A stretch of DNA of 64,000 bases from Pseudomonas sp. MAG733B (GTDB taxonomy: Bacteria; Pseudomonadota; Gammaproteobacteria; Pseudomonadales; Pseudomonadaceae): NCBI RefSeq assembly GCF_036884845.1, contig NZ_CP145732.1, positions 434,001-498,000 of the forward strand. Reading direction: 5' to 3'. Below the pieces are notes generated by a model, which saw only the letters and a program-made list of their open reading frames with translations, was not told the origin of the DNA and did not search any database. Of the stretch, positions 1 to 64,000 are shown one piece after another. The first letter of the stretch is position 1; each line of letters begins with the position of its first letter. The position numbers were made by a program, and so were the translations under genes.

Positions 1-333
1 ACCTTCGGCGCGCCGATGCAACGCTCACCGAAAAGCACCGAGGCGGTTTACCTGCTGGCCAAGGAATCCTTCGCCCTCGGCTATCGTCGCCTGGAGTGGA
101 AGTGCAACAACGGCAACGCCCGCTCCAAATACGCAGCCGAGCGCCTGGGCTTCAGCTTTGAAGGCGTATTCCGCCAGCACATGGTGGTCAAGGGCCAGAA
201 CCGGGATACAGCGTGGTACTCGATTCTCGACTCGGAGTGGCCGGCGATTGGCGCAGGGTTTGAGAAGTGGTTGAGCGATGAGAACCAGACGGGTTCGGGG
301 CAGGTGAAGTCGCTGGTGGAGTGTCGAGGGTAA
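1..333 (+). CDS. GNAT-family N-acetyltransferase, C-terminal part
   Basis: The reading frame is open from base 1, so the gene starts to the left of the window; only about the last 110 residues are present. The fragment resembles the C-terminal half of RimJ/RimL-type GNAT acetyltransferases: the segment RRLEWKCNNGNARSKYAAERLGF fits the strand and helix of the acetyl-CoA binding region (asparagine followed by residues that let a neighbour be overtaken by a similar protein), and EGVFRQHMVVKGQNRDTAWYS is the usual beta-hairpin of this subfamily. The substrate cannot be told from this half. A degenerate REP pair follows the stop. The family call is good; the role is unknown. Confidence 0.8.
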   Translation, partial: TFGAPMQRSPKSTEAVYLLAKESFALGYRRLEWKCNNGNARSKYAAERLGFSFEGVFRQHMVVKGQNRDTAWYSILDSEWPAIGAGFEKWLSDENQTGSGQVKSLVECRG

Positions 334-349
334 TCTCGGAAAATAAAAC

Positions 350-453
350 TGTGGGAGCGAGCCTGCTCGCGAAGAGGCCGCCCCATTCAACATCTATGTC
401 GCCTGACACTCCGCCATCGTCGGAACGCCGCCCGGAGCAAGCGCCCTCCCACA
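350..453. repeat. Degenerate REP pair
   Basis: A left arm beginning TGTGGGAGCGAGCCTGCTCG and a right arm ending in CCCTCCCACA face each other over about 100 bases. The left arm is the standard Pseudomonas REP motif; the right arm has decayed (GGAGCAAGCGCCCTCCCACA). It lies between the acetyltransferase stop and the first autotransporter gene and could form a weak transcript-end hairpin. Confidence 0.65.
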
Positions 454-552
454 ATTTGATCTCTATCGAATGCAGATTCTGCGACGACATCAATCTGTAA
501 AAACCATCCGCTATACAGGACGCCCCGCTTATAACAAAAAGGCCGTCCACCC

Positions 553-3516
553 ATGCCCTTCTCGCCCCAGCGCCTGGCGCTCGCCATTGCCCTGTTGATC
601 AGTACAGGGGCCAATGCCGCTCCGTATAAAACGGTGCAAATCGATACCGCCACCACCACCGCGCAAACCTTGGGTGGTGCCGATACGTTGACGATCTCGG
701 CGCCGGGCAGCATTACCAATGCCGGCAAGACTGTCAGCCTCAAGGACGGCACGGCCGGTGCCGGTGTGGTGATTGATAACGCGGGACAAATCGTTTCGAC
801 CGGCGGCCGGGCGATCGACAGCAGCGGCGACCTGACCCAGGCGCGCAACTACAGCATTTACAACCGCGCTGGCGGGCAGATTCTGGGGTTCAACGACGCG
901 TTGCGTATCGACAGCAACTTCGTCAGCGGCAGCCTGTTGATCGATAACAGCGGCATCATCCGCTCCACCACTGGGCAAGGTCTGGACCTCGATGCACTGC
1001 GCAGCGCCGGTGTCACGACCACGATCATCAACCGCGCGGGCGGATTGATTCGTGGCGACGCCAGCGACGGCATGAAAACCGGCGCCAACGCGACCATCAC
1101 CAACTATGGCGAGATTTCCACCGGCGATTCGCACAACGCCGACGAGAAATTCGACGGCGTCGATATCGACTCGGCCAGCGGCGTGACGGTGACCAACTAC
1201 GGCACCATCTCCGGTGGACGTCACGGCATCACCACGGACCTGGGTGCGACGCTAATCAACTATGGGCAAATCACCGGGCGCAACGGCTCCGGTTTCGGCT
1301 CCGACGGCGACGGTACGGTGATCAACCACGGCACCATCACTGGCGCCTATTCCGGATTGCAACCCAACGGCGACGGCGATGGTGTGGACATCGACAAAAT
1401 CGCGCACATCGAAAACTACGGCACCATCCAGGGCGTCGGTGCCGGTGGCGTGGATAAAAACGGCTTTGCCAACGGCAGTGAAGGTATCGCGCTGGGCGGA
1501 GGCTATGTGTTGAACGCCCGAGGCGCGATGATCAGCGGTGCCAACAGCGCCATATTGGTCGACGACGGCAGCGGCGGCTCGGGCCTCGCGGCAACCACGC
1601 TGGAGAACTTTGGCACCATTCAGGGCCTCGATGGTTTTGGCGTGAAGTTCGTCGGCGAGTTCGGTGACAGCGTCATCAACGGCGGCACCATCAGTGGCAG
1701 CAACGGCCTGGCGCTGGACCTCGGCGGTGGCAACGACAATCTGACCCTGCGCGATGGCAGCCGCTTCATCGGCGCCGTCGATGGCGGCAGCGGCTACGAC
1801 CGCGTGGTGATGGACGACGCGGCGGGCGGCAGCTTCGGCAGCAGTCGCAACTTCGAGTGGCTGGAGGTCAAGCAAGGCGCCTGGACCCTGACCGGCAACG
1901 GTGATTTCAGTGATGGCGGCGCGGTGCGCAACGGCGCGACGCTGATCAATCAGGGCGGCATTGCCGGCAGCATGACCGTCGACGCGGGTGGTGTGTACGC
2001 CGGCGGTGGTTCGGTGGGCAACTTGCTGGTCAATGGCACCTTGCAGACCAATACCCGCCTCGGCACCGCGATCATCACCCACGACCTGACCATGGGCAGC
2101 GGTTCGACACTGGCCTATGGCGTCAACGCCGATGGCAGCAGCGCTCCGGTCAAGGTCGGCGGCACCGCCAACCTCAATGGCGCGACGCTGGCGGTGAATC
2201 CCGGCAGCGGCACTTATCCTTGGCAAAGCCAATACACCGTGTTGCAAGCAGCGAGCGTCAACGGCACCTTCAGCAAGGTCACCAGCGACTACGCGTTTCT
2301 CACGCCAACCCTGGCCTACACCCCGACTCAGGTCGACCTGACTTACACCCGCAACGATGTCGCCTTCAATGAATTCGCCACCACCGGCAACGGTGGCCGC
2401 GCCGCCAACAGCCTGGCGACCCTCGGCAAAAACAACGCGCTGTACAACGCGTTGCTCAACACCACCAATGCCACGGCCGGCGGCGCGATCGAACAACTGA
2501 GCGGCGCCAGCAACGCCAACCTGACCAGCGCAACACTTGGCGCCAGCAGTCAGGTCGGCGGCAGCATGCTCTCGGCGATGCAGCAGATGGGCGGCGGCTC
2601 AGGCTTGCTGGTAGGCCTCGACCAGCGCGACACACCGGTCCTCGCCGCCAACGGTGTACCCAATGAAGCCCGCAACCTCAACGATCCGAACGCCCAAGGC
2701 CGGCTCTGGCTGCAAGCCATCGGCGGCTACGGCAAGCTCGATGGCGAACACGGCAGCAGCGGTCTTGAACAGCGCAGCAAAGGCACGGTGCTTGGCGCCG
2801 ATTGGGCACTCGATGGGCAATGGCGCCTCGGTGTGCTTGGCGGCTATTCGAAAACCGACCTAGACGCCACCGGTGTCGATGGCAACGTCGAGAGCTGGCA
2901 CGCCGGTGTCTACGCCTTGCGCCAAAGCGGCCCGTTGGCTCTGCGCCTCGGCGCGGCGTACAGCGGCCACCAAGGGGAAAGCAAGCGGACTATCTCCTTC
3001 AACGGCTTCAGCGACCGGCCCGAAGGCGACTACGACGCCGACAGCCAACAGGCTTTCGCCGAACTCGGTTACGCCATGGGCAGCGGCCGCCTCAGTGCCG
3101 AGCCGTTCGCCAACCTCGGCTACCAGCGCTACCACCGCGACAGCTATCAGGAAAAAGGTGGCGCCGCGGCGCTGCAAGTCGACGGGCAAACCGAAGACAA
3201 TTTCAGCACTACCTTCGGCCTGCGCCTGGCACACCTGAGCAGCCTGGATAACGGCATGAGCCTGACACCACGCATGACCGCCGGCTGGAAACACACCTAC
3301 GGCAGTGTCAGCAACTCGACACGGCAAGCATTCGTGGTGGGCGGCACCGCGTTCAGTGTCGATGGCAGTTCGCTGGATCGCGACAGCCTGGTACTGGAAG
3401 CCGGTCTGGATGTGGGCATCGCCGCCCGTCATACGCTGGGCATCGGCTACAGCGGCGAGCTTGGCAACAACAGCCGAAATCACGGGTTGATCGGACAGTG
3501 GCAGATGAGTTTCTGA
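553..3516 (+). CDS. Autotransporter (type V secretion) with beta-helix passenger
   Basis: A 987-residue protein with an N-terminal signal peptide (residues 1 to about 22, cleavage near ANA-AP). The passenger is rich in short repeats of the form N-Y/H/F-G-x-I-x-G (NYGTISGG, NYGQITG, NHGTITG, NFGTIQG), typical of a right-handed beta-helix. From about residue 700 (GRLWLQAIGGYGK) to the end is a 12-strand autotransporter barrel closing with the expected aromatic residue (QWQMSF). I see no protease, esterase or other catalytic motif in the passenger, so an adhesin or surface-structure role is the best guess. The signal peptide fixes the start, although the ribosome-binding site is weak. The next gene is a paralogue with almost the same barrel. 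Confidence 0.88.
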   Translation: MPFSPQRLALAIALLISTGANAAPYKTVQIDTATTTAQTLGGADTLTISAPGSITNAGKTVSLKDGTAGAGVVIDNAGQIVSTGGRAIDSSGDLTQARNYSIYNRAGGQILGFNDALRIDSNFVSGSLLIDNSGIIRSTTGQGLDLDALRSAGVTTTIINRAGGLIRGDASDGMKTGANATITNYGEISTGDSHNADEKFDGVDIDSASGVTVTNYGTISGGRHGITTDLGATLINYGQITGRNGSGFGSDGDGTVINHGTITGAYSGLQPNGDGDGVDIDKIAHIENYGTIQGVGAGGVDKNGFANGSEGIALGGGYVLNARGAMISGANSAILVDDGSGGSGLAATTLENFGTIQGLDGFGVKFVGEFGDSVINGGTISGSNGLALDLGGGNDNLTLRDGSRFIGAVDGGSGYDRVVMDDAAGGSFGSSRNFEWLEVKQGAWTLTGNGDFSDGGAVRNGATLINQGGIAGSMTVDAGGVYAGGGSVGNLLVNGTLQTNTRLGTAIITHDLTMGSGSTLAYGVNADGSSAPVKVGGTANLNGATLAVNPGSGTYPWQSQYTVLQAASVNGTFSKVTSDYAFLTPTLAYTPTQVDLTYTRNDVAFNEFATTGNGGRAANSLATLGKNNALYNALLNTTNATAGGAIEQLSGASNANLTSATLGASSQVGGSMLSAMQQMGGGSGLLVGLDQRDTPVLAANGVPNEARNLNDPNAQGRLWLQAIGGYGKLDGEHGSSGLEQRSKGTVLGADWALDGQWRLGVLGGYSKTDLDATGVDGNVESWHAGVYALRQSGPLALRLGAAYSGHQGESKRTISFNGFSDRPEGDYDADSQQAFAELGYAMGSGRLSAEPFANLGYQRYHRDSYQEKGGAAALQVDGQTEDNFSTTFGLRLAHLSSLDNGMSLTPRMTAGWKHTYGSVSNSTRQAFVVGGTAFSVDGSSLDRDSLVLEAGLDVGIAARHTLGIGYSGELGNNSRNHGLIGQWQMSF

Positions 3517-3580
3517 TCGTGGCTAGCCGCAATCGTCCGGTTCTGGTGTAAGAAAAAGCGTCTGTCCGAAACCGATAAAT

Positions 3581-3609
3581 ACAGCCGTTTTCCTACGGCT
3601 GTCCTTTAT
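3581..3609 (+). terminator. Rho-independent terminator after the first autotransporter
   Basis: The inverted repeat ACAGCCG ... CGGCTGT (3581-3587 with 3596-3602) is followed by CCTTTATT. It sits 65 bases past the stop and separates the two autotransporter genes. The T-tract is short, so efficiency may be modest. Confidence 0.6.
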
Positions 3610-3716
3610 TCCTCACGACCTGGCGACACCCCCTGCAACGCCGCCAGATGCGCCTGACATCGCGTTTGCGGCCTCCATTTTAGAGTTTGGTCTCCTGTCA
3701 AAAGAGGCCAAAATCG

Positions 3717-5759
3717 ATGCCCGTTCAACACAAATTCCGACCACAACATCTTGCCTTGGCGATTGCACTTGCCTTGGGTTTTACTGAGTTTGCACAGGCT
3801 CAAGAGCCCGTGACGGAACCAGCCCCTCCCACCAGCAAATCGGCGCAGACGCTGATCAAAGAGCTCGACGCTTTCGCTAAAACCGCCACGTCCCACTCCA
3901 TCAAAAACACAGAAGACTGGGGCAAGCTTGAACTCGGCGATGCCGATGAAGTGGTCAGGGTACTGACCCCGCAAGCGTTCAATGGGGTTTTGGAGGGTGG
4001 TGCGGGTGAAAACCTCCTGCAACTCGAGGCCGCCAAAGGGGGAACGCTTGGCGAAAGTCGTCAATTCCAGCGACTGGATGTAAAGAAGGGCACATGGACG
4101 CTGACCGGTTCCGGTGACTTCAGTACGGGTGCTCTGGTTCGTGCAAAAGCGGCGCTGAACAATGAAGGACATATCGCCGGCGATGCATGGGTCCAGGGTA
4201 GCCTGAGCAATTCGGGGAGCATCGACGGTCGTGTCGACATCTACGAACAAGCAACCTTCAGTGGTCGCGGAAGCGTGGGCGCCCTCAACGTAATGGGCCA
4301 CATGCTCGTCAACCGGGCGCAAGGCGCACCCACGGTCAAAGGCGACATGGACCTCGCCGAAACGGCGGTATTGTCCTATGAAGTCCACCCGGATGGTTCG
4401 AGCGAAACTATCAAGGTCGACGGCACTGCCAGACTCGGAAATGCGACTTTGAAAGTGGTCGGTGTGGGCGATGATTTTCCGCAGACCAGCGAGTACACGA
4501 TCATTGAAGCCAGCAAGGTTGAGGGCAAGTTCGGTCATGTCGAAAGCAACCTGGCATTCATGGACGCTCATGCGAATTACGAAAAGAGCCGGGTCGGCCT
4601 GACTTATGCCCGCAACGAAGTCCCCTTTGAAGAGGTTGCAACTGATAAAAACGCCAAGGAGTTCGGGCGCAGTATTGTGACCACGGAAGCGGTTCCCACA
4701 GAACTGAATTCATCCAAAACCCCAAATGCTGCAATCAAGGCCCTGCTCGGGACCACCACAACCACCGCACCGTTGGCCATGGAGCTTCTTACTGGCGACA
4801 GCAACGCCAACCTCGCCAAAACCACGTTGAACAGCATCACCCCTGTGAGCGCCAGCATGCTCTCGGCCATGCGCCAATTGGACAGCGCAGGAAACTCCGA
4901 CAATCAAAAAAACGCTCCCCGTCTGGCCGCTGGCAGTAAAGACAACGGTCGGGTCTGGCTTCAGGCATTGGGTCATGGCGGGAAGCTTGATCGCGACTTT
5001 CAGGACCTGAAATATTCCACTGAAGGCTTGGTATTGGGCGCTGACTGGGGCGTCGGTGAGCACTGGCATCTGGGTATGATCGGCGGTAAATCCTCGACTC
5101 GCATGGACAGCCGACAGCTCGACGGCGACCTCGACAGCTGGCACCTGGGCGCCTACGCCCTGCGTCAGAGTGGCCCGGTAGCGCTGCGGCTGGGTGCGAC
5201 GTTCAGCAACCACGACGGCAGCACCAAACGCGAAGTCAGCTTCTATAGGTTCAGCGACCGCCCGAAAGGTCGTTACGATGCCAATACACAGCAAGCCTTC
5301 GCCGAGGTCGGCTACAACCTGGGACGCGGCAACGTCAGCTTCGAGCCATTCGCAAGCGTTGGCTACCAACGCTACCAGCGCGACAGCTTCACGGAAAAGG
5401 GCGGCGCGGCGGCACTGAAAGTCCACGGGCAAAGTAACGAGAATCTGAACAGCACGTTCGGGCTGCGCCTGGCGCAAATCAATGGGCTGGATAACGGCAT
5501 GCAACTGACACCGCGTTTCAGCGCAGGCTGGAAACACACCTACGGCGAACTCGACAGCTACACCCGTCAACGCTTGATAACGGGCGGCCGTGACTACACC
5601 GTTTACGGGGCGCCGCTGGATCGTGACAGTTTGTTGATCGATGCGGGACTCGACCTTCGGGTATCGACCAATAACACCCTGGGCGTCAGCCTCAATGGTG
5701 AAACCGGCAGTGACGGCCGCAGCTATGGCGTGACGGGGCAATGGCGGATGGCGTTCTGA
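3717..5759 (+). CDS. Second, short-passenger autotransporter paralogue
   Basis: I place the start at ATG 3717 (680 residues) rather than an upstream TTG at 3687, because AAAGAGG at 3701-3707 is a good ribosome-binding site and a signal peptide follows (QHLALAIALALGFTEFAQAQ). The C-terminal barrel (from about GRVWLQALGHGGK to QWRMAF) matches the preceding gene strand by strand, as do the linker segments KKGTWTLTGSGDFSTG and YARNEVPFEE. The difference is in the passenger: the long run of N-x-G-x-I repeats of the first protein is absent, leaving a short region rich in charged residues and Thr. It is probably a tandem duplicate that lost, or never gained, the helical repeats. The role is unknown; surface display or secretion is implied by the family. 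Confidence 0.87.
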   Translation: MPVQHKFRPQHLALAIALALGFTEFAQAQEPVTEPAPPTSKSAQTLIKELDAFAKTATSHSIKNTEDWGKLELGDADEVVRVLTPQAFNGVLEGGAGENLLQLEAAKGGTLGESRQFQRLDVKKGTWTLTGSGDFSTGALVRAKAALNNEGHIAGDAWVQGSLSNSGSIDGRVDIYEQATFSGRGSVGALNVMGHMLVNRAQGAPTVKGDMDLAETAVLSYEVHPDGSSETIKVDGTARLGNATLKVVGVGDDFPQTSEYTIIEASKVEGKFGHVESNLAFMDAHANYEKSRVGLTYARNEVPFEEVATDKNAKEFGRSIVTTEAVPTELNSSKTPNAAIKALLGTTTTTAPLAMELLTGDSNANLAKTTLNSITPVSASMLSAMRQLDSAGNSDNQKNAPRLAAGSKDNGRVWLQALGHGGKLDRDFQDLKYSTEGLVLGADWGVGEHWHLGMIGGKSSTRMDSRQLDGDLDSWHLGAYALRQSGPVALRLGATFSNHDGSTKREVSFYRFSDRPKGRYDANTQQAFAEVGYNLGRGNVSFEPFASVGYQRYQRDSFTEKGGAAALKVHGQSNENLNSTFGLRLAQINGLDNGMQLTPRFSAGWKHTYGELDSYTRQRLITGGRDYTVYGAPLDRDSLLIDAGLDLRVSTNNTLGVSLNGETGSDGRSYGVTGQWRMAF

Positions 5760-5784
5760 TCATCAACTGACTCAACATAAAACC

Positions 5785-5876
5785 TGTAGGAGCCGAGCTT
5801 GCTCGCGATGGCGGAGTTTCAGGCAACATTTACATCAAGTGACACTCCGCCATCGCGAGCAAGCTCGGCTCCTACA
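5785..5876. repeat. REP inverted pair
   Basis: Two near-perfect, facing copies of the motif TGTAGGAGCCGAGCTTGCTC, extended through GCGATGGCGGAGT, are separated by about 25 bases. It lies between the convergent ends of the second autotransporter and pycB and is a typical bipartite REP element of fluorescent pseudomonads. Confidence 0.9.
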
Positions 5877-5901
5877 AGTTCTGCGTCACTCACAAAAACG
5901 C

Positions 5902-5928
5902 AAAAAAAAGGGGAGCACATGCCCCCCC
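5902..5928 (-). terminator. Rho-independent terminator of the pycAB operon
   Basis: Read on the minus strand, a GC-rich stem (GGGGG ... CCCC, with a CATGTG centre) is followed by eight T residues. It is 33 bases past the pycB stop and is the natural end of the pycA-pycB transcript. Confidence 0.8.
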
Positions 5929-5960
5929 GAGGTTTAAAGCGTTGTATCGAGGCTGTTAAC

Positions 5961-7769
5961 TCAGCCTTCGATCTCGATCAGGATTTCGCCCGGGTTCACC
6001 CGGTCGCCCTTGGCCACGTGAATAGCGGTGACTTTACCGGCGATGGCTGCCTGGACTTCGGTTTCCATCTTCATCGCTTCAGTGATCAACACAGCCTGGC
6101 CCGCCTTGACGGTGTCGCCTTCCTTGACCAGTACATCGACGATGTTGCCCGGCATGGTGGTGCTGACGTGGCCCGGCGCGGTGGCTTGCTTGCGCTTGCT
6201 GCTGCCGCCGCTGACGAATTCGTTGAGCGGTTCGAACACCACTTCTTCCGGCATGCCGTCGATGGACAGGTAGAAGTGACGCTTGCCTTCGGCCTTGACG
6301 CCGACACCGGTGATGTCGACGCGGTAGGTTTCGCCGTGAACGTCGATGACGAACTCGGTCGGTACGCCTTCGCCGCCAGCCGAGGCCACTTTGCCGGCTT
6401 CCGGAATCGGCAACAGCACTTCAGGTGTCAGGGTGCCGGCAGCGCGTTCTTCGAGGAACTTGCGGCCGATGTCCGGGAACATGGCGAACGTCAGCACGTC
6501 TTCTTCAGACTTGGCCAGTGCACCGATGTCGGCACGCAGCTTGGTCATTTCCGGCTTTAGCAGATCAGCCGGACGCACGTCGATCACTTCTTCGCTGCCG
6601 ATGGCCTGGCGACGCAGTTTCTCGTTCACGGTGCCCGGCGCCTTGCCGTAGCCGCCTTGCAGGTACAGCTTCACTTCGTTGGTGATGGTCTTGTAGCGCT
6701 CGCCGGCCAGCACGTTGAAGAACGCCTGGGTGCCAACGATCTGCGAGGTCGGGGTCACCAGCGGCGGGAAGCCGAGGTCTTCACGAACACGCGGGATCTC
6801 TGCCAGCACTTCGCTCATGCGATTCAGTGCGCCCTGCTCTTTGAGCTGGTTGGCGAGGTTGGAAATCATCCCGCCCGGCACCTGATTGACCTGCACGCGG
6901 GTGTCGACAGCGGTAAATTCGCTTTCGAACTGGTGGTACTTCTTGCGCACGGCGTAGAAGTACAGGCCGATTTCCTGCAGCAGTTCCAGGTTCAGGCCGG
7001 TGTCGAACTCAGTGCCCTTGAGCGCAGCAACCATCGATTCGGTGCCCGGGTGGCTAGTGCCCGATGCGAAGCTGGAGATCGCGGTGTCGATGTGGTCGGC
7101 ACCGTTTTCGATCGCCTTGAGCTGGCACATCGTCGCCAGGCCTGCGGTGTCATGCGAGTGAATGAACACTGGCAGCGACTGTTCGGCTTTCAACGCCCGA
7201 ACCAGTTCACCGGTGGCGTACGGGGTCAGCAGGCCGGCCATGTCTTTGATCGCCACCGAGTCGCAACCCATGGCTTCCATCTGCTTGGCTTGCGCCACGA
7301 ACGCGTCGATGGTGTGCACCGGGCTGGTGGTGTACGCGATGGTGCCTTGGGCGTGTTTGCCGGCAGCTTTCACTGCTTCGATGGCCACGCGCAGGTTACG
7401 CACGTCGTTCATGGCGTCGAAGATGCGGAACACGTCAATGCCGTTGACTGCGGCCTTGGCAACGAAGGCTTTGACCACGTCGTCGCTGTAGTGGCGGTAG
7501 CCCAGCAGGTTCTGACCACGCAACAGCATTTGCAGACGGGTGTTAGGCAGCGCCGCGCGCAGTTGGCGCAGACGCTCCCACGGGTCTTCTTTCAGGAAAC
7601 GTACGCAGGCGTCGAAGGTCGCGCCGCCCCAGCATTCCAGCGACCAGTAGCCGACTTTGTCGAGCTTGTCGCAGATCGGCAGCATGTCTTCGGTGCGCAT
7701 GCGAGTCGCCAGCAGCGATTGGTGAGCGTCGCGCAGGATGGTGTCGGTTACATGAATCTTCTTGCTCAT
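5961..7769 (-). CDS. pycB: Pyruvate carboxylase subunit B (carboxyltransferase plus biotin carrier)
   Basis: The 602-residue protein starts at ATG 7769 (MSKKIHVTDTILRDAHQS), preceded by GAGGAA at a proper distance; an upstream in-frame codon at 7784 would overlap pycA and is unlikely. The N-terminal part is a HMGL-type TIM barrel with metal and substrate motifs (DTILRDAHQS, HSHDTAGLA), followed by the conserved carboxylase domain and a C-terminal biotinyl domain carrying EAMKMET, whose lysine is biotinylated. It transfers carboxyl from biotin to pyruvate, giving oxaloacetate for anaplerosis. It is often annotated oadA, but no membrane beta subunit is nearby and pycA is immediately upstream, so the pyruvate carboxylase reading is better. 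Confidence 0.95.
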   Translation of the reverse strand: MSKKIHVTDTILRDAHQSLLATRMRTEDMLPICDKLDKVGYWSLECWGGATFDACVRFLKEDPWERLRQLRAALPNTRLQMLLRGQNLLGYRHYSDDVVKAFVAKAAVNGIDVFRIFDAMNDVRNLRVAIEAVKAAGKHAQGTIAYTTSPVHTIDAFVAQAKQMEAMGCDSVAIKDMAGLLTPYATGELVRALKAEQSLPVFIHSHDTAGLATMCQLKAIENGADHIDTAISSFASGTSHPGTESMVAALKGTEFDTGLNLELLQEIGLYFYAVRKKYHQFESEFTAVDTRVQVNQVPGGMISNLANQLKEQGALNRMSEVLAEIPRVREDLGFPPLVTPTSQIVGTQAFFNVLAGERYKTITNEVKLYLQGGYGKAPGTVNEKLRRQAIGSEEVIDVRPADLLKPEMTKLRADIGALAKSEEDVLTFAMFPDIGRKFLEERAAGTLTPEVLLPIPEAGKVASAGGEGVPTEFVIDVHGETYRVDITGVGVKAEGKRHFYLSIDGMPEEVVFEPLNEFVSGGSSKRKQATAPGHVSTTMPGNIVDVLVKEGDTVKAGQAVLITEAMKMETEVQAAIAGKVTAIHVAKGDRVNPGEILIEIEG

Positions 7770-7780
7770 TGTTCTATTCC

Positions 7781-9196
7781 TCACAGGCCTGCGTGGGCGG
7801 CGATGGCGGCGGCGATGGCCAGGGCCAGCTCTTCGGGTTTGCGCTTGATCGAGTAGTTGGTCAGTTCAGGATGGCTTTCAACGAAGCTGGTGTTGAACTG
7901 GCCGCTACGGAATTCCGGATTGCGCAGGATTTCCTGGTAGTACGCGGCGGTGGTCTTGACCCCTTGCAGACGCATGTCGTCGAGGGCACGCAGGCCACGG
8001 TCCATTGCCTCTTCCCAGGTCAGCGCCCACACCACCAGTTTCAGGCACATCGAATCGTAGAACGGCGGAATGGTGTATCCGGTGTAGATCGCCGTGTCGG
8101 TACGTACGCCGGGGCCGCCGGGTGCGTAGTAACGGGTGATCTTGCCAAAGCTCGGCAGGAAGTTGTTTTTCGGGTCTTCGGCGTTGATCCGGAATTGCAG
8201 GGCGAAACCACGGTGGTGGATATCTTCCTGTTTCACCGAAAGCGGCAGACCGGAAGCGATGCGGATCTGCTCGCGAACGATGTCGATGCCAGTGATTTCT
8301 TCGGTGATGGTGTGTTCCACCTGCACCCGGGTGTTCATCTCCATGAAGTACACCTCGCCCTCGGCGAGCAGGAACTCCACTGTACCGGCGTTTTCGTAAC
8401 CCACAGCCTTGGCCGCACGCACCGACAGGTCGCCAATGTAGGCGCGCTGTTCAGGGGTCAATTGCGGGCTCGGGGCAATCTCGATCAGCTTCTGGTTACG
8501 ACGCTGGATCGAGCAGTCACGCTCGAACAGGTGCACCACGTTGCCAAAGCTGTCACCGAGGATCTGCGCTTCGATGTGTTTCGGATTGACGATGCACTTT
8601 TCCAGAAACACTTCCGCGGAACCGAATGCCTTGGTGGCTTCGGAAATTACCCGTGGGAAGGCTTGTTCAAGTTCTTCTCGGCTGTCACAGCGACGGATAC
8701 CCCGGCCACCACCACCGGAGGTGGCCTTGAGCATGACCGGATAACCGATGCGGTCGCCTTCAATCAAGGCTTCGGCGATGTCCGCTACGTTGCCTTCGGT
8801 TCCCGGGGTGACTGGCACACCCGCCTTGATCATGCTGCGACGGGCTTCAGTCTTGTCGCCCATGCGGCGAATTACTTCAGCCGATGGACCGATGAACTTG
8901 ATGCCGCGCTCGGCGCAAATGTCCGCCAGTTCAGCGTTTTCCGACAGGAAGCCATAGCCGGGATGCAATGCATCACAACCGGTTTCCACCGCCAGATTCA
9001 CCAGTTTTCGCGCGTTCAGGTAACCCGCCAGCGGCTCGGCACCAATACTGTGGGCCTCGTCCGCACGCTTCACATGCAAGGCATGACGGTCGGCGTCGGA
9101 ATAGATCGCGACCGAGCGAATGCCCATCTCGGCGCAGGCACGCACGATTCGTACGGCAATCTCACCACGGTTGGCGATCAGGATCTTTGTTATCAC
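7781..9196 (-). CDS. pycA: Pyruvate carboxylase subunit A (biotin carboxylase)
   Basis: The start is GTG 9196 (VITKILIANRGEIAVRIVRA), preceded by AAGGGA; this gives 471 residues, the usual size of the subunit, whereas an in-frame extension to 9286 has no family resemblance. ATP-grasp biotin carboxylase motifs are complete: the glycine-rich loop GGGGRGIR, EMNTRVQVEHTITEE in the active site, and the N-terminal IANRGEIA. It carboxylates the biotin on PycB using ATP and bicarbonate. The pycB start lies 11 bases past its stop, so the two are co-transcribed from the promoter region shared with pycR. Confidence 0.95.
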   Translation of the reverse strand: MITKILIANRGEIAVRIVRACAEMGIRSVAIYSDADRHALHVKRADEAHSIGAEPLAGYLNARKLVNLAVETGCDALHPGYGFLSENAELADICAERGIKFIGPSAEVIRRMGDKTEARRSMIKAGVPVTPGTEGNVADIAEALIEGDRIGYPVMLKATSGGGGRGIRRCDSREELEQAFPRVISEATKAFGSAEVFLEKCIVNPKHIEAQILGDSFGNVVHLFERDCSIQRRNQKLIEIAPSPQLTPEQRAYIGDLSVRAAKAVGYENAGTVEFLLAEGEVYFMEMNTRVQVEHTITEEITGIDIVREQIRIASGLPLSVKQEDIHHRGFALQFRINAEDPKNNFLPSFGKITRYYAPGGPGVRTDTAIYTGYTIPPFYDSMCLKLVVWALTWEEAMDRGLRALDDMRLQGVKTTAAYYQEILRNPEFRSGQFNTSFVESHPELTNYSIKRKPEELALAIAAAIAAHAGL

Positions 9197-9333
9197 TTGG
9201 AGTTTCCCTTGAGCCGGTGGTACCCACGACCTGCTAGACCAGGTCGACGCGTGACCAAATGTTTCAATTTGGTCGCAGGTCCACACTAGCGCTCACAAGG
9301 GATTAACAAAAATGAATAATTATTGGGTCATGC

Positions 9334-9349
9334 ATAAGTAAAGACTTAT
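9334..9349. promoter_or_regulatory. Candidate PycR operator between pycA and pycR
   Basis: A perfect inverted repeat, ATAAGT-AAAG-ACTTAT, sits in the roughly 190-base divergent intergenic region, nearer pycR. Its size and T-N11-A spacing match LysR-type recognition boxes. A second small palindrome, AATAATTATT, lies at 9315-9324. Binding is inferred from position and shape only. Confidence 0.55.
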
Positions 9350-9386
9350 AGTTGAGGCATCAGCCTACGGCGAGAGCGTCCATAAA

Positions 9387-10349
9387 ATGCGTAAGTCATT
9401 GATGCGTATGACATTGCGTCAATTGCAAATCTTCAATGAGGTCTGTGATTTGAGGTCCTACAGCCGCGCGGCCGACGAAATGTCGCTCACACAACCGGCC
9501 GTCAGCCTACAGATTCGTCAATTGGAAGAGCTGATTGGTCAGCCTCTGTTCGATTATGTCGGCAAAAAACTCTACATGACAGAAGCGGCCGAAGCTTTGC
9601 AACGCGCCAGCCGGGACATTTTCGGGCGCCTGGAAAACCTCGATATGCAGCTGTCGGACATGCAGGGCTCTTTGCAGGGTCAGCTGAAACTGGCGGTGGA
9701 ATCCAGCGCCAAGTACTTCGTCCCTCACCTATTTGCCGCGTTCAAGCGCCAGCATCCTGAGGTCAATCTGCAACTGACGGTGGTCAACCGAGGCCAGGTG
9801 ATTCGGCGTCTCTCCGACAACCGGGATGACTTGGTGATCATGTCGATGGTGCCGCAGGATATGGGGTTGGAGTTTTTGCCGTTCCTCAATAACCCGATCG
9901 TCGCCGTGGCTCCGCCGGATCATCCGCTGTGCCATATGGGACCGCTGCGCTTGCAGGATCTTGAGCCGTACACCTTGCTGTTACGCGAACCCGGCTCCGG
10001 AACGCGCATGGCGTGCGAAGAATACTTCAAAGAGAAACGCGTGCACTTCAACCAGACCCAGGAAGTCTCGTCAGCCGAAGCCCAGCGTGAATGCGTGTTA
10101 GCAGGTCTGGGCGTCGCGCTGTTGACGCGCCACGCCCTGAACCTGGAACTGGCGACCGGCGGGTTGATCGAGTTACCGGTCGAAGAACTGCCGCTATACC
10201 GCAGTTGGTGCCTGGTGCAAGCCAAGGCTAAACGCTTGTCACCGGTGGCCCACGCATTCCTTGCGTTCGTGCGCAGCGAGCGGGTACAGATCAGCGGCCT
10301 GGTTGAGCGCTTCGACGGGAAGCTGTCGGTGCGGCCTGCCAGTAATTGA
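9387..10349 (+). CDS. pycR: LysR-family transcriptional regulator PycR
   Basis: A LysR regulator of up to 320 residues. The winged helix-turn-helix is at the N-terminus (TLRQLQIFNEV ... SYSRAADEMSLTQPAVSLQIRQLE), and the type 2 periplasmic-binding-like effector domain fills the rest. Starts at 9387, 9402 and 9408 are all possible; GGCGAGAG upstream slightly favours 9387. It is divergent from pycAB, as in P. aeruginosa, where this gene is named PycR and influences pyruvate carboxylase and wider metabolism. Its 3' end overlaps a small convergent gene by about 59 bases. Confidence 0.85.
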   Translation: MRKSLMRMTLRQLQIFNEVCDLRSYSRAADEMSLTQPAVSLQIRQLEELIGQPLFDYVGKKLYMTEAAEALQRASRDIFGRLENLDMQLSDMQGSLQGQLKLAVESSAKYFVPHLFAAFKRQHPEVNLQLTVVNRGQVIRRLSDNRDDLVIMSMVPQDMGLEFLPFLNNPIVAVAPPDHPLCHMGPLRLQDLEPYTLLLREPGSGTRMACEEYFKEKRVHFNQTQEVSSAEAQRECVLAGLGVALLTRHALNLELATGGLIELPVEELPLYRSWCLVQAKAKRLSPVAHAFLAFVRSERVQISGLVERFDGKLSVRPASN

Positions 10350-10503
10350 GTTCGAGATCCTCAGGAAAATCGCCAATCTCGGCCAGAAGCTGACGGCGCT
10401 CGCAGCGATCTTCGATAGCGCGGCGAAATTCCATGCGGCGCTGATCTTCTTGCTGACGACGGGTTTTGACAGCGCTGTTGCGTTCTTCGTAAGGCAGGGC
10501 CAT
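10291..10503 (-). CDS. Small conserved charged protein (70 residues)
   Basis: The frame starting at ATG 10503 (MALPYEERNSAVKTRRQQ) has a good ribosome-binding site (GGGAGA, five bases upstream) and a composition rich in Arg, Glu and Gln, with the block RRQQEDQRRMEFRRAIED. This resembles a short Pseudomonas family annotated as PA3496-like putative envelope integrity protein, but the likeness is from memory. A longer frame on the same strand (from 10517) has no such features. The 3' end runs into pycR on the opposite strand. The function is unknown. Confidence 0.65.
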   Translation of the reverse strand: MALPYEERNSAVKTRRQQEDQRRMEFRRAIEDRCERRQLLAEIGDFPEDLELNYWQAAPTASRRSAQPGR

Positions 10504-10602
10504 TTCGAGTCTCCCAAGACGATTACGGGAGTTTCACGATAGGCGCGGGGGATGACGGTTTGGCGGCCGAAGAGTTACAGAGAGATGAAAATTCAAAAAT
10601 CA

Positions 10603-10677
10603 AAAAGATCGCAGCCTTCGGCAGCTCCTACAGGGAACGTGAATACCTGTAGGAGCTGCCGAAGGCTGCGATCTTTT
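10603..10677. repeat. REP element, GATCGCAGCC family
   Basis: The perfect inverted arms AAAAGATCGCAGCCTTCGGC, continuing through AGCTCCTACAGG, are separated by a short loop. It lies immediately past the rccR stop, so the hairpin with its flanking A/T run may also terminate rccR transcription. Three relatives are at 21857, 42012 and 55018. Confidence 0.9.
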
Positions 10678-10681
10678 GATC

Positions 10682-11548
10682 TTAGTCGTCGAGCGCTTTC
10701 ACCGACTTCGGCGACAACCGCAAGCTGCGCAGGCTGCGCTTGACGCTCTTGAGGTGGTTGACCAGGCTCGGTCCGCGCGCCATGGCCACGCCCATCGCCA
10801 GCACATCGATCACCACCAGGTGAGCGATCCGCGAGGTCAGCGGCGTGTAGATTTCGGTGTCTTCATGCACATCAATCGCCAGGTTGACGGTCGACAGCTC
10901 GGCCAATGGCGTCTGGCTCGGGCACAGGGTGATCAACGAAGCGCCGCTTTCGCGCACCAGGTTGGCGGTGATCAGCAGATCCTTGGAACGCCCGGACTGG
11001 GAAATGCAGATCGCCACATCGGTCGGCTTCAGGGTCACCGCCGACATCGCCTGCATGTGCGGGTCCGAATAGGCCGCCGCGGTCAGCAGCAAGCGGAAAA
11101 ATTTGTGCTGCGCATCCGCCGCTACCGCACCCGAGGCGCCGAAGCCATAGAACTCGACGCGCTGGGCCTGGGACATCAGCGTGACCGCCCGTTGCAACTC
11201 CACCGGATCGAGTTTCTCGCGAACCTCCATCAACGTGTGCAGGGTGGTGTCGAAAATTTTCAGGCTGTAGTCGGCGACCGAATCATCTTCGTGGATCGCG
11301 AACTGTCCAAAACTCGCGCCCGCCGCCAGGCTCTGGGCCAGCTTGAGCTTCAGGTCCTGGAACCCGGAGCAACCGATGGCACGGCAAAAACGCACGATGG
11401 TCGGCTCACTGATGCCGACGCTATGGGCCAGGTCGGCCATGGAACTGTGCATCACGGCCGCGGGGTCAAGCAGCACGTGATCGGCGACCTTGAGCTCCGA
11501 CTTGCGTAACAGGTGGCGAGACTGGGCGATGTGTTGCAGCAGATTCAA
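10682..11548 (-). CDS. rccR: RpiR-family regulator of central carbon metabolism (RccR/HexR type)
   Basis: A 288-residue protein with an N-terminal RpiR helix-turn-helix (MADLAHSVGISEPTIVRFCRA) and a C-terminal SIS sugar-phosphate-binding domain (EFYGFGASGAVAADAQHKF, ISQSGRSKDLL). It is a close relative of HexR, but its position next to pycR, without zwf/pgl/eda, fits RccR, the KDPG-responsive regulator that controls glyoxylate shunt and gluconeogenic genes in fluorescent pseudomonads. A TGTAGT/ACTACA palindrome upstream suggests autoregulation. HexR itself is the main alternative name. Confidence 0.82.
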   Translation of the reverse strand: MNLLQHIAQSRHLLRKSELKVADHVLLDPAAVMHSSMADLAHSVGISEPTIVRFCRAIGCSGFQDLKLKLAQSLAAGASFGQFAIHEDDSVADYSLKIFDTTLHTLMEVREKLDPVELQRAVTLMSQAQRVEFYGFGASGAVAADAQHKFFRLLLTAAAYSDPHMQAMSAVTLKPTDVAICISQSGRSKDLLITANLVRESGASLITLCPSQTPLAELSTVNLAIDVHEDTEIYTPLTSRIAHLVVIDVLAMGVAMARGPSLVNHLKSVKRSLRSLRLSPKSVKALDD

Positions 11549-11595
11549 GGGGCTGGACTCTTTGTTATTGGCAGGTGCCGGGGATGTAGCACGCT

Positions 11596-11610
11596 TGTAG
11601 TTATACTACA
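11596..11610. promoter_or_regulatory. RccR/HexR-type operator
   Basis: The perfect 15-base palindrome TGTAGTTATACTACA lies 48 bases upstream of the rccR start. It fits the TGTART/AYTACA half-sites known for HexR and RccR. On the rccR strand it contains TATAAC, a plausible -10 element, so a bound repressor would block its own promoter. Further TGTAG half-sites occur near 11585 and 11655. Confidence 0.7.
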
Positions 11611-11897
11611 TGAATCGGCATTTTGCCCGCTCAATGCGTTACCGAATCCCTCGATTTCAGGTGCCCGCGCTTCATGTAGCACTCATGACGGAGACCTGAT
11701 CACCCCTCAACATCTGTCTTGAAGGGTAAAAATCAAACTGGCAGCTTTCAGAAAGTTCAAAGCATAGTTATGTCTGCAATCCGCAACACAACATACAGAC
11801 TTACAAATACAACTAACAAAAAATCACCCAATCACAAGTTGATCTGGATATATTGATTGCGCAGGAAGCAAAAACTTAATTAAAGGAGCTACATATT
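11611..11897. other. AT-rich intergenic stretch
   Basis: This is most of the only gap longer than 300 bases without a gene (11549-11897). From about 11740 the base composition becomes clearly AT-rich compared with the rest of the window, with runs such as AACTAACAAAAAATC. Apart from the operator described separately and the strong ribosome-binding site AAAGGAG at 11882-11888, I see no reliable promoter, repeat or RNA gene in it. Confidence 0.6.
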
Positions 11898-12212
11898 ATG
11901 AGCATTAAAACAAAAGACTGGACCGCACAAAACGATCGCATGCCCGGCGCTGCGTCTTTCCGTACCTTTGGCACCGTAACCGTTGCCCATACTGGCATTA
12001 CACCTACGCTGGAAAAAACCGCAATCCAGGACAAATCCTTCGATCTGCGCCTGGAACTCAAATTGGTAAAATCCAACGAGGTTTCCTTGCAGGTAGAAAC
12101 CGACAAGTTTGTAGAATATAAAGTAATGGGCGATTCCAATGTCACTGGCGTCAGCATTTTCTACGAAGGAAAGTTGCTGCACCATATCGACAAAGTTCTA
12201 ATTACCAACTAA
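11898..12212 (+). CDS. Orphan 104-residue protein of unknown function
   Basis: The start at ATG 11898 is supported by the strong AAAGGAG nine bases upstream. The protein (MSIKTKDWTAQNDRMPGA...) has no signal peptide, no membrane segment and no cysteine. Alternating hydrophobic stretches such as FDLRLELKLVK, VSLQVETDKFVEYKV and GVSIFYEGKLL suggest an all-beta fold. Codon use and base composition (many AAA, ATT and AAT codons) differ from the neighbours, as does the leader. The combination of an AT-rich context, a strong translation signal and an orphan position suggests an acquired gene. I do not recognise the family. Confidence 0.75.
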   Translation: MSIKTKDWTAQNDRMPGAASFRTFGTVTVAHTGITPTLEKTAIQDKSFDLRLELKLVKSNEVSLQVETDKFVEYKVMGDSNVTGVSIFYEGKLLHHIDKVLITN

Positions 12213-12231
12213 AAACCCATCAGCTTCCTGG

Positions 12232-12265
12232 CTTCCCGTCGGCACCAAACGTGTCCGGCGGGAAG
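12232..12265. terminator. Stem-loop between convergent genes
   Basis: CTTCCCGTCGG (12232-12242) pairs with CCGGCGGGAAG (12255-12265) through one G-T wobble. No T-tract follows on either strand, so it could be a weak bidirectional terminator or an RNA-stabilising hairpin between the orphan gene and the GGDEF/EAL gene. Confidence 0.45.
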
Positions 12266-12274
12266 TTGAGCCGT

Positions 12275-15145
12275 TCACACGGCACACTGCTCTCGTAGCA
12301 GACTCGCCAATCCATCCGCTTCGATGGGTCGACTGATCAGATACCCTTGCACCTCGTCGCAGCGCTCGGTTTTCAAAAACTCAAGCTGCTCAAGCCGCTC
12401 GACCCCTTCCGCCACGACCTTCAACGACAGGCCGTGCGCCATGGCGATGATCGCCCGAGTGATTGCCGCATCCTCGCTGCCCTCCCCCAAACCGCGAATG
12501 AACGCCTGATCGATCTTCACGTAATCCACCGGAATCCGCTTGAGATAGCTCAGGGATGAATAGCCGGTGCCGAAATCATCGATTGCCAGTTTCACGCCCA
12601 GATCTCGTAGCTGCTGGAAGGTCGCGATGATGTGCTCGACGCTGTCCAGCAACTGGCTTTCGGTGAGTTCCAGTTCCAGAAAGCGTGGCTCCAGCCCGGT
12701 TTCTTCCAGCACTTGACGCACCAGACTGACCAGTTTGCCTTGACGCAACTGATGCACCGACAGATTCACCGACACCCGAATCGCTTCAAGCCCCTGGCGC
12801 TGCCACTCACAGGCTTGCCAGCAAGCCTGACGCAATACGAACTCACCGATCGGGCCAATCAACCCGGTTTCCTCGGCCAGACCGATGAAATCCCCCGGAG
12901 GCACGCGGCCCATGGTCGGATGATCCCAACGCACCAGCGCCTCAGCGGCGTTCAACTTGCCCGTGGCAAGGCACAGTTTCGGTTGGTAGAACACCTTCAA
13001 CTGCTTCTCTTCAACCGCTTTACGCAACTGGTTTTCCAGCTGCAACCGTTCCAGCGTGCTGGCCTGCAGGCTATCGGTGTAGAACTGGAAGTTGTTTCCG
13101 CCCAAATGCTTGGCGTGTTGCATGGCCATGTTCGACTGACTGACCAACGCGGAAATCTCTCGGGCACTGTCCGGCAACAAACTGATGCCCATCGACGCAC
13201 TGACCACCAGTTCATGGCCCTCGACCGTCACCGGAATGCGCAACTTGTTCGATAACCGTGTCGCCACCCGCGCGAGACTCGAAAGGTTGCCGTAGGAGTT
13301 GAACAACACGGCAAACTCGTCACCGGACAGGCGCGCGATCGTGTCTGCCTCCGGCAAGGCATTGACCAGTCGCCGTGCCATTTTCTGCAATAATTGGTCG
13401 GCGACTTCATGACCCAGGCTGTCATTGAGTTGTTTGAACCGGTCGAGATTGATGTGCAGCAACGCCAAGCTGCGATAACCGCCCTGTCGCACCCGTTGGT
13501 GCGCCTCGCTGAGCCGCTCACGGAACATCGAGCGGTTGGCCAGACCGGTGAGCTCGTCGTAATGGGTCAGGTAGCGCATGCGCTCTTCGGATTCACGCCG
13601 GGCGGAGAGATCCGCGAAGAAGCCCACAATATGACTCACCTTTCCCCGAGGATCGCGCACCGTACTTAGTTGAAGCCACTGCGGATACATCTCGCCATTC
13701 TTGCGGGTTTCCACCAATTCGCCTTGCCAACTGCCGTGCTGCTCCAGCGCCTGATGAATCGCGGTGTAATGCCGGCGTGCATCGCGGCTGCACGGCAACT
13801 CGATCACGTTTCGACCCAGAATTTCCTCGATGTCATAGCCCGTCACACGGCTGAAGGCCTGATTGACCGCGAGCAACGCGTAATTGGGGTCAAAAATCAC
13901 GATGCCTTCACTGGCGGCCTCGAACACCGTCGCCGCCAATTGCTGCTGTTCTTCAAGTGCCTTGCTCGCGCTGATGTCGCGGCGAGTGCCGACCATGCGG
14001 ATCACCCGGCCGTTTTCGGCACGCTCGACTGCCCGCCCACGGTCCTCGATCCAGACCCAGTGGCCGTCGCCATGCCGCACGCGGTACTCGATCTGGTAGT
14101 CCTCGGTGCGCCCCTTCAAGTGCTCGACCAGCGCCCTTTTCAGCGCGGGAAGATCCTCGGGGTGGAGGCGCGGCTTGAGGTGGCGCAGGATTGCCGTCAC
14201 CTGCTCCGGCTCCAGGCCAAACAACTCCTGAATCTGCGTGTGATGCACTTCGTCGGTTTGCAGATTCCAGTCCCACAACCCCAGTTCACTGGCTTTCAAT
14301 GCCAGCGCCAGGCGCGCCTCACTCTTGCTCAGCGCCTGGTTGGCGGCATCCAGTTCCAGGCTGCGCTGGGCGACGCGGCTTTCCAGGTCGATCTGGATTT
14401 CGCGCAACTCGTCTTCAGCTCGCCGGCGCTGCTCGATTTCCTTTGCCAGTTTCTGATTAAGCTGGTCACCGCAATTTTGCGCTTGTTGCAGATGCTCGAT
14501 CAGCGCCTGATTCTGGAAGCGTCGCAACAGGCCGCGATCGATAAGGCGATTGACCTGCCAGGCAACCACACTCAATGCGCCCAGCAGAATCAGGCCAAAC
14601 CAGCCCCAGCCGTGCTGTTGTTCGTCACCACCCCAGAACATGAAGGCGATGGCCGGCAACAGGCAGGGCAAAGTGAAAGACAGGAAGGCCGGCAAACTGA
14701 CCGCGTAGGCCACGCTGGCCGAGAGGGCCGCCGCACCGATCAGGCCGAAGACCCAGGCTTGCTGAATGAAGTTATCGGCGGGAACCAAGGCGATACCGGC
14801 ACCGGCCAGGGTCAGGCCGGTGAGGCCGGAACCCAGCAAAAACATCCGTCGCCAGATGGGGTGGGCCTGCCGATTGGGAATGGCCGAATCGAAAGCCGCT
14901 ACCTGAATCACCCGCAGCGCCACCAATGACAACAACCACACCAGCCAGACGCTGACCAGGAAGTAGCGCTGCGGACTCCAGAGCAACCCGGCGCAGACCA
15001 GACCATTGATCAACATGAACAGTGTGGGCAGCAAAGAGCCCTGATAGAGCAGACGCGTGCGTTCGACCGCCATTTCCATGGCGTACTGTTTTCGGATAAC
15101 CCGGGGCTCCACGGTGGGGCCCGACAGGTCGGAGCTGAAGGTCAT
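12275..15145 (-). CDS. Membrane PAS-PAS-GGDEF-EAL cyclic-di-GMP protein
   Basis: From ATG 15145 the protein is 956 residues; another ATG at 15178 is possible and neither has a clear ribosome-binding site. Six or seven hydrophobic helices come first, then a coiled coil, two PAS domains (LALKASELGLWDWN; VFEAASEGIVIFDPNYALL), a GGDEF domain and an EAL domain. The cyclase signature is SGDEF instead of GGDEF. The phosphodiesterase residues look complete (EALVRW, SVNLS, ELTES, DDFGTGYSSLSYLK, KIDQAF, AEGVE, QGYL). The likely activity is therefore c-di-GMP degradation, with the GGDEF domain regulatory or weakly active. Its position beside uvrD matches P. aeruginosa PA5442. Confidence 0.9.
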   Translation of the reverse strand: MTFSSDLSGPTVEPRVIRKQYAMEMAVERTRLLYQGSLLPTLFMLINGLVCAGLLWSPQRYFLVSVWLVWLLSLVALRVIQVAAFDSAIPNRQAHPIWRRMFLLGSGLTGLTLAGAGIALVPADNFIQQAWVFGLIGAAALSASVAYAVSLPAFLSFTLPCLLPAIAFMFWGGDEQQHGWGWFGLILLGALSVVAWQVNRLIDRGLLRRFQNQALIEHLQQAQNCGDQLNQKLAKEIEQRRRAEDELREIQIDLESRVAQRSLELDAANQALSKSEARLALALKASELGLWDWNLQTDEVHHTQIQELFGLEPEQVTAILRHLKPRLHPEDLPALKRALVEHLKGRTEDYQIEYRVRHGDGHWVWIEDRGRAVERAENGRVIRMVGTRRDISASKALEEQQQLAATVFEAASEGIVIFDPNYALLAVNQAFSRVTGYDIEEILGRNVIELPCSRDARRHYTAIHQALEQHGSWQGELVETRKNGEMYPQWLQLSTVRDPRGKVSHIVGFFADLSARRESEERMRYLTHYDELTGLANRSMFRERLSEAHQRVRQGGYRSLALLHINLDRFKQLNDSLGHEVADQLLQKMARRLVNALPEADTIARLSGDEFAVLFNSYGNLSSLARVATRLSNKLRIPVTVEGHELVVSASMGISLLPDSAREISALVSQSNMAMQHAKHLGGNNFQFYTDSLQASTLERLQLENQLRKAVEEKQLKVFYQPKLCLATGKLNAAEALVRWDHPTMGRVPPGDFIGLAEETGLIGPIGEFVLRQACWQACEWQRQGLEAIRVSVNLSVHQLRQGKLVSLVRQVLEETGLEPRFLELELTESQLLDSVEHIIATFQQLRDLGVKLAIDDFGTGYSSLSYLKRIPVDYVKIDQAFIRGLGEGSEDAAITRAIIAMAHGLSLKVVAEGVERLEQLEFLKTERCDEVQGYLISRPIEADGLASLLREQCAV

Positions 15146-15404
15146 AGGCAATGTTCTTGTTCTTATAATGACGAGCATGGGGCCCGAAACGTCGACGGAG
15201 CATACACAAGCCAGTGCCCGGACCAAACTGCCCCCGGTCAAAAAACAGACAAAAGTATTAGCCCGCCGATCCGCTGCAAATGCCGCCGGACGAGTGCAGC
15301 CAACGCTTGCGGCCGATGACTGACCGGTCGTCCTGCGCGCCTCTTTCATCGGCTAATGCAAAGCGGGGTTTGCCCGGTGTGACGCCGCCCCCTAGAATGC
15401 CCCG

Positions 15405-17588
15405 ATGCGCGATGATCTCTCCCTTCTGCTGAACTCCCTCAACGATGCCCAACGGCAGGCCGTAGCAGCCCCCGTGGGTCGTCAGTTGGTCCTGGCCGGT
15501 GCTGGTTCCGGTAAAACCCGAGTGCTGGTGCACCGTATCGCCTGGTTGATCCAGGTCGAAAACGCGTCGCCCCACTCCATTCTGTCGGTGACCTTCACCA
15601 ACAAGGCCGCTGCCGAGATGCGCCATCGCATCGAGCAGCTGATGGGTATCAACCCGGCCGGCATGTGGGTCGGTACCTTCCACGGCCTGGCGCACCGCTT
15701 GCTGCGAGCGCACTGGCAGGAAGCAGGCTTGAGCCAGACCTTCCAGATTCTCGACAGCGACGACCAGCAGCGGCTGGTCAAGCGGGTGATCCGCGAGCTC
15801 GGCCTGGACGAGCAACGCTGGCCGGCCCGTCAGGCCCAATGGTTCATCAACGGGCAGAAAGACGAAGGTCTGCGCCCGCAACACATTCAAGCCAGCGGCG
15901 ACCTGTTCCTGGCGACCATGCGCGGCATCTATGAAGCCTATGAGGCGGCGTGCTTGCGCGCAGGGGTCATCGACTTCTCCGAATTGCTGCTGCGTGCACT
16001 CGACCTGTGGCGTGATCATCCGGGCCTGTTGGCGCACTATCAAAAGCGCTTCCGGCACATACTGGTGGACGAGTTCCAGGACACCAACGCCGTGCAGTAC
16101 GCCTGGTTGCGCCTGTTGGCCAAGGGTGGCGACAGCCTGATGGTGGTGGGCGATGACGACCAGTCGATCTACGGCTGGCGCGGCGCGAAAATCGAAAACA
16201 TCTATCAGTACTCCGAAGACTTCCCGGACGCCGAAACCATTCGTCTGGAGCAAAACTACCGCTCCACCGCCGGCATCCTGAAGGCCGCCAACGCCTTGAT
16301 CGCCAACAACACCGGGCGTCTGGGCAAAGAACTGTGGACCGATGGCGGCGATGGCGAAGCCATTAATCTGTACGCTGCGTTCAACGAACACGATGAAGCT
16401 CGCTACGTTGTCGAAACCATCGAAAGTGCGCTGAAAACCGGCCTGTCTCGCAGCGATATCGCGATTCTGTATCGCTCCAACGCCCAATCGCGCGTTTTGG
16501 AAGAAGCCTTGTTGCGTGAGCGCATTCCGTACCGCATTTATGGCGGTCAGCGCTTCTTCGAACGGGCTGAAATCAAGAACGCCATGGCCTACATGCGTTT
16601 GCTGGAAGGCCGTGGCAACGATGCCGCACTGGAACGGGTGATTAACGTCCCGGCCCGTGGCATTGGCGAAAAAACCGTCGAAGCGATCCGCGACCACGCA
16701 CGCCACAGCGATGTGTCGATGTGGGAAGCGATGCGCCAACTGGTGGCCAATAAAGGCCTGACCGGTCGCGCAGCCGGCGCGCTCGGCGCATTCATCGAGT
16801 TGATCGAGAACCTCGCCGCCAAGTGCATGGAGATGCCGCTGCACCTGATGACCCAGACGGTCATCGAGCAGTCAGGCTTGATCGCCTACCACGAAGCGGA
16901 AAAAGGCGAGAAAGGCCAGGCCCGGGTAGAAAACCTTGAGGAACTGGTCAGCGCTGCACGCAACTTCGAAAACAGCGAAGAAGACGAAGACCTGACGCCG
17001 CTGGCGGCGTTCCTCGGTCACGCATCGCTGGAGGCTGGCGATACGCAGGCCGACGAGCACGAAGACAGCATTCAACTGATGACGCTGCACAGCGCCAAAG
17101 GCCTGGAGTTCCCTTACGTGTTCCTGGTGGGCATGGAAGAAGGCCTGTTCCCGCACAAGATGAGCCTGGAAGAGCCCGGCCGTCTTGAGGAAGAGCGCCG
17201 TCTGGCCTATGTCGGCATCACCCGCGCAATGCAGAACCTGGTGATGACCTATGCCGAAACCCGACGCCTATATGGCAGCGAGACCTACAACAAGGTGTCG
17301 CGCTTCGTACGCGAAGTGCCGAAAGGCCTGATCCAGGAAGTGCGGCTTTCCAACAGCGTCAGTCGTCCGTTTGGCGGCAATCAGTCGATGAGCGGTGGCA
17401 GCCTGTTCAGCGGCAGCGAGATTCCGCAGACCGGTTTCAGCCTCGGCCAGACAGTACGGCATTCGGTGTTTGGCGACGGCGTGATCCTGAACTTCGAAGG
17501 CGCCGGCGCACAGGCGCGGGTCCAGGTGAACTTCGGCGAAGGCAGCAAGTGGTTGATGCTGGGCTACGCCAAGCTCGAAGCAATCTAG
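15405..17588 (+). CDS. uvrD: DNA helicase II
   Basis: A 727-residue SF1A 3'-5' helicase used in nucleotide excision repair and mismatch repair. All motifs are present: Q motif NDAQRQAVAAP, Walker A AGAGSGKTRVL, motif Ia VTFTNKAAAEM, Walker B VDEFQDTN, motif III GDDDQSIYGWRGA, motif IV QNYRS, motif V LMTLHSAKGLEFPYVF and motif VI EERRLAYVGITRA. The C-terminus ends in the Tudor-like fold typical of UvrD/PcrA (VRHSVFGDGVILNFEG ... KLEAI), which separates it from Rep. The start MRDDLSLLLNSLN matches the family. Confidence 0.97.
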   Translation: MRDDLSLLLNSLNDAQRQAVAAPVGRQLVLAGAGSGKTRVLVHRIAWLIQVENASPHSILSVTFTNKAAAEMRHRIEQLMGINPAGMWVGTFHGLAHRLLRAHWQEAGLSQTFQILDSDDQQRLVKRVIRELGLDEQRWPARQAQWFINGQKDEGLRPQHIQASGDLFLATMRGIYEAYEAACLRAGVIDFSELLLRALDLWRDHPGLLAHYQKRFRHILVDEFQDTNAVQYAWLRLLAKGGDSLMVVGDDDQSIYGWRGAKIENIYQYSEDFPDAETIRLEQNYRSTAGILKAANALIANNTGRLGKELWTDGGDGEAINLYAAFNEHDEARYVVETIESALKTGLSRSDIAILYRSNAQSRVLEEALLRERIPYRIYGGQRFFERAEIKNAMAYMRLLEGRGNDAALERVINVPARGIGEKTVEAIRDHARHSDVSMWEAMRQLVANKGLTGRAAGALGAFIELIENLAAKCMEMPLHLMTQTVIEQSGLIAYHEAEKGEKGQARVENLEELVSAARNFENSEEDEDLTPLAAFLGHASLEAGDTQADEHEDSIQLMTLHSAKGLEFPYVFLVGMEEGLFPHKMSLEEPGRLEEERRLAYVGITRAMQNLVMTYAETRRLYGSETYNKVSRFVREVPKGLIQEVRLSNSVSRPFGGNQSMSGGSLFSGSEIPQTGFSLGQTVRHSVFGDGVILNFEGAGAQARVQVNFGEGSKWLMLGYAKLEAI

Positions 17589-17592
17589 CTTT

Positions 17593-17685
17593 CTGTAGGA
17601 GCGAGCCTGCTCGCGATAGCGGTAGATCAGTCGATAAATTTTTTGGCTGTGAGTCCGTCATCCCGAGCAGGCTCGCCCCCACAGG
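17593..17685. repeat. REP pair with a partly decayed right arm
   Basis: CTGTAGGAGCGAGCCTGCTC, followed by GCGATAGCGG, faces CCCGAGCAGGCTCGCCCCCACAGGG over about 50 bases that include a T-run. It lies just past the uvrD stop and belongs to the GAGC(C/T)TGCTC family seen at 350 and 5785. Confidence 0.8.
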
Positions 17686-17874
17686 GTTCAACGACAAACC
17701 CTTCCTACAGAACTTATCCACTCATCCTACAGACCAAAGTTAACAGGACTTATTGCGCTGACTGAAGCTGAACCCGACCTGTCAGGCAAAAGCCCGAAAC
17801 ACTCTGCCGCTAGCCAGTAACACTTCAGCTGTGCAACATGGCGCGCGTGCCTTCCACAAATGGGAATTCCCTTT

Positions 17875-18753
17875 ATGAAACGTTTTCTTAGCATCGCCAT
17901 GGCGTTGTGCATCGGCCTGACGATGAGTCTCGACGTCAATGCCGCCAAGCGCTTCGGTGGTGGCAAAAGCGCAGGCGCTGCGCCGACTCACCAAACCAGC
18001 CAGATGGCTCCTTCTTCTCCAGGCATGGGCGGCGCTGCGGCGACCGCTGGTGCTGCCGGTGCCGCTGGCGCTGCTGCCAAGGCTGGCGGTGCTTCGCGCT
18101 GGCTCGGCCCTCTGGCCGGTATCGCGGCCGGTGGCTTGCTGGCGTCCATGTTCATGGGCGACGGCTTCCAGGGCATGCAGATCTTCGACATCCTGATCAT
18201 GGCGGTCATCGCGTTCCTGGTCTTCCGTTTCATCGCCGCTCGTCGTCGCAAGCAGCAGGAGCAGTTCGCTCCGGCCGGCCACGCGCCGATGCAGCGTGAA
18301 GCGTTCGAGCAGAAGCCAGCCATGGGTTCGATCTTCGGTGGTTCGGCCGCACCCGTTGCCGCCCGTCCGGTGATCAACGCTCCGGCCTGGTTCAACGAAC
18401 AGAGCTTCATAGAAGCCGCGCGCAGCCACTTCCAGTCGCTGCAACAGCACTGGGACGCGAACGAAATGGACAAGATCTCCGAGTTCGTGACCCCGCAGAT
18501 GCTGGAGTTCCTCAAGCGCGAACGCGCTGACCTGGGTGACGCCTTCCAGTCCACTTACATTGATAACCTCAATGTGCAGCTGGACGGCGTGGATGACCGC
18601 GCCGACAAGACCATCGCCACCCTGACCTTCAGCGGCGTGTCGAAATCCTCGCGTTTCGACCAGGGCGAAGTGTTCAGCGAAAGCTGGAACATGGAACGTG
18701 CACAGGGTGAAAACCAGCCTTGGCTGGTCGCAGGTATCCGCCAGAACGGCTGA
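17875..18753 (+). CDS. Tim44-like domain secreted/membrane protein
   Basis: I choose ATG 17875 (292 residues) because a signal peptide follows (MKRFLSIAMALCIGLTMSLD), with GGGA upstream; ATG 17860 would add five residues. Next come a Gly/Ala-rich linker, a glycine-rich hydrophobic patch (LAGIAAGGLLASMFMG) and a membrane helix (FDILIMAVIAFLVFRFIAA) followed by RRRK. The C-terminal 130 residues form a Tim44-like, NTF2-fold domain (FIEAARSHFQSLQQHWDAN ... WLVAGIRQNG). This arrangement is conserved next to uvrD in Pseudomonas. The bacterial role is unknown, perhaps in membrane-protein or lipid handling. Confidence 0.85.
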   Translation: MKRFLSIAMALCIGLTMSLDVNAAKRFGGGKSAGAAPTHQTSQMAPSSPGMGGAAATAGAAGAAGAAAKAGGASRWLGPLAGIAAGGLLASMFMGDGFQGMQIFDILIMAVIAFLVFRFIAARRRKQQEQFAPAGHAPMQREAFEQKPAMGSIFGGSAAPVAARPVINAPAWFNEQSFIEAARSHFQSLQQHWDANEMDKISEFVTPQMLEFLKRERADLGDAFQSTYIDNLNVQLDGVDDRADKTIATLTFSGVSKSSRFDQGEVFSESWNMERAQGENQPWLVAGIRQNG

Positions 18754-18781
18754 TCATCCTCCGCGCTTCACTTGCTGTAAT

Positions 18782-18809
18782 AAAAACCCCAGCCTCGGCT
18801 GGGGTTTTC
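18782..18809 (+). terminator. Rho-independent terminator after the Tim44-like gene
   Basis: AAAAACCCCAGCC and GGCTGGGGTTTT flank a TC loop in a perfect stem ending in T residues, 29 bases past the stop. Confidence 0.9.
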
Positions 18810-18891
18810 TATTTCGCGGTTGCATCTATAGCAAGCTACTGTATAAACCGCCCCATATAAACCGCGCCATACAAGCAAGAGGATCCCGGAC

Positions 18892-19299
18892 GTGGAAGAA
18901 ATCATCGAACAACTGCGTGAAGCCAACGAACCGGTACCGGTCCCCTTGGAGTTACCCGACGAAGATCTGCTGGTGGAAATCGAAGAACAACTGTTCATCG
19001 ATATTCCGTTCGTCTTCAGAGAGTTTTTGCTGACCGTCAGCGACGTTGTCTACGGCAGCCTGGAGCCGGTGACCGTCACCGACCCGCAATCCCACACCTA
19101 CCTGCCGGATGTTGCTGCCAACGCCTGGGACGCCGGTATCGATCGTAGCCTGATCCCGATCTGCCAGGACGGTGATGACTACTACTGCGTCGAAGAAGAC
19201 GGCACTGTGGTGTTGTGGCAGGCCGAAGAAGAGCTGATCGCCGAAGAAACCTGGGAGTCGGTATGGCACTGGGCGCGGGACGTCTGGCTGGAAAGCTGA
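18892..19299 (+). CDS. SMI1/KNR4 (SUKH) family protein
   Basis: A 135-residue acidic protein starting with GTG 18892; AAGAGGA at 18877-18883 sets this start. The SUKH core is visible: an N-terminal acidic helix, LPDEDLLVEIEEQLFIDIPFVFREFLLTVSDVVYG, a central loop, then IPICQDGDDYYCVEEDGTVVLWQAEEE and the closing helix WESVWHWARDVWLES. Many SUKH proteins are immunity proteins against contact-dependent or type VI toxins, but no toxin gene is adjacent and the gene stands between housekeeping genes, so a household role is also possible. Terminators and the convergent antiporter gene isolate it as a single-gene unit. Confidence 0.85.
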   Translation: MEEIIEQLREANEPVPVPLELPDEDLLVEIEEQLFIDIPFVFREFLLTVSDVVYGSLEPVTVTDPQSHTYLPDVAANAWDAGIDRSLIPICQDGDDYYCVEEDGTVVLWQAEEELIAEETWESVWHWARDVWLES

Positions 19300-19320
19300 G
19301 TCAGCCGACGCCCCACTGGA

Positions 19321-21084
19321 TCAGTGCCCTGGCGAATCCTTGTGATTGTCCAGGGTATCCAGCAACGCCACCTGCATGCGCGTGTGGACGCGGATAAACC
19401 AGCGCCACAGCACCGCTGCTACGGCGGCTGCGACCACAGCGATCAGCACCAGCAACTTGTTGGTCGGCAGAATACTGGCCGACAAGGCTGCCAATAGCAG
19501 GAAAATCACCAGCAGCGAGAGAATCGGGATCACTTCGGCGATCACCCGGCGCACTCGCTCTGTGTGGCGCCCCGCCATTTCAGGCTTCACGCCCATTTCC
19601 GCGAGCAACATCGATAGCGCCTTGAGCTTGCGATAAGCGGCAATCAGGAATGGTAGCGACAACAGCAGCGCACCACCCCAGATCAATGCCTTCTGCCAGC
19701 TCGGATCGCTGACCCAGTCTTGCAGGTAGGTGGAGATGCGTTCGGCGAAGTAAGCGCCCGCGAAAAAGATCGCAATCACCAACGCCAGATTGACCCCGAC
19801 CTGAAGCAGGATCCGTCGAATCATCGACGCCAGCAGCGCACCCTGGCCCTGCGGCTGGATGCTGCGCAGCCATTCGCCATACATCCCCAACACTCGACCC
19901 AGACGCTGCGGCATCACTGCGGCCAACTTGATCGACAACGGGTCTGCCGCTCGAATTAGATAAGGCGTCAGCAGCGTGGTGATCACCGAAACCGCCACGG
20001 CTACCGGATAAAGGAAGTTGCTGGTGACCTGCAGGGTCATGCCCAGCGAAGCGATGATGAAAGAAAATTCGCCAATCTGTGAAAGACCCATCCCGACGCG
20101 TAGTGAGGTGCGTCCGTCGTTGCCGGCGATAAAGGCACCGAGTCCGCAGGACAACATCTTGCCCAGAACTACCGCCACCGTGATCACCGCGATTGGCCAG
20201 GCGTATTGCAGCAGGATCATCGGGTCGAGCATCAGGCCGATGGCGACGAAGAAAATCGCACTGAACAGGTCGCGAACCGGTTCGATCAGGCGTTCGATCT
20301 TCAGCAACTGCCGGGATTCGGCCATGATCGCGCCAATCAGGAACGCGCCCAGGACCATGCTGTATTCAAGCTTGACCACCAGCAGGCAGAAGCCGAAACA
20401 CAGGCCCAGCACGGTGATCAGCAGCATTTCATTGCTTTCGAATTTGGCCACGTAAGCCAGCAATCGCGGCACCAGCAAAATGCCGATCACCAATGCGACG
20501 ATCATGAACAACGAGAGCTTGCCGACCGTCGAGAACACTTCGCCGGAGCTGACCGTGCCGCTGACCGCGATGCTCGACAGCAAGGCGATGATGCCGATAC
20601 CGAGGATGTCTTCGACGATCAGCACACCGAAAATCAGCTGTGCAAAACGCTGATTCTTCATCTTCAGGTCGTTGAGCGCCTTGACGATGATGGTGGTCGA
20701 GGAGATCGCCAGAATCGCGCCGAGGAACAGTGAATCCATGGTGTTCCAGTCGAACCAGCGGCCGATTTCGTAGCCGATCCAGATCATCAGCACGATTTCC
20801 AGGAACGCCGCGATAAACGCCGTGGCGCCGACCTTGAACAACTTGCGCAGGCTGAATTCCAGGCCCAGGCAGAACATCAGGAAAATCACCCCGAGTTCCG
20901 CCAGGGTCTTGATGGTCTCTTCGTCGTGGATCAGCCCGAACGGTGGGGTGTGCGGGCCAATGATGAAGCCCGCAACAATGTAGCCCAGAACCACCGGTTG
21001 TTTGAGGCGATGAAAAACCACGGTCACCACACCCGCGATCAACATGATCACTGCCAGATCCTGAATAAAACTGATGGCATGCAT
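19321..21084 (-). CDS. CPA2-family monovalent cation/proton antiporter (KefB-like)
   Basis: ATG 21084 is preceded by AAGGAG at the correct spacing, giving 587 residues; the upstream in-frame ATG at 21108 is less likely. About twelve membrane helices make up a Na+/H+ exchanger domain with typical blocks (GYIVAGFIIGPHTPPFG, LAISSTTIIVKALND, GAFLIGAIMAES, IGEFSFIIASLGM). After it come further hydrophobic helices, but the C-terminus (LLDTLDNHKDSPGH) lacks the RCK/TrkA-N nucleotide-binding domain found in KefB, KefC and YbaL. Potassium or sodium export coupled to protons is likely; glutathione or NAD gating by an RCK domain is not. Confidence 0.88.
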   Translation of the reverse strand: MHAISFIQDLAVIMLIAGVVTVVFHRLKQPVVLGYIVAGFIIGPHTPPFGLIHDEETIKTLAELGVIFLMFCLGLEFSLRKLFKVGATAFIAAFLEIVLMIWIGYEIGRWFDWNTMDSLFLGAILAISSTTIIVKALNDLKMKNQRFAQLIFGVLIVEDILGIGIIALLSSIAVSGTVSSGEVFSTVGKLSLFMIVALVIGILLVPRLLAYVAKFESNEMLLITVLGLCFGFCLLVVKLEYSMVLGAFLIGAIMAESRQLLKIERLIEPVRDLFSAIFFVAIGLMLDPMILLQYAWPIAVITVAVVLGKMLSCGLGAFIAGNDGRTSLRVGMGLSQIGEFSFIIASLGMTLQVTSNFLYPVAVAVSVITTLLTPYLIRAADPLSIKLAAVMPQRLGRVLGMYGEWLRSIQPQGQGALLASMIRRILLQVGVNLALVIAIFFAGAYFAERISTYLQDWVSDPSWQKALIWGGALLLSLPFLIAAYRKLKALSMLLAEMGVKPEMAGRHTERVRRVIAEVIPILSLLVIFLLLAALSASILPTNKLLVLIAVVAAAVAAVLWRWFIRVHTRMQVALLDTLDNHKDSPGH

Positions 21085-21370
21085 GGCGTGTGGCTCCTTG
21101 GGTGACATGGCTCAACCAGCAGACGCAGGAAACGTCCGATTGAACGGGATACAAATCTGCTTTTCGCGTAGGAATTTGCCCTTTGGAGTGGGCTTTTGCA
21201 GGGTAACACCGCGACTTCCAGCAGAAAGGCGGTGCAATATATGGAAACAGATCGATCCGGCGTGACGGCGGCTTCCCGCCCGGCGTCCCGATAACTGTTG
21301 GTTTGAAAAAACCACGCAGGCACCCGCAGAGGTGCGTCCCTCAAACCTTGCCTTGATCCGTGAGAACGCT

Positions 21371-21853
21371 ATGGAACCCGGAAACGCCCAGCTGTCGATG
21401 ACGGTACTGATGACCCCCGACATGGCCAACTTCTCTGGCAATGTTCACGGCGGAACCCTGCTCAAGTATCTCGACGAAGTCGCCTACGCCTGCGCCAGCC
21501 GTTATGCCGGCCGTTACGTGGTGACCCTGTCGGTGGACCAGGTGATTTTCCGTGAGCCGATCCATGTCGGCGAACTGGTGACCTTCCTCGCTTCGGTCAA
21601 CTACACCGGCAACACCTCGATGGAGGTGGGTATCAAGGTAGTGACCGAAAACATCCGTGAGCGCTCGGTGCGCCACACCAACAGCTGCTTCTTCACCATG
21701 GTCGCGGTGGATGACCAGCGCAAACCCGCCCCGGTGCCGCCGCTGCAACCGGAAAACAGCGAGGACAAGCGCCGATACATTCAGGCCCAGCAACGCCGCC
21801 AGATTCGTCAGGAGCTGGAAAAGCGCTATCAGGAAATCAAGGGCGACGCCTGA
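21371..21853 (+). CDS. Hotdog-fold acyl-CoA thioesterase (YciA-like)
   Basis: From ATG 21371 the protein is 160 residues. The hotdog signature is clear: MTPDMANFSGNVHGGTLLKY with the catalytic-loop asparagine/histidine/glycine region, then LDEVAYACASRYAG, VDQVIFREPIHVGE and the conserved SCFFTMVAVD strand. The C-terminal tail is Arg/Gln-rich (RRYIQAQQRRQIRQELEKR). It probably hydrolyses medium- or long-chain acyl-CoA. An upstream in-frame start (21332) exists, but homologues begin near MEPGNAQLSM. It diverges from the antiporter gene. Confidence 0.9.
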   Translation: MEPGNAQLSMTVLMTPDMANFSGNVHGGTLLKYLDEVAYACASRYAGRYVVTLSVDQVIFREPIHVGELVTFLASVNYTGNTSMEVGIKVVTENIRERSVRHTNSCFFTMVAVDDQRKPAPVPPLQPENSEDKRRYIQAQQRRQIRQELEKRYQEIKGDA

Positions 21854-21856
21854 AGC

Positions 21857-21933
21857 AAAAGATCGCAGCCTGCGGTAGTTCCTACAGAGAAATGCGAATT
21901 CCTGTAGGGGCTGCCGCAGGCTGCGATCTTTTT
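21857..21933. repeat. REP element, GATCGCAGCC family
   Basis: The arms AAAAGATCGCAGCCTGCGG... and ...CCGCAGGCTGCGATCTTTTT pair with two mismatches near the loop. It lies between the convergent thioesterase and pdxY genes and ends in a T-run. Confidence 0.9.
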
Positions 21934-21945
21934 GTTCTGATCCGG

Positions 21946-22818
21946 TTACAAGCTGATCGAAGTCGCCTCAAACCGCACCCGCGGATGGGCAATCCGGTCC
22001 TGCGCCCGCACCAGTTCCAGCTCGTAGCTCGCGCAGGCCTGGGTTTCCAGCAGCACTTCATGCACCGCCGATGCGGCGAATTCGAACGCGGCCACCAGGC
22101 TGTCGCCCAACAACACGCGCGCCAGGAACAACCCGGAAGTCAAATCACCAACGCCCACCGGCTGACGCGGAAACGCCAGCAGCGGACGTTGCAGATGCCA
22201 ACTGCCTTCGGCTGTCACCAGCAACATCTCGAACACGTCCGAAGTTTTGCCTGGGTAGTCCAGATGCTTGACCAGCACCGCTTTCGGCCCGCGCGCCAGC
22301 AGCGCCCGCGCCATGGCTAGACAATCGAACAACGACTGCGGCTTGCGCCCCGAAAAGCTGTCGAGCTCCAGTTGGTTTGGGCAAATGAAATCAGCCACGG
22401 CGGCGGCTTCCTCCAGCAGGAAATCGCTGACTTCCGCCGGCACGCTGCAACCCTTCTCCGGATGGCCCATCACCGGGTCGCACAAATACAGCGCCTTGGG
22501 ATTCATCGCCTTGATCCGCGCCACACCCGTAAGGATTGCCCGACCCTGTGCCGCGCTACCGAGGTAACCCGACAGCACCGCGTCGCAATTGCCGAGCTCG
22601 CCAATGGCTGCGATGCCTTCGACCAGATCAGGGATCTGGTGCGGCGCCAGCACGTCGCCGGTCCACTGGCCGTACTGCGTGTGGTTGGAGAACTGCACGG
22701 TGTTGAGCGGCCAGACATTCACCCCGACCCGCTGCATCGGGAAAACCGCGGCACTGTTGCCTGCGTGACCGAACACCACGTGGGACTGGATAGCGAGCAG
22801 ATGGGGCGTACGTTTCAT
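21946..22818 (-). CDS. pdxY: Pyridoxal kinase PdxY
   Basis: A 290-residue ribokinase-superfamily enzyme that phosphorylates pyridoxal in the vitamin B6 salvage pathway. Diagnostic segments are [33 protein letters not shown] at the start (substrate loop), [26 protein letters not shown] and the anion-hole/catalytic block [16 protein letters not shown] with its aspartate base. The start [12 protein letters not shown] fits the family. Confidence 0.94.
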
Positions 22819-22937
22819 GCGGTGAGTTTCCGTAAAACGATTGAAATTCGAGCGGCGCAGTATGCGACTAAACGCAGCCTGTACGACAGACCGGCGACGC
22901 AGTTAAGCTGACACTATCTTGTTGGAGCGCCCAGTTG

Positions 22938-23351
22938 ATGTTGACCCTTGGAAATATTTTCGTGCTGATGCTGCTCGCTACCGCCGGCGCCTGGCTGTGG
23001 CACAACCACGGCCTGCGCGAGCGCGCGCTGGAGCGGGTCAAGCAGCATTGCAGCAACGTCGGCATCGAATTGCTGGATGGAAACGTGGCGCTGAAAAAAA
23101 TCGCGTTCCTCAAGGATGCCCGCGGTCGGCGGCGCCTGGCCCGAGTGTATAACTTCGAATTCACCGTGACCGGCGAAAGTCGGCATAACGGCACCATCAC
23201 CCAATTCGGCGCCCACAGCGCGCAGATAGAATTGGCGCCTTATCCGATGCCGTTTGACGAAACGCCGCCGGTCGTCGATGTGGTCAAGCCGAGCGCCGAG
23301 GTGATCCAGCTGAGCCATTGGCGGCAGGAGCACAACAAATGGCGGCCGTAA
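22938..23351 (+). CDS. DUF3301 family protein
   Basis: A 137-residue protein starting at ATG 22938, with GGAG about 11 bases upstream. One N-terminal membrane helix (NIFVLMLLATAGAWLWHNHG) is followed by the conserved block RALERVKQHCSNVGIELLDGNVALKKI, a run of basic residues and the YNFEFTVTGESRHNGTI strand region. The family is common in gammaproteobacteria and has no assigned function. It probably faces the cytoplasm after a single anchor. It stands alone, convergent with the CobW gene. Confidence 0.85.
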   Translation: MLTLGNIFVLMLLATAGAWLWHNHGLRERALERVKQHCSNVGIELLDGNVALKKIAFLKDARGRRRLARVYNFEFTVTGESRHNGTITQFGAHSAQIELAPYPMPFDETPPVVDVVKPSAEVIQLSHWRQEHNKWRP

Positions 23352-23354
23352 TAC

Positions 23355-24320
23355 TCAGATCGACCGGCAGTCGGCCAGGCCTCTTTGCAACACTTCCACA
23401 TCCTGCGGCTCACTGAAAATCAACTCGACTCGCGAGTCCTGCCGCCATTCGCTGGGCTGCCACGCCAACACCGAGTTATCCAGCGCATTGGCCGATACCC
23501 AGCCACCGCTACTGTGGATAACCAGCTTCGCCCGCCGCCACACAAGGCCTTCCAGCCACCGGCCGACAAATGCCGCATCGAAGGTCTGGTTCGGATGCCA
23601 GCGCCATCCGATACTCCAACCGCCCTCCTGCGCCTGACTTAAGCAAATAGGCAGCGTCGGGTCAGTCCAGATCGCCGGGAGCTGCGCCAGTCTCTTGGGC
23701 ATCACAAAGTTATCCACACCCGCCACCGCCCGCGCCTCAAGACCGGGCAACTCGCTCAATGGCAACGCGGATTCTTGCGTCCAGTACAAAGGACGCACCG
23801 GCAACGATGCGGCGATCTGCTGGCGATCACCTTCTTCGATACCTTCGGATTTGTTCATCAGCAACAGACCCGCGCTGTTCAATGCCTCCCGTTGCGCCGC
23901 AGGCAGCGGCTTGCCGGCGAGGAGCGCCTGCGCATCGAGCACCAGCACGCTGGGTTGCACATTCAGAACGCCTTGCCATGGCGCCTCGCTCAACTGTTGC
24001 AACAGCTGCATCGGATGGCCCAGCCCCGAAGGCTCGATGAACAGTCGATCCGGCCGCGCCTTGCGCAGCAAACGACCGAGACCAATCTGAAACGGCGCAC
24101 CATTGACGCAACACAAACAGCCCCCGGCCACTTCGCCCAGTGCGATACCATCGGCGTCACGGGTCAGCAACGCGGCATCGAGGCCGATCTGGCCGAACTC
24201 GTTGATCAATACCGCCCAGCGCTCACCCGCTGGACGCTGCGCCAGCAGGTGCTTGATCAGGCTGGTTTTACCGGCACCCAATGGCCCGGCGATGACGTGG
24301 GTGGGTATGTTCTGCAACAT
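23355..24320 (-). CDS. CobW/G3E family GTPase (putative metallochaperone), short form
   Basis: ATG 24320 (MLQNIPTHVIAGPLGAGKTS) gives 321 residues; the frame stays open to 24557 without family resemblance, and no strong ribosome-binding site is seen. The G1 loop is GPLGAGKTS, and the metal-binding GGCLCCV (CxCC) and switch ESTG-like block IEPSGLGHP are present, followed by the CobW C-terminal domain. G3E GTPases deliver or sense metals, mainly zinc in this genomic setting. A second CobW gene (24708-25913) on the same strand lies one small antisense gene away, so both may respond to zinc shortage. Confidence 0.86.
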   Translation of the reverse strand: MLQNIPTHVIAGPLGAGKTSLIKHLLAQRPAGERWAVLINEFGQIGLDAALLTRDADGIALGEVAGGCLCCVNGAPFQIGLGRLLRKARPDRLFIEPSGLGHPMQLLQQLSEAPWQGVLNVQPSVLVLDAQALLAGKPLPAAQREALNSAGLLLMNKSEGIEEGDRQQIAASLPVRPLYWTQESALPLSELPGLEARAVAGVDNFVMPKRLAQLPAIWTDPTLPICLSQAQEGGWSIGWRWHPNQTFDAAFVGRWLEGLVWRRAKLVIHSSGGWVSANALDNSVLAWQPSEWRQDSRVELIFSEPQDVEVLQRGLADCRSI

Positions 24321-24346
24321 GATCGAAGGTGTCTTGGGAGGTAAGC

Positions 24347-24703
24347 ATGCGGTGGATGGGATTTTCGTTGCTACTGATTCTGCCCTGCGGCGAGGCGCTG
24401 GCCCAGGCCTGCGTCGTCCACAGCCAGGCGGAACGGCTTGACGTGAAAGTCTGCCAACAGAACCGTACCATCCCGGAAAAACTCTTCGCCGACGGTTTTT
24501 GCCAGCCGAAACTGGCCGGGCAGAAGGTCGAGGTGCAGTACGTCGACCAATGCCCAAGCGGGGCGTTCGGCGTGTGCAGCAACGCCCAAGTCGCCAATAT
24601 GCCTTACCGGCAGGATATTCACTATTACGGCGTAGCCACGGATGCAGCGTATCTGAAGCCGTTTTGCGAAGCCCAGAGCCAGGGAACCTGGCTCAAGCCT
24701 TGA
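24347..24703 (+). CDS. Small secreted cysteine-rich protein
   Basis: The start at ATG 24347 is supported by GGGAGGTAA just upstream. A signal peptide (MRWMGFSLLLILPCGEALAQ) precedes a mature part of about 98 residues with six cysteines (ACVVH, VCQQN, FCQPK, QCPSG, VCSNA, FCEAQ), enough for three disulfides. I do not recognise a catalytic motif. The gene sits between two minus-strand CobW genes with gaps of 26 and 4 bases, so any read-through from the downstream-facing CobW transcript would be antisense to it. A homologue holds a similar place next to CobW genes in P. aeruginosa. A periplasmic role linked to metal supply is an inference from context. Confidence 0.78.
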   Translation: MRWMGFSLLLILPCGEALAQACVVHSQAERLDVKVCQQNRTIPEKLFADGFCQPKLAGQKVEVQYVDQCPSGAFGVCSNAQVANMPYRQDIHYYGVATDAAYLKPFCEAQSQGTWLKP

Positions 24704-24707
24704 GGTG

Positions 24708-25913
24708 TCACGCGGCGTCTTCGTACCAAGGGCCGAACGGGTCCGGCAGCAATCGCCAGCCTTCGACACCCAGTGCCATTTCTTCATCCGTCAGCAGACA
24801 ATCATCGAGTTCGGTAGTGAGCTGCGCGAAGTCGATGTTCTGGCCGATGAACACCAGTTCCTGTCGGCAATCACCGGTGGCAGCGGTCCAGTTATCCATG
24901 ATCGCGGCGGTACTCTCCTCATCCTGCGGCCATTGATTCTTCGGCACGAAACGCCACCAGCGTCCGGCGAAACCATGGCGCATCAAACCACCGGCCTGTG
25001 ACCAGCTCCCAGCATCCATGTGCTTGCTCGCCAACCAGAAAAACCCTTTGGAGCGCAGCAGCTTTCCGTTGACCCATGGGCGGTCTATGAAGCTGAAAAA
25101 GCGTTGCGGATGGAATGGACGGCGCGCACGGTAAGCGCTGGAGGCGATACCGTACTCCTCGGTTTCCGGTACATGTGCGCCGCGCAGTTCGCGCAGCCAG
25201 CCTGGGGCCTGAGCGGCTTTTTCGAAGTCGAAATAACCGGTGTTGAGGATCTTCTCCAGCGGCACTTCACCCATGACCATCGGGATGATTTCCGCCTGGG
25301 CGTTGAGCCGTTCGAGTATCGCAATCAGCTCCTGACGCTCGCCGCTGCTGATCAGGTCGATCTTGCTGATCAAGATGACGTCGGCGAACTCGACCTGCTC
25401 GATCAACAGGTCAGTAATCGAGCGCTCGTCGTCTTCACCCAGTGTTTCGCCACGGGAAGCGAGGCTCTCGGCGGCCTGGTAGTCGAGCAGGAAATTCATG
25501 CCATCGACTACGGTCACCATGGTGTCGAGCCGGGCGATGTCGGTGAGGCTCTGGCCGTTTTCGTCGCGAAACGTAAACGTCTCCGCCACTGGCAGCGGTT
25601 CGGCAATACCGGTTGATTCGATCAGCAGGTAATCAAAACGACCTTCCCGAGCGAGCTTGCTCACTTCCTCCAGCAAGTCTTCGCGCAAGGTGCAGCAGAT
25701 GCAGCCGTTGCTCATTTCCACGAGTTTTTCTTCGGCGCGATTGAGGCTGACGTCACGCTGAACTTCACTGCCGTCGATGTTGATTTCACTCATGTCGTTG
25801 ACGATGACAGCGACCCGCAGATTTTCTCTATTACGTAGTACGTAATTGAGAAGTGTACTTTTTCCGGCACCAAGAAAGCCCGACAGGACGGTAACGGGTA
25901 GACGATTGGGCAT
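24708..25913 (-). CDS. zigA: Zinc-responsive CobW/G3E GTPase (ZigA-like)
   Basis: A 401-residue G3E GTPase. The N-terminal domain has Walker [13 protein letters not shown], the CxCC zinc site [15 protein letters not shown] and the NKxD-equivalent SKID; the C-terminal CobW_C domain includes [16 protein letters not shown]. Length, start ([13 protein letters not shown]) and the Zur-type palindrome 50 bases upstream match ZigA/YciC-type zinc metallochaperones, which are induced under zinc starvation and linked to histidine-derived zinc use in Acinetobacter. The name zigA is by similarity. Confidence 0.88.
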
Positions 25914-25960
25914 CAGATGTTCCTCACAGGGTACCCGGTCAAATCGTCGGGCTTGGTTTT

Positions 25961-25978
25961 ATGTTATAGTATAACGAT
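25961..25978. promoter_or_regulatory. Zur box between zigA and a secreted-protein gene
   Basis: ATGTTATAGTATAACGAT contains the perfect palindrome GTTATA-G-TATAAC (25963-25975), the core of the gammaproteobacterial Zur operator. It lies 50 bases upstream of zigA and 77 bases upstream of the divergent gene at 26055, so one bound repressor could silence both. Confidence 0.85.
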
Positions 25979-26054
25979 ACAATCAAGCCACTCTCCCTTG
26001 CTCACAACGTTAAAGGGCACGACGCTGGAGACCTTCCCATTGGTGAGAAACGCT

Positions 26055-26432
26055 ATGCGTAATGCCCTGAAACTGGCGCTGTTGAGCATTTCAATGTTGG
26101 GTACGGCCGATGCATTGGCGCAAATTCCAACGCTGGCCAATTGCACCCGCAGCGCCAACTTGCTGGCCTGCGTGGATGGCGAGGGTAATGCCTACAGCGT
26201 CAACACTGTCGGGAGCACGATTTACTTGCGGGGCTTCGAAGTGGCTGGAAAACGCTACTGGGCGCAGACCAACAGCCGCTATGGCCAGCTGACCTTTTTC
26301 ACCGGCATCGCCTCTGACGGTGAGGCCTGGGTCGGCTACAACCGACGCGTTGGCTGGACCACGATCAACCGATTTTCCAGTTCCGGTGGCAGCAGCGCCA
26401 AGTTCACATGTAGCCGAATTGCCGGTTGTTAG
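26055..26432 (+). CDS. Small secreted protein, divergent from zigA
   Basis: I choose ATG 26055 (125 residues) because it begins a signal peptide (MRNALKLALLSISMLGTADALAQ), with GGTGAGA upstream; the frame is open back to 25917 without support. The mature part of about 100 residues has four cysteines (NCTRS, LLACVD, FTCSR, AGC at the end), Gly and Tyr richness and the blocks IYLRGFEVAGKRYWAQ and GEAWVGYNRRVGW. I do not recognise the family. The Zur box it shares with zigA makes zinc-starvation induction likely. Confidence 0.78.
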   Translation: MRNALKLALLSISMLGTADALAQIPTLANCTRSANLLACVDGEGNAYSVNTVGSTIYLRGFEVAGKRYWAQTNSRYGQLTFFTGIASDGEAWVGYNRRVGWTTINRFSSSGGSSAKFTCSRIAGC

Positions 26433-26507
26433 GCCTGGGACATCTCTGTTTCTGCGGCCCCCGCGAGAAATGAAAAACCGTTCATGAAAAAGCCGTCGTC
26501 GATTTCA

Positions 26508-26524
26508 TTGTTATAATATAACAT
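26508..26524. promoter_or_regulatory. Zur box upstream of folE2
   Basis: TTGTTATAATATAACAT contains GTTATA-A-TATAAC at 26510-26522, the same core as at 25963. It is about 20 bases upstream of the folE2 start and would overlap its promoter or early transcript. Confidence 0.87.
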
Positions 26525-26542
26525 ACCAAATCAACTCCCACG

Positions 26543-27451
26543 ATGGACCTGCTCATGAATGCGCTGACGCTGCCGGATATCGCCGCGCAGGCCTCACGCC
26601 AAGCCCTGCCACTTGAGTGGGTGGGCATGTGTGGCATTGCTCTTCCTGTTTTGCTCGATGGCCAAAGACTGCCCGCAACAGCCGATGCCGGCGTAAGTCT
26701 CGATAACGGCGAGGCGCGCGGCATTCATATGTCGCGGCTCTACCTGGCGCTGGAAATGCTGGAGCAGGAAACCCTTTCGCCCGCTCTGCTTCGACGGGTA
26801 TTGCAGAGCTTCCTGAACAGTCATGCAGGACTTTCAAACAACGCTTATCTGAACATTCACACCGATTTACTGCTGAAAAGACCGGCGTTGATCAGTCCGT
26901 TGGCTGGCTGGAAGAGCTATCCCGTCAGCATCGAAGCACATCTGAAAAACGCGATGTTCCACGTGGAACTAAAAATTGACGTCCCTTATTCCTCAACGTG
27001 CCCTTGCTCAGCAGCGCTTTCCCGACAACTGATTCAGCAGCAATTCGTCGATGATTTTTCCAATCGCGCTTTGCATCACGCTGAGGTATTGGCCTGGCTC
27101 GGTTCCCCCAAGGGCATCGTCGCCACACCGCACAGTCAACGCAGCTCCGCGCAATTACGTCTGCACCTGGATGACTATCTGGATGAGTTACCGCTGATCG
27201 CGCTGATCAACGATGCCGAAGCAGCCCTCGGCACCGCCGTACAAACCGCCGTGAAGCGCGCCGATGAACAAGCCTTCGCCCTCGCCAACGGACAGAACCT
27301 GATGTTCTGCGAGGACGCTGCCAGACGCTTGAACCTGGCCCTGAAACGCTCACCCGGTATCGACGGATTTCACATACGAGTGATCCACGCTGAAAGCCTT
27401 CACGCCCACGACGCAGTCGCCGAGAGTCGATGGAACCGGGAGGTCGCATGA
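26543..27451 (+). CDS. folE2: Zinc-independent GTP cyclohydrolase IB
   Basis: The protein is 302 residues from ATG 26543, or 298 from ATG 26555 (MNALTLPDIAAQ), which may be the true start. It converts GTP to dihydroneopterin triphosphate, the first step of folate synthesis, without needing zinc and so replacing FolE when zinc is scarce. The COG1469 signature is visible: SLDNGEARGIHMSRLY, VELKIDVPYSSTCPCSAALSR with the catalytic cysteine region, HSQRSSAQL and the C-terminal FCEDAARRL. A Zur box lies directly upstream, and the ABC importer genes follow with a 4-base overlap. Confidence 0.94.
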   Translation: MDLLMNALTLPDIAAQASRQALPLEWVGMCGIALPVLLDGQRLPATADAGVSLDNGEARGIHMSRLYLALEMLEQETLSPALLRRVLQSFLNSHAGLSNNAYLNIHTDLLLKRPALISPLAGWKSYPVSIEAHLKNAMFHVELKIDVPYSSTCPCSAALSRQLIQQQFVDDFSNRALHHAEVLAWLGSPKGIVATPHSQRSSAQLRLHLDDYLDELPLIALINDAEAALGTAVQTAVKRADEQAFALANGQNLMFCEDAARRLNLALKRSPGIDGFHIRVIHAESLHAHDAVAESRWNREVA

Positions 27452-28116
27452 TCCGTTGTCAGAGTTTGCGTTGGGGCGCTCCCGGTCAGTCACTGACACC
27501 GCCCCTCGATATTGAGTTACCGAAGGGAAGCCTGACCGCCGTAATCGGCGCCAACGGCAGCGGGAAAAGCAGTCTGTTAAAAGTCATCGCCGGCCTGCAA
27601 AAGCCACTCGCGGGAAAAATCCTGGTGGACGCGCCACGCAAGGGCGGACTGTCGTTCCTGCCACAGCAGCAACATCTGGACCGCCAATTCCCTATCAGCC
27701 TCCAAGAGTTGGTCGCCGCCGGATTCTGGGGCAGCAAGCAATCGCCGGAACAACGTCGCCAACGCCTCGAATCGGTCCTCGACGATTGGTGTCTGAGTGG
27801 CCTGGAACAACGCCCGTTGATGGCCCTCTCCGGCGGCGAATTGCAACGCGCCCTGCTCGCTCGCTTGAGTCTCGCTGAAGCACCTCTGCTGCTACTCGAC
27901 GAACCGCATGCCGCGCTGGATGAGCTCGGTCAGGTGCTGCTGTGGAAACACCTCCACGCTTGGCATGCAGAAGGCAGAACCCTGGTTGTCGTGTGCCACG
28001 ATCTAGCCGCCGTTCGCCAGCACATTCCACACACACTGCTGATCAAAAGCAGTGGCTGCATCTTTGGGGCGAGCAGCGATCTGATCCACCAGCAGCCGCA
28101 AGCGCAGGTAGCCTGA
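27448..28116 (+). CDS. Zinc-type ABC transporter, ATPase subunit
   Basis: It starts at ATG 27448 inside the ATGA overlap with folE2, with GGGAGG upstream, and encodes 222 residues. All ABC motifs are present: Walker A IGANGSGKSSLL, Q-loop FLPQQQH, signature LSGGELQRALLARLSLAEAP, Walker B LLLLDEPHAALD and the switch histidine in VVVCHD. It resembles ZnuC/AztA of the manganese/zinc importers. It powers the permease encoded next. Confidence 0.9.
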   Translation: MIRCQSLRWGAPGQSLTPPLDIELPKGSLTAVIGANGSGKSSLLKVIAGLQKPLAGKILVDAPRKGGLSFLPQQQHLDRQFPISLQELVAAGFWGSKQSPEQRRQRLESVLDDWCLSGLEQRPLMALSGGELQRALLARLSLAEAPLLLLDEPHAALDELGQVLLWKHLHAWHAEGRTLVVVCHDLAAVRQHIPHTLLIKSSGCIFGASSDLIHQQPQAQVA

Positions 28117-28982
28117 TGCTCGCCGCCGCTCAACTCTGGCAACCGTTCCACGAGTTCGTGTTCATGCGTCGGGCGCTGCTCGGCGGCTTGGTACTGGCCT
28201 GCAGTACAGCACCGCTGGGTGTGTTTCTGATCCTGCGACGGATGAGCCTGATCGGCGATGCGGTGGCACACGGCATTTTGCCTGGCGCGGCATTGGGGTT
28301 CTGGTTTGCCGGTTTGAGCCTACCCGCACTCACCCTCGGCGGCCTCGGTGCCGGCCTGAGCATGGCCGGACTCGCTGCCTGGATCACCCGTCGCACCGGC
28401 CTGCGAGAGGACGCCAGCCTCGCGGCGATCTACCCGATTTCCCTGGCCAGCGGTGTGCTGATTCTCGGCATCGCCGGCAAACGTCTGGACTTGTTGCACC
28501 TGCTGTTCGGCTCGGCATTGGCAGTCGATGGCCCGACCCTCACGGGCATGCTTTGGGTCTGCGGAGTGAGCCTGATCGCCGTGCTGCTGATTTACCGCCC
28601 CCTGTTGCTCGACACCCTCGACCCACTCTTTCTGCGAACCGTGAGCCGCCTCGGCCCCCTGGCCCATGGCGTCTTCCTGACGCTGGTGGTGCTGAATCTG
28701 GTGATCGGTTTCCAGGCCATCGGTGCCTTGATGGTGGTCGGCCTGATGATGCTGCCCGCGGCCGCGTCGCGCTTCTGGAGTCGCCGCTTGCCAGTATTGA
28801 TAGCCATTGCCGCGCTGCTCGGCAGCCTCTCGGTGTGGCTCGGTTTGTTGCTGTCGTTCCATTACTCGCTACCCAGCGGCCCGGCCATCGTGCTGGTCGC
28901 TGGCGGTTGGTATCTGCTGTCCGTGGTGTTCGGGCCGGTGCACGGTTTGCTGCGTCGGCCACCTTTGCTCACATCCCAATGA
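28116..28982 (+). CDS. Zinc-type ABC transporter, permease subunit
   Basis: The stop of the ATPase gene and the start overlap (TGATG, ATG 28116), giving 288 residues; in-frame codons upstream belong to the ATPase region. It has eight or nine membrane helices of the ABC-3 family (ZnuB/AztB/MntB), with recognisable RALLGGLVLACSTAPLGVFLILRRMSLIGDAVAHGILPG and GALMVVGLMMLPAAASRFW. It forms the inner-membrane channel of the importer. Confidence 0.9.
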   Translation: MLAAAQLWQPFHEFVFMRRALLGGLVLACSTAPLGVFLILRRMSLIGDAVAHGILPGAALGFWFAGLSLPALTLGGLGAGLSMAGLAAWITRRTGLREDASLAAIYPISLASGVLILGIAGKRLDLLHLLFGSALAVDGPTLTGMLWVCGVSLIAVLLIYRPLLLDTLDPLFLRTVSRLGPLAHGVFLTLVVLNLVIGFQAIGALMVVGLMMLPAAASRFWSRRLPVLIAIAALLGSLSVWLGLLLSFHYSLPSGPAIVLVAGGWYLLSVVFGPVHGLLRRPPLLTSQ

Positions 28983-28993
28983 GGTGTTTCCCG

Positions 28994-29869
28994 ATGCGCG
29001 CTTTACTCGTGCTGTTCAGTTTGATGCTGTCGATGTCGTTGTCTGCCGCTGAAAAACTTCAGGTGGTCACCAGTTTCAGCATCCTCGCCGACATGACGCA
29101 TCAGGTCGGTGGTGATCACATTCAGATCACCAACATGGTCGGCCCCGACGCCGATGCCCACACATACGAGCCGACACCAGACGACGCGCAAGCCCTGTTG
29201 AAGGCAAAACTGATCATCAAGAACGGCCTGGGATTCGAACCATGGCTGGATCGCCTGGTGACCAGTACCGAAACGAAAGCGCCAGTGATCAGCGCAAGCC
29301 ACGGCGTCATTCCGCGCGATCTGGAGGAAGACGGCGAAACCGTTCCCGATCCGCACGCCTGGCACAATCTGGCGAACTCCGAGTTGTACGTCAGCAACAT
29401 CACCAAGGCATTGATCGCTGCCGATCCGGCCAACAAGGACGACTACCAGCGCAACAGTCAGGCTTACCTGAAACAGATCCATGCCCTGCTCGCGGAGGCC
29501 AAGGCCAAACTCGGTTCGTTGCCACCGGGCAACCGCAAGATCGTAACCTCCCATGATGCCTTCGGTTACCTCGGTCAGGCCTATGGCATCGACTTCATGG
29601 CTCCGCAGGGGCTGTCCACCGAACGCGAACCTTCGGCTAGCGAAGTCGCTGCGTTGATCACTCAGATCCGTCAGGCCAAGGTCAAAGCGGTGTTCATGGA
29701 AAACATCAAGGACGCGCGTCTACTCAAGCAGATCGCCGACGAAAGCAGCGCCCGGATTGGCGGCACCCTGTACTCGGATGCGCTCGCGGCGAGTGGTCCG
29801 GCGAGTACCTTTACCGGGTTGTTCGAATACAACCTCAATACCCTGTACAACGCGTTGAGCAAGCCATGA
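28994..29869 (+). CDS. Zinc-type ABC transporter, periplasmic binding protein
   Basis: ATG 28994 with GAGG upstream gives 291 residues; ATG 28979, overlapping the permease stop, would add five. A signal peptide (MRALLVLFSLMLSMSLSAAE) precedes a cluster A-I (cluster 9) binding protein. Likely metal ligands are the histidines in DAHTYEP, PDPHAWHN and TSHDAFG and the aspartate in GTLYSDAL, the His-His-His-Asp set known from AztC/ZnuA rather than the His-His-Glu-Asp set of manganese proteins. The long His-rich loop of ZnuA is missing. With folE2 and the Zur box, zinc import is the likely role. Confidence 0.9.
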   Translation: MRALLVLFSLMLSMSLSAAEKLQVVTSFSILADMTHQVGGDHIQITNMVGPDADAHTYEPTPDDAQALLKAKLIIKNGLGFEPWLDRLVTSTETKAPVISASHGVIPRDLEEDGETVPDPHAWHNLANSELYVSNITKALIAADPANKDDYQRNSQAYLKQIHALLAEAKAKLGSLPPGNRKIVTSHDAFGYLGQAYGIDFMAPQGLSTEREPSASEVAALITQIRQAKVKAVFMENIKDARLLKQIADESSARIGGTLYSDALAASGPASTFTGLFEYNLNTLYNALSKP

Positions 29870-30018
29870 TCCGTAAATTGTCGATCTGGTGCGCGGCTAC
29901 AAAGCCTGCAGAACGAGTTTTAAACGGGCACGACAAATGTCTACATGACAGCGGCCCGGGTTTGGTTCTAAGGTTTATCCGCTAGTGCGTGTGATCGAAG
30001 CATTCGAGAACAACAATC

Positions 30019-30927
30019 ATGATCCAGATCACCCTGCCCGATGGTTCATTGCGAGAGTACGATCAACCGCTGTCCGTACATGAAGTTGCCGCGAGTATTG
30101 GCCCCGGGCTGGCCAACGCTGCGGTAGCGGGTCGGGTGGACGGCGTGTTGGTGGACTGTGAATTCATGATCCGGGCCAGTGCTCGGGTCAGCATCGTGAC
30201 GCCACAAGAGCCCGACGGATTGGAGATCCTGCGACGCTCCTGTTCGCTGATGCTGGCGATGGCGGTCAAGCAACTGCACGCCCATGCGCAATTGCGCACG
30301 GGCTCGGTACTGGGTGACGGGTTCTATTGCGAGTTTGATGTCGAGCGCCCGTTATCGTCGACTGATCTGCCGCTGATCGAAGCACGCATGCAATCACTGG
30401 CGGCGACCAATCATTCGATCCGTCGACGCCAGACGCCCTCTGCGTCGACGCATTCCGAGAACCTGTCGTTGTATCGCCTCGGCGACACCGAGTATTTGAC
30501 GACAGGACCGCATGTGCCCACCACCAAGGTGTTGCAGGCATTTGCCCTTGATCACATCAACGGCACCTTGCAACAACGCATCTATGGCACTTGCTGGTCC
30601 AGCCACCAGGAACTGCAGCAGTGGCGCCTGCCGCCCCACGTGATGGTCGTCAGCATGGATGACCGGCAGACAACTTACGCCCATGAGGTCACCGAGCGTC
30701 TGCGCCGCAGCGGTGTGCGCGCCCTCGCAGATCTGCGCAACGAAAAGGTCCGCTACAAGATTCGACATCACAGTCAGACGGTGCCGTACCTGGTGGTGGT
30801 CGGCGAGAAGGAAAAGGCTGGCGAATTTGTCAGTGTGCGCAGTCGCAGCGGGGAGGATTTCGGCAGGATGAAGGTTGATGCGGTGTGTGAGTGGTTGAGC
30901 TCAATAGGCGCGCTCCCACGGGGATAA
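30019..30927 (+). CDS. Threonyl-tRNA synthetase paralogue lacking the catalytic core
   Basis: A 302-residue intact frame made of ThrRS pieces. Residues 1-60 are a TGS domain (MIQITLPDGSLREYDQPLSV). Residues about 70-202 match the editing domain (TGSVLGDGFYCEFDVERPL, TTGPHVP, LQQRIYGTCWSS). Residues about 204-297 match the anticodon-binding domain (PPHVMVVSMDDRQTTYAHEV, ADLRNEKVRYKIRHHS). The roughly 290-residue class II catalytic domain between the last two, with motifs 1-3 and the zinc ligands, is absent. Three of four editing-site residues are replaced (Leu77, Met81 and Thr161 for His, His and Cys; His165 kept). It cannot charge tRNA. The location behind the zinc importer suggests a zinc-related regulatory or tRNA-binding role, which is inference. 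Confidence 0.87.
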   Translation: MIQITLPDGSLREYDQPLSVHEVAASIGPGLANAAVAGRVDGVLVDCEFMIRASARVSIVTPQEPDGLEILRRSCSLMLAMAVKQLHAHAQLRTGSVLGDGFYCEFDVERPLSSTDLPLIEARMQSLAATNHSIRRRQTPSASTHSENLSLYRLGDTEYLTTGPHVPTTKVLQAFALDHINGTLQQRIYGTCWSSHQELQQWRLPPHVMVVSMDDRQTTYAHEVTERLRRSGVRALADLRNEKVRYKIRHHSQTVPYLVVVGEKEKAGEFVSVRSRSGEDFGRMKVDAVCEWLSSIGALPRG

Positions 30928-30945
30928 TCTGACCCGTGGGAGCGC
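30910..30945 (+). terminator. Perfect 13-base inverted repeat over the ThrRS-like stop codon
   Basis: GCGCTCCCACGGG (30910-30922) and CCCGTGGGAGCGC (30933-30945) pair perfectly around a loop that holds the TAA stop. The right arm continues into a REP-like half (GCAGCTTGCTTGCGATG). It can serve as a transcript-end hairpin for the gene, although no T-tract follows. Confidence 0.6.
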
Positions 30946-30962
30946 AGCTTGCTTGCGATGCT

Positions 30963-31484
30963 TTAAGCGCGTGGCTTGACTGTGCCGCAATCCTGCCCCA
31001 ACCACACGGCACGACTCTCGAGGCTACCCTTCTGGTTGATGCCGGTGGCATTGAACGTGCCGTTGACCTTGGTGGTGAACTCTCGGTCACTGAGGAACGT
31101 GGCGACACCCGCACCTTGCGCTTTCGGACAGCTGAAGCGGAATTTCCACTGGTTGCCGGTGCGATCGGTGATTTCCTGCTTGCAGCCCGATTGCGGGTCG
31201 GTCAGCGGGATGTTGTCGCTCTTGACCTGCTCCGGCGTCAGGCACGCGCGAATCCCTTTGCCGCCCATGGTGATGCCCTGTTTCTCCAGTTGCGCGCGCT
31301 GTTCAGGGGTCATCTGGCTTTGTATTTGACCGAGGATCAGTTGCAGATCCGGCAGGTTCTGGTCATCGACCTTCATGTTGCTGGTGGTCAATTCCCACAA
31401 ACCCGGCTGCAGCATCTGCGCCTGAGCGGCCACAGGAAGTGCCAAACCCAGCGTAATGGCCAAACCCAGCAGACGAACGTTCAT
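30963..31484 (-). CDS. DUF3617 family periplasmic protein
   Basis: A 173-residue protein with a signal peptide (MNVRLLGLAITLGLALPVAAQAQ). The family hallmark is the opening of the mature part, LQPGLWELTTSNMKV, then ACLTPEQVKSDNIPL and later cysteines (GCKQE, FSCPK, QDCG) that may form disulfides. DUF3617 proteins are widespread in proteobacteria without an assigned function. The gene is convergent with the ThrRS-like gene and divergent from clsA. Confidence 0.9.
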   Translation of the reverse strand: MNVRLLGLAITLGLALPVAAQAQMLQPGLWELTTSNMKVDDQNLPDLQLILGQIQSQMTPEQRAQLEKQGITMGGKGIRACLTPEQVKSDNIPLTDPQSGCKQEITDRTGNQWKFRFSCPKAQGAGVATFLSDREFTTKVNGTFNATGINQKGSLESRAVWLGQDCGTVKPRA

Positions 31485-31617
31485 CGTGTAACTCCTGATC
31501 AGTAGTGGCCGTTAGACGTCAGCCGCGGGCTTCGGTTCATGGGCCAATTAAATAGCGACATTCTGCCCGGAACATGGTCTGTTAAGCATTGAATCTTCAG
31601 GAGCAAGGCTGCCCCCC

Positions 31618-33057
31618 ATGGATTATTTCGGACCGCATATCTTCGGCTACACCATCGCACTGCTGCACTCCCTGGGCACGATCGCCGCGATCCATGCCGT
31701 GTTGACCGTTCGGACCGCCCAAGGCTCGATCGCATGGGCCTTGTCCCTGGTGTTCATGCCTTACCTGACACTCATCCCCTATCTGGTGTTCGGCCGCAGT
31801 ACCTTCGACGGCTACATCAAGGCGCGCCGCCAAGCCAACGAAGAAATGCGCAAGGCCATCTCCGAGCTCAACTGGCGGCCGTGGGTCGAAGAAGCGCTCA
31901 CGGCTCGTGCATCCAACGCTTATGCGTCCCTGAGGGCGATGCCGAAGCTCGGACGCATGCCCTGCCTGGCAAACAACGAAGTGCGACTGCTGATCAATGG
32001 CCGGGCGACTTTCGATGCGATTTTTGATGCCATCCGCCAAGCCAAAGAAGCGGTGCTGATCCAGTTCTTCATCATTCACGATGATCGCCTCGGCCAACGG
32101 CTGCATAAGCTGCTGCTGGAAAAAGCCGCTGAAGGCGTGGCGATCTATCTGCTTTACGACCGCATCGGCAGCCATTCCCTGCCCCACAGTTATGTGCAAG
32201 CGCTGCGCGATGGTGGCGTCGAGGTCAAAGCCTTCGCGACCCGCAGCGGCTGGCTCAACCGTTTCCAGGTCAACTTCCGCAATCACCGCAAGATCGTCGT
32301 GGTCGACGGCATTCTCGGCTTCGTTGGCGGACACAACGTCGGCGACGAATACATGGGCGAGAAGCCGCCCCTCGCACCTTGGCGCGATACCCATGTGCAA
32401 GTACGCGGTCCGGTGGTCGCCTGTATGCAGGAGTCCTTCGCCGAAGATTGGTTCTGGGCGGCCCGCTCGGTGCCACCGTTGATCCTGCCGGAGGTCTATC
32501 CGGACGACGGCGTATTGTGCCAATTGCTCGCCAGTGGACCGGCCGATTCCTACGAGACCTGTTCACTGTTCTTCGTCGAAGCCATCCACGCAGCAACTGA
32601 ACGGGTATGGATCACCAGCCCGTATTTCATCCCCGACGAAGCGGTATTTGCGGCATTGCGCCTAGCGGTACTGCGCGGTGTCGATGTGCGGATTTTGTTG
32701 CCGTCACGGCCCGATCACCGGATCGTTTACGCAGCCTCCAGCCTGTATGCCTTTGAAGCGGTGCGCGCGGGCGTGCGCGTATTCCGCTACGAACCCGGCT
32801 TCCTGCATCAGAAAGTGGTGTTGATCGACAACGAAATCAGCGCTATTGGCAGCGCCAACATGGACAACCGTTCGTTCCGGCTCAATTTCGAAGTGATGTT
32901 GCTGACCGTCGACAGCGTGTTTGCCGCCAAGGTGGAACAGATGCTCAACGATGACTTCGCCCAGGCTCACGAAATTGCCAAGGACGAAGGCCGGGAGACC
33001 CACCGCCTGCAAAAGGTCGGCATGCGAGTCGCCCGGCTCATTTCGCCGATTCTTTAA
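31618..33057 (+). CDS. clsA: Cardiolipin synthase A
   Basis: A 479-residue membrane phospholipase D-family enzyme that condenses two phosphatidylglycerols to cardiolipin. Two N-terminal membrane helices ([42 protein letters not shown]) are followed by two HxKxxxxD motifs: [10 protein letters not shown] near residue 222 and HQKVVLIDN near 398, each with the downstream GGHN/GSAN block. Length and order match E. coli ClsA. Its stop overlaps the end of the convergent cfa-like gene by four bases. Confidence 0.95.
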
Positions 33058-34241
33058 GGCGTGTAGATATCGTCGCGAGTCCATGGCAGTTCGTGGCTGC
33101 CATCGGGATGAGCCTTCACCGCAAGGATTTGGTGCAAGTTGATCCAGCCCTTGGCAAACGCATAGGCGCAACCCGCCAGGTACAGGCGCCAGATGCGCAA
33201 CGCTTGTTCCGGCACCAGTTTCCCGGCGGCCTCAAGGTTGTCTTCAAGGCGCTCGCTCCAGTGGTCCAGCGTGCGTGCATAGTGCAGGCGCAGGCTCTCG
33301 ACATCGACGATCTCAAGCCCCGCTTCGCTGATCTCTGCAGAGATCATCGACAGGTGCGGCAGCTCGCCGTTGGGGAACACATACTTCTCGATGAAGTCAC
33401 CGGCACCGCGTCCCACCGGACGGCCATCGGTGTGTTTGGCGGTGATCCCGTGGTTCATCACCAGGCCGCCCTCTTTCACCGCGCCGAACAGGGTTTTGCA
33501 GTACTCGGCCAGGTTCGCATGACCGACGTGTTCGAACATACCGACGCTCACCACTTTGTCGAAGCGCCCGTCCTGCGGCAGATCGCGGTAGTCGAGCAGT
33601 TGCAGCTCGACCATGTCCTCCAGCCCTTCCGCTTTTACGCGCTCGCGGGCCAGGGCCAATTGTTCCTTGCTGAGGGTAATGCCGAACACCTTTGCGCCGA
33701 ACTCACGGGCCGCATACCGCGCAAGCCCGCCCCAACCACAACCGACATCCAGCAAATACTCGCCAGGTTGCAGGCGCAACTTGCGGCACAAATGGCGGAA
33801 TTTTGCCTGCTGAGCCTGTTCAAGGGTTTCACTGCCGGTCTCGAAGTAAGCGCAGGAATACGCCATGTCGCTATCGAGCCACAGCTGATAGAAAGCGTTG
33901 GAAAGGTCGTAGTGATAGGAAATCGCCTTGGCGTCAGTCTCCTTGTCGTGGAGGGTGCGCACAGGCTGGCTGTCATCAGCCTCATCCAGCAGCGCCTGAC
34001 TCCATTCATCGCAGACGCGGATCACGTCGCTGATGGAACCTTCAAGCTCCAGTTTGCCCTCGACGAATGCCGCTCCGAGCGCATCCAGGCTGGGATGGGT
34101 GAACTGGGTGACCATTTGTGGGTCCTTGACCACAATCGTGACGCTGGGCGTCGGCCCCAGATTGAATTCATGGCCGTCCCAGAGTCGCAAGCGAAGCGGC
34201 AATTGCAGATTCTGTAAGGCCGGTGGAAGTTGCGCGAGCAT
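33054..34241 (-). CDS. cfa: Cyclopropane-fatty-acyl-phospholipid synthase family methyltransferase
   Basis: ATG 34241 is preceded by AGGGGGA six bases upstream, giving 395 residues; the frame extends to 34286 without support. An N-terminal domain of about 120 residues is followed by an SAM-dependent methyltransferase with motif [22 protein letters not shown], plus [18 protein letters not shown] and MAYSCAYF, which are the CFA synthase hallmarks, and [15 protein letters not shown]. It transfers a methylene group to unsaturated acyl chains of membrane lipids. Pseudomonads carry more than one paralogue, so the symbol denotes the family. Confidence 0.9.
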
Positions 34242-34289
34242 GGATAATCCCCCTTGTTTCAGACGTCTGATGAGAGGGTAGACCATCCT

Positions 34290-34320
34290 TGAAAAATAGC
34301 AGGCTATCGATTTGATAGCC
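34290..34320 (-). terminator. Second hairpin downstream of the ATPase operon
   Basis: On the minus strand GGCTATC pairs with GATAGCC (34302-34320) and is followed by TGCTATTTTT. It lies beyond the stronger hairpin at 34364 and just before the start of the cfa-like gene on the same strand, so it may be a back-up terminator. Confidence 0.6.
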
Positions 34321-34363
34321 GTTTTCTATGATCCCCAAGGCTGCAAACACCCTCACGAACCCA

Positions 34364-34407
34364 CAAAAAACTGCTGTGTCCTCACCCTTAATGACTGCGA
34401 ACACAGC
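34364..34407 (-). terminator. Terminator of the SPFH/P-type ATPase operon
   Basis: On the minus strand GCTGTGT (34407-34401) pairs with ACACAGC (34379-34373) and is followed by AGTTTTTTG. It begins 26 bases past the ATPase stop. The loop is long, about 21 bases. Confidence 0.6.
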
Positions 34408-34432
34408 AAACAGTTCTAAAAACTCACTTCAC

Positions 34433-36343
34433 TCAGGCCTCGTCTTTTAGCTTGAGCAATGGCTCCTGAAACCGCAGCAGGCGCCCGGCATTCCCCAGGA
34501 CCAACAAAGTGCTGAGGTTATGCAGCAACGCGGCAATCATCGCCCCCGCCGCGCCGAGCCAGCCGAAGGCTGCGAAGGCAACGATTGCCAGCGTCCAGCC
34601 CAGACCGATAATCACGTTGACCTGCAAGGTTTGCCGGCACTGGCGACTCAAGCGCACGCAGGTGCCGAGGCGGCGCAAGTCACTGCCGATCAATACGATG
34701 TCGGCCGAGGCCAACGCGATATCCGCACCACCCGCGCCCATGGCAACGCCGACCACGCCGGCCTTGAGGGCAAGCGAATCATTGATCCCGTCGCCCACCA
34801 CCATAGGCCTGAATCCGTTACCGATTTCTTTCAGCACGCGATTGAGCTTGTCCTCGGGCAAAGCCTGCGCCTCGACATCGCTGATGCCGACATCCCGCGC
34901 CAGCGTGTGCGCCACACTTTGCCGGTCACCGGTGAGCAACAGTTGCCGACCCAAGCCGAGATCGCGCAATTCGTTCAGGGCAAACCTGGCTTCGGGTTTG
35001 ACGCTGTCGGCCAGTAACAGCCAGGCGAGGAATTCTCTATTGAGCGCCAGCCCGGCAATCGGGCCGTCGTGTTCGGGAACGGCTGAGGTGGGAATCTGCA
35101 ACTGAGCGAACAGTTCTGGTCGTCCGAGTGCGGCCTCGCCCTGCTCCGTCATCGCCACCACGCCCAGCCCCTGACGCTCATGAATATCTGTGAGTAGCAG
35201 AAAATGTTCCTGCGTCACCAGCCCGGCCAACGCGCGGCTGACCGGATGGCTGCTGGCGGAACCGAGACTGGCGGCCAGTTTCAGCACGTGGCTACGATCC
35301 TCCAGCGGACTGTCAATCGATTGCAGGCGCAACGTGCCGAAGGTCAGGGTCCCGGTCTTGTCGACCACCAGCGAGGTCAGGTCCGCCAGCTCTTCGAGAA
35401 ACGCCGAACTGCGGATCAGAATCCCGTGCCGCGCCGCCACCGCCACTCCAGCGATCGCGGTCGCCGGGGCCGACAACACCAGCGCACACGGACACGCCGC
35501 CACCAATACCGCGAGCATCGCCTGGGCATCGTTGGTGATGAACCAGGTCACCGCCGCCAACAGCAACACCAGCACCATGTAACTTCCGGCGTAGCGTTCG
35601 AGCAATCGCGTGATCGGTGGCTTGGAGCGCTCGGCGTTTTGCATCAATGCGATGACTTTACCGAGGGTCGATTCGTGGCCGGTACGGGTCACTTCGATGC
35701 GCAGCAAGCCATCGAGATTGATCGCACCACCGAACACCGACATGCCGACACCGGCCTCCATCGGTACCGATTCGCCGGTAATTGAAGCCGTGTCGAGACT
35801 CGCCTGCCCGGACAAAACCCGGCCATCCGCCGGTACACGATCACCGGCGCGCACTTCCACATGGTCACCCGCCTTGAGCGTGCCGTTGTCGACTTCGATG
35901 ATGGAACCGTCGGCCTGGAGCTTTCGTGCGTGGCTGCGCGTCAGTTTGCCGAGGGCATGAATGGCCTCCTGCGAACCGATCACGCTGCGCTCTTCCAGCA
36001 CATGGCCGAAGATCATGATGATCGGCAGCAAGGCCGCCGTGAGCAGATCGCCAGTGGCCCAGGCACCGAGCATGGCCAACGCGATCAACTGGTCCGTGAT
36101 GCCGTGCAAACTCGGATAGCGCAGGCTGTACCAGGCCGAACGCATAACCGGCACGGCCACCAACAATGAAGCAAAACCCAGCAGCAATTGGCTGACGCCG
36201 GTCTGCTCCGGCGACAACCAGCGCCAGGCCAGACCGAGCGCCAACAAGCCAAGTGCGAGCATGGCCAAGGTCAGTTGGCGGGCGGCGCTGCGTTGTTCGG
36301 CCGAGGACAACAGGCTCGGTGCAGCGGCGGTTTGCGCAGTCAT
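34433..36343 (-). CDS. P1B-type heavy-metal ATPase without HMA domain
   Basis: A 636-residue P-type ATPase. It has the actuator TGES (ASITGESVPM), the metal-site CPC in the sixth helix (VAACPCALVL), the phosphorylation site DKTGTLT, the nucleotide-site SSHP and hinge GDGINDS. There is no N-terminal CxxC metal-binding domain. The last helix pair has HNLSTLLVLGNAGRLL in place of the DxG motif of ZntA or the MSxxS of copper pumps; it is closer to the HNxSS pattern of the mycobacterial CtpC group, linked to manganese or zinc. It is last in a four-gene operon with SPFH proteins (4-base overlap). Metal and direction are unproven; zinc is suggested by context. Confidence 0.9.
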   Translation of the reverse strand: MTAQTAAAPSLLSSAEQRSAARQLTLAMLALGLLALGLAWRWLSPEQTGVSQLLLGFASLLVAVPVMRSAWYSLRYPSLHGITDQLIALAMLGAWATGDLLTAALLPIIMIFGHVLEERSVIGSQEAIHALGKLTRSHARKLQADGSIIEVDNGTLKAGDHVEVRAGDRVPADGRVLSGQASLDTASITGESVPMEAGVGMSVFGGAINLDGLLRIEVTRTGHESTLGKVIALMQNAERSKPPITRLLERYAGSYMVLVLLLAAVTWFITNDAQAMLAVLVAACPCALVLSAPATAIAGVAVAARHGILIRSSAFLEELADLTSLVVDKTGTLTFGTLRLQSIDSPLEDRSHVLKLAASLGSASSHPVSRALAGLVTQEHFLLLTDIHERQGLGVVAMTEQGEAALGRPELFAQLQIPTSAVPEHDGPIAGLALNREFLAWLLLADSVKPEARFALNELRDLGLGRQLLLTGDRQSVAHTLARDVGISDVEAQALPEDKLNRVLKEIGNGFRPMVVGDGINDSLALKAGVVGVAMGAGGADIALASADIVLIGSDLRRLGTCVRLSRQCRQTLQVNVIIGLGWTLAIVAFAAFGWLGAAGAMIAALLHNLSTLLVLGNAGRLLRFQEPLLKLKDEA

Positions 36344-37398
36344 TGTGCAGCTCCCTGAATGATCAGGCGGGAATCGTCTTTCGGGTTGACAGTGGTCACC
36401 GAGCCAGCCTGATTCAGAATTTTCGGCATCCGCTCACGGTAGATTCGCAGCAGCATTTGCGGATCGGTGCCTTGTTGTTGAGCTTTGGCCAAACTCAATA
36501 CCGTGGCCGTGTCAGCCGACGCTTTGGCCAACCGTTCACTCGCCTGGGCATGGGCGACTTGCAACGTGCGGTCGGCTTGCTCGTTGGCGGTCTGGGTCAG
36601 TTTCTCGGCTTCGGTGCGTGCATTGGCCACGGCTTTGTCAGCCTGCTGGCTGGCCGTCAGTACCGCGTTGAACGCGTTCACCGCCGGGCCGGGCAAACTC
36701 GATTGCACGTCGACCCGCGCCACTTCGATCCCCAGCCCTTGTCCGGTTGCGGCCAACTCCGCGAGCCGTTGATTGATGCCTTGCACAAGATCACCGCGCA
36801 GGCGTTCGCGTCTTTCAGCCGATTTATTATCGGCGCCGATCAGCTCCGGACGTGCAACCAGAATGGTGTCCAGATCACGCGCCGCCGTCAGTGCCACAGC
36901 GCTGCGGGTGACGAGGCGATCCAGTGCCGGCAGAACATGTTCACTTTGCAGCACGAAGGCGTAGGGATCGGTCACCTTGTAGAAAACCCGCACATCGAGT
37001 TGCACTACCCCGGCATCACCGGTCAACAGGTAACCGGACCCCGCCAGGGCATCGCTGATCGGAGTGGCAAAACTGGCCACGCGATCGGCCTGCAACGCCA
37101 CATCACTGCGCAGAAGATTTTCCACCCGGCGCTCGATCACCCGGTCCCCTGCCGGCAACAAAATCACTTGTTCAAACGGTCGCGGCCAGGCCAACAACAA
37201 CCCGGCATTCTGGATGCGATCCAGCGCACCGAAGTGCAAAACCACTGCGCGATTCTGCGGATCGATTTGCCGAACATTGGAGAATGCCCACCCCAACGCA
37301 GCCAATACCGTGACCGCGTACAAGGCGAGAAAGGCCAGGCGCCCGGCTTGAATCCAGGGGCTGCTCAGCTCATTTGTTCCACGTGGAACCAAACTCAT
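36340..37398 (-). CDS. SPFH-domain membrane protein, HflC-like
   Basis: A 352-residue protein with one N-terminal membrane helix (AGRLAFLALYAVTVLAALGWAF), then a prohibitin/SPFH domain (VRQIDPQNRAVVLHFGALDR ... LDVRVFYKVTDPYAFVLQSE) and a long Ala/Glu/Gln-rich coiled coil (TASQQADKAVANARTEAEKL). By analogy with HflC the SPFH part would face the periplasm and assemble into a ring or cage. It overlaps its neighbours by four bases on both sides. The true hflK-hflC pair that modulates FtsH normally sits near hfq, so this is a dedicated paralogue. Confidence 0.87.
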   Translation of the reverse strand: MSLVPRGTNELSSPWIQAGRLAFLALYAVTVLAALGWAFSNVRQIDPQNRAVVLHFGALDRIQNAGLLLAWPRPFEQVILLPAGDRVIERRVENLLRSDVALQADRVASFATPISDALAGSGYLLTGDAGVVQLDVRVFYKVTDPYAFVLQSEHVLPALDRLVTRSAVALTAARDLDTILVARPELIGADNKSAERRERLRGDLVQGINQRLAELAATGQGLGIEVARVDVQSSLPGPAVNAFNAVLTASQQADKAVANARTEAEKLTQTANEQADRTLQVAHAQASERLAKASADTATVLSLAKAQQQGTDPQMLLRIYRERMPKILNQAGSVTTVNPKDDSRLIIQGAAQ

Positions 37399-38435
37399 GG
37401 CTGCGATCCGGACTTGTTATCGAGGCTCGGCGGACCGTCAACCAACACCCGGAACGGCGCGGCATCGGTGCGCAGAATCAGTTTTGTCCCCGGTGTAACG
37501 ACCGTGCCCAAGGTGTCGAGCGAACGCAGCAAGTTGTAAAGCTGCGGCGAGCCCGCATAAGCACGACCATAAATCTGTGCAGCTTCAACGCGGGACTGCG
37601 CCTCGATGTCAGCCGCTTTGACGGTGGCGTCGGCTTGCACGATTCTCGCATCACGCTCGGCGGCGGAACGTATTTGTGCGGCTTCACGTTTGCCGATGGC
37701 GGTGCGTTCGGTGGCGATGGTTTCGCGCTCGGCACGCATGCGATCGACCGTGGCGGTGAGCGTGACTGATGGCAACGTCAGCCGCTCGATGCCGACTTGC
37801 AGCACACGCACGCCGTAAGTGGTAAGTAGCTGCTGATCGATTTGCTGACGCAGCTGCGCTTCAAAATCGGCGATACGCACCTGACTGGCGTCGGTGTTCA
37901 CCAAGTTGGCCAGATCGAAACTGCTGGCCGTGGTTTCCAGTGCCGAACCGATAAAGGTGCGAATCTGCCGCGCGGCTTCGTCCGGCTGATTCTGCACGGC
38001 GCGCATGAAGCGCTGCACATTGTCCGGATCGCCTTGCACCTGCCACGCCACATAAGCCTGAACGATGATGCGCAGACCATCCCGCGTGCCCACGTCCTGC
38101 AAACCGCTGGACGTGGTGCGCAATCGCAGGTCCACCGGGATCGCCGCTTCGAACGGCGCTGGCCAACGCCAGCCAAGACCCGGCTCCAGAAGCACCCGCG
38201 ACGGGTTACCAAATCGGGTAATCACCGTGGCCTCCCCCGACCTCACTTGCACCAGGCTCGCGGCTGCAACGGCGAAGGCCACCAGCAACGCTGCCCAACC
38301 CATGCGCCGCCAGGGAAACGGACCGGCTTCTTGCGGATCACCGTGATGGTGATGATGGTGACCGTGGTGATGCCCGCCATGGCCATGATCGTGGCCGGCG
38401 TGATCATCGTGATCATGAGTGTGCGACTGGCTCAA
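37395..38435 (-). CDS. SPFH-domain protein with histidine-rich N-terminal tail
   Basis: It starts at TTG 38435: AGGAG lies seven bases upstream and no ATG or GTG offers an alternative before the tail. Residues 5-31 contain 16 histidines with Asp and Gly (HTHDHDDHAGHDH, then HHH and HHHHHH blocks), a plausible zinc, nickel or cobalt buffer. One membrane helix follows (MGWAALLVAFAVAAASLVQV), then an SPFH domain (ATVITRFGNPSRVLLEPGLGWRWPAPFE, typical HflK-like turn) and a coiled coil. With HflK-like topology the tail would be cytoplasmic, next to the cytoplasmic mouth of the ATPase encoded two genes later. The metal-binding role is inference. Confidence 0.88.
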   Translation of the reverse strand: MSQSHTHDHDDHAGHDHGHGGHHHGHHHHHHGDPQEAGPFPWRRMGWAALLVAFAVAAASLVQVRSGEATVITRFGNPSRVLLEPGLGWRWPAPFEAAIPVDLRLRTTSSGLQDVGTRDGLRIIVQAYVAWQVQGDPDNVQRFMRAVQNQPDEAARQIRTFIGSALETTASSFDLANLVNTDASQVRIADFEAQLRQQIDQQLLTTYGVRVLQVGIERLTLPSVTLTATVDRMRAERETIATERTAIGKREAAQIRSAAERDARIVQADATVKAADIEAQSRVEAAQIYGRAYAGSPQLYNLLRSLDTLGTVVTPGTKLILRTDAAPFRVLVDGPPSLDNKSGSQP

Positions 38436-40417
38436 TGGGCAGCTCCTGGCTGGGCGGTTTGACGCGACGGCGCAGGGTCAACCGGCAGCGTGAAGGTACG
38501 GAGGTCGATGGTCGGCGCATTGCTGCTGCCGCCCAGACGATGATCAAGGATCAGCAGTTTGGCGTTGGCCAAGCCTTGGGAAAGTTGACTGAGGTACTGC
38601 TCCAGCACAAAGGCCTGACCGGCACTGGCGTAAGCCTTTTGCTCGGCGCTGAATTTCAGGTCAGTCGCTTGTGCACTGGCGCTGATTTCACGGGCACTGG
38701 CCGTTGCCTGATCGCGAGCGATGCTGGCCTGCAACTGCGCCTGGTTGGTGGCTTCGGCCGCCGCTCCGCGCTCACGGGAGATCAACGCCTGGGCACCAAT
38801 CTGCGCCGCTTGCACACCGTGATAGGCATTGGCTGCCCCGGCCGGTGGATGAATCGCTTCGACCACCGTGGCGAGAATCTCCACGCCGCTGTCGAGCTTC
38901 TGCAGATCCGCCTGCACGGCCCTGCCAATTTCTTCAGCGAGCCCGACCCTGTCCTCACCGAGCAAACCATCGAGGGTGCGCGAAGCGAAATCGTGAACGA
39001 GAATTCGGCTGGCGGTGCTGCGAATCAGTGTCGGCACATCCGCACTGTTGTAAGTCGCCGCCAACGCTGCCTGATCGCTCAGGCCAATGCGGTAGACGAA
39101 GCGCACGTCCATGTTGACGATCTGAAAACTCTGCTTGTCGGCACGGCTGCTGGCGATGACCTGGGATTTGTCGTTCACATGACTGGCGTCCCACAAGCGA
39201 TTGGCCGTGATCGGCGCCGGGCCTTCTGCGGGGGCAACCTGTATCGGTGCGGAAGCATCGCCGACACTGGTGGCCAATTCGTGGACCACGCCATTCTCGA
39301 CGCTCAGTACCCGGCCCAATGGCCAGGGTAAACCCGCATGCAAACCGGGGCCGAACACCGCCAGCGGTTTGCCGAAACGCTCGTAGATACCGCGCCCTTG
39401 CAACGGTATTTCGTGGATGCCGGTCAGGGACCAACCAACGATTGCTACCACCGCCAGCACCGGCAAAAACGCCCGGCGCATGTAAGTGAATGCCCAGATC
39501 TGCCGCAGATCGATGCCGAAGCGGTTGTGCAGTTCGTGCTGCAATGCCAGCAATGGCTGCGGTGGCCAACGCAGCATGTCCGCGACAAAGCTGCGCGCCA
39601 GCAACGTCGGTTCGATCTGTTCACGGCGAGGACTGAATAGTGACAACACGGCGCGCAACAGCAACTCCACTGCAACCAGTCCCGGCAGCAGACCGATCAG
39701 TACCGCCAGCCGCACCGGCCAGACTGAAGCTTCGCTGCCGAACAACAGGCACAACGCACCAAGCACGAGGCTGATGATCGATACGCGAGACAGCTGCGCC
39801 AATGCTCCGGCTTCGGGCCACGCGGCCGTGTTTTCCTGAGCCAGTTGGCGCTCCAGCACCAGCAAACCGAAAGCCAGCAACAACGCCAGGGCCGCGCCGA
39901 CAGTGGCCGACAAGCCCAGCGCTGCGGGTGGCAAACCAAGGTTCCAGACCTGTTTGACGCTGAGCAAAGCCACTAAAGCCCAACCGCCCAGCCACAGCGT
40001 CGGCGCACCGATTTGTTTGATCAGGTTCAGCCAGCGCTGGCCCATGCGATCCAACAGCCGTTCATACCAACCCGGCGGCGCCTCGACTGCTTGCTCGACG
40101 ACCACCGACAGCACGGGATTCATCGCCCGCGCTCGCCATTGCGTCACCCACCAGGCAGATTGCAGACCAGCCACCAACACCAGCAACGCGGCGCTTTGGT
40201 TGAACAACAGCGCCGGCCAAAGTGACTGCGGCGCAAACAGCCCGACAAAGAACCCTAGCACCAGCCCCACTGCCGCCAGCGCACCGAAGCCAATGGCGAA
40301 CAGACGCAAACGCCGCCCTTGAAAAACCGCCTGCTGGAAGCGCGGCAGCTCCGCTACCTGCGCCCCCTCTACATCGAGATCGACTTGCATACCACCCCAG
40401 TGCTCAGCGTTGCTCAC
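38432..40417 (-). CDS. Multi-pass SPFH-domain protein, HflK-like
   Basis: First gene of the operon, up to 661 residues. The frame opens with GTG 40417, but ATG 40390 (MQVDLDVEGAQVAEL), preceded by GGGGTGG, is an alternative start. Unlike HflK it has an extended membrane region of about six helices in residues 40-330 (for example LRLFAIGFGALAAVGLVLGF and WLGGWALVALLSV). An SPFH domain follows (IPLQGRGIYERFGKPLAVFGPGLHAGLPWPLG ... NMDVRFVYRIGLSDQAALA), then a coiled coil and a proline-rich end. It overlaps the next gene by four bases. The extra membrane region could anchor a multi-protein platform. Confidence 0.85.
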   Translation of the reverse strand: MSNAEHWGGMQVDLDVEGAQVAELPRFQQAVFQGRRLRLFAIGFGALAAVGLVLGFFVGLFAPQSLWPALLFNQSAALLVLVAGLQSAWWVTQWRARAMNPVLSVVVEQAVEAPPGWYERLLDRMGQRWLNLIKQIGAPTLWLGGWALVALLSVKQVWNLGLPPAALGLSATVGAALALLLAFGLLVLERQLAQENTAAWPEAGALAQLSRVSIISLVLGALCLLFGSEASVWPVRLAVLIGLLPGLVAVELLLRAVLSLFSPRREQIEPTLLARSFVADMLRWPPQPLLALQHELHNRFGIDLRQIWAFTYMRRAFLPVLAVVAIVGWSLTGIHEIPLQGRGIYERFGKPLAVFGPGLHAGLPWPLGRVLSVENGVVHELATSVGDASAPIQVAPAEGPAPITANRLWDASHVNDKSQVIASSRADKQSFQIVNMDVRFVYRIGLSDQAALAATYNSADVPTLIRSTASRILVHDFASRTLDGLLGEDRVGLAEEIGRAVQADLQKLDSGVEILATVVEAIHPPAGAANAYHGVQAAQIGAQALISRERGAAAEATNQAQLQASIARDQATASAREISASAQATDLKFSAEQKAYASAGQAFVLEQYLSQLSQGLANAKLLILDHRLGGSSNAPTIDLRTFTLPVDPAPSRQTAQPGAAH

Positions 40418-40424
40418 ATGGCAA

Positions 40425-40443
40425 TTCGTTACGATATAACGAA
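40425..40443. promoter_or_regulatory. Zur-like palindrome upstream of the SPFH/ATPase operon
   Basis: TTCGTTACGATATAACGAA has a 7-base inverted repeat (TTCGTTA/TAACGAA) and matches the Zur core GTTATA-N-TATAAC with two changes in one half (GTTACG) and a perfect other half. It lies 8-35 bases upstream of the possible starts. It is weaker than the boxes at 25963 and 26510, so zinc control of this operon is probable but unproven. Confidence 0.6.
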
Positions 40444-40603
40444 AACGGTGAAATTTTCGTACTTTATTGCGCTATCTAAAGATGCCCAACCTGTCGCTTC
40501 GCTGAAGCCTTGACCGAAACGCGTGAAAACGCACATATTACGTTCGTAATTTTATCCAGGAACTACTTTTACCCCTCCCGATCCCCAATCCAGGAGTAGA
40601 TCC

Positions 40604-42004
40604 ATGAGCACTTATGACGTCGTGATTCTGGGCGGTGGCCCCGGCGGTTACAACGCGGCGATTCGCGCCGGCCAACTGGGCTTGAAAGCGGCTTGCGTAG
40701 AAGGACGCGCGACCCTGGGCGGTACCTGCCTGAACGTCGGCTGCATGCCTTCCAAGGCGTTGCTGCACGCCTCCGAACTCTACGACGCGGCCATGGGCTC
40801 GGAATTCGCCAACCTGGGCATCGAAGTCAAACCGACGCTCAACCTTCTCCAGATGATGAAACAGAAAGATGAAAGCGTGACCGGGTTGACCAAGGGCATC
40901 GAGTTTCTCTTTCGCAAAAACAAGGTCGACTGGATCAAGGGCTGGGGTCACATCGACGGACCGGGCAAAGTGACGGTGACGGACAGCACGGGCGGCAAGA
41001 CCGAACTGAGCGCCAAGGACATCATCATCGCCACCGGCTCCGAGCCCACTCCCCTGCCCGGCGTGGACATCGATAACAAACGCATCCTTGATTCCACCGG
41101 CGCCCTGTCGCTGACAGAAGTGCCAAAGCATCTGGTAGTGATCGGCGCTGGCGTGATCGGGCTGGAGCTGGGCTCAGTGTGGCGGCGTTTGGGTGCGCAG
41201 GTGACGGTGGTCGAATTCCTCGACCGGATCTGTCCTGGCGTCGACGGCGAAGCAGGCAAAACCCTGCAACGTTCCTTGAGCAAGCAAGGCATCAGCTTCA
41301 AGTTGAGTTCGAAAGTGACCAGCGCCACCACCTCGGCTACCGGCGTTCAGCTCAGCGTCGAACCCGCCGCTGGTGGCACCGCTGAAATGCTGGAGGCCGA
41401 TTATGTGCTGGTGGCCATCGGACGCCGACCTTATACACAGGGCCTGGGGTTGGAGAACGTTGGCCTCGCCACGGATAAACGCGGCATGCTCGCCAACAAG
41501 GGCCATCGCACCGAAGCCGCCGGTGTCTGGGTAATTGGCGACGTGACGTCCGGGCCGATGCTCGCGCACAAGGCCGAGGATGAAGCCATGGCCTGCGTCG
41601 AGCAGATCGTTGGCAAGGCCGGCGAGGTCAACTACGAGCTGATTCCCAACGTGATCTACACCAAACCGGAACTGGCCAGCGTCGGCAAAACCGAGGAGCA
41701 ATTGAAGGCCGAGGGCCGCGCCTATAAGGTCGGCAAGTTCCCCTTCACCGCCAATAGCCGGGCGAAGATCAACCACGAAACCGAAGGCTTCGCCAAAGTG
41801 CTGGCCGATGAACGCACTGACGAAATCCTCGGCGTGCATCTGGTCGGCCCGAGCGTCAGTGAAATGATCGGCGAGTATTGCGTGGCCATGGAATTCAGCG
41901 CTTCCGCCGAAGACATCGCCCTGACCTGTCACCCACACCCGACCCGCTCCGAGGCGTTGCGCCAGGCGGCGATGAATGTGGAGGGGATGGCGACGCAGAT
42001 GTAA
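40604..42004 (+). CDS. lpd3: Dihydrolipoamide dehydrogenase (LPD-3 type)
   Basis: A 466-residue flavoprotein disulfide reductase starting at ATG 40604, with CCAGGAG upstream. FAD-binding GGGPGGYNAA, the redox-active pair GGTCLNVGCMPSK, NAD-binding GAGVIGLELGSVW and the C-terminal catalytic His-Glu block CHPHPTRSEA are all visible. It reoxidises dihydrolipoamide of 2-oxoacid dehydrogenase or glycine cleavage complexes. No E1 or E2 genes are adjacent, matching the stand-alone LPD-3 of pseudomonads, so the partner complex cannot be told from context. A REP hairpin ends the transcript. Confidence 0.94.
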   Translation: MSTYDVVILGGGPGGYNAAIRAGQLGLKAACVEGRATLGGTCLNVGCMPSKALLHASELYDAAMGSEFANLGIEVKPTLNLLQMMKQKDESVTGLTKGIEFLFRKNKVDWIKGWGHIDGPGKVTVTDSTGGKTELSAKDIIIATGSEPTPLPGVDIDNKRILDSTGALSLTEVPKHLVVIGAGVIGLELGSVWRRLGAQVTVVEFLDRICPGVDGEAGKTLQRSLSKQGISFKLSSKVTSATTSATGVQLSVEPAAGGTAEMLEADYVLVAIGRRPYTQGLGLENVGLATDKRGMLANKGHRTEAAGVWVIGDVTSGPMLAHKAEDEAMACVEQIVGKAGEVNYELIPNVIYTKPELASVGKTEEQLKAEGRAYKVGKFPFTANSRAKINHETEGFAKVLADERTDEILGVHLVGPSVSEMIGEYCVAMEFSASAEDIALTCHPHPTRSEALRQAAMNVEGMATQM

Positions 42005-42011
42005 CAACATC

Positions 42012-42085
42012 AAAAGATCGCAGCCTGGCAGCTCCTACAAAGTTTTGTGAAACCCTGTAGGAGCTGCCGCAGGCTGCGATCTTTT
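42012..42085. repeat. REP element, GATCGCAGCC family
   Basis: AAAAGATCGCAGCC... faces ...GGCTGCGATCTTTT. The left arm has lost four bases (CCTGGCAG against CCTGCGGCAG). It lies between the convergent lpd3 and Lrp-type regulator genes. Confidence 0.9.
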
Positions 42086-42089
42086 CGCT

Positions 42090-42563
42090 TTAGGCAGGCA
42101 AATGTTCCAATGGCAACGCGCCCGGCGACTTCACCGTGTGAATCGCAAAGTTGCTGCGGATATCGCTCACGCCCGGCAGCTTCAACAAGCGTCCGGTGAG
42201 AAACCGGTCATAGGCACGCAGGTCCGGCACCACCACTTGCAACAGAAAATCCGATTCCCCTGACACCAGAAACGCCGAAATCACCTCCGGCAATGCCGTC
42301 ACCGCCAGGCGAAAAGCTTCGGCCTGTTCGTCGTTGTGGCGCTCGACTTTCACACCGACGAATACCGTCAAACCGAGCCCGACTTCATCGCGATCCAGAT
42401 TGGCCTGATAACCGCGAATCACCCCGGCCTCTTCAAGCATCCGCACCCGCCGCAAACAGGGCGACGCGGACAGGCCGATCTCGTCCGCCAGTTGCACATT
42501 GCTCAAACGGCCATCCCGTTGCAGCGCGGCGAGAATCTTGCGATCAAAAGCATCGAGTTTCAT
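42090..42563 (-). CDS. Lrp/AsnC-family transcriptional regulator
   Basis: A 157-residue protein with an N-terminal helix-turn-helix (KLDAFDRKILAALQRDGRLSNVQLADEIGLSASPCLRRVRMLEEAG) and a C-terminal RAM ligand-binding domain (VGVKVERHNDEQAEAF ... VSGESDFLLQVVVPDL). It is divergent from a LysE-type exporter gene with about 145 bases between them, the arrangement expected of an amino-acid-responsive regulator of that exporter. The ligand is unknown. Confidence 0.92.
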   Translation of the reverse strand: MKLDAFDRKILAALQRDGRLSNVQLADEIGLSASPCLRRVRMLEEAGVIRGYQANLDRDEVGLGLTVFVGVKVERHNDEQAEAFRLAVTALPEVISAFLVSGESDFLLQVVVPDLRAYDRFLTGRLLKLPGVSDIRSNFAIHTVKSPGALPLEHLPA

Positions 42564-42708
42564 GGTTTGGCAGATCCTGATGGTTTACCCCTTATGTAGC
42601 GGCAGATTATGCCAATCCATGGTGCATTAGAAGCAAACTACGCAAGCACCTGCCCTACCTCAGCCCCATAGACTGGCCGTACCGAATCGACAACGAATGG
42701 GGTGCAAC

Positions 42709-43338
42709 ATGGCGGAACTCTGGCTATTTTTCATGGCGCTGGCGGTGGTGTACCTGTTGCCCGGACCCGACATGATCCTGCTGCTGCAAACCGGTGCTCG
42801 TCAGGGCAAAGGCGCGGCGTTGGCCACTGCCGTGGGTTTGGCCATCGCCCGAGGCTGCCACGTGGCATTGGCAGCTTTGGGATTGGCGGCACTGTTCAAG
42901 GCAGCGCCCTGGACCTTCGATGTAGTGCGACTGGCCGGTGCCGCCTACCTGCTGTGGATCGGCATTCAGTGCCTGCGCTCGACCTTGCTGCCGAACCTGA
43001 ACGATGCACATCCAATCGGCGAAAAACCGCGTTATCGGGAAGCCATTCAGCGCGGTTTGCTCACCAATCTACTCAACCCCAAAGCGCTGCTGTTCTGCTC
43101 GGTGCTGCTGCCGCAGTTCATCAATCCGCAGGCGGGGCCGGTGCTCGCGCAATTCGCCACCCTGGGCGTGGTGTTGGTCGCCGTGGGTTTGCTGTTCGAC
43201 AGCGCCTACGCCCTGGCCGGTGCCGCGCTCGGTCGATGGTTGCAACGCAGCCCATCGGCCCAACGCCTGCAACAATGGCTGTTCGGCAGCCTGTTGATCG
43301 GTTTCGCCGTGCGGCTGACCTTCGTTCAACAGGCTTGA
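42709..43338 (+). CDS. LysE/RhtB-family amino acid exporter
   Basis: I place the start at ATG 42709 (209 residues), because GGGGTG is correctly spaced; ATG 42697 would add four residues inside that site. Six membrane helices and the family signature LPGPDMILLLQTGARQGKGA near the N-terminus are present, with NLLNPKALLFCSVLLPQF later. It exports an amino acid or homoserine-lactone-like compound. It is likely controlled by the divergent Lrp-type regulator. Confidence 0.9.
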   Translation: MAELWLFFMALAVVYLLPGPDMILLLQTGARQGKGAALATAVGLAIARGCHVALAALGLAALFKAAPWTFDVVRLAGAAYLLWIGIQCLRSTLLPNLNDAHPIGEKPRYREAIQRGLLTNLLNPKALLFCSVLLPQFINPQAGPVLAQFATLGVVLVAVGLLFDSAYALAGAALGRWLQRSPSAQRLQQWLFGSLLIGFAVRLTFVQQA

Positions 43339-43341
43339 ACT

Positions 43342-45459
43342 TCACTCAACCTTGCGGCGGCGACGAACGATCAGCAACAACGCCGCCGCCATAACGGCCA
43401 GCACACTGCCCACCTGCAGCGCTGTTTTATACGGGCGCAGCGCCGAACGAGCTGAGTCGGTCACTTGGGTGACATAGCGCTTGTCGGCGTTCTCGAAGTC
43501 GGGATACGGGCACTGATGACCGAAATCTGCCGCCCACTCCACAAACGGGCCTTCCTTGACGTAACGCTGATACAGCGCACTTTGATCTTCAAGGCTGCTG
43601 TTCCACCCGGCCGCTTCACACAACACTGCGGCAAACGCTTGGCTGGTATGCGGCAAATTGTCGGCCGCGCGACTGGCCAATGTCGTGGCGACAAATCGGT
43701 AGTGGTAACGCTGATCGGGTTGGGCGGCGCTGGCCTGCTGACGCCTCACTTCGTCCTCGGCCACCAGCGGACCGACTTTCAACTCGGTGTTTTCAAGGCT
43801 GTAGTTACCGCCGAACGTGGCGTAGTCCGGGGCCATTTCATAGCCAAGGATATCCATGCCCCATTCGCGGGCCGTCCACGCGGCATTAAACAAGGCGGCA
43901 GCGCGACGGGTCGGCCACCACGCTGCATCGGCGGCCAGACGTTGCTCGCCATACAGCCTGGCCTTGTGGCGCAAACCGTCGTTATCGAAATAGGCTGGCG
44001 CCTCTTGATAGTGCCCTTCGCGCAACAAACGCCGCCCGAGCAAATTGCGCAGGCTGGCCGCCACTGGCAACGGCACGTAGTTATCGCGTTCCTGCTGGGT
44101 AAGTGGTGGCGGTGCCGGGACTTGGGTGTCGACGTAGTGCTTGAGTTCTTCGAGGGTCAGTACACGCTCGGCAACCGTCGCCGCGTCGAACCAATAGATA
44201 CTTTGGCGGCGATAGAGCTGATCGAACGCTTGCAGGTAATCCCCGCGTTGCAGGGCCAGAATCGCACTTTCGCCCTCGACCCGGCATTTGGGTTGAAGGG
44301 TTTCGTAATCGAAGTCCGGCGTTCGCCGATCGCCCCAGGATTCATTCTGCGGGAAGGCCTGAGCTGCTTTTGCATAAGCCGCCGCTGCGGCGATTTTGTC
44401 ACCCTCACGCACCGCCAATTTGGCCCGCAACCACCAGGCCAGCCCACCATCGCCGGCGTGTTCAAGGAGCCCCTTGGCGCTGGCGTAATCGCCCTGTTGA
44501 TAATTTACCGCTGCCAGGCGATCGGCGTTATCGAGGCTGCCGCGGGTGCTGCTTTGCAGCAGTTTGATCAATTTCAGTTCGTTCGGCGGTTGCTCGCCGA
44601 ATGACCAACCCACTCGACTGATCAGCGACGCGGTCACCAATTGCTGCACCGGTTTGTTCTTGAGCAACTCAGCCAGCTCTGTATCGGGCATCGCCGCCAG
44701 ATCGGCCATCAGCACTTTCAACGAGGTGTAGCCCACCGCCGAACCGTGAAGGTTTTGCGTGGCGTAGAGTTCGATGGCGCTGTTCCAGTCGCCCGCAGTC
44801 CGAGCCACGCGCGCCTCTTCACCGAGGCTGGCGACGCCCAATTCCAGCGGGTCACTGAAGCCGTCGATACTCAGTTGCCGGGTTTGCTCGAACGCCTTTC
44901 GTGACTGCGCCAGCAGGTCCGGCCCCGCGCCCGCTTCCGAGCTCATGGCGAACAATGCACGGCCCAAGGAATAGGCCGCCCAGGTGCTGCGCAACGCCCG
45001 TTGATCCGCCGGCAGCGCGAGCACCTCCTGAAAATACTCCGCCGCCAATCCCTGATCATCGGCTGCAAACGCCACGGCACCCGCCAGATACAGTCTGATC
45101 TCGGCCGGCAGGCTCGCGCCTTGCGCTTCGACCTGACGGGCATCGGTCAGGCCACGCAGCTGTTTCACCAACGCTTGCTGCTCCGCGCTCAAACCGTTTT
45201 GCTCGACCTCGCTGCGCTGTTCGGCATAGTCGGGCTCTTCCATGCTGTAGGCCGTTACGCTGACATTTTTTAGCCCGGAGATGGCATGACCCAATCGACT
45301 GACTTCGAAATTGAAGTTGCCTTTCGGCAGCTCCGCCAGTGACTGGCCACGGTTGTCCAGCAGGCGCATGGGAAAGTCCGGCCCGCACGCCAGCGCCGAC
45401 CCCAGCGGCAGGCTGAGACTGAGGCAGAGCAGATGGCGTGGCCAGTTACGGGTGAACAT
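43342..45459 (-). CDS. Large envelope protein with C-terminal membrane anchor, unknown function
   Basis: ATG 45459 follows AAGGAG six bases upstream (705 residues); an earlier in-frame start at 45477 is unsupported. A signal peptide (FTRNWPRHLLCLSLSLPLGSALA) precedes CGPDFPMRLLDNRGQSLAELP. The body is helical and rich in repeated Ala/Leu segments resembling TPR or Sel1-like helical repeats (FAADDQGLAAEYFQEVLALPADQRALRS, spaced like a tetratricopeptide unit). The C-terminus has a membrane helix (VGSVLAVMAAALLLIV) and RRRRKVE, so most of the chain is periplasmic. It overlaps the upstream DUF3142 gene by 14 bases, so the two are translationally coupled. No catalytic motif is recognised. Confidence 0.82.
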   Translation of the reverse strand: MFTRNWPRHLLCLSLSLPLGSALACGPDFPMRLLDNRGQSLAELPKGNFNFEVSRLGHAISGLKNVSVTAYSMEEPDYAEQRSEVEQNGLSAEQQALVKQLRGLTDARQVEAQGASLPAEIRLYLAGAVAFAADDQGLAAEYFQEVLALPADQRALRSTWAAYSLGRALFAMSSEAGAGPDLLAQSRKAFEQTRQLSIDGFSDPLELGVASLGEEARVARTAGDWNSAIELYATQNLHGSAVGYTSLKVLMADLAAMPDTELAELLKNKPVQQLVTASLISRVGWSFGEQPPNELKLIKLLQSSTRGSLDNADRLAAVNYQQGDYASAKGLLEHAGDGGLAWWLRAKLAVREGDKIAAAAAYAKAAQAFPQNESWGDRRTPDFDYETLQPKCRVEGESAILALQRGDYLQAFDQLYRRQSIYWFDAATVAERVLTLEELKHYVDTQVPAPPPLTQQERDNYVPLPVAASLRNLLGRRLLREGHYQEAPAYFDNDGLRHKARLYGEQRLAADAAWWPTRRAAALFNAAWTAREWGMDILGYEMAPDYATFGGNYSLENTELKVGPLVAEDEVRRQQASAAQPDQRYHYRFVATTLASRAADNLPHTSQAFAAVLCEAAGWNSSLEDQSALYQRYVKEGPFVEWAADFGHQCPYPDFENADKRYVTQVTDSARSALRPYKTALQVGSVLAVMAAALLLIVRRRRKVE

Positions 45460-46642
45460 TCGAAGCTCCTTGATCAATTTTTGCGCAGCGCGCCCAACCG
45501 ATGGCGCGCTGACCGCCGGCCGCTATCCGACCTTCACGCAGGCGGGTGAAGGTAAGCAGATCCGGGCTTTGTTGCAACGCATAACCGGCCAGCGCATCAG
45601 CCCCCTCGCAGTCCTGCACCGCCAGCGTCAGTCGCTCAGGCCAGGCACTGTCGAGGTTGCCCTCATTCGTGATCGCGATGTCATAGAGGCCTTCGTCAGC
45701 CGAGAGTTTCAATGCCAATCGACTATCGAGGGCATCACCACGCGACACGGCGCGAAGAGTTGTCAGACTCCAGGCCCGACGGTCATTGGCCAATGGCAGG
45801 CGAAACCAGATCAGGCCGACCAGATGCGCCGGTGGATCATCGCGTAATTGGGTCGCGAGCTTACTTAGCTGCTGCGGATCGGCCAGTAACTCCCGACGCT
45901 CGCCATCACGTTCGATGCGTATTTCGCTCTCAACGACGGGTGCACCGCTGGCGCCGGGCAACAGCGCCACACCATAGGCCGGTAACGCCAGATAGAAGGA
46001 TTTGTCGGTGATGCGGCTCCAGGCCTTTGCCCATTGCCGGGCCTGATCGGGATCAAACAGGCCACGACGCGGATCACTCACCGCATGCACCTGCAATACG
46101 CTGCTGTCGACTGTGGATAACAGCGCCGGCAACTCCGGGCTATCGAGCCAGGCCGGCAATGCGGTAATGCTCAACGGCAAAGACGCCGGCAGCACCGCGC
46201 GCAAGTGCGTCAGAAATTCACGGTAGGCCGGTAGCCGGGCGTTGCCCGCGTCGTGGTCGATTTCCACGCCGGTAAGGTTCAGGCCTCGTGCCTGCCAATC
46301 AATGACCAGCTGTTGAATCTGCAGCGTGACTTCATCCTGATTCAACGACTTGAGCTGGCCATCAAGACGTATCACCGCGATCAGCGGTCGGCCATCGCGC
46401 TTGAGCAGCAGCGGATCGATGTGTGCCCGAGTCCAACCCGCCCGAGGAAAAGCCTGCAACGCCAGCACGCGCAAGGTTGAGAAATCTGCGCGACTGTCTC
46501 GCAGGGCCGAGTCGTGGGCCGGGGTCCATTGCCGCTGCCAGATGTAGAGCTGTTGGTCGAGTGGTGCTGAGTCTTGGCGTTCGCAACCCGTAAGAAGCGT
46601 CCACGCAGTAAGAAAAACCGCCAGACGAACGAAAAAACACAT
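45446..46642 (-). CDS. DUF3142 lipoprotein
   Basis: A 398-residue protein starting at ATG 46642 with GGGAG upstream. A lipoprotein signal ends in LLTGC. DUF3142 is recognised from LYIWQRQWTPAHDSAL, VIRLDGQL, GVEIDHDAGNARLPAYREFL and ITALPAWLDSPEL; the pattern resembles a TIM-barrel glycoside-hydrolase-like fold, with the Asp/Glu of GVEIDHD as the kind of acid that would be catalytic. The following gene starts inside its 3' end, so both proteins probably work together in the envelope. The substrate is unknown. Confidence 0.86.
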   Translation of the reverse strand: MCFFVRLAVFLTAWTLLTGCERQDSAPLDQQLYIWQRQWTPAHDSALRDSRADFSTLRVLALQAFPRAGWTRAHIDPLLLKRDGRPLIAVIRLDGQLKSLNQDEVTLQIQQLVIDWQARGLNLTGVEIDHDAGNARLPAYREFLTHLRAVLPASLPLSITALPAWLDSPELPALLSTVDSSVLQVHAVSDPRRGLFDPDQARQWAKAWSRITDKSFYLALPAYGVALLPGASGAPVVESEIRIERDGERRELLADPQQLSKLATQLRDDPPAHLVGLIWFRLPLANDRRAWSLTTLRAVSRGDALDSRLALKLSADEGLYDIAITNEGNLDSAWPERLTLAVQDCEGADALAGYALQQSPDLLTFTRLREGRIAAGGQRAIGWARCAKIDQGASNVHP

Positions 46643-46668
46643 AAAGCTCCCAGAGTTGAATCAGACCC

Positions 46669-46788
46669 TTTGTAGCAGCCGCCGAAGGCTGTGTTCGGCT
46701 GCGAAGCAGTCGTCAATGCTGACGGATCGCGGTGTCTGATTCTACGTCTGCTTCGCAGCCGAACACAGCCTTCGGCGGCTGCTACAAA
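46669..46788. repeat. Long perfect inverted repeat (41-base arms)
   Basis: Arms at 46669-46709 and 46748-46788 are exact reverse complements (beginning TTTGTAGCAGCCGCCGAAGG) around a 38-base centre. The right arm covers the stop codon of the reductase fusion gene, and the left arm ends 27 bases upstream of the DUF3142 start on the same strand. It is a REP-like element distinct from the two other families in the window. Confidence 0.92.
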
Positions 46789-48812
46789 TCCAGGACCAAA
46801 GGCTGCGAGCCCTGAGCCGGAATAGCGCAACAAATCAGCACATGACCTTCATCCGGTACTTCTGCCGGTGGTTGTGGATAATTCACCTGACCGCTGATCA
46901 AGCGTGTTTTGCAGGTGCCGCACGAGCCGCCACGGCAACTGAACTCCGGATGCAAGCCACGGCTTTCCGCCAGCTCCAGCAGACTGCCGCCATCGGGTTG
47001 CCAGCGCGCTTCCTTGGCCGAGCGCTCGAACACCACCGGCACTGAAGTGGTCGCGGCGGGCGGTTGCTCAATCACTACCGCATCAGGGTCAGGCAGTCGG
47101 CGCAGCGTTGAAGGGCCAAAGGTTTCGGCATGAATTCGAGCGTCGCGAATATCCAGTTCCCGCAAGCCGTCGTACAGCGCCTGGGTAAAACTGCCGGGGC
47201 CGCAGAGGACAAAATCCAGTTGATCGTAGTCCTCGACTTCAAGCATTTCCGAGAGTCGTGCGACATCGATCCGCCCGGTCAAATCGAAATCTTCACCTTC
47301 CCGAGCGTCAGGCTCCGGTTGACTGAGCAGGCGAACCACCTTAACCGCATCACCGGCGTCCTCAAGCAAGCGATCAACCTCAGAACGAAACGGCTGGTCC
47401 GCCAGGGTGCGCGAACTCTGCAAAAACAATGTCGGGCGAATTCGACGGGTGCGCAAACCTTGATAGACCACCTCACGCAGCATCGACAGCAACGGCGTGA
47501 TACCCACACCGGCAGCGAGCAACACCAGTGGCCGACGTTCATGGGGCGCGACCGTGAAATGCCCTTGGGGTGCGCGCGCCTCCAGCAAATCACCAACGCT
47601 AATGTGATCATGCAGGTGCGAAGACACTCGGCCGTCACGCTTCACACTGATACGGAAAAAGTCATCGGACGGCGCACTCGACAGGCTGTAGGTACGGATA
47701 TGCACCTCACCGTCAATGTTGAAGCGCAGTGGTAAATGCTGCCCAGCCTGGAACAATGGCAACCCGGCTCCATCAGCGGGCTCCATATAGATCGAGCGGA
47801 TGTGGTGGCTCTCCGCTTCGATCCGCACAACCCTCAGTGGCCGCCATTGATCACCCAGCGCCTTGGCTTGCAGACGGGCGGCGGCTTGCTCCCAAGTGCC
47901 GGTTAGCAAACTGGTGGGCGAGACACCGTCGAAACGCCAGCGCAAGGCTAGCGCGGCAGGACGACGCACAACATGTTCCACGTGGAACGTCCACAAACGT
48001 TCGGCACCTTGAAAGGCCTCGACCTGCGGACCTTCAAGGATGATTTCGGTGCGCCCACTGAGGTGCAGCAGATCGCCAGTGTTGAAATCGATAAACAGCA
48101 ATCCGGCCCGGGGATTGACCAGCAGATTGCCCAAGGTGTTGAAAAACAGGTTGCCGGCAAAGTCCGGGATGGTCAGGCGATTGCCTTCCACTTGTACGAA
48201 ACCCGACTGGCCACCACGGTGTGAAACATCCACCGAACGTACGCCATCGACATCCACATAGCTGGCGACGAAGAAGGTGTCTGCCTCAGCGATCGTTGCC
48301 TTGGCCGCATCATCCAGTTCGTTGAAGTGCTGCGCGGGACGTGTTTCCGGATCCGCCAACGGCACCGAACGAAATTGCCTCAACTGGATGTACTGCGGGC
48401 AATTGCCGTAGGACTGATCCACCGTCACGGCAAAACCGTTCTCCGTCATTGCACCAACATGGCCATTGATGCGGTTGCGACGGCGTGTATGCAGTTCGAT
48501 ACCCAAAAGGCCAATGGCCGCGCCATCGCCCAATTGCGCAGGATCGTCTGCCACAGGCTTGCTGCTGAACTGCAGCAGCCGAGGCTCAGATGATTGAACA
48601 AAACCCGCGTTCCCTTCAAGCACGCTGGCCCACGGGTTTCCGTCCGCATCCACGGCGCCGTACAACATGAACGGCAGTTGCGCATAGAACGTGCGGTGCT
48701 GGTCCGGCATGTGATCGCGAATCACCCTGCGACCGAGCACCTCCATTCGCTCGCTGACTCCGACATGAGCCTGCAATTGGATCTCGCCTGCATGCCACGG
48801 TGAACGTTCCAT
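46782..48812 (-). CDS. PNPOx-fold / ferredoxin reductase / 2Fe-2S ferredoxin fusion
   Basis: ATG 48812, with GGGGAGAA six bases upstream, gives 676 residues; the frame upstream to 48872 is not supported. Residues 1 to about 320 are a pyridoxamine-5'-phosphate-oxidase-like flavin fold (FYAQLPFMLYGAVDADGNPWAS, GNLLVNPRAGLLFIDF). The middle is a ferredoxin-NADP reductase module (HIRTYSLSSAP with the RxYS flavin motif, AAGVGITPLLSML, LCGPGSF). The end is a plant-type 2Fe-2S domain (EFSCRGGSCGTCKTRL ... CCAIP). The fusion could oxidise or reduce a small molecule through a full electron chain; its substrate is unknown. The GST gene lies 63 bases upstream on the same strand. Confidence 0.88.
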   Translation of the reverse strand: MERSPWHAGEIQLQAHVGVSERMEVLGRRVIRDHMPDQHRTFYAQLPFMLYGAVDADGNPWASVLEGNAGFVQSSEPRLLQFSSKPVADDPAQLGDGAAIGLLGIELHTRRRNRINGHVGAMTENGFAVTVDQSYGNCPQYIQLRQFRSVPLADPETRPAQHFNELDDAAKATIAEADTFFVASYVDVDGVRSVDVSHRGGQSGFVQVEGNRLTIPDFAGNLFFNTLGNLLVNPRAGLLFIDFNTGDLLHLSGRTEIILEGPQVEAFQGAERLWTFHVEHVVRRPAALALRWRFDGVSPTSLLTGTWEQAAARLQAKALGDQWRPLRVVRIEAESHHIRSIYMEPADGAGLPLFQAGQHLPLRFNIDGEVHIRTYSLSSAPSDDFFRISVKRDGRVSSHLHDHISVGDLLEARAPQGHFTVAPHERRPLVLLAAGVGITPLLSMLREVVYQGLRTRRIRPTLFLQSSRTLADQPFRSEVDRLLEDAGDAVKVVRLLSQPEPDAREGEDFDLTGRIDVARLSEMLEVEDYDQLDFVLCGPGSFTQALYDGLRELDIRDARIHAETFGPSTLRRLPDPDAVVIEQPPAATTSVPVVFERSAKEARWQPDGGSLLELAESRGLHPEFSCRGGSCGTCKTRLISGQVNYPQPPAEVPDEGHVLICCAIPAQGSQPLVLDL

Positions 48813-48875
48813 TACCGCTTCTCCCCTGCGCCAACGGCACAGCGTGAAGGGCCCGACAAAGTCGGGCCACAAACG

Positions 48876-49502
48876 TCAGGCAGTTTTTTGCAAGCCGGCG
48901 ACAGTGCGCGGCATGCCGACAAAACCGGGCAAGGCTTCGACGCGTGCCAACCAGGCGCGGATGTTGGCGTAGTCGTCGAGCGACACGTTGCCTTCCGGTG
49001 CATGGGCGATATAGCTGTAGGCAGCCACGTCGGCAATGGTCGGCTCGCTGCCGGCCAAGAACAGCGTGCTGGCCAATTTCTTATCGATCACTTTGAGCAC
49101 GGTGTGGGCGTAAGGGATCACTTCGTCAGCGTTGTAAGGCGCACCGAACACCGTGATCAACCTTGCCCGGGCAGGGCCAAAAGCGATGGGCCCCGCGGCG
49201 GCGGACAACCAGCGTTGCACCTTTGCAGCGCCAACCGGATCGGCAGGCAACCAGCGCCCGTTGCCATATTTTTGTGCCAGATAAACCAGGATCGCATTGG
49301 AATCAGCCAACACTACACCCTGATCGTCCAGCACCGGCACTTGACCAAACGCATTGAGCGCCAGGAATTCAGGCTGCTTGTGTTCGCCCTTGGCGAGGTC
49401 AACGAAGATCAACTGGGTCGGCAGTTGCAGCAGCGACAGCATCAGTTCCACACGGTGAGCGTGGCCGGATTTTGGGAAGTTGTAGAGCTTGATGGCTTGC
49501 AT
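48876..49502 (-). CDS. Glutathione S-transferase
   Basis: ATG 49502 ([20 protein letters not shown]) gives 208 residues; the frame is open to 49574 but lacks family similarity there. The thioredoxin-fold N-domain carries the glutathione site (PKSGHAHR with a serine in the active-site region, [24 protein letters not shown]) and an all-helical C-domain follows. It probably conjugates or reduces electrophiles. It is upstream of, and probably co-transcribed with, the oxidoreductase fusion; a LysR gene precedes both in the same direction. Confidence 0.9.
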
Positions 49503-49632
49503 GGACGACTCCGCGAGTGAGTGGCGCTGTTCAGGAGAGATCAGCACCGATGGCAGACATCTTCTACCAGTCACGGAAACAACAGAATAACCAGCAAACG
49601 CAATCCATTATTTCATCCAGTGAAACAGCCCA

Positions 49633-50535
49633 TCAGCCCTGCAAGGCCGGATGCTCCCGGAGCGCCTTCACCGTAAAGTCGACAAAACTGCGGACCCTCG
49701 CCGGTGCCTTGCGCCCGCCCTGGTAAACCACGTGGATTGGCAGGGGCGGAACTTCGAATTCAGCCAGAACGATTTCCAGCGCCCCGGTCGCAATCTTGCT
49801 CGCAACCTGATAGGACAAGACTCGGGTGTAACCCAGACCAAGCGCCGCTGCGGTAATCGCGGCTTGATTCGCCGTCACCACCAGACGCGGCTCAGTGCGC
49901 ACACTCAGTGGCTCGTCACCTTCGAGGAACAGCCAACTTCTTTGCTGACCGATCGACGACGTCGCAATGATCGGTGCCTGAGCCAGGTCTTGCGGATGTG
50001 TCGGTCGACCATTGGCAGCCAGAAACTGCGGTGACGCAACGATGACTCGCCGCACTTCACCCACACGGATCGCATGCTGGTTACTATCGGGCAGATCGCC
50101 AATGCGTACCGCCACATCAACGCCCTCCTCCACCACGCTCACCACCCGGTCAACCAGCAGCGCATTGATCATGACGTCCGGAAACTGAGTCAGAAAATCC
50201 ACCATCAGCGGTGTGACAAACAACTCACCGAACAAAACTGGCGCGGTGATCGTCAGTTGCCCACGAGGCTGCGCGTGACTACCCGCCGCCGAATCCTCGG
50301 CTTCCTGCACCTCGGCAAGAATCCTCCGACAATCTTCAAGATAACGCTGACCCGCCTCACTCAAATGCACACTGCGTGTCGTGCGGGTGAGCAATTGCGT
50401 GCCGATGCGCTTCTCCAACGCCGCCACCGCCCGTGTGACGCTGGCCGCCGACAAACCCAACCGCCGCGCCGCAGCAGAAAAACCCTGGTCTTGGGCGACG
50501 GCAGCGAAGACCTGCATTTCCTGGAAGCGGTCCAT
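49633..50535 (-). CDS. LysR-family transcriptional regulator
   Basis: A 300-residue protein with the N-terminal winged helix-turn-helix (FQEMQVFAAVAQDQGFSAAARRLGLSAASVTRAVAALEKRIG) and a substrate-binding domain of the CrgA/DmlR type (GQLTITAPVLFGELFVTPLMVDFL). Unlike most LysR genes it is not divergent from its presumed targets; the GST and oxidoreductase genes lie downstream on the same strand after a 130-base gap in which I see no repeat or gene. The effector is unknown. Confidence 0.92.
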   Translation of the reverse strand: MDRFQEMQVFAAVAQDQGFSAAARRLGLSAASVTRAVAALEKRIGTQLLTRTTRSVHLSEAGQRYLEDCRRILAEVQEAEDSAAGSHAQPRGQLTITAPVLFGELFVTPLMVDFLTQFPDVMINALLVDRVVSVVEEGVDVAVRIGDLPDSNQHAIRVGEVRRVIVASPQFLAANGRPTHPQDLAQAPIIATSSIGQQRSWLFLEGDEPLSVRTEPRLVVTANQAAITAAALGLGYTRVLSYQVASKIATGALEIVLAEFEVPPLPIHVVYQGGRKAPARVRSFVDFTVKALREHPALQG

Positions 50536-50786
50536 GGCTTTGTCCTCATTAAAATCTAAACATCGCAGCCTACGGCCGCGCCTTGTATGTTGGGTCCGGC
50601 GCTTGGTTGTCTACAGCACAAACGGCGTCAGTAGCTAACAATTCGAAGCGTCAGCCAAGAAGGGAACTCTATAGCCTTGAAGGTGGCATTGAGCGATATC
50701 TAGCGATCTAACTCGATCAAAGTCACCTGTGGTTTCTTGAATGTCCTTGCTTCCGCATTCGCCCTATCAGGATGAAAGGTACATCA

Positions 50787-52085
50787 ATGAGTGCAAACTC
50801 AGGTTACGCGTGGGGAGCCGGTTTCGACCGGCGTTTGCTGAAAGTACAATTCAGCTTTTTGCTGATGGTTCTGGGAGGACGGTGCAACCAATTGGCGGTG
50901 GCATGGTGGGCGTTGCAGGAAACAGGCTCTGCGCTCTATTTTGCCAACATGATTGCCTGTTCCATTGCGACGGAGGTGTTAGCCAAACCTCTGTTGGGAT
51001 GGCTGGGGGACAAATACAACAAAATACTGATCATTAAGCTGGCCTCAGGGATCAGTTTGCTGACAGCGCTGTTGATGGTGGGGCTGTCCGCTACAGGGTC
51101 GTTCAACCCTTGGGCGGTGGGCGCTCTAATGATGATCAGCAGTGCGATTGTCGGAGTGCGCGACCCTCTTCAAGCGTCGATCATTCCTTTATTTGCAGAT
51201 GACGAAAAAGTCTCCTTGGCCTTTCGGACCAAAAGCGTGATGTCATCCTTTTCCATTCTGCTTGGGCCCGCACTGGCCAGCGGCTTGATATACGGATTTG
51301 GTACCACGTTTGCCTTTGCCGCCGATTTCTTTGCGATTTTGATCGCCGGGGTGTTGATCGCGACAATTCCGAATCACATCGGTGCCACGGTGCAAGACGA
51401 AAAAGCCTCGGGGGCTAGCGGCTTCAGCATGATCTATTCCGGCTTCAAAGTAATTTACGGAGTGAAGGTCGAATTCTATCTGGCCATCATTGCAATGCTG
51501 ATCAACTTTGCCCTGTTTCCGTTCTTCACCATACTGATTCCACTGTACGTAAAGGATGTCATCGAGTACCCGGTCACTTACATCGGTCTTCTGGATTCTT
51601 GCTTCGGGCTGGGCATTTTGGCGGGCAGTTACAAAATCATCGGCTGGTTATCCGATCGGATTCCCCGTGACATGTGTGTTTCTGCGGGGTTTGCATTATT
51701 GGGATGCAATCTGGTGGTAGTTGGCACCGTTTCATCTTCAATCATCGTACCTGCTGCCTTTTTCTGCGGCGGTGTAGGCTTGATGTTGATCAACATTCCA
51801 ACCTCCGCCGTGAGATTACTGGCGACTCCAAAGCTCCATCGCAACCGGATTTTCGCCACGGTTTCATTTCTGTCTGCGGCGGCCAGCCCCTTGGGCAGCT
51901 TCACGATGAACACCCTGATCGCCAGTCTGGGAGTCGCAATGACAATCACGGTTTTGGGTTTGATGGTGCTGCTGCTGTCTCTGCTGGTTTTTCTGGTGCC
52001 TGATTTCAAAACTTTCATGCGTTCCCAAGATACGCATCTCAACGACGCCTACCTCGAAAGATACCCTGAAGCGTTTGCGCACTAA
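50787..52085 (+). CDS. MFS transporter, atypical and isolated
   Basis: I choose ATG 50787 (432 residues, MSANSGYAWGAGFDRRLLKV) because AAAGG lies seven bases upstream; ATG 50772 would add five residues. Twelve membrane helices are visible, with a GWLGDKYNKI loop between helices 2 and 3 in the MFS motif A position. It resembles the drug/macrolide or siderophore efflux branch (MefA/EntS-like). Codon use and AT content differ from the neighbours, and no functional partner is adjacent. It ends about 220 bases from the glmS stop, in the region where Tn7-like elements insert, so recent acquisition is plausible. Confidence 0.85.
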   Translation: MSANSGYAWGAGFDRRLLKVQFSFLLMVLGGRCNQLAVAWWALQETGSALYFANMIACSIATEVLAKPLLGWLGDKYNKILIIKLASGISLLTALLMVGLSATGSFNPWAVGALMMISSAIVGVRDPLQASIIPLFADDEKVSLAFRTKSVMSSFSILLGPALASGLIYGFGTTFAFAADFFAILIAGVLIATIPNHIGATVQDEKASGASGFSMIYSGFKVIYGVKVEFYLAIIAMLINFALFPFFTILIPLYVKDVIEYPVTYIGLLDSCFGLGILAGSYKIIGWLSDRIPRDMCVSAGFALLGCNLVVVGTVSSSIIVPAAFFCGGVGLMLINIPTSAVRLLATPKLHRNRIFATVSFLSAAASPLGSFTMNTLIASLGVAMTITVLGLMVLLLSLLVFLVPDFKTFMRSQDTHLNDAYLERYPEAFAH

Positions 52086-52275
52086 AGCGCCTCGCCACTC
52101 CGCCTCTTACAACGGAGTTGCATTTCACAATGCCCGACCTCAGCGCGATTATCACCTAATGCTTCATACACACTCACTGCAACAGGTAAGCCTACCTATC
52201 AGGTGTGAAAACATTAAGCTGTCGAGGTGACGCCAGCCGCCACGAGTCATTGAGCTGACGGTTTCGAAATACTTT

Positions 52276-52345
52276 CGAAGCATCAACTCAACGACCTGTG
52301 GATAACTTATTCCACAGTCACCGATTTCGCCAGGTTGCGCGGCTG
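52276..52345. other. attTn7 site at the 3' end of glmS
   Basis: The last codons of glmS (for [15 protein letters not shown]) are the conserved recognition region of the Tn7 target selector TnsD, and insertion normally occurs about 25 bases past the stop, here near 52280. I see no Tn7 end sequence or target duplication, so the site looks empty. The call rests on the known behaviour of Tn7 and this conserved gene end. Confidence 0.75.
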
Positions 52346-54139
52346 GTCGACGTCAGTGCCTTTCAACACAGCCACGTAATATGAGAGCAACTGCAGCGGG
52401 ATGGTGTAGAGGATCGGCGACAGGATGTCGTGGATGTGCGGCATTTGCACAACATGCGTGCCTTCACCGTTGGTCATGCCGGCCTTCTCGTCGGCGAAGA
52501 CGACTAGCTGACCACCACGGGCGCGGACTTCCTGAAGGTTGGACTTCAGCTTCTCCAGCAGCTCGTTGTTTGGCGCCACAGTGACCACAGGCATGTCGTT
52601 ATCCACAAGCGCCAGCGGGCCGTGTTTCAGTTCGCCGGCCGGATAGGCTTCGGCGTGGATGTAGGAGATTTCCTTGAGCTTGAGCGCTCCTTCCATCGCC
52701 ACCGGGAATTGCGCGCCACGACCGAGGAACAGCGTGTGGTTCTTCTCGGCAAACAGCTCGGCGATTTTTTCCACCGTGCTATCCATCGCCAGCGCCTCAC
52801 CCAGGCGAGTCGGCAGGCGACGAAGTTCTTCGACCAATGTAGCTTCGACTCCAGCGGCCAACGTCCCGCGAACCTGACCCAGGGACAGAGTCAGCAACAG
52901 CAGGCCAACCAGTTGCGTGGTGAACGCTTTGGTCGAAGCCACGCCGATTTCACGACCGGCCTGGGTCAGCAGGGTCAGGTCGGATTCACGCACCAGCGAA
53001 CTGATGCCAACGTTGCAGATCGCCAGGCTGGCGAGGAAGCCCAGCTCCTTGGCGTTACGCAGCGCGGCCAACGTGTCGGCGGTTTCGCCGGACTGGGAAA
53101 TGGTGACGAACAGCGTGTCAGGCTGCACCACGACTTTGCGATAGCGGAACTCGCTGGCGACTTCGACCTGGCACGGGATGCCGGCCAGTTCTTCAAGCCA
53201 GTAACGGGCGACCATACCGGCGTGATAGCTGGTGCCGCACGCGACGATTTGCACGTTGCGCACCTTGGCAAACAACTCGGAAGCCTGTGGACCGAAGGCT
53301 TGCACCAGCACCTGGTTCTCGCTCAAGCGACCTTCCAGGGTGCGTTGCACCACAGACGGTTGCTCGTGGATTTCCTTGAGCATGTAGTGGCGGAATTCGC
53401 CTTTGTCGGCTGCTTCGGCGCCGTCGCTGTACTGCACTGTCTGGCGCTCAACCGCTTGGCCGCTCACGTCCCAGATCTGCACGTTGTCGCGACGGATCTC
53501 GGCGATATCGCCTTCTTCCAGGTAAATGAAGCGGTCGGTGACCTGACGCAGGGCCAGTTGGTCGGACGCGAGGAAGTTTTCCCCCAGGCCCAGGCCGATC
53601 ACCAGCGGACTACCGCTGCGGGCTGCAACCAGGCGATCAGGTTGTTGCGCACTGATCACTGCCAAACCGTAAGCACCGTGCAGTTCTTTAACGGTTGCCT
53701 TGAGGGCCACGGTCAGGTCACGCAGGTCTTTGAGTTTGTGGTTGAGCAAGTGGGCGATGACTTCGGTGTCGGTATCCGAGGTGAATACGTAACCCAAAGC
53801 CTTGAGCTGTTCGCGCAGAGCTTCGTGGTTTTCGATGATGCCGTTGTGCACCACCGCCAGGTCACCGGAAAAATGCGGGTGCGCGTTGCGCTCGCACGGT
53901 GCACCGTGAGTCGCCCAGCGGGTGTGGGCGATGCCCAGACGACCGGCCAGCGCCTCTTCGGCCAGTGCTTGCTCCAATTCGCTGACCTTGCCCGGGCGAC
54001 GCAGGCGCTCGAGCTTCTCGTCGTTGGTGTAGACCGCCACGCCGGCGCTGTCATACCCACGGTATTCCAGACGCTTCAGGCCTTCGACCAGGATGGCAGT
54101 GATATTACGTTCTGCAACTGCGCCGACAATTCCACACAT
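52307..54139 (-). CDS. glmS: Glutamine-fructose-6-phosphate aminotransferase
   Basis: A 610-residue enzyme that makes glucosamine-6-phosphate for peptidoglycan and lipopolysaccharide. The N-terminal glutaminase domain begins [12 protein letters not shown] (catalytic cysteine at position 2), with HTRWATHG and HNGIIENH. Two SIS domains follow ([29 protein letters not shown]). The C-terminus ...AKSVTVE is the conserved Tn7 target region. AGGAGAAATAGC precedes the ATG. glmR ends one base upstream, so the two are co-transcribed. Confidence 0.98.
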
Positions 54140-54140
54140 G

Positions 54141-54917
54141 CTATTTCTCCTGACTGACGGCCGCGCAAATCAGCGTGATGCCGCGGGCCTGAATCTGATC
54201 GCGAGCCTCAAGCGGTAGGCGATCATCGGTAATAAGGGTATGGACACTGCTCCAGGGCAGTTCCAGGTTGGGAATCTTGCGGCCAATCTTGTCGGCCTCC
54301 ACCATCACGACCACTTCACGGGCGACTTCAGCCATGACGCGGCTCAGCCCGAGCAATTCATTGAAAGTGGTTGTACCGCGAACCAGATCGATGCCATCGG
54401 CACCGATGAACAATTGATCAAAGTCGTAAGAGCGTAGTACCTGCTCGGCAACCTGCCCCTGAAAGGACTCGGAATGCGGGTCCCACGTGCCACCGGTCAT
54501 CAACAGCACCGGCTCGTGTTCCAGTTCGCTGAGGGCGTTGGCGACATGCAGCGAGTTGGTCATCACCACCAGACCCGGTTGTTGACCGAGTTCCGGGATC
54601 ATCGAGGCGGTGGTACTGCCACTGTCGATGATGATGCGCGCATGTTCGCGGATACGCGTCACTGCAGCACGGGCGATGGCTTGCTTGTACTTGGAGACCG
54701 GTTGACCGAGGTCGGCCACCAGTTCTTGAGGCATGGTGATCGCGCCACCATAACGACGCAGCAACAGACCGTTGCTTTCAAGTGCCGCGAGATCCTTGCG
54801 AATCGTAACTTCCGACGTTTCGAAGCGCTTTGCCAACTCATCCACACTGACTTCACCCTGCTCGTTGAGCAAGGCAAGGATATTGTGGCGACGTTGAGGT
54901 GTGTTGCGCTTCGACAT
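54141..54917 (-). CDS. glmR: DeoR-family regulator GlmR
   Basis: ATG 54917 ([20 protein letters not shown]) gives 258 residues; the frame to 54959 is unsupported. DeoR helix-turn-helix ([28 protein letters not shown]) is followed by the sugar-phosphate sensor domain ([24 protein letters not shown]). It stands between glmU and glmS as in other pseudomonads and probably adjusts amino-sugar synthesis. No strong ribosome-binding site is seen. Confidence 0.92.
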
Positions 54918-55004
54918 GATCTGATAAGTTTCGATTCGAAAGATAACGGAAGCAATCAAAACCTATTGGCGAAACTTCGTCAAGCGCGGGCGATAAAAAA
55001 TATC

Positions 55005-55260
55005 TGTGGATAAACCGAAAAAGATCGCAGCCTCCGGCAGCTCCTACATGGGATTTGTGATCACTCTGTAGGAGCTGCCGAAGGCTGCGATCTTTTGATT
55101 TTATGAACTGTGGATAACTCAGCCCTTTTTAATCTTCTCCGGCCGCTTCCAGCCGTCGATGTTCTTCTGACGAGCACGTCCTACTGCTAACTGAGCTTTA
55201 TCCACAGTCGAAGTAATTGTCGAGCCGGCCGCGGTCGTCGCACCGTCCAGGATATCCACA
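55005..55260. other. Cluster of DnaA-box sequences around the glmU-glmR junction
   Basis: Perfect TTATCCACA (either strand) occurs at 55005-55013, 55109-55117 and 55198-55206, with a one-mismatch copy (ATATCCACA) at 55252-55260. Further perfect copies lie at 52297, 52599 and 56372. The origin region lies a few kilobases past the right end of the window in related genomes. DnaA binding is inferred from the consensus only. Confidence 0.55.
55018..55096. repeat. REP element, GATCGCAGCC family
   Basis: AAAAAGATCGCAGCCTCCGG... faces ...CGAAGGCTGCGATCTTTT with one mismatch. It lies between glmU (stop 55119) and glmR on the same strand, so a hairpin here would separate the two transcripts. Confidence 0.9.
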
Positions 55261-56486
55261 GGTGCCACCAACGAGTTGTTGGAGCCGATGAACACGTCCT
55301 CACCCAACACGGTTTTCCACTTGTTGGCGCCATCGTAGTTGCAGGTGATGGTGCCGGCGCCGATGTTGGTGCGTGCGCCAACTTCGGCATCGCCTAGATA
55401 AGTCAGGTGACCTGCCTTGGCGCCTTCACCCAGGTGAGCATTTTTTAGCTCGACGAAGTTACCCACATGCGCTCGTGCTTCAAGCACCGTGCCTGGACGC
55501 AAACGTGCGAACGGACCGGCATCGCTGCCCTCACCGAGAATCGCGCCTTCGATATGGCTGTTCGCCTTGATCACCACGCCTTTGCGCAAGGTGCTGTCCT
55601 TGATCACACAGTTCGGGCCGATCACCACGTCGTCTTCAATGACGACTTTGCCTTCGAGGATCACGTTGATATCGATCAGCACGTCGCGGCCAACGGAGAC
55701 TTCACCGCGCACATCGAAACGCGCCGGGTCGCGCAGTGTTACGCCTTGAGCCATCAAGCGGCGACCGGCACGCAATTGGTAGTGACGCTCAAGCTCGGAA
55801 AGCTGCTTGCGGTCGTTGGCGCCCTGCACTTCCATCGCATCGTGGGGTTGTTCGGTGGCCACCACCAGACCATCGTTGACCGCCATTTCGATCACGTCGG
55901 TCAGGTAGTACTCGCCCTGCACGTTGTTGTTCGACAGACGCCCCGTCCAGTCGGCCAGGCGATCGGCCGGGACCGCGAGGATACCGGTGTTGCCTTCGTT
56001 TATGGCGCGTTGAGCTTCGGTCGCGTCCTTGTGCTCGACGATGGCGGCGACCTTGCCGTCAGTGTCGCGAACGATACGGCCATAACCGGTTGCGTCGTCC
56101 AGCTCCACGGTAAGCAGACCCATCTGCCCGGGCACGACCAGCTTGAGCAAGCGCTGCAGGGTTTCAACTTCGATCAACGGCACGTCACCGTAAAGAACCA
56201 GCACGGTGTCGGCTTTGATGAACGGTACAGCCTGGGCCACGGCATGGCCGGTCCCCAGTTGTTTGTCCTGAAGGACGAAATTCAGATCGTCAGCGGCCAG
56301 ACGCTCACGCACAGCATCGGCACCATGGCCGATCACCACGTGGATGCGCTGTGGATCAAGTTGTCGGGCGCTGTGGATAACATGGCCGAGCATCGAATTG
56401 CCGGCAATCGGGTGCAGTACTTTCGGCAAAGCGGAACGCATGCGCGTGCCTTGGCCAGCAGCGAGAATAACGATTTCAAGAGACAT
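55119..56486 (-). CDS. glmU: Bifunctional GlmU (acetyltransferase / UDP-GlcNAc pyrophosphorylase)
   Basis: A 455-residue enzyme catalysing the last two steps to UDP-GlcNAc. The N-terminal pyrophosphorylase domain has [27 protein letters not shown] and NEGNTGI. The C-terminal left-handed beta-helix carries the hexapeptide repeats ([44 protein letters not shown]). Start and length match the family. It follows the atp operon terminator and is transcribed in the same direction. Confidence 0.98.
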
Positions 56487-56544
56487 GACTGGCTACCAAT
56501 CCTGGGTGGTCAGCGGCTGCGACCATCGTGTTGAATATCGGAAA

Positions 56545-56575
56545 AGAAAAAAGGGTAGCCGAGGCTACCCTTTTT
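56545..56575 (-). terminator. Terminator of the atp operon
   Basis: GGGTAGCC-GA-GGCTACCC (56553-56570) is flanked by T-runs on both strands (on the minus strand CCC is followed by TTTTTTC). It lies 31 bases past the atpC stop and before glmU. Confidence 0.92.
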
Positions 56576-56600
56576 AATCAATCACACAACAAGCTCAACC

Positions 56601-57026
56601 TTAGTGGCCGAACTTCTTGCGGATCTGCTGGACGGTGCGCAGCTGAGCTGCGGCCTCGGCCAGACGTGCGGCAGCAGAACCGTAATCGAATTCCGCGCCC
56701 CGCTCATGCAAGGCCTTCTCGGCAGCCTTAACGGCTTCCTGAGCGGAGGCTTCGTCCAGGTCGGCAGCACGTTGCACGGTGTCGGCAAGAACCTTGACCA
56801 TGTTCGGCTGAACCTCGAGGAAACCACCGGAGATGTAATACACCTCCTCTTCCCCGCCCTGCTTGACCAGGCGGATCGGGCCCGGCTTGAGATTAGTGAT
56901 CAGCGGCGCGTGACCCAGAGCGATACCAAGATCACCCAGTGCACCGTGCGCAATCACCATCTCTACCAGACCGGAAAAGATTTCCCCTTCCGCGCTGACG
57001 ATATCGCAATGGACTGTCATAGCCAT
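56601..57026 (-). CDS. atpC: ATP synthase epsilon subunit
   Basis: 141 residues. The start is ATG 57026, seven bases after GAGG; ATG 57020 is two codons further in. The N-terminal beta-sandwich ([40 protein letters not shown]) precedes the two-helix C-terminal arm ([19 protein letters not shown]) that inhibits ATP hydrolysis. Last gene of the operon. Confidence 0.97.
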
Positions 57027-57071
57027 CTGATTGCCTCAACCTAAATTAGCGCCCGTTTCCGGGCGCCGGGA

Positions 57072-58478
<1,407 letters not shown>

Positions 58479-59339
58479 TTAAACCGCGGCAGCGCCGCCG
58501 ACGATTTCCGAGATCTCTTGGGTGATCGCAGCCTGACGCGCCTTGTTGTAGACCAGCTGCAAATCGCTGATCAAATCACCGGCGTTGTCGGTAGCGTTCT
58601 TCATCGCGATCATCCGCGCAGCTTGTTCAGCCGCGTTGTTCTCGACCACCGCCTGGTAGACCTGCGACTCCACGTAACGGACCATCAAGCCGTCCAGCAG
58701 CTCCTTGGCATCCGGTTCGTAGAGATAGTCCCAGTGGTGCTTGAGGTCTTGATCCGGGGTTGCCACCAGTGGAATCAATTGCTCCACGGTAGGCTGTTGC
58801 GTCATGGTGTTGATGAACTTGTTGGACACCACGGACAGGCGGTCAATACGGCCGTCCAGGTAGGCATCCAGCATCACCTTGACGCTGCCGATCAGATCAT
58901 TGATCGACGGCTCTTCACCCAGGTGGCTGATAGCTGCAACGACGTTACCGCCGAAGTTGCGGAAAAAGGCCGCACCCTTGCTACCAACGACACACAGATC
59001 GATCTCGACGCCGTTTTCGCGGTTTACCGCCATGTCCTTGACCAGGGCCTTGAACAGGTTGGTGTTCAAGCCGCCGCACAGACCACGGTCACTGCTCACT
59101 ACGACATAACCGACGCGCTTGATTTCACGGTCGATCATGAACGGGTGGCGGTATTCCGGGTTGGCGTTGGCCAGATGCCCAATTACCTGGCGGATACGCT
59201 CCGCATAAGGACGGCTAGCAGCCATGCGCATTTGTGCCTTGCGCATTTTGCTGACCGCCACTTTTTCCATGGCGCTGGTAATCTTTTGCGTGCTTTTGAT
59301 GCTCGCAATCTTACTGCGAATCTCTTTTGCGCCTGCCAT
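58479..59339 (-). CDS. atpG: ATP synthase gamma subunit
   Basis: 286 residues. The N-terminal helix ([32 protein letters not shown] region) and the C-terminal helix ([20 protein letters not shown]) form the rotating coiled coil; [13 protein letters not shown] is the family signature in the middle. It drives the catalytic cycle from the c-ring. Confidence 0.97.
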
Positions 59340-59389
59340 GTAACACCTATCAGGTTAGCAAGCGGGAGCCTTGCGGCTCCCGCTGCGGC

Positions 59390-60934
59390 TTACCAGGTTT
59401 GGGTGGCCTTGAACTTCTCGATACCGGCTTTCATGCCAGCGTCGATTTCGTCATTGAAGTCACCTTTCACGTTGATCTTCGCCATCAAATCGGCGTGATC
59501 GCGGTTGAAGAAAGCAATCAGCGCTTGCTCGAAGCTGCCGATCTTGGCGATTTCAACGTCAGTCAGGAACCCACGCTCAGCGGCATACAGCGACAGCGCC
59601 ATGTCAGCGATCGACATTGGTGCGTATTGCTTCTGCTTCATCAGCTCGGTAACGCGCTGACCATGCTCAAGTTGCTTACGGGTCGCTTCGTCCAGGTCAG
59701 AAGCGAACTGGGCGAATGCCGCCAGTTCACGGTACTGAGCCAGAGCGGTACGGATACCACCGGACAGCTTCTTGATGATCTTGGTCTGAGCGGCACCACC
59801 CACACGGGATACCGAAACGCCGGCGTTCACTGCAGGGCGGATGCCCGAGTTGAACATGGCCGATTCCAGGAAGATCTGACCGTCGGTGATGGAAATCACG
59901 TTGGTCGGAACGAACGCGGAAACGTCGCCAGCCTGGGTTTCGATGATCGGCAGTGCGGTCAGGGAACCGGTTTTGCCGGTCACTGCGCCGTTGGTGAACT
60001 TCTCTACGTATTCTTCCGAAACGCGGGATGCGCGCTCCAGCAGACGGGAGTGGAGATAGAACACGTCGCCTGGGTAAGCTTCACGGCCCGGTGGACGGCG
60101 CAGCAGCAGGGAAATCTGGCGGTAAGCCACTGCTTGCTTGGACAGATCGTCATAAACGATCAGCGCGTCTTCACCGCGGTCGCGGAAGAATTCACCCATG
60201 GTGCAACCGGAGTACGGTGCCAGGAATTGCAGCGCAGGAGATTCCGAAGCACTGGCAGCCACGATGATCGTGTTGGCCAGGGCGCCGTTTTCTTCCAGCT
60301 TGCGAACCACGTTGGCGATGGTCGATTGTTTCTGACCGATTGCTACGTAGACGCAGAAAATGCCGCTGTTCTTCTGGTTGATGATCGCGTCGATCGCCAG
60401 AGCGGTTTTACCGATCTGACGGTCACCGATGATCAGCTCACGCTGGCCACGGCCGACAGGAATCATGGCATCGACAGCCTTGTAGCCAGTCTGTACAGGC
60501 TGGTCTACCGACTTACGCCAGATCACGCCTGGAGCAACTTTCTCGACCGCGTCGGTCTCGGTGTTGCCCAGTGGACCTTTGCCGTCAACAGGGTTACCCA
60601 GTGCGTCGACTACGCGACCCAGCAGTTCCTTACCAACCGGAACTTCGAGGATGCGGCCGGTGCACTTGGCGCTCATGCCTTCAGCCAGAGACTGGTATGC
60701 GCCCAATACAACGGCACCTACGGAGTCTTGCTCCAGGTTGAGGGCCATACCGAAGACGCCGCCCGGAAACTCGATCATCTCGCCGTACATTACGTCGGCC
60801 AGACCGTGAATCCGCACGATACCGTCAGATACGCTGACGACAGTGCCTTCGTTACGGGCTTGGGAGGTCACATCGAGCTTGTCGATGCGGCCCTTGATAA
60901 TTTCACTTATTTCGGAAGGATTGAGTTGCTGCAT
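59390..60934 (-). CDS. atpA: ATP synthase alpha subunit
   Basis: 514 residues. It has the nucleotide site [15 protein letters not shown], the signature [21 protein letters not shown] and the arginine finger region ([12 protein letters not shown]). The N-terminus ([18 protein letters not shown]) contacts delta. Non-catalytic partner of beta in the F1 hexamer. Confidence 0.98.
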
Positions 60935-60955
60935 TGCTCTGCTGCCCCTTCAAAC

Positions 60956-61492
60956 TCAAGATTTCAATGCTTCGGCAAGTTTCGCGATTTTGCCGCGAAT
61001 CGAGCCATCGATAACCAGGTCGCCGGCGCGGATGACGACACCACCAATAAGGGCAGCGTCCTCCGCAACTTGCAGGCGCACTTCCCGGTTGAGTCGTGCA
61101 CTGAGAACCTTGGCGAGTTTGTCTTGCTGTTCTTGGTTCAATGCGAAAGCACTGGTCACTTCTACGTCTACCGACTTCTCTTGTTCGGCCTTGTACAGGT
61201 CAAACAGAGCGGCGATCTCCGGCAACAGCGGGAGACGGTCGTTTTCGGCAACGACGTTAATGAAGTTCTGTGCCTTGGCATCAAACTTGTCGCCGCACAC
61301 GTCAATGAACGTGGCGGCCTTTTCTGCGCTCGTCAGTCGCGGGGCCTTGAGCACGCGCTGCATGGTGTCGTCTTCCGACACCGCTGCAGCCAGGCCGAGC
61401 ATGGCTGACCAATTGGCCAGTTGCTGGTGGGCCTGAGCGTGCTCGAAGGCCGCCTTAGCGTAAGGTCGGGCCAACGTGGTCAGTTCTGCCAT
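60956..61492 (-). CDS. atpH: ATP synthase delta subunit
   Basis: 178 residues. The N-terminal six-helix bundle begins [17 protein letters not shown]; the C-terminal signature ([20 protein letters not shown]) is that of OSCP/delta. It links F1 to the peripheral stalk made by AtpF. Confidence 0.97.
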
Positions 61493-61504
61493 GATCGCCC
61501 TCGC

Positions 61505-61975
61505 TTAGATTTCAGCAGCCAGTTGGTTAACCAGCTCTGCGTGCGCGTTTTGATCGATTGTGGCACCCAGGATCTTCTCGGCGCCGCCGACTGCCAGCAA
61601 GCCCACTTGGGCACGCAGCGCGTCTTTGACACTGTTCAGTTCCTGTTCGATCTCGGCTTGAGCCTGAACCTTCACACGGTCAGCGTCGATACGGGCTTTT
61701 TCAACAGCCTCTTCAACAATCTGATTACCGCGTTTCTTGGCTTGCTCGATGATTTCAGCTGCCTGAGCTTTCGCTTCGCGCAGTTGCTGACCCGCTTTCT
61801 CTTGGGCCAACTCCAGGTCGCGAGCTGCACGGCTGGCAGCGTCCAGACCATCAGCGATCTTCTTTTGACGTTCGTGCAGTGCCGCGATGACCGGAGGCCA
61901 TACGAACTTCATGCAGAACAGTACAAAAATCAGGAACGCAACGGACTGGCCAATCAGGGTCGCATTAATGTTCAC
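61505..61975 (-). CDS. atpF: ATP synthase Fo subunit b
   Basis: 156 residues. One N-terminal membrane helix ([22 protein letters not shown]) and a long charged dimeric coiled coil rich in Ala, Glu, Gln and Lys form the peripheral stalk. Both position and size fit the family. Confidence 0.97.
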
Positions 61976-62033
61976 GCCAACACCTCGCAGTTACGTTGTC
62001 CATCACACCAAATTACCCGGAAGATCCGAGTAA

Positions 62034-62306
<273 letters not shown>

Positions 62307-62425
62307 TTACGTCGTATGGTTTAGGTTTTTTTAATTTAAAGCGGTAAAACAAATCGTTTCAGATGCCCCGTCAGGAGCCCCTTCCCGTTTTACCGGGAAG
62401 GACATCAGACTAGTCGAGACTGGTC

Positions 62426-63719
<1,294 letters not shown>

Positions 63720-63793
63720 CACTATTGCTCTCCAATGGTCGGCTGCCAGAATTCAATAACTTGGCATAATTTGTGCCGACAAAATGCGCGCAG

Positions 63794-63822
63794 AGTATAG
63801 GGGCGGTTCTGCCCCTATTCAA
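63794..63822 (-). promoter_or_regulatory. Sigma70 promoter of the atp operon
   Basis: On the minus strand TTGAAT (63822-63817) and TATACT (63799-63794) are separated by exactly 17 bases. Transcription would start near 63787, about 68 bases before atpI. The spacer is itself a palindrome (ATAGGGGC/GCCCCTAT, 63797-63818) that reaches into the -10 element. Confidence 0.72.
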
Positions 63823-63867
63823 CTGTCAGGTAGTGATTTCCGACTGCGCGCTACATGAGGAAATGTT

Positions 63868-64000
63868 TCAGCGAATATGTGCGAGTACGCCTTGAAGCTC
63901 ATCCAGGGAGTTGTAGCCAATCACCAACTGCCCTTTTCCCTTCTTACCGTGGCGGATCTGCACCGCAGAGCCTAGGCGCTCGGCCAGGCGCTGTTCCAGG
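63868..64000 (-). CDS. parB: Chromosome partitioning protein ParB, C-terminal end
   Basis: The frame enters from the right edge and gives the last 44 residues, LEQRLAERLGSAVQIRHGKK and then GKGQLVIGYNSLDELQGVLAHIR, which is the ParB C-terminal dimerisation domain. The position immediately before atpI is the conserved Pseudomonas order (parA-parB-atpI). The DNA-binding and CTPase parts lie outside the window. Confidence 0.93.
   Translation of the reverse strand, partial: LEQRLAERLGSAVQIRHGKKGKGQLVIGYNSLDELQGVLAHIR

Follow-up and report, generated by a model that had tools for sequence, protein, structure and literature searches.

The hmtA cluster of Pseudomonas aeruginosa

The closest described system to the locus examined here is the hmtA cluster (PA2434-PA2439) of Pseudomonas aeruginosa, which is induced by zinc starvation and is described as HflK-, HflC-, and HflC-family genes together with a P-type ATPase. 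PA2435 and PA2437-PA2439 were reported to be up 5.6- to 14.4-fold in a znuA mutant (PMC4542158), the PA2439 promoter was reported to be bound by Zur with zinc (PMC8531726), and the PA2435 and PA2437-PA2439 proteins were raised without zinc, significantly so for PA2438 and PA2439 according to that text (PMC11761036). N-acetylcysteine is also reported to raise PA2437-PA2439, which the authors read as zinc starvation (PMC9431628), and calprotectin to raise HmtA (PMC8557868). One study reports that hmtA mRNA was low throughout and that zinc did not repress it, and a review states that Zur bound every uptake promoter but that of hmtA, although in the original text the PA2439 promoter is reported to shift.

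HmtA is the reported case of true metal import by a P1B-ATPase, resting on overexpression according to review text. P1B-ATPases "usually act as efflux pumps" in the words of the review mentioned above, which describes the importer claim for HmtA as in need of confirmation. Review text citing Lewinson 2009 has HmtA overexpression raising cell zinc and copper, and overexpression is also described as making cells hypersensitive rather than resistant to these two metals. HmtA reportedly handles copper too, with a review listing no Ag or Cd transport. We found no paper on the role of the hmtA-cluster SPFH proteins beside the pump.

Gene organization

The window, meaning the whole 64,000-nucleotide stretch of Pseudomonas sp. 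MAG733B that was analysed (NZ_CP145732.1, positions 434,001 to 498,000), carries a four-gene cluster at 34433-40417:

40417-38432, minus strand: SPFH1, 661 aa, GTG start in the ORF list; six-helix block at aa 30-260, linker, TM helix 316-334, SPFH domain 340-552
38435-37395, minus strand: SPFH2, 346 aa, TTG start; His-rich N-terminal tail, TM helix 46-64, HflC-side SPFH domain
37398-36340, minus strand: SPFH3, 352 aa, ATG start; TM helix 21-39, HflK-side SPFH domain
36343-34433, minus strand: HmtA-type P1B-ATPase, 636 aa, ATG start

This composition is already known, as in the hmtA cluster a P-type ATPase gene likewise accompanies three genes of the HflK/HflC family (the ATPases being matched through the published gene list only), and the original prediction that no system of this make-up had been described was not borne out. 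What is new here is the clustering of Zur-type boxes, the co-presence of SPFH2 and ATPase along with the plasmid units, the persistence and swapping of the His tail, and the CDF-like fold of the SPFH1 block.

The rest of the predicted architecture held up well. The three gene junctions overlap as TTGA, ATGA, and ATGA, all three SPFH proteins belong to the SPFH superfamily with Band_7 over the Pfam cut-off, and Pfam places E1-E2_ATPase and Hydrolase domains in the ATPase, which together confirm a four-gene SPFH/P1B-ATPase cluster with 4-base overlaps. The SPFH protein said to have 16 His within its first 33 residues is SPFH2, and the extra block of about six membrane helices in the first SPFH protein was recovered by hydropathy of SPFH1 (40-58, 66-84, 136-154, 169-187, 209-227, and 235-253, ahead of the usual SPFH helix at 316-334). 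SPFH1 probably starts at the ATG at 40390 (residue 10): protein P0338, which its source labels P. aeruginosa and which contains an internal repeated stretch and is 57% identical to SPFH1, begins at this position, the alignment of diverged orthologs starts at residue 10, and the sequence GGGGTGG stands a short distance upstream.

In at least 73 of the 106 loci matching all four genes, every junction has an exact 4-nt overlap, which is more than chance and a lower bound, because the start-choosing rule failed for SPFH1 in four loci (L051, L103, L106, and L123). The 106-locus set includes these four, L084 (SPFH2 N-terminus broken in the record), and L065, L080, and L101 (SPFH3 short as read), and leaves out L110, which is cut by its contig. 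A piece was obtained from 40 of the 44 loci chosen (the same four failed) and the window plus 36 of the 40 were carried forward; 52 proteins were picked for spread among 240 listed.

ATPase features

The ATPase scores over the cut-offs of the NCBIfam heavy-metal P-type models TIGR01525 and TIGR01512, and it has the motifs of a P1B-ATPase, with a DKTGT phosphorylation loop and CPC in M4. GHxLEE in M2 and HN in the final helix are also present, and Pfam finds no HMA domain in it. C284 and C286, as well as His608-Asn609, are conserved in all 33 aligned ATPases. P1B-2 (ZntA/CadA) exporters are defined by a Lys and an Asp in the last two helices, and the window ATPase has neither, as Thr584 and His608 align with the ZntA Lys and Asp, respectively. 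P1B-4 (CoaT) pumps are defined by SPC in M4. Compare structure 7qbz, named in its record as a cadmium translocating P-type ATPase and which we take to be a CoaT-type pump, where the window ATPase has CPC in place of SPC and LLHNLST in place of LVHEGST.

His tails, co-occurrence, and transfer

A His-rich N-terminal tail on SPFH2, the ATPase, or both was present in 105 of the 106 loci, the sole exception being L084 with its broken record. SPFH2 has a median of 16 His per 60 aa across the set, and the ATPase has a tail in 21 loci, Klebsiella among them, where SPFH2 is without a tail and the ATPase has one instead. In genus g185, taken as the aeruginosa group, both proteins have tails in 10/10 loci examined, in contrast to the window, where SPFH2 alone does, and in 7/10 of these loci SPFH3 and the ATPase are separated by an additional ORF of ~150 aa that looks secreted. 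Predicted topology puts the tails of both SPFH2 and the ATPase on the cytoplasmic side.

Orthologs of SPFH2 and of the ATPase occur together in 71 of 119 genus genomes, the set being identical for both (leaving out three matches at 27-28% and one second match in G264). SPFH genes occurring without the ATPase, which the original prediction named as evidence against it, were not seen for SPFH2 among these 119 genomes. None of the nine nearest non-orthologous ATPases (L008-L016, 33-38% identity) had an SPFH match within 1.5 kb or less on each side. Ten plasmid matches were found at 67-71% identity, and the six that were opened (H1, H2, H4, H7, H9, and H10; from Klebsiella, Burkholderia, Paraburkholderia, and Rhizobium) all carry the four genes in order; judged from their sequences, the four genes have been transferred as one unit. 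Together with the 71/119 co-presence this upholds the claim that the four genes act as a unit, and the unit occurs in three proteobacterial classes, which makes it testable as such. SPFH1 matches at E ≤1e-18 were found in 1/369 class genomes, that one being the source genome of the window, so chromosomal spread is narrow in that sample; plasmid and protein searches found SPFH1 relatives in Burkholderia, Paraburkholderia, Trinickia, and Rhizobium.

Zur-type boxes and zinc-saving neighbours

By sequence match, a putative Zur-type operator lies in front of the cluster, as in an hmtA locus, and it agrees with GWWAYWNNNTWHCR, the consensus published for Pseudomonas (PMC10393844). The relevant features of the window are as follows:

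40428..40440, minus strand: Zur-type operator GTTATATCGTAAC, upstream of SPFH1
24708..25913, minus strand: ZigA zinc chaperone GTPase, NCBIfam NF038288 over cut-off; Zur-type box at 25963-25975
26543..27451, plus strand: FolE2, NCBIfam NF010200 over cut-off; Zur-type box at 26510-26522
27430..29869, plus strand: AztA/AztB/AztC-like metal ABC transporter genes; best NCBIfam models AztA, AztB, and AztC, all under their cut-offs

In the 6.65-Mb genome, just three sites match the pattern GTTATANNNTAAC exactly; every one lies in this window, the other two being at ZigA and FolE2. The reversed-pattern control is as frequent as the motif in a scan of the window's own genome (6 matches vs 5), so the match count alone is meaningless and the evidence is the clustering in one window. 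A related pattern with one mismatch allowed gave four further places, of which only L179 was read, and 9 matches vs 21 for the control. Among upstream regions, 84/100 (window included) scored at least 10/12 for the box vs 28/2000 shuffles, and neither the six plasmid copies nor L159 have an upstream box that scores above shuffles. FolE2 is a zinc-independent GTP cyclohydrolase, and genes in the neighbourhood of the cluster serve zinc saving. The original prediction of a metal context therefore stands and can be narrowed, through the boxes and the literature, to zinc scarcity. We consider it very likely that this is an hmtA-type locus made under zinc scarcity through Zur control.

The six-helix block of SPFH1

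The extra helices of SPFH1 apparently fit the fold of CDF zinc transporters best, as CDF chains take the top VIA-align rows for the block in both AlphaFold models, the second of which has a mean pLDDT of 66. Foldseek E-values for this resemblance are not significant (0.12 and 0.55 in the two models), and with the block modelled alone GltPh, a glutamate transporter, comes first by E-value (E 0.51, probability 0.07), followed by ZnT3 (E 0.55, probability 0.84). The likeness of these helices to a CDF domain was missed in the earlier note.

CDF homology by sequence was rejected, with hhalign of the block (53 rows, which its filter cut to 50) against 30 CDF sequences giving a probability of 0.3%; an earlier run against four CDF rows gave 0.1% and a reversed control 0.05%, while the Aquibium CDF used as a positive control, itself part of the target set, gave 99.9%. 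The CDF claim is thus one of fold alone. PF01545 is absent from the 25 Pfam families listed for 53 SPFH1 members at E ≤5. CDF metal-site acids and His sit in helices 2 and 5, and no conserved D/E/H was found in these helices of the block among the 53 members, with one Cys (223) present in 30/53. Unlike the CDF transporters YiiP and ZnT/SLC30, the SPFH1 block is fused to an SPFH domain.

Proposed mechanism and alternatives

We propose that the three SPFH proteins would assemble into a mixed, membrane-embedded ring or dome that holds the ATPase, with the SPFH domains facing the periplasm. The CDF-like block of SPFH1 would lie next to the pump within the membrane, serving as its partner or guide and not as a working antiporter, given that it does not conserve the metal ligands usual in CDF proteins, and the His tails would sit at the cytoplasmic mouth of the pump and buffer zinc. 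Net zinc movement would be from the periplasm to the cytosol, the most likely direction given the published HmtA claim, and control by Zur points to uptake or re-allocation when zinc is scarce. The four proteins probably form a physical complex, though we hold this with some reserve, and our belief that the pump moves zinc inward is evenly matched by doubt. The best overall explanation, a Zur-controlled transport complex for zinc scarcity, stands in our judgement about midway between doubtful and probable. Should HmtA normally act as part of its own SPFH assembly that includes a CDF-like domain, work on the isolated pump dealt with an incomplete system, the direction of the pump can be put to a direct test, and SPFH cages would gain a further job, that of housing an ion pump.

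The idea that the tail collects metal and passes it to the pump implies export, which is only one of two directions. The pump could work in the usual P1B direction, with the tails of SPFH2 and the ATPase gathering scarce cytosolic zinc and feeding an SPFH-enclosed periplasmic space that loads particular periplasmic zinc proteins. Exporters have metal-binding tails on the cytoplasmic side, where both tails are predicted to be, and the review statement on efflux points the same way, but Zur control and induction by zinc scarcity are hard to square with taking zinc out of the cytosol, and the reported rise in cell zinc and copper upon HmtA overexpression also argues against it. We regard export as fairly unlikely.

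The kinship of the SPFH trio to HflK and HflC, along with their published naming as FtsH modulators, raises the question of whether they are zinc-starvation HflK/HflC relatives regulating the zinc-dependent protease FtsH, with the ATPase merely co-regulated. The SPFH domains fall on the same branches as HflK and HflC, whose structures are the best Foldseek matches of the model; SPFH1, SPFH2, and SPFH3 form separate clades in the tree, with SPFH2 on the HflC side. We infer that SPFH2 derives from the HflC side and SPFH1 and SPFH3 from the HflK side, although the grouping of the latter two bears a long-branch warning. However, all three fall under the NCBIfam HflK/HflC equivalog cut-offs (SPFH3 94.3 and SPFH1 55.1 of 159.4 bits; SPFH2 93.4 of 134.4 bits), and unlike the HflK/HflC-FtsH system there are three SPFH genes rather than two, a P1B-ATPase partner, six extra helices, and a His tail. 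The identical presence of SPFH2 and the ATPase across the 119 genomes, a His tail that can sit on either protein, and the joint travel of trio and ATPase on plasmids (with no ftsH listed in four annotated regions, the PLSDB tables being incomplete) also count against an FtsH role, which we find improbable.

Detoxification during zinc hunger, with the pump expelling Cu, Co, Ni, or Cd dragged in by derepressed zinc importers, would suit a pump that keeps CPC while differing from ZntA at the Asp and Lys positions (His608 and Thr584), such that its metal may differ, and the reported handling of copper, but it is highly improbable given the hypersensitivity rather than resistance described for HmtA overexpression, the lack of Ag or Cd transport in the review, and neighbouring genes that serve zinc saving.

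The Aquibium operon and other comparisons

A plasmid operon of Aquibium oceanicum (L187) has HflK-, HflC-, and HflK-like genes with a heavy-metal P-type ATPase, and its first SPFH protein has an N-terminal Pfam CDF domain (4.5e-25), making it a true CDF-HflK fusion. In contrast to the window, the L187 SPFH proteins are nearer true HflK/HflC, its ATPase contains HMA domains, and a PPIase gene intervenes. Grouping the Aquibium CDF-HflK with SPFH1 was rejected (p-AU 0.002, the group being named after the tree was seen). In a wide search for CDF-HflK fusions, only Aquibium among 22 matching plasmid records covered at least 80%, and in the phylum 342 of 398 genomes matched, through the HflK part only among the matches listed; the long frame of L194 proved to be an ordinary HflK.

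Our hmtA-type reading can be extended to a single zinc-uptake machine, in which an SPFH dome of three dedicated subunits would enclose the P1B pump and the CDF-fold domain of SPFH1 would supply or redirect the metal path, and a similar solution would have arisen separately in Aquibium. We think this extension unlikely as a whole. Kdp offers an analogy for such a machine, being a P-type ATPase that imports only with a partner of another transporter fold. The PacL-P-type ATPase pairs of mycobacteria also combine a P1B-ATPase with a membrane-platform partner, as in the window, with PacL not being an SPFH protein.

Gene content and the hmtA cluster of P. aeruginosa

Analysis of the locus confirmed the original prediction of a four-gene SPFH / ATPase operon, and its counts of 16 histidines in 33 residues of SPFH2 and about six extra helices in SPFH1 were correct. 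In the 6.65 Mb genome the genes are transcribed in the following order, with a 4-base overlap at each of the three junctions:

SPFH1, minus strand, 661 aa (652 aa if the ATG at 40390 is the start, as is probable)
SPFH2, minus strand, 346 aa
SPFH3, minus strand, 352 aa
ATPase, minus strand, 636 aa

By Pfam, each SPFH protein has a Band_7 domain, and the fourth protein carries the two domains typical of P-type ATPases. The ATPase scored above the NCBIfam cut-offs for heavy-metal P-type ATPases, and all three SPFH proteins fell below those for HflK/HflC. Three Band_7 proteins are encoded elsewhere in the genome: a pair at 1.095 Mb, taken as the true HflK/HflC, and a single protein at 0.678 Mb, presumably QmcA.

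The suggestion that no system of this composition had been described does not stand, as the hmtA cluster of P. aeruginosa (PA2434-PA2439) has the same composition. Its PA2435 is HmtA, PA2437 and PA2438 are HflC-family and PA2439 is HflK-family proteins (PMC4542158). Going by gene content, we infer that the ATPase is the ortholog of PA2435; SPFH1 shares 57% identity with P0338, the sole sequence labelled P. aeruginosa in the comparison. According to PMC4542158, expression of PA2435 and PA2437-PA2439 is 5.6- to 14.4-fold higher in a znuA mutant, and the cluster has a weak predicted Zur site. Zur with zinc shifted the PA2439 promoter in an EMSA, and hmtA mRNA was low throughout, without repression by zinc (PMC8531726). 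A review names the hmtA promoter as the one uptake promoter that Zur did not bind (PMC10393844), in disagreement with this EMSA. Without zinc, the PA2435 and PA2437-PA2439 proteins were elevated, by the text significantly for PA2438 and PA2439 (PMC11761036). N-acetylcysteine slightly raised PA2437-PA2439, interpreted there as zinc starvation (PMC9431628), and calprotectin raised HmtA (PMC8557868). The available text of PMC8456098 calls HmtA a Zn/Cu importer without mention of Hfl or SPFH, and the importer claim (Lewinson 2009) is in need of confirmation according to PMC10393844.

Zur-type sites and zinc-scarcity genes

A Zur-type box precedes the cassette, and zinc-scarcity genes lie in the same window:

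40428-40440, Zur-type box GTTATATCGTAAC, upstream of SPFH1
24708-25913, ZigA, above the NCBIfam cut-off
26543-27451, FolE2, above the NCBIfam cut-off

The box agrees with GWWAYWNNNTWHCR, the consensus given for Pseudomonas Zur in PMC10393844. Allowing at most one mismatch, GTTATANYRTAAC gave five strand matches at three places within the window against 0.08 expected, a count reached by none of 100 shuffles. Exact matches to GTTATANNNTAAC in the whole genome occur at three places only (25963, 26510 and 40428), all inside the window, the first two directly upstream of ZigA and FolE2, respectively. A reversed-pattern control gave a similar number of matches genome-wide, so it is their clustering that is unlikely. 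At least 10 of 12 motif positions were present in 84 of 100 upstream regions (window included) versus 28 of 2000 shuffled, though these regions come from related loci and the counts are not independent. No Zur-type box stands out upstream of six plasmid copies and L159, a low-GC family member.

AztABC-like ABC transporter genes (NCBIfam, below cut-off) adjoin ZigA/FolE2. A second CobW/COG0523-type GTPase (23355-24557) also adjoins ZigA, and a 302 aa ThrRS-like fragment (30019-30927), whose NCBIfam match is to the C-terminal end only, lies beside the zinc-scarcity genes. Elsewhere in the genome, near 6497612, a one-mismatch Zur-type site (L179) was seen near genes for an ABC ATPase and for a secreted-looking protein rich in His.

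Distribution of the cassette

The co-occurrence search proposed in the original prediction placed orthologs of SPFH2 (at least 74% identity) and of the ATPase (at least 75%) in the identical 71 of 119 sampled genus genomes. Within the family the ATPase occurs in 28 of 198 genomes (3 of 19 genera), and the best 80 of 468 ATPase relatives from named genomes were all from Pseudomonas. All four genes lie in order in every one of the 20 regions taken from the genus and family, as they do in 79 of those 80 named loci, the remaining one being a cut contig. Searching 72,556 plasmids with SPFH2 (tblastn) gave 21 records. Ten of these have 67-71% identity: seven from Rhizobium and one each from Burkholderia, Paraburkholderia and Klebsiella. 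All six copies examined among these ten carry the whole cassette in unchanged gene order. Surroundings differ among the four of the six that are annotated, that of Paraburkholderia having a zinc ABC transporter ~4 kb upstream. No SPFH match was found in the available flanks of the nine nearest non-orthologous ATPases. Judged by sequence, the four genes are one portable unit.

The cassette of L159 (region GC 37.6%) has 47-75% protein identity and keeps its His tails. A small secreted-looking protein of ~150 aa, absent from the window, lies between SPFH3 and the ATPase in L154 (6642-7094) and in L155, L156, L160, L161, L162 and L172, all loci of the genus-level group g185, in the position of PA2436.

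Histidine tails and pump motifs

Across 106 loci, the first 60 residues of SPFH2 contain a median of 16 His, with fewer than eight only in L084 (a broken record), Klebsiella L182 (2) and Rhizobium L188 (7). His richness is kept while the residue letters vary. With a threshold of at least 4 His in 45 residues, the ATPase has its own tail in 21/106 loci: 10/10 from g185, which we read as aeruginosa-like, three Rhizobium, Klebsiella, Paraburkholderia, L159 and five genus genomes. None was found in the 79 named Pseudomonas loci or in the window. Burkholderia L183 has a tail on SPFH2 only and Klebsiella on the ATPase only. Of the sequence evidence, this swap gives the strongest hint of a common task for SPFH2 and the ATPase. 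Hydropathy and charge predict both tails to be cytoplasmic and the SPFH domains periplasmic.

C284-P-C286, D84, D99, H608-N609 and, within GHxLEERS, H114/E117/E118 are conserved in 33/33 diverse cassette ATPases. The CPC motif is shared with ZntA (4umv), the last helix resembles that of 7qbz (LVHEGST), which we take to be CoaT-type, more than that of ZntA (LADTGAT), and Thr584 occupies the position of the ZntA Lys. Judged on these motifs, the pump fits neither the plain P1B-2 nor the plain P1B-4 type.

Proposed function

The best reading of the locus is a zinc-scarcity transport complex, in which an SPFH ring would hold the HmtA pump, the predicted CDF-like domain of SPFH1 would sit beside it and the His tails would be located at its cytoplasmic mouth. 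Both the physical complex and the direction of transport are inferred. Import agrees both with control by Zur and with the importer claim published for HmtA; export would agree with the usual direction of P1B pumps. Rival explanations are that the SPFH proteins act as FtsH modulators, or that the locus serves detoxification. Our literature searches, covering few subscription papers, found nothing on the role of the cluster's SPFH proteins with the pump; apart from the papers cited above, they turned up work that by title and abstract concerns other subjects. On CDF together with HflK they gave only the two zinc papers, and on CDF with SPFH two transporter surveys. The hmtA locus is not among the subjects of PMC13220708 in its available text. 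The locus is already known, and the predicted CDF-like fold, tail exchange and portable cassette are new within the scope of these searches.

Similar arrangements were seen on other plasmids. In Aquibium oceanicum (L187, 4358-5905) a CDF cation-efflux domain is fused to an HflK-like SPFH domain, followed downstream by HflC, HflK, a PPIase and a heavy-metal ATPase. Vibrio alginolyticus (L250, 4847-8230) carries hflK-hflC-nhaA with overlaps of 4 and 8 nt, a further case of an SPFH pair linked to an ion transporter, and hflC and nhaA are annotated under the match in three additional Vibrio plasmid records (H13, H14 and H18).
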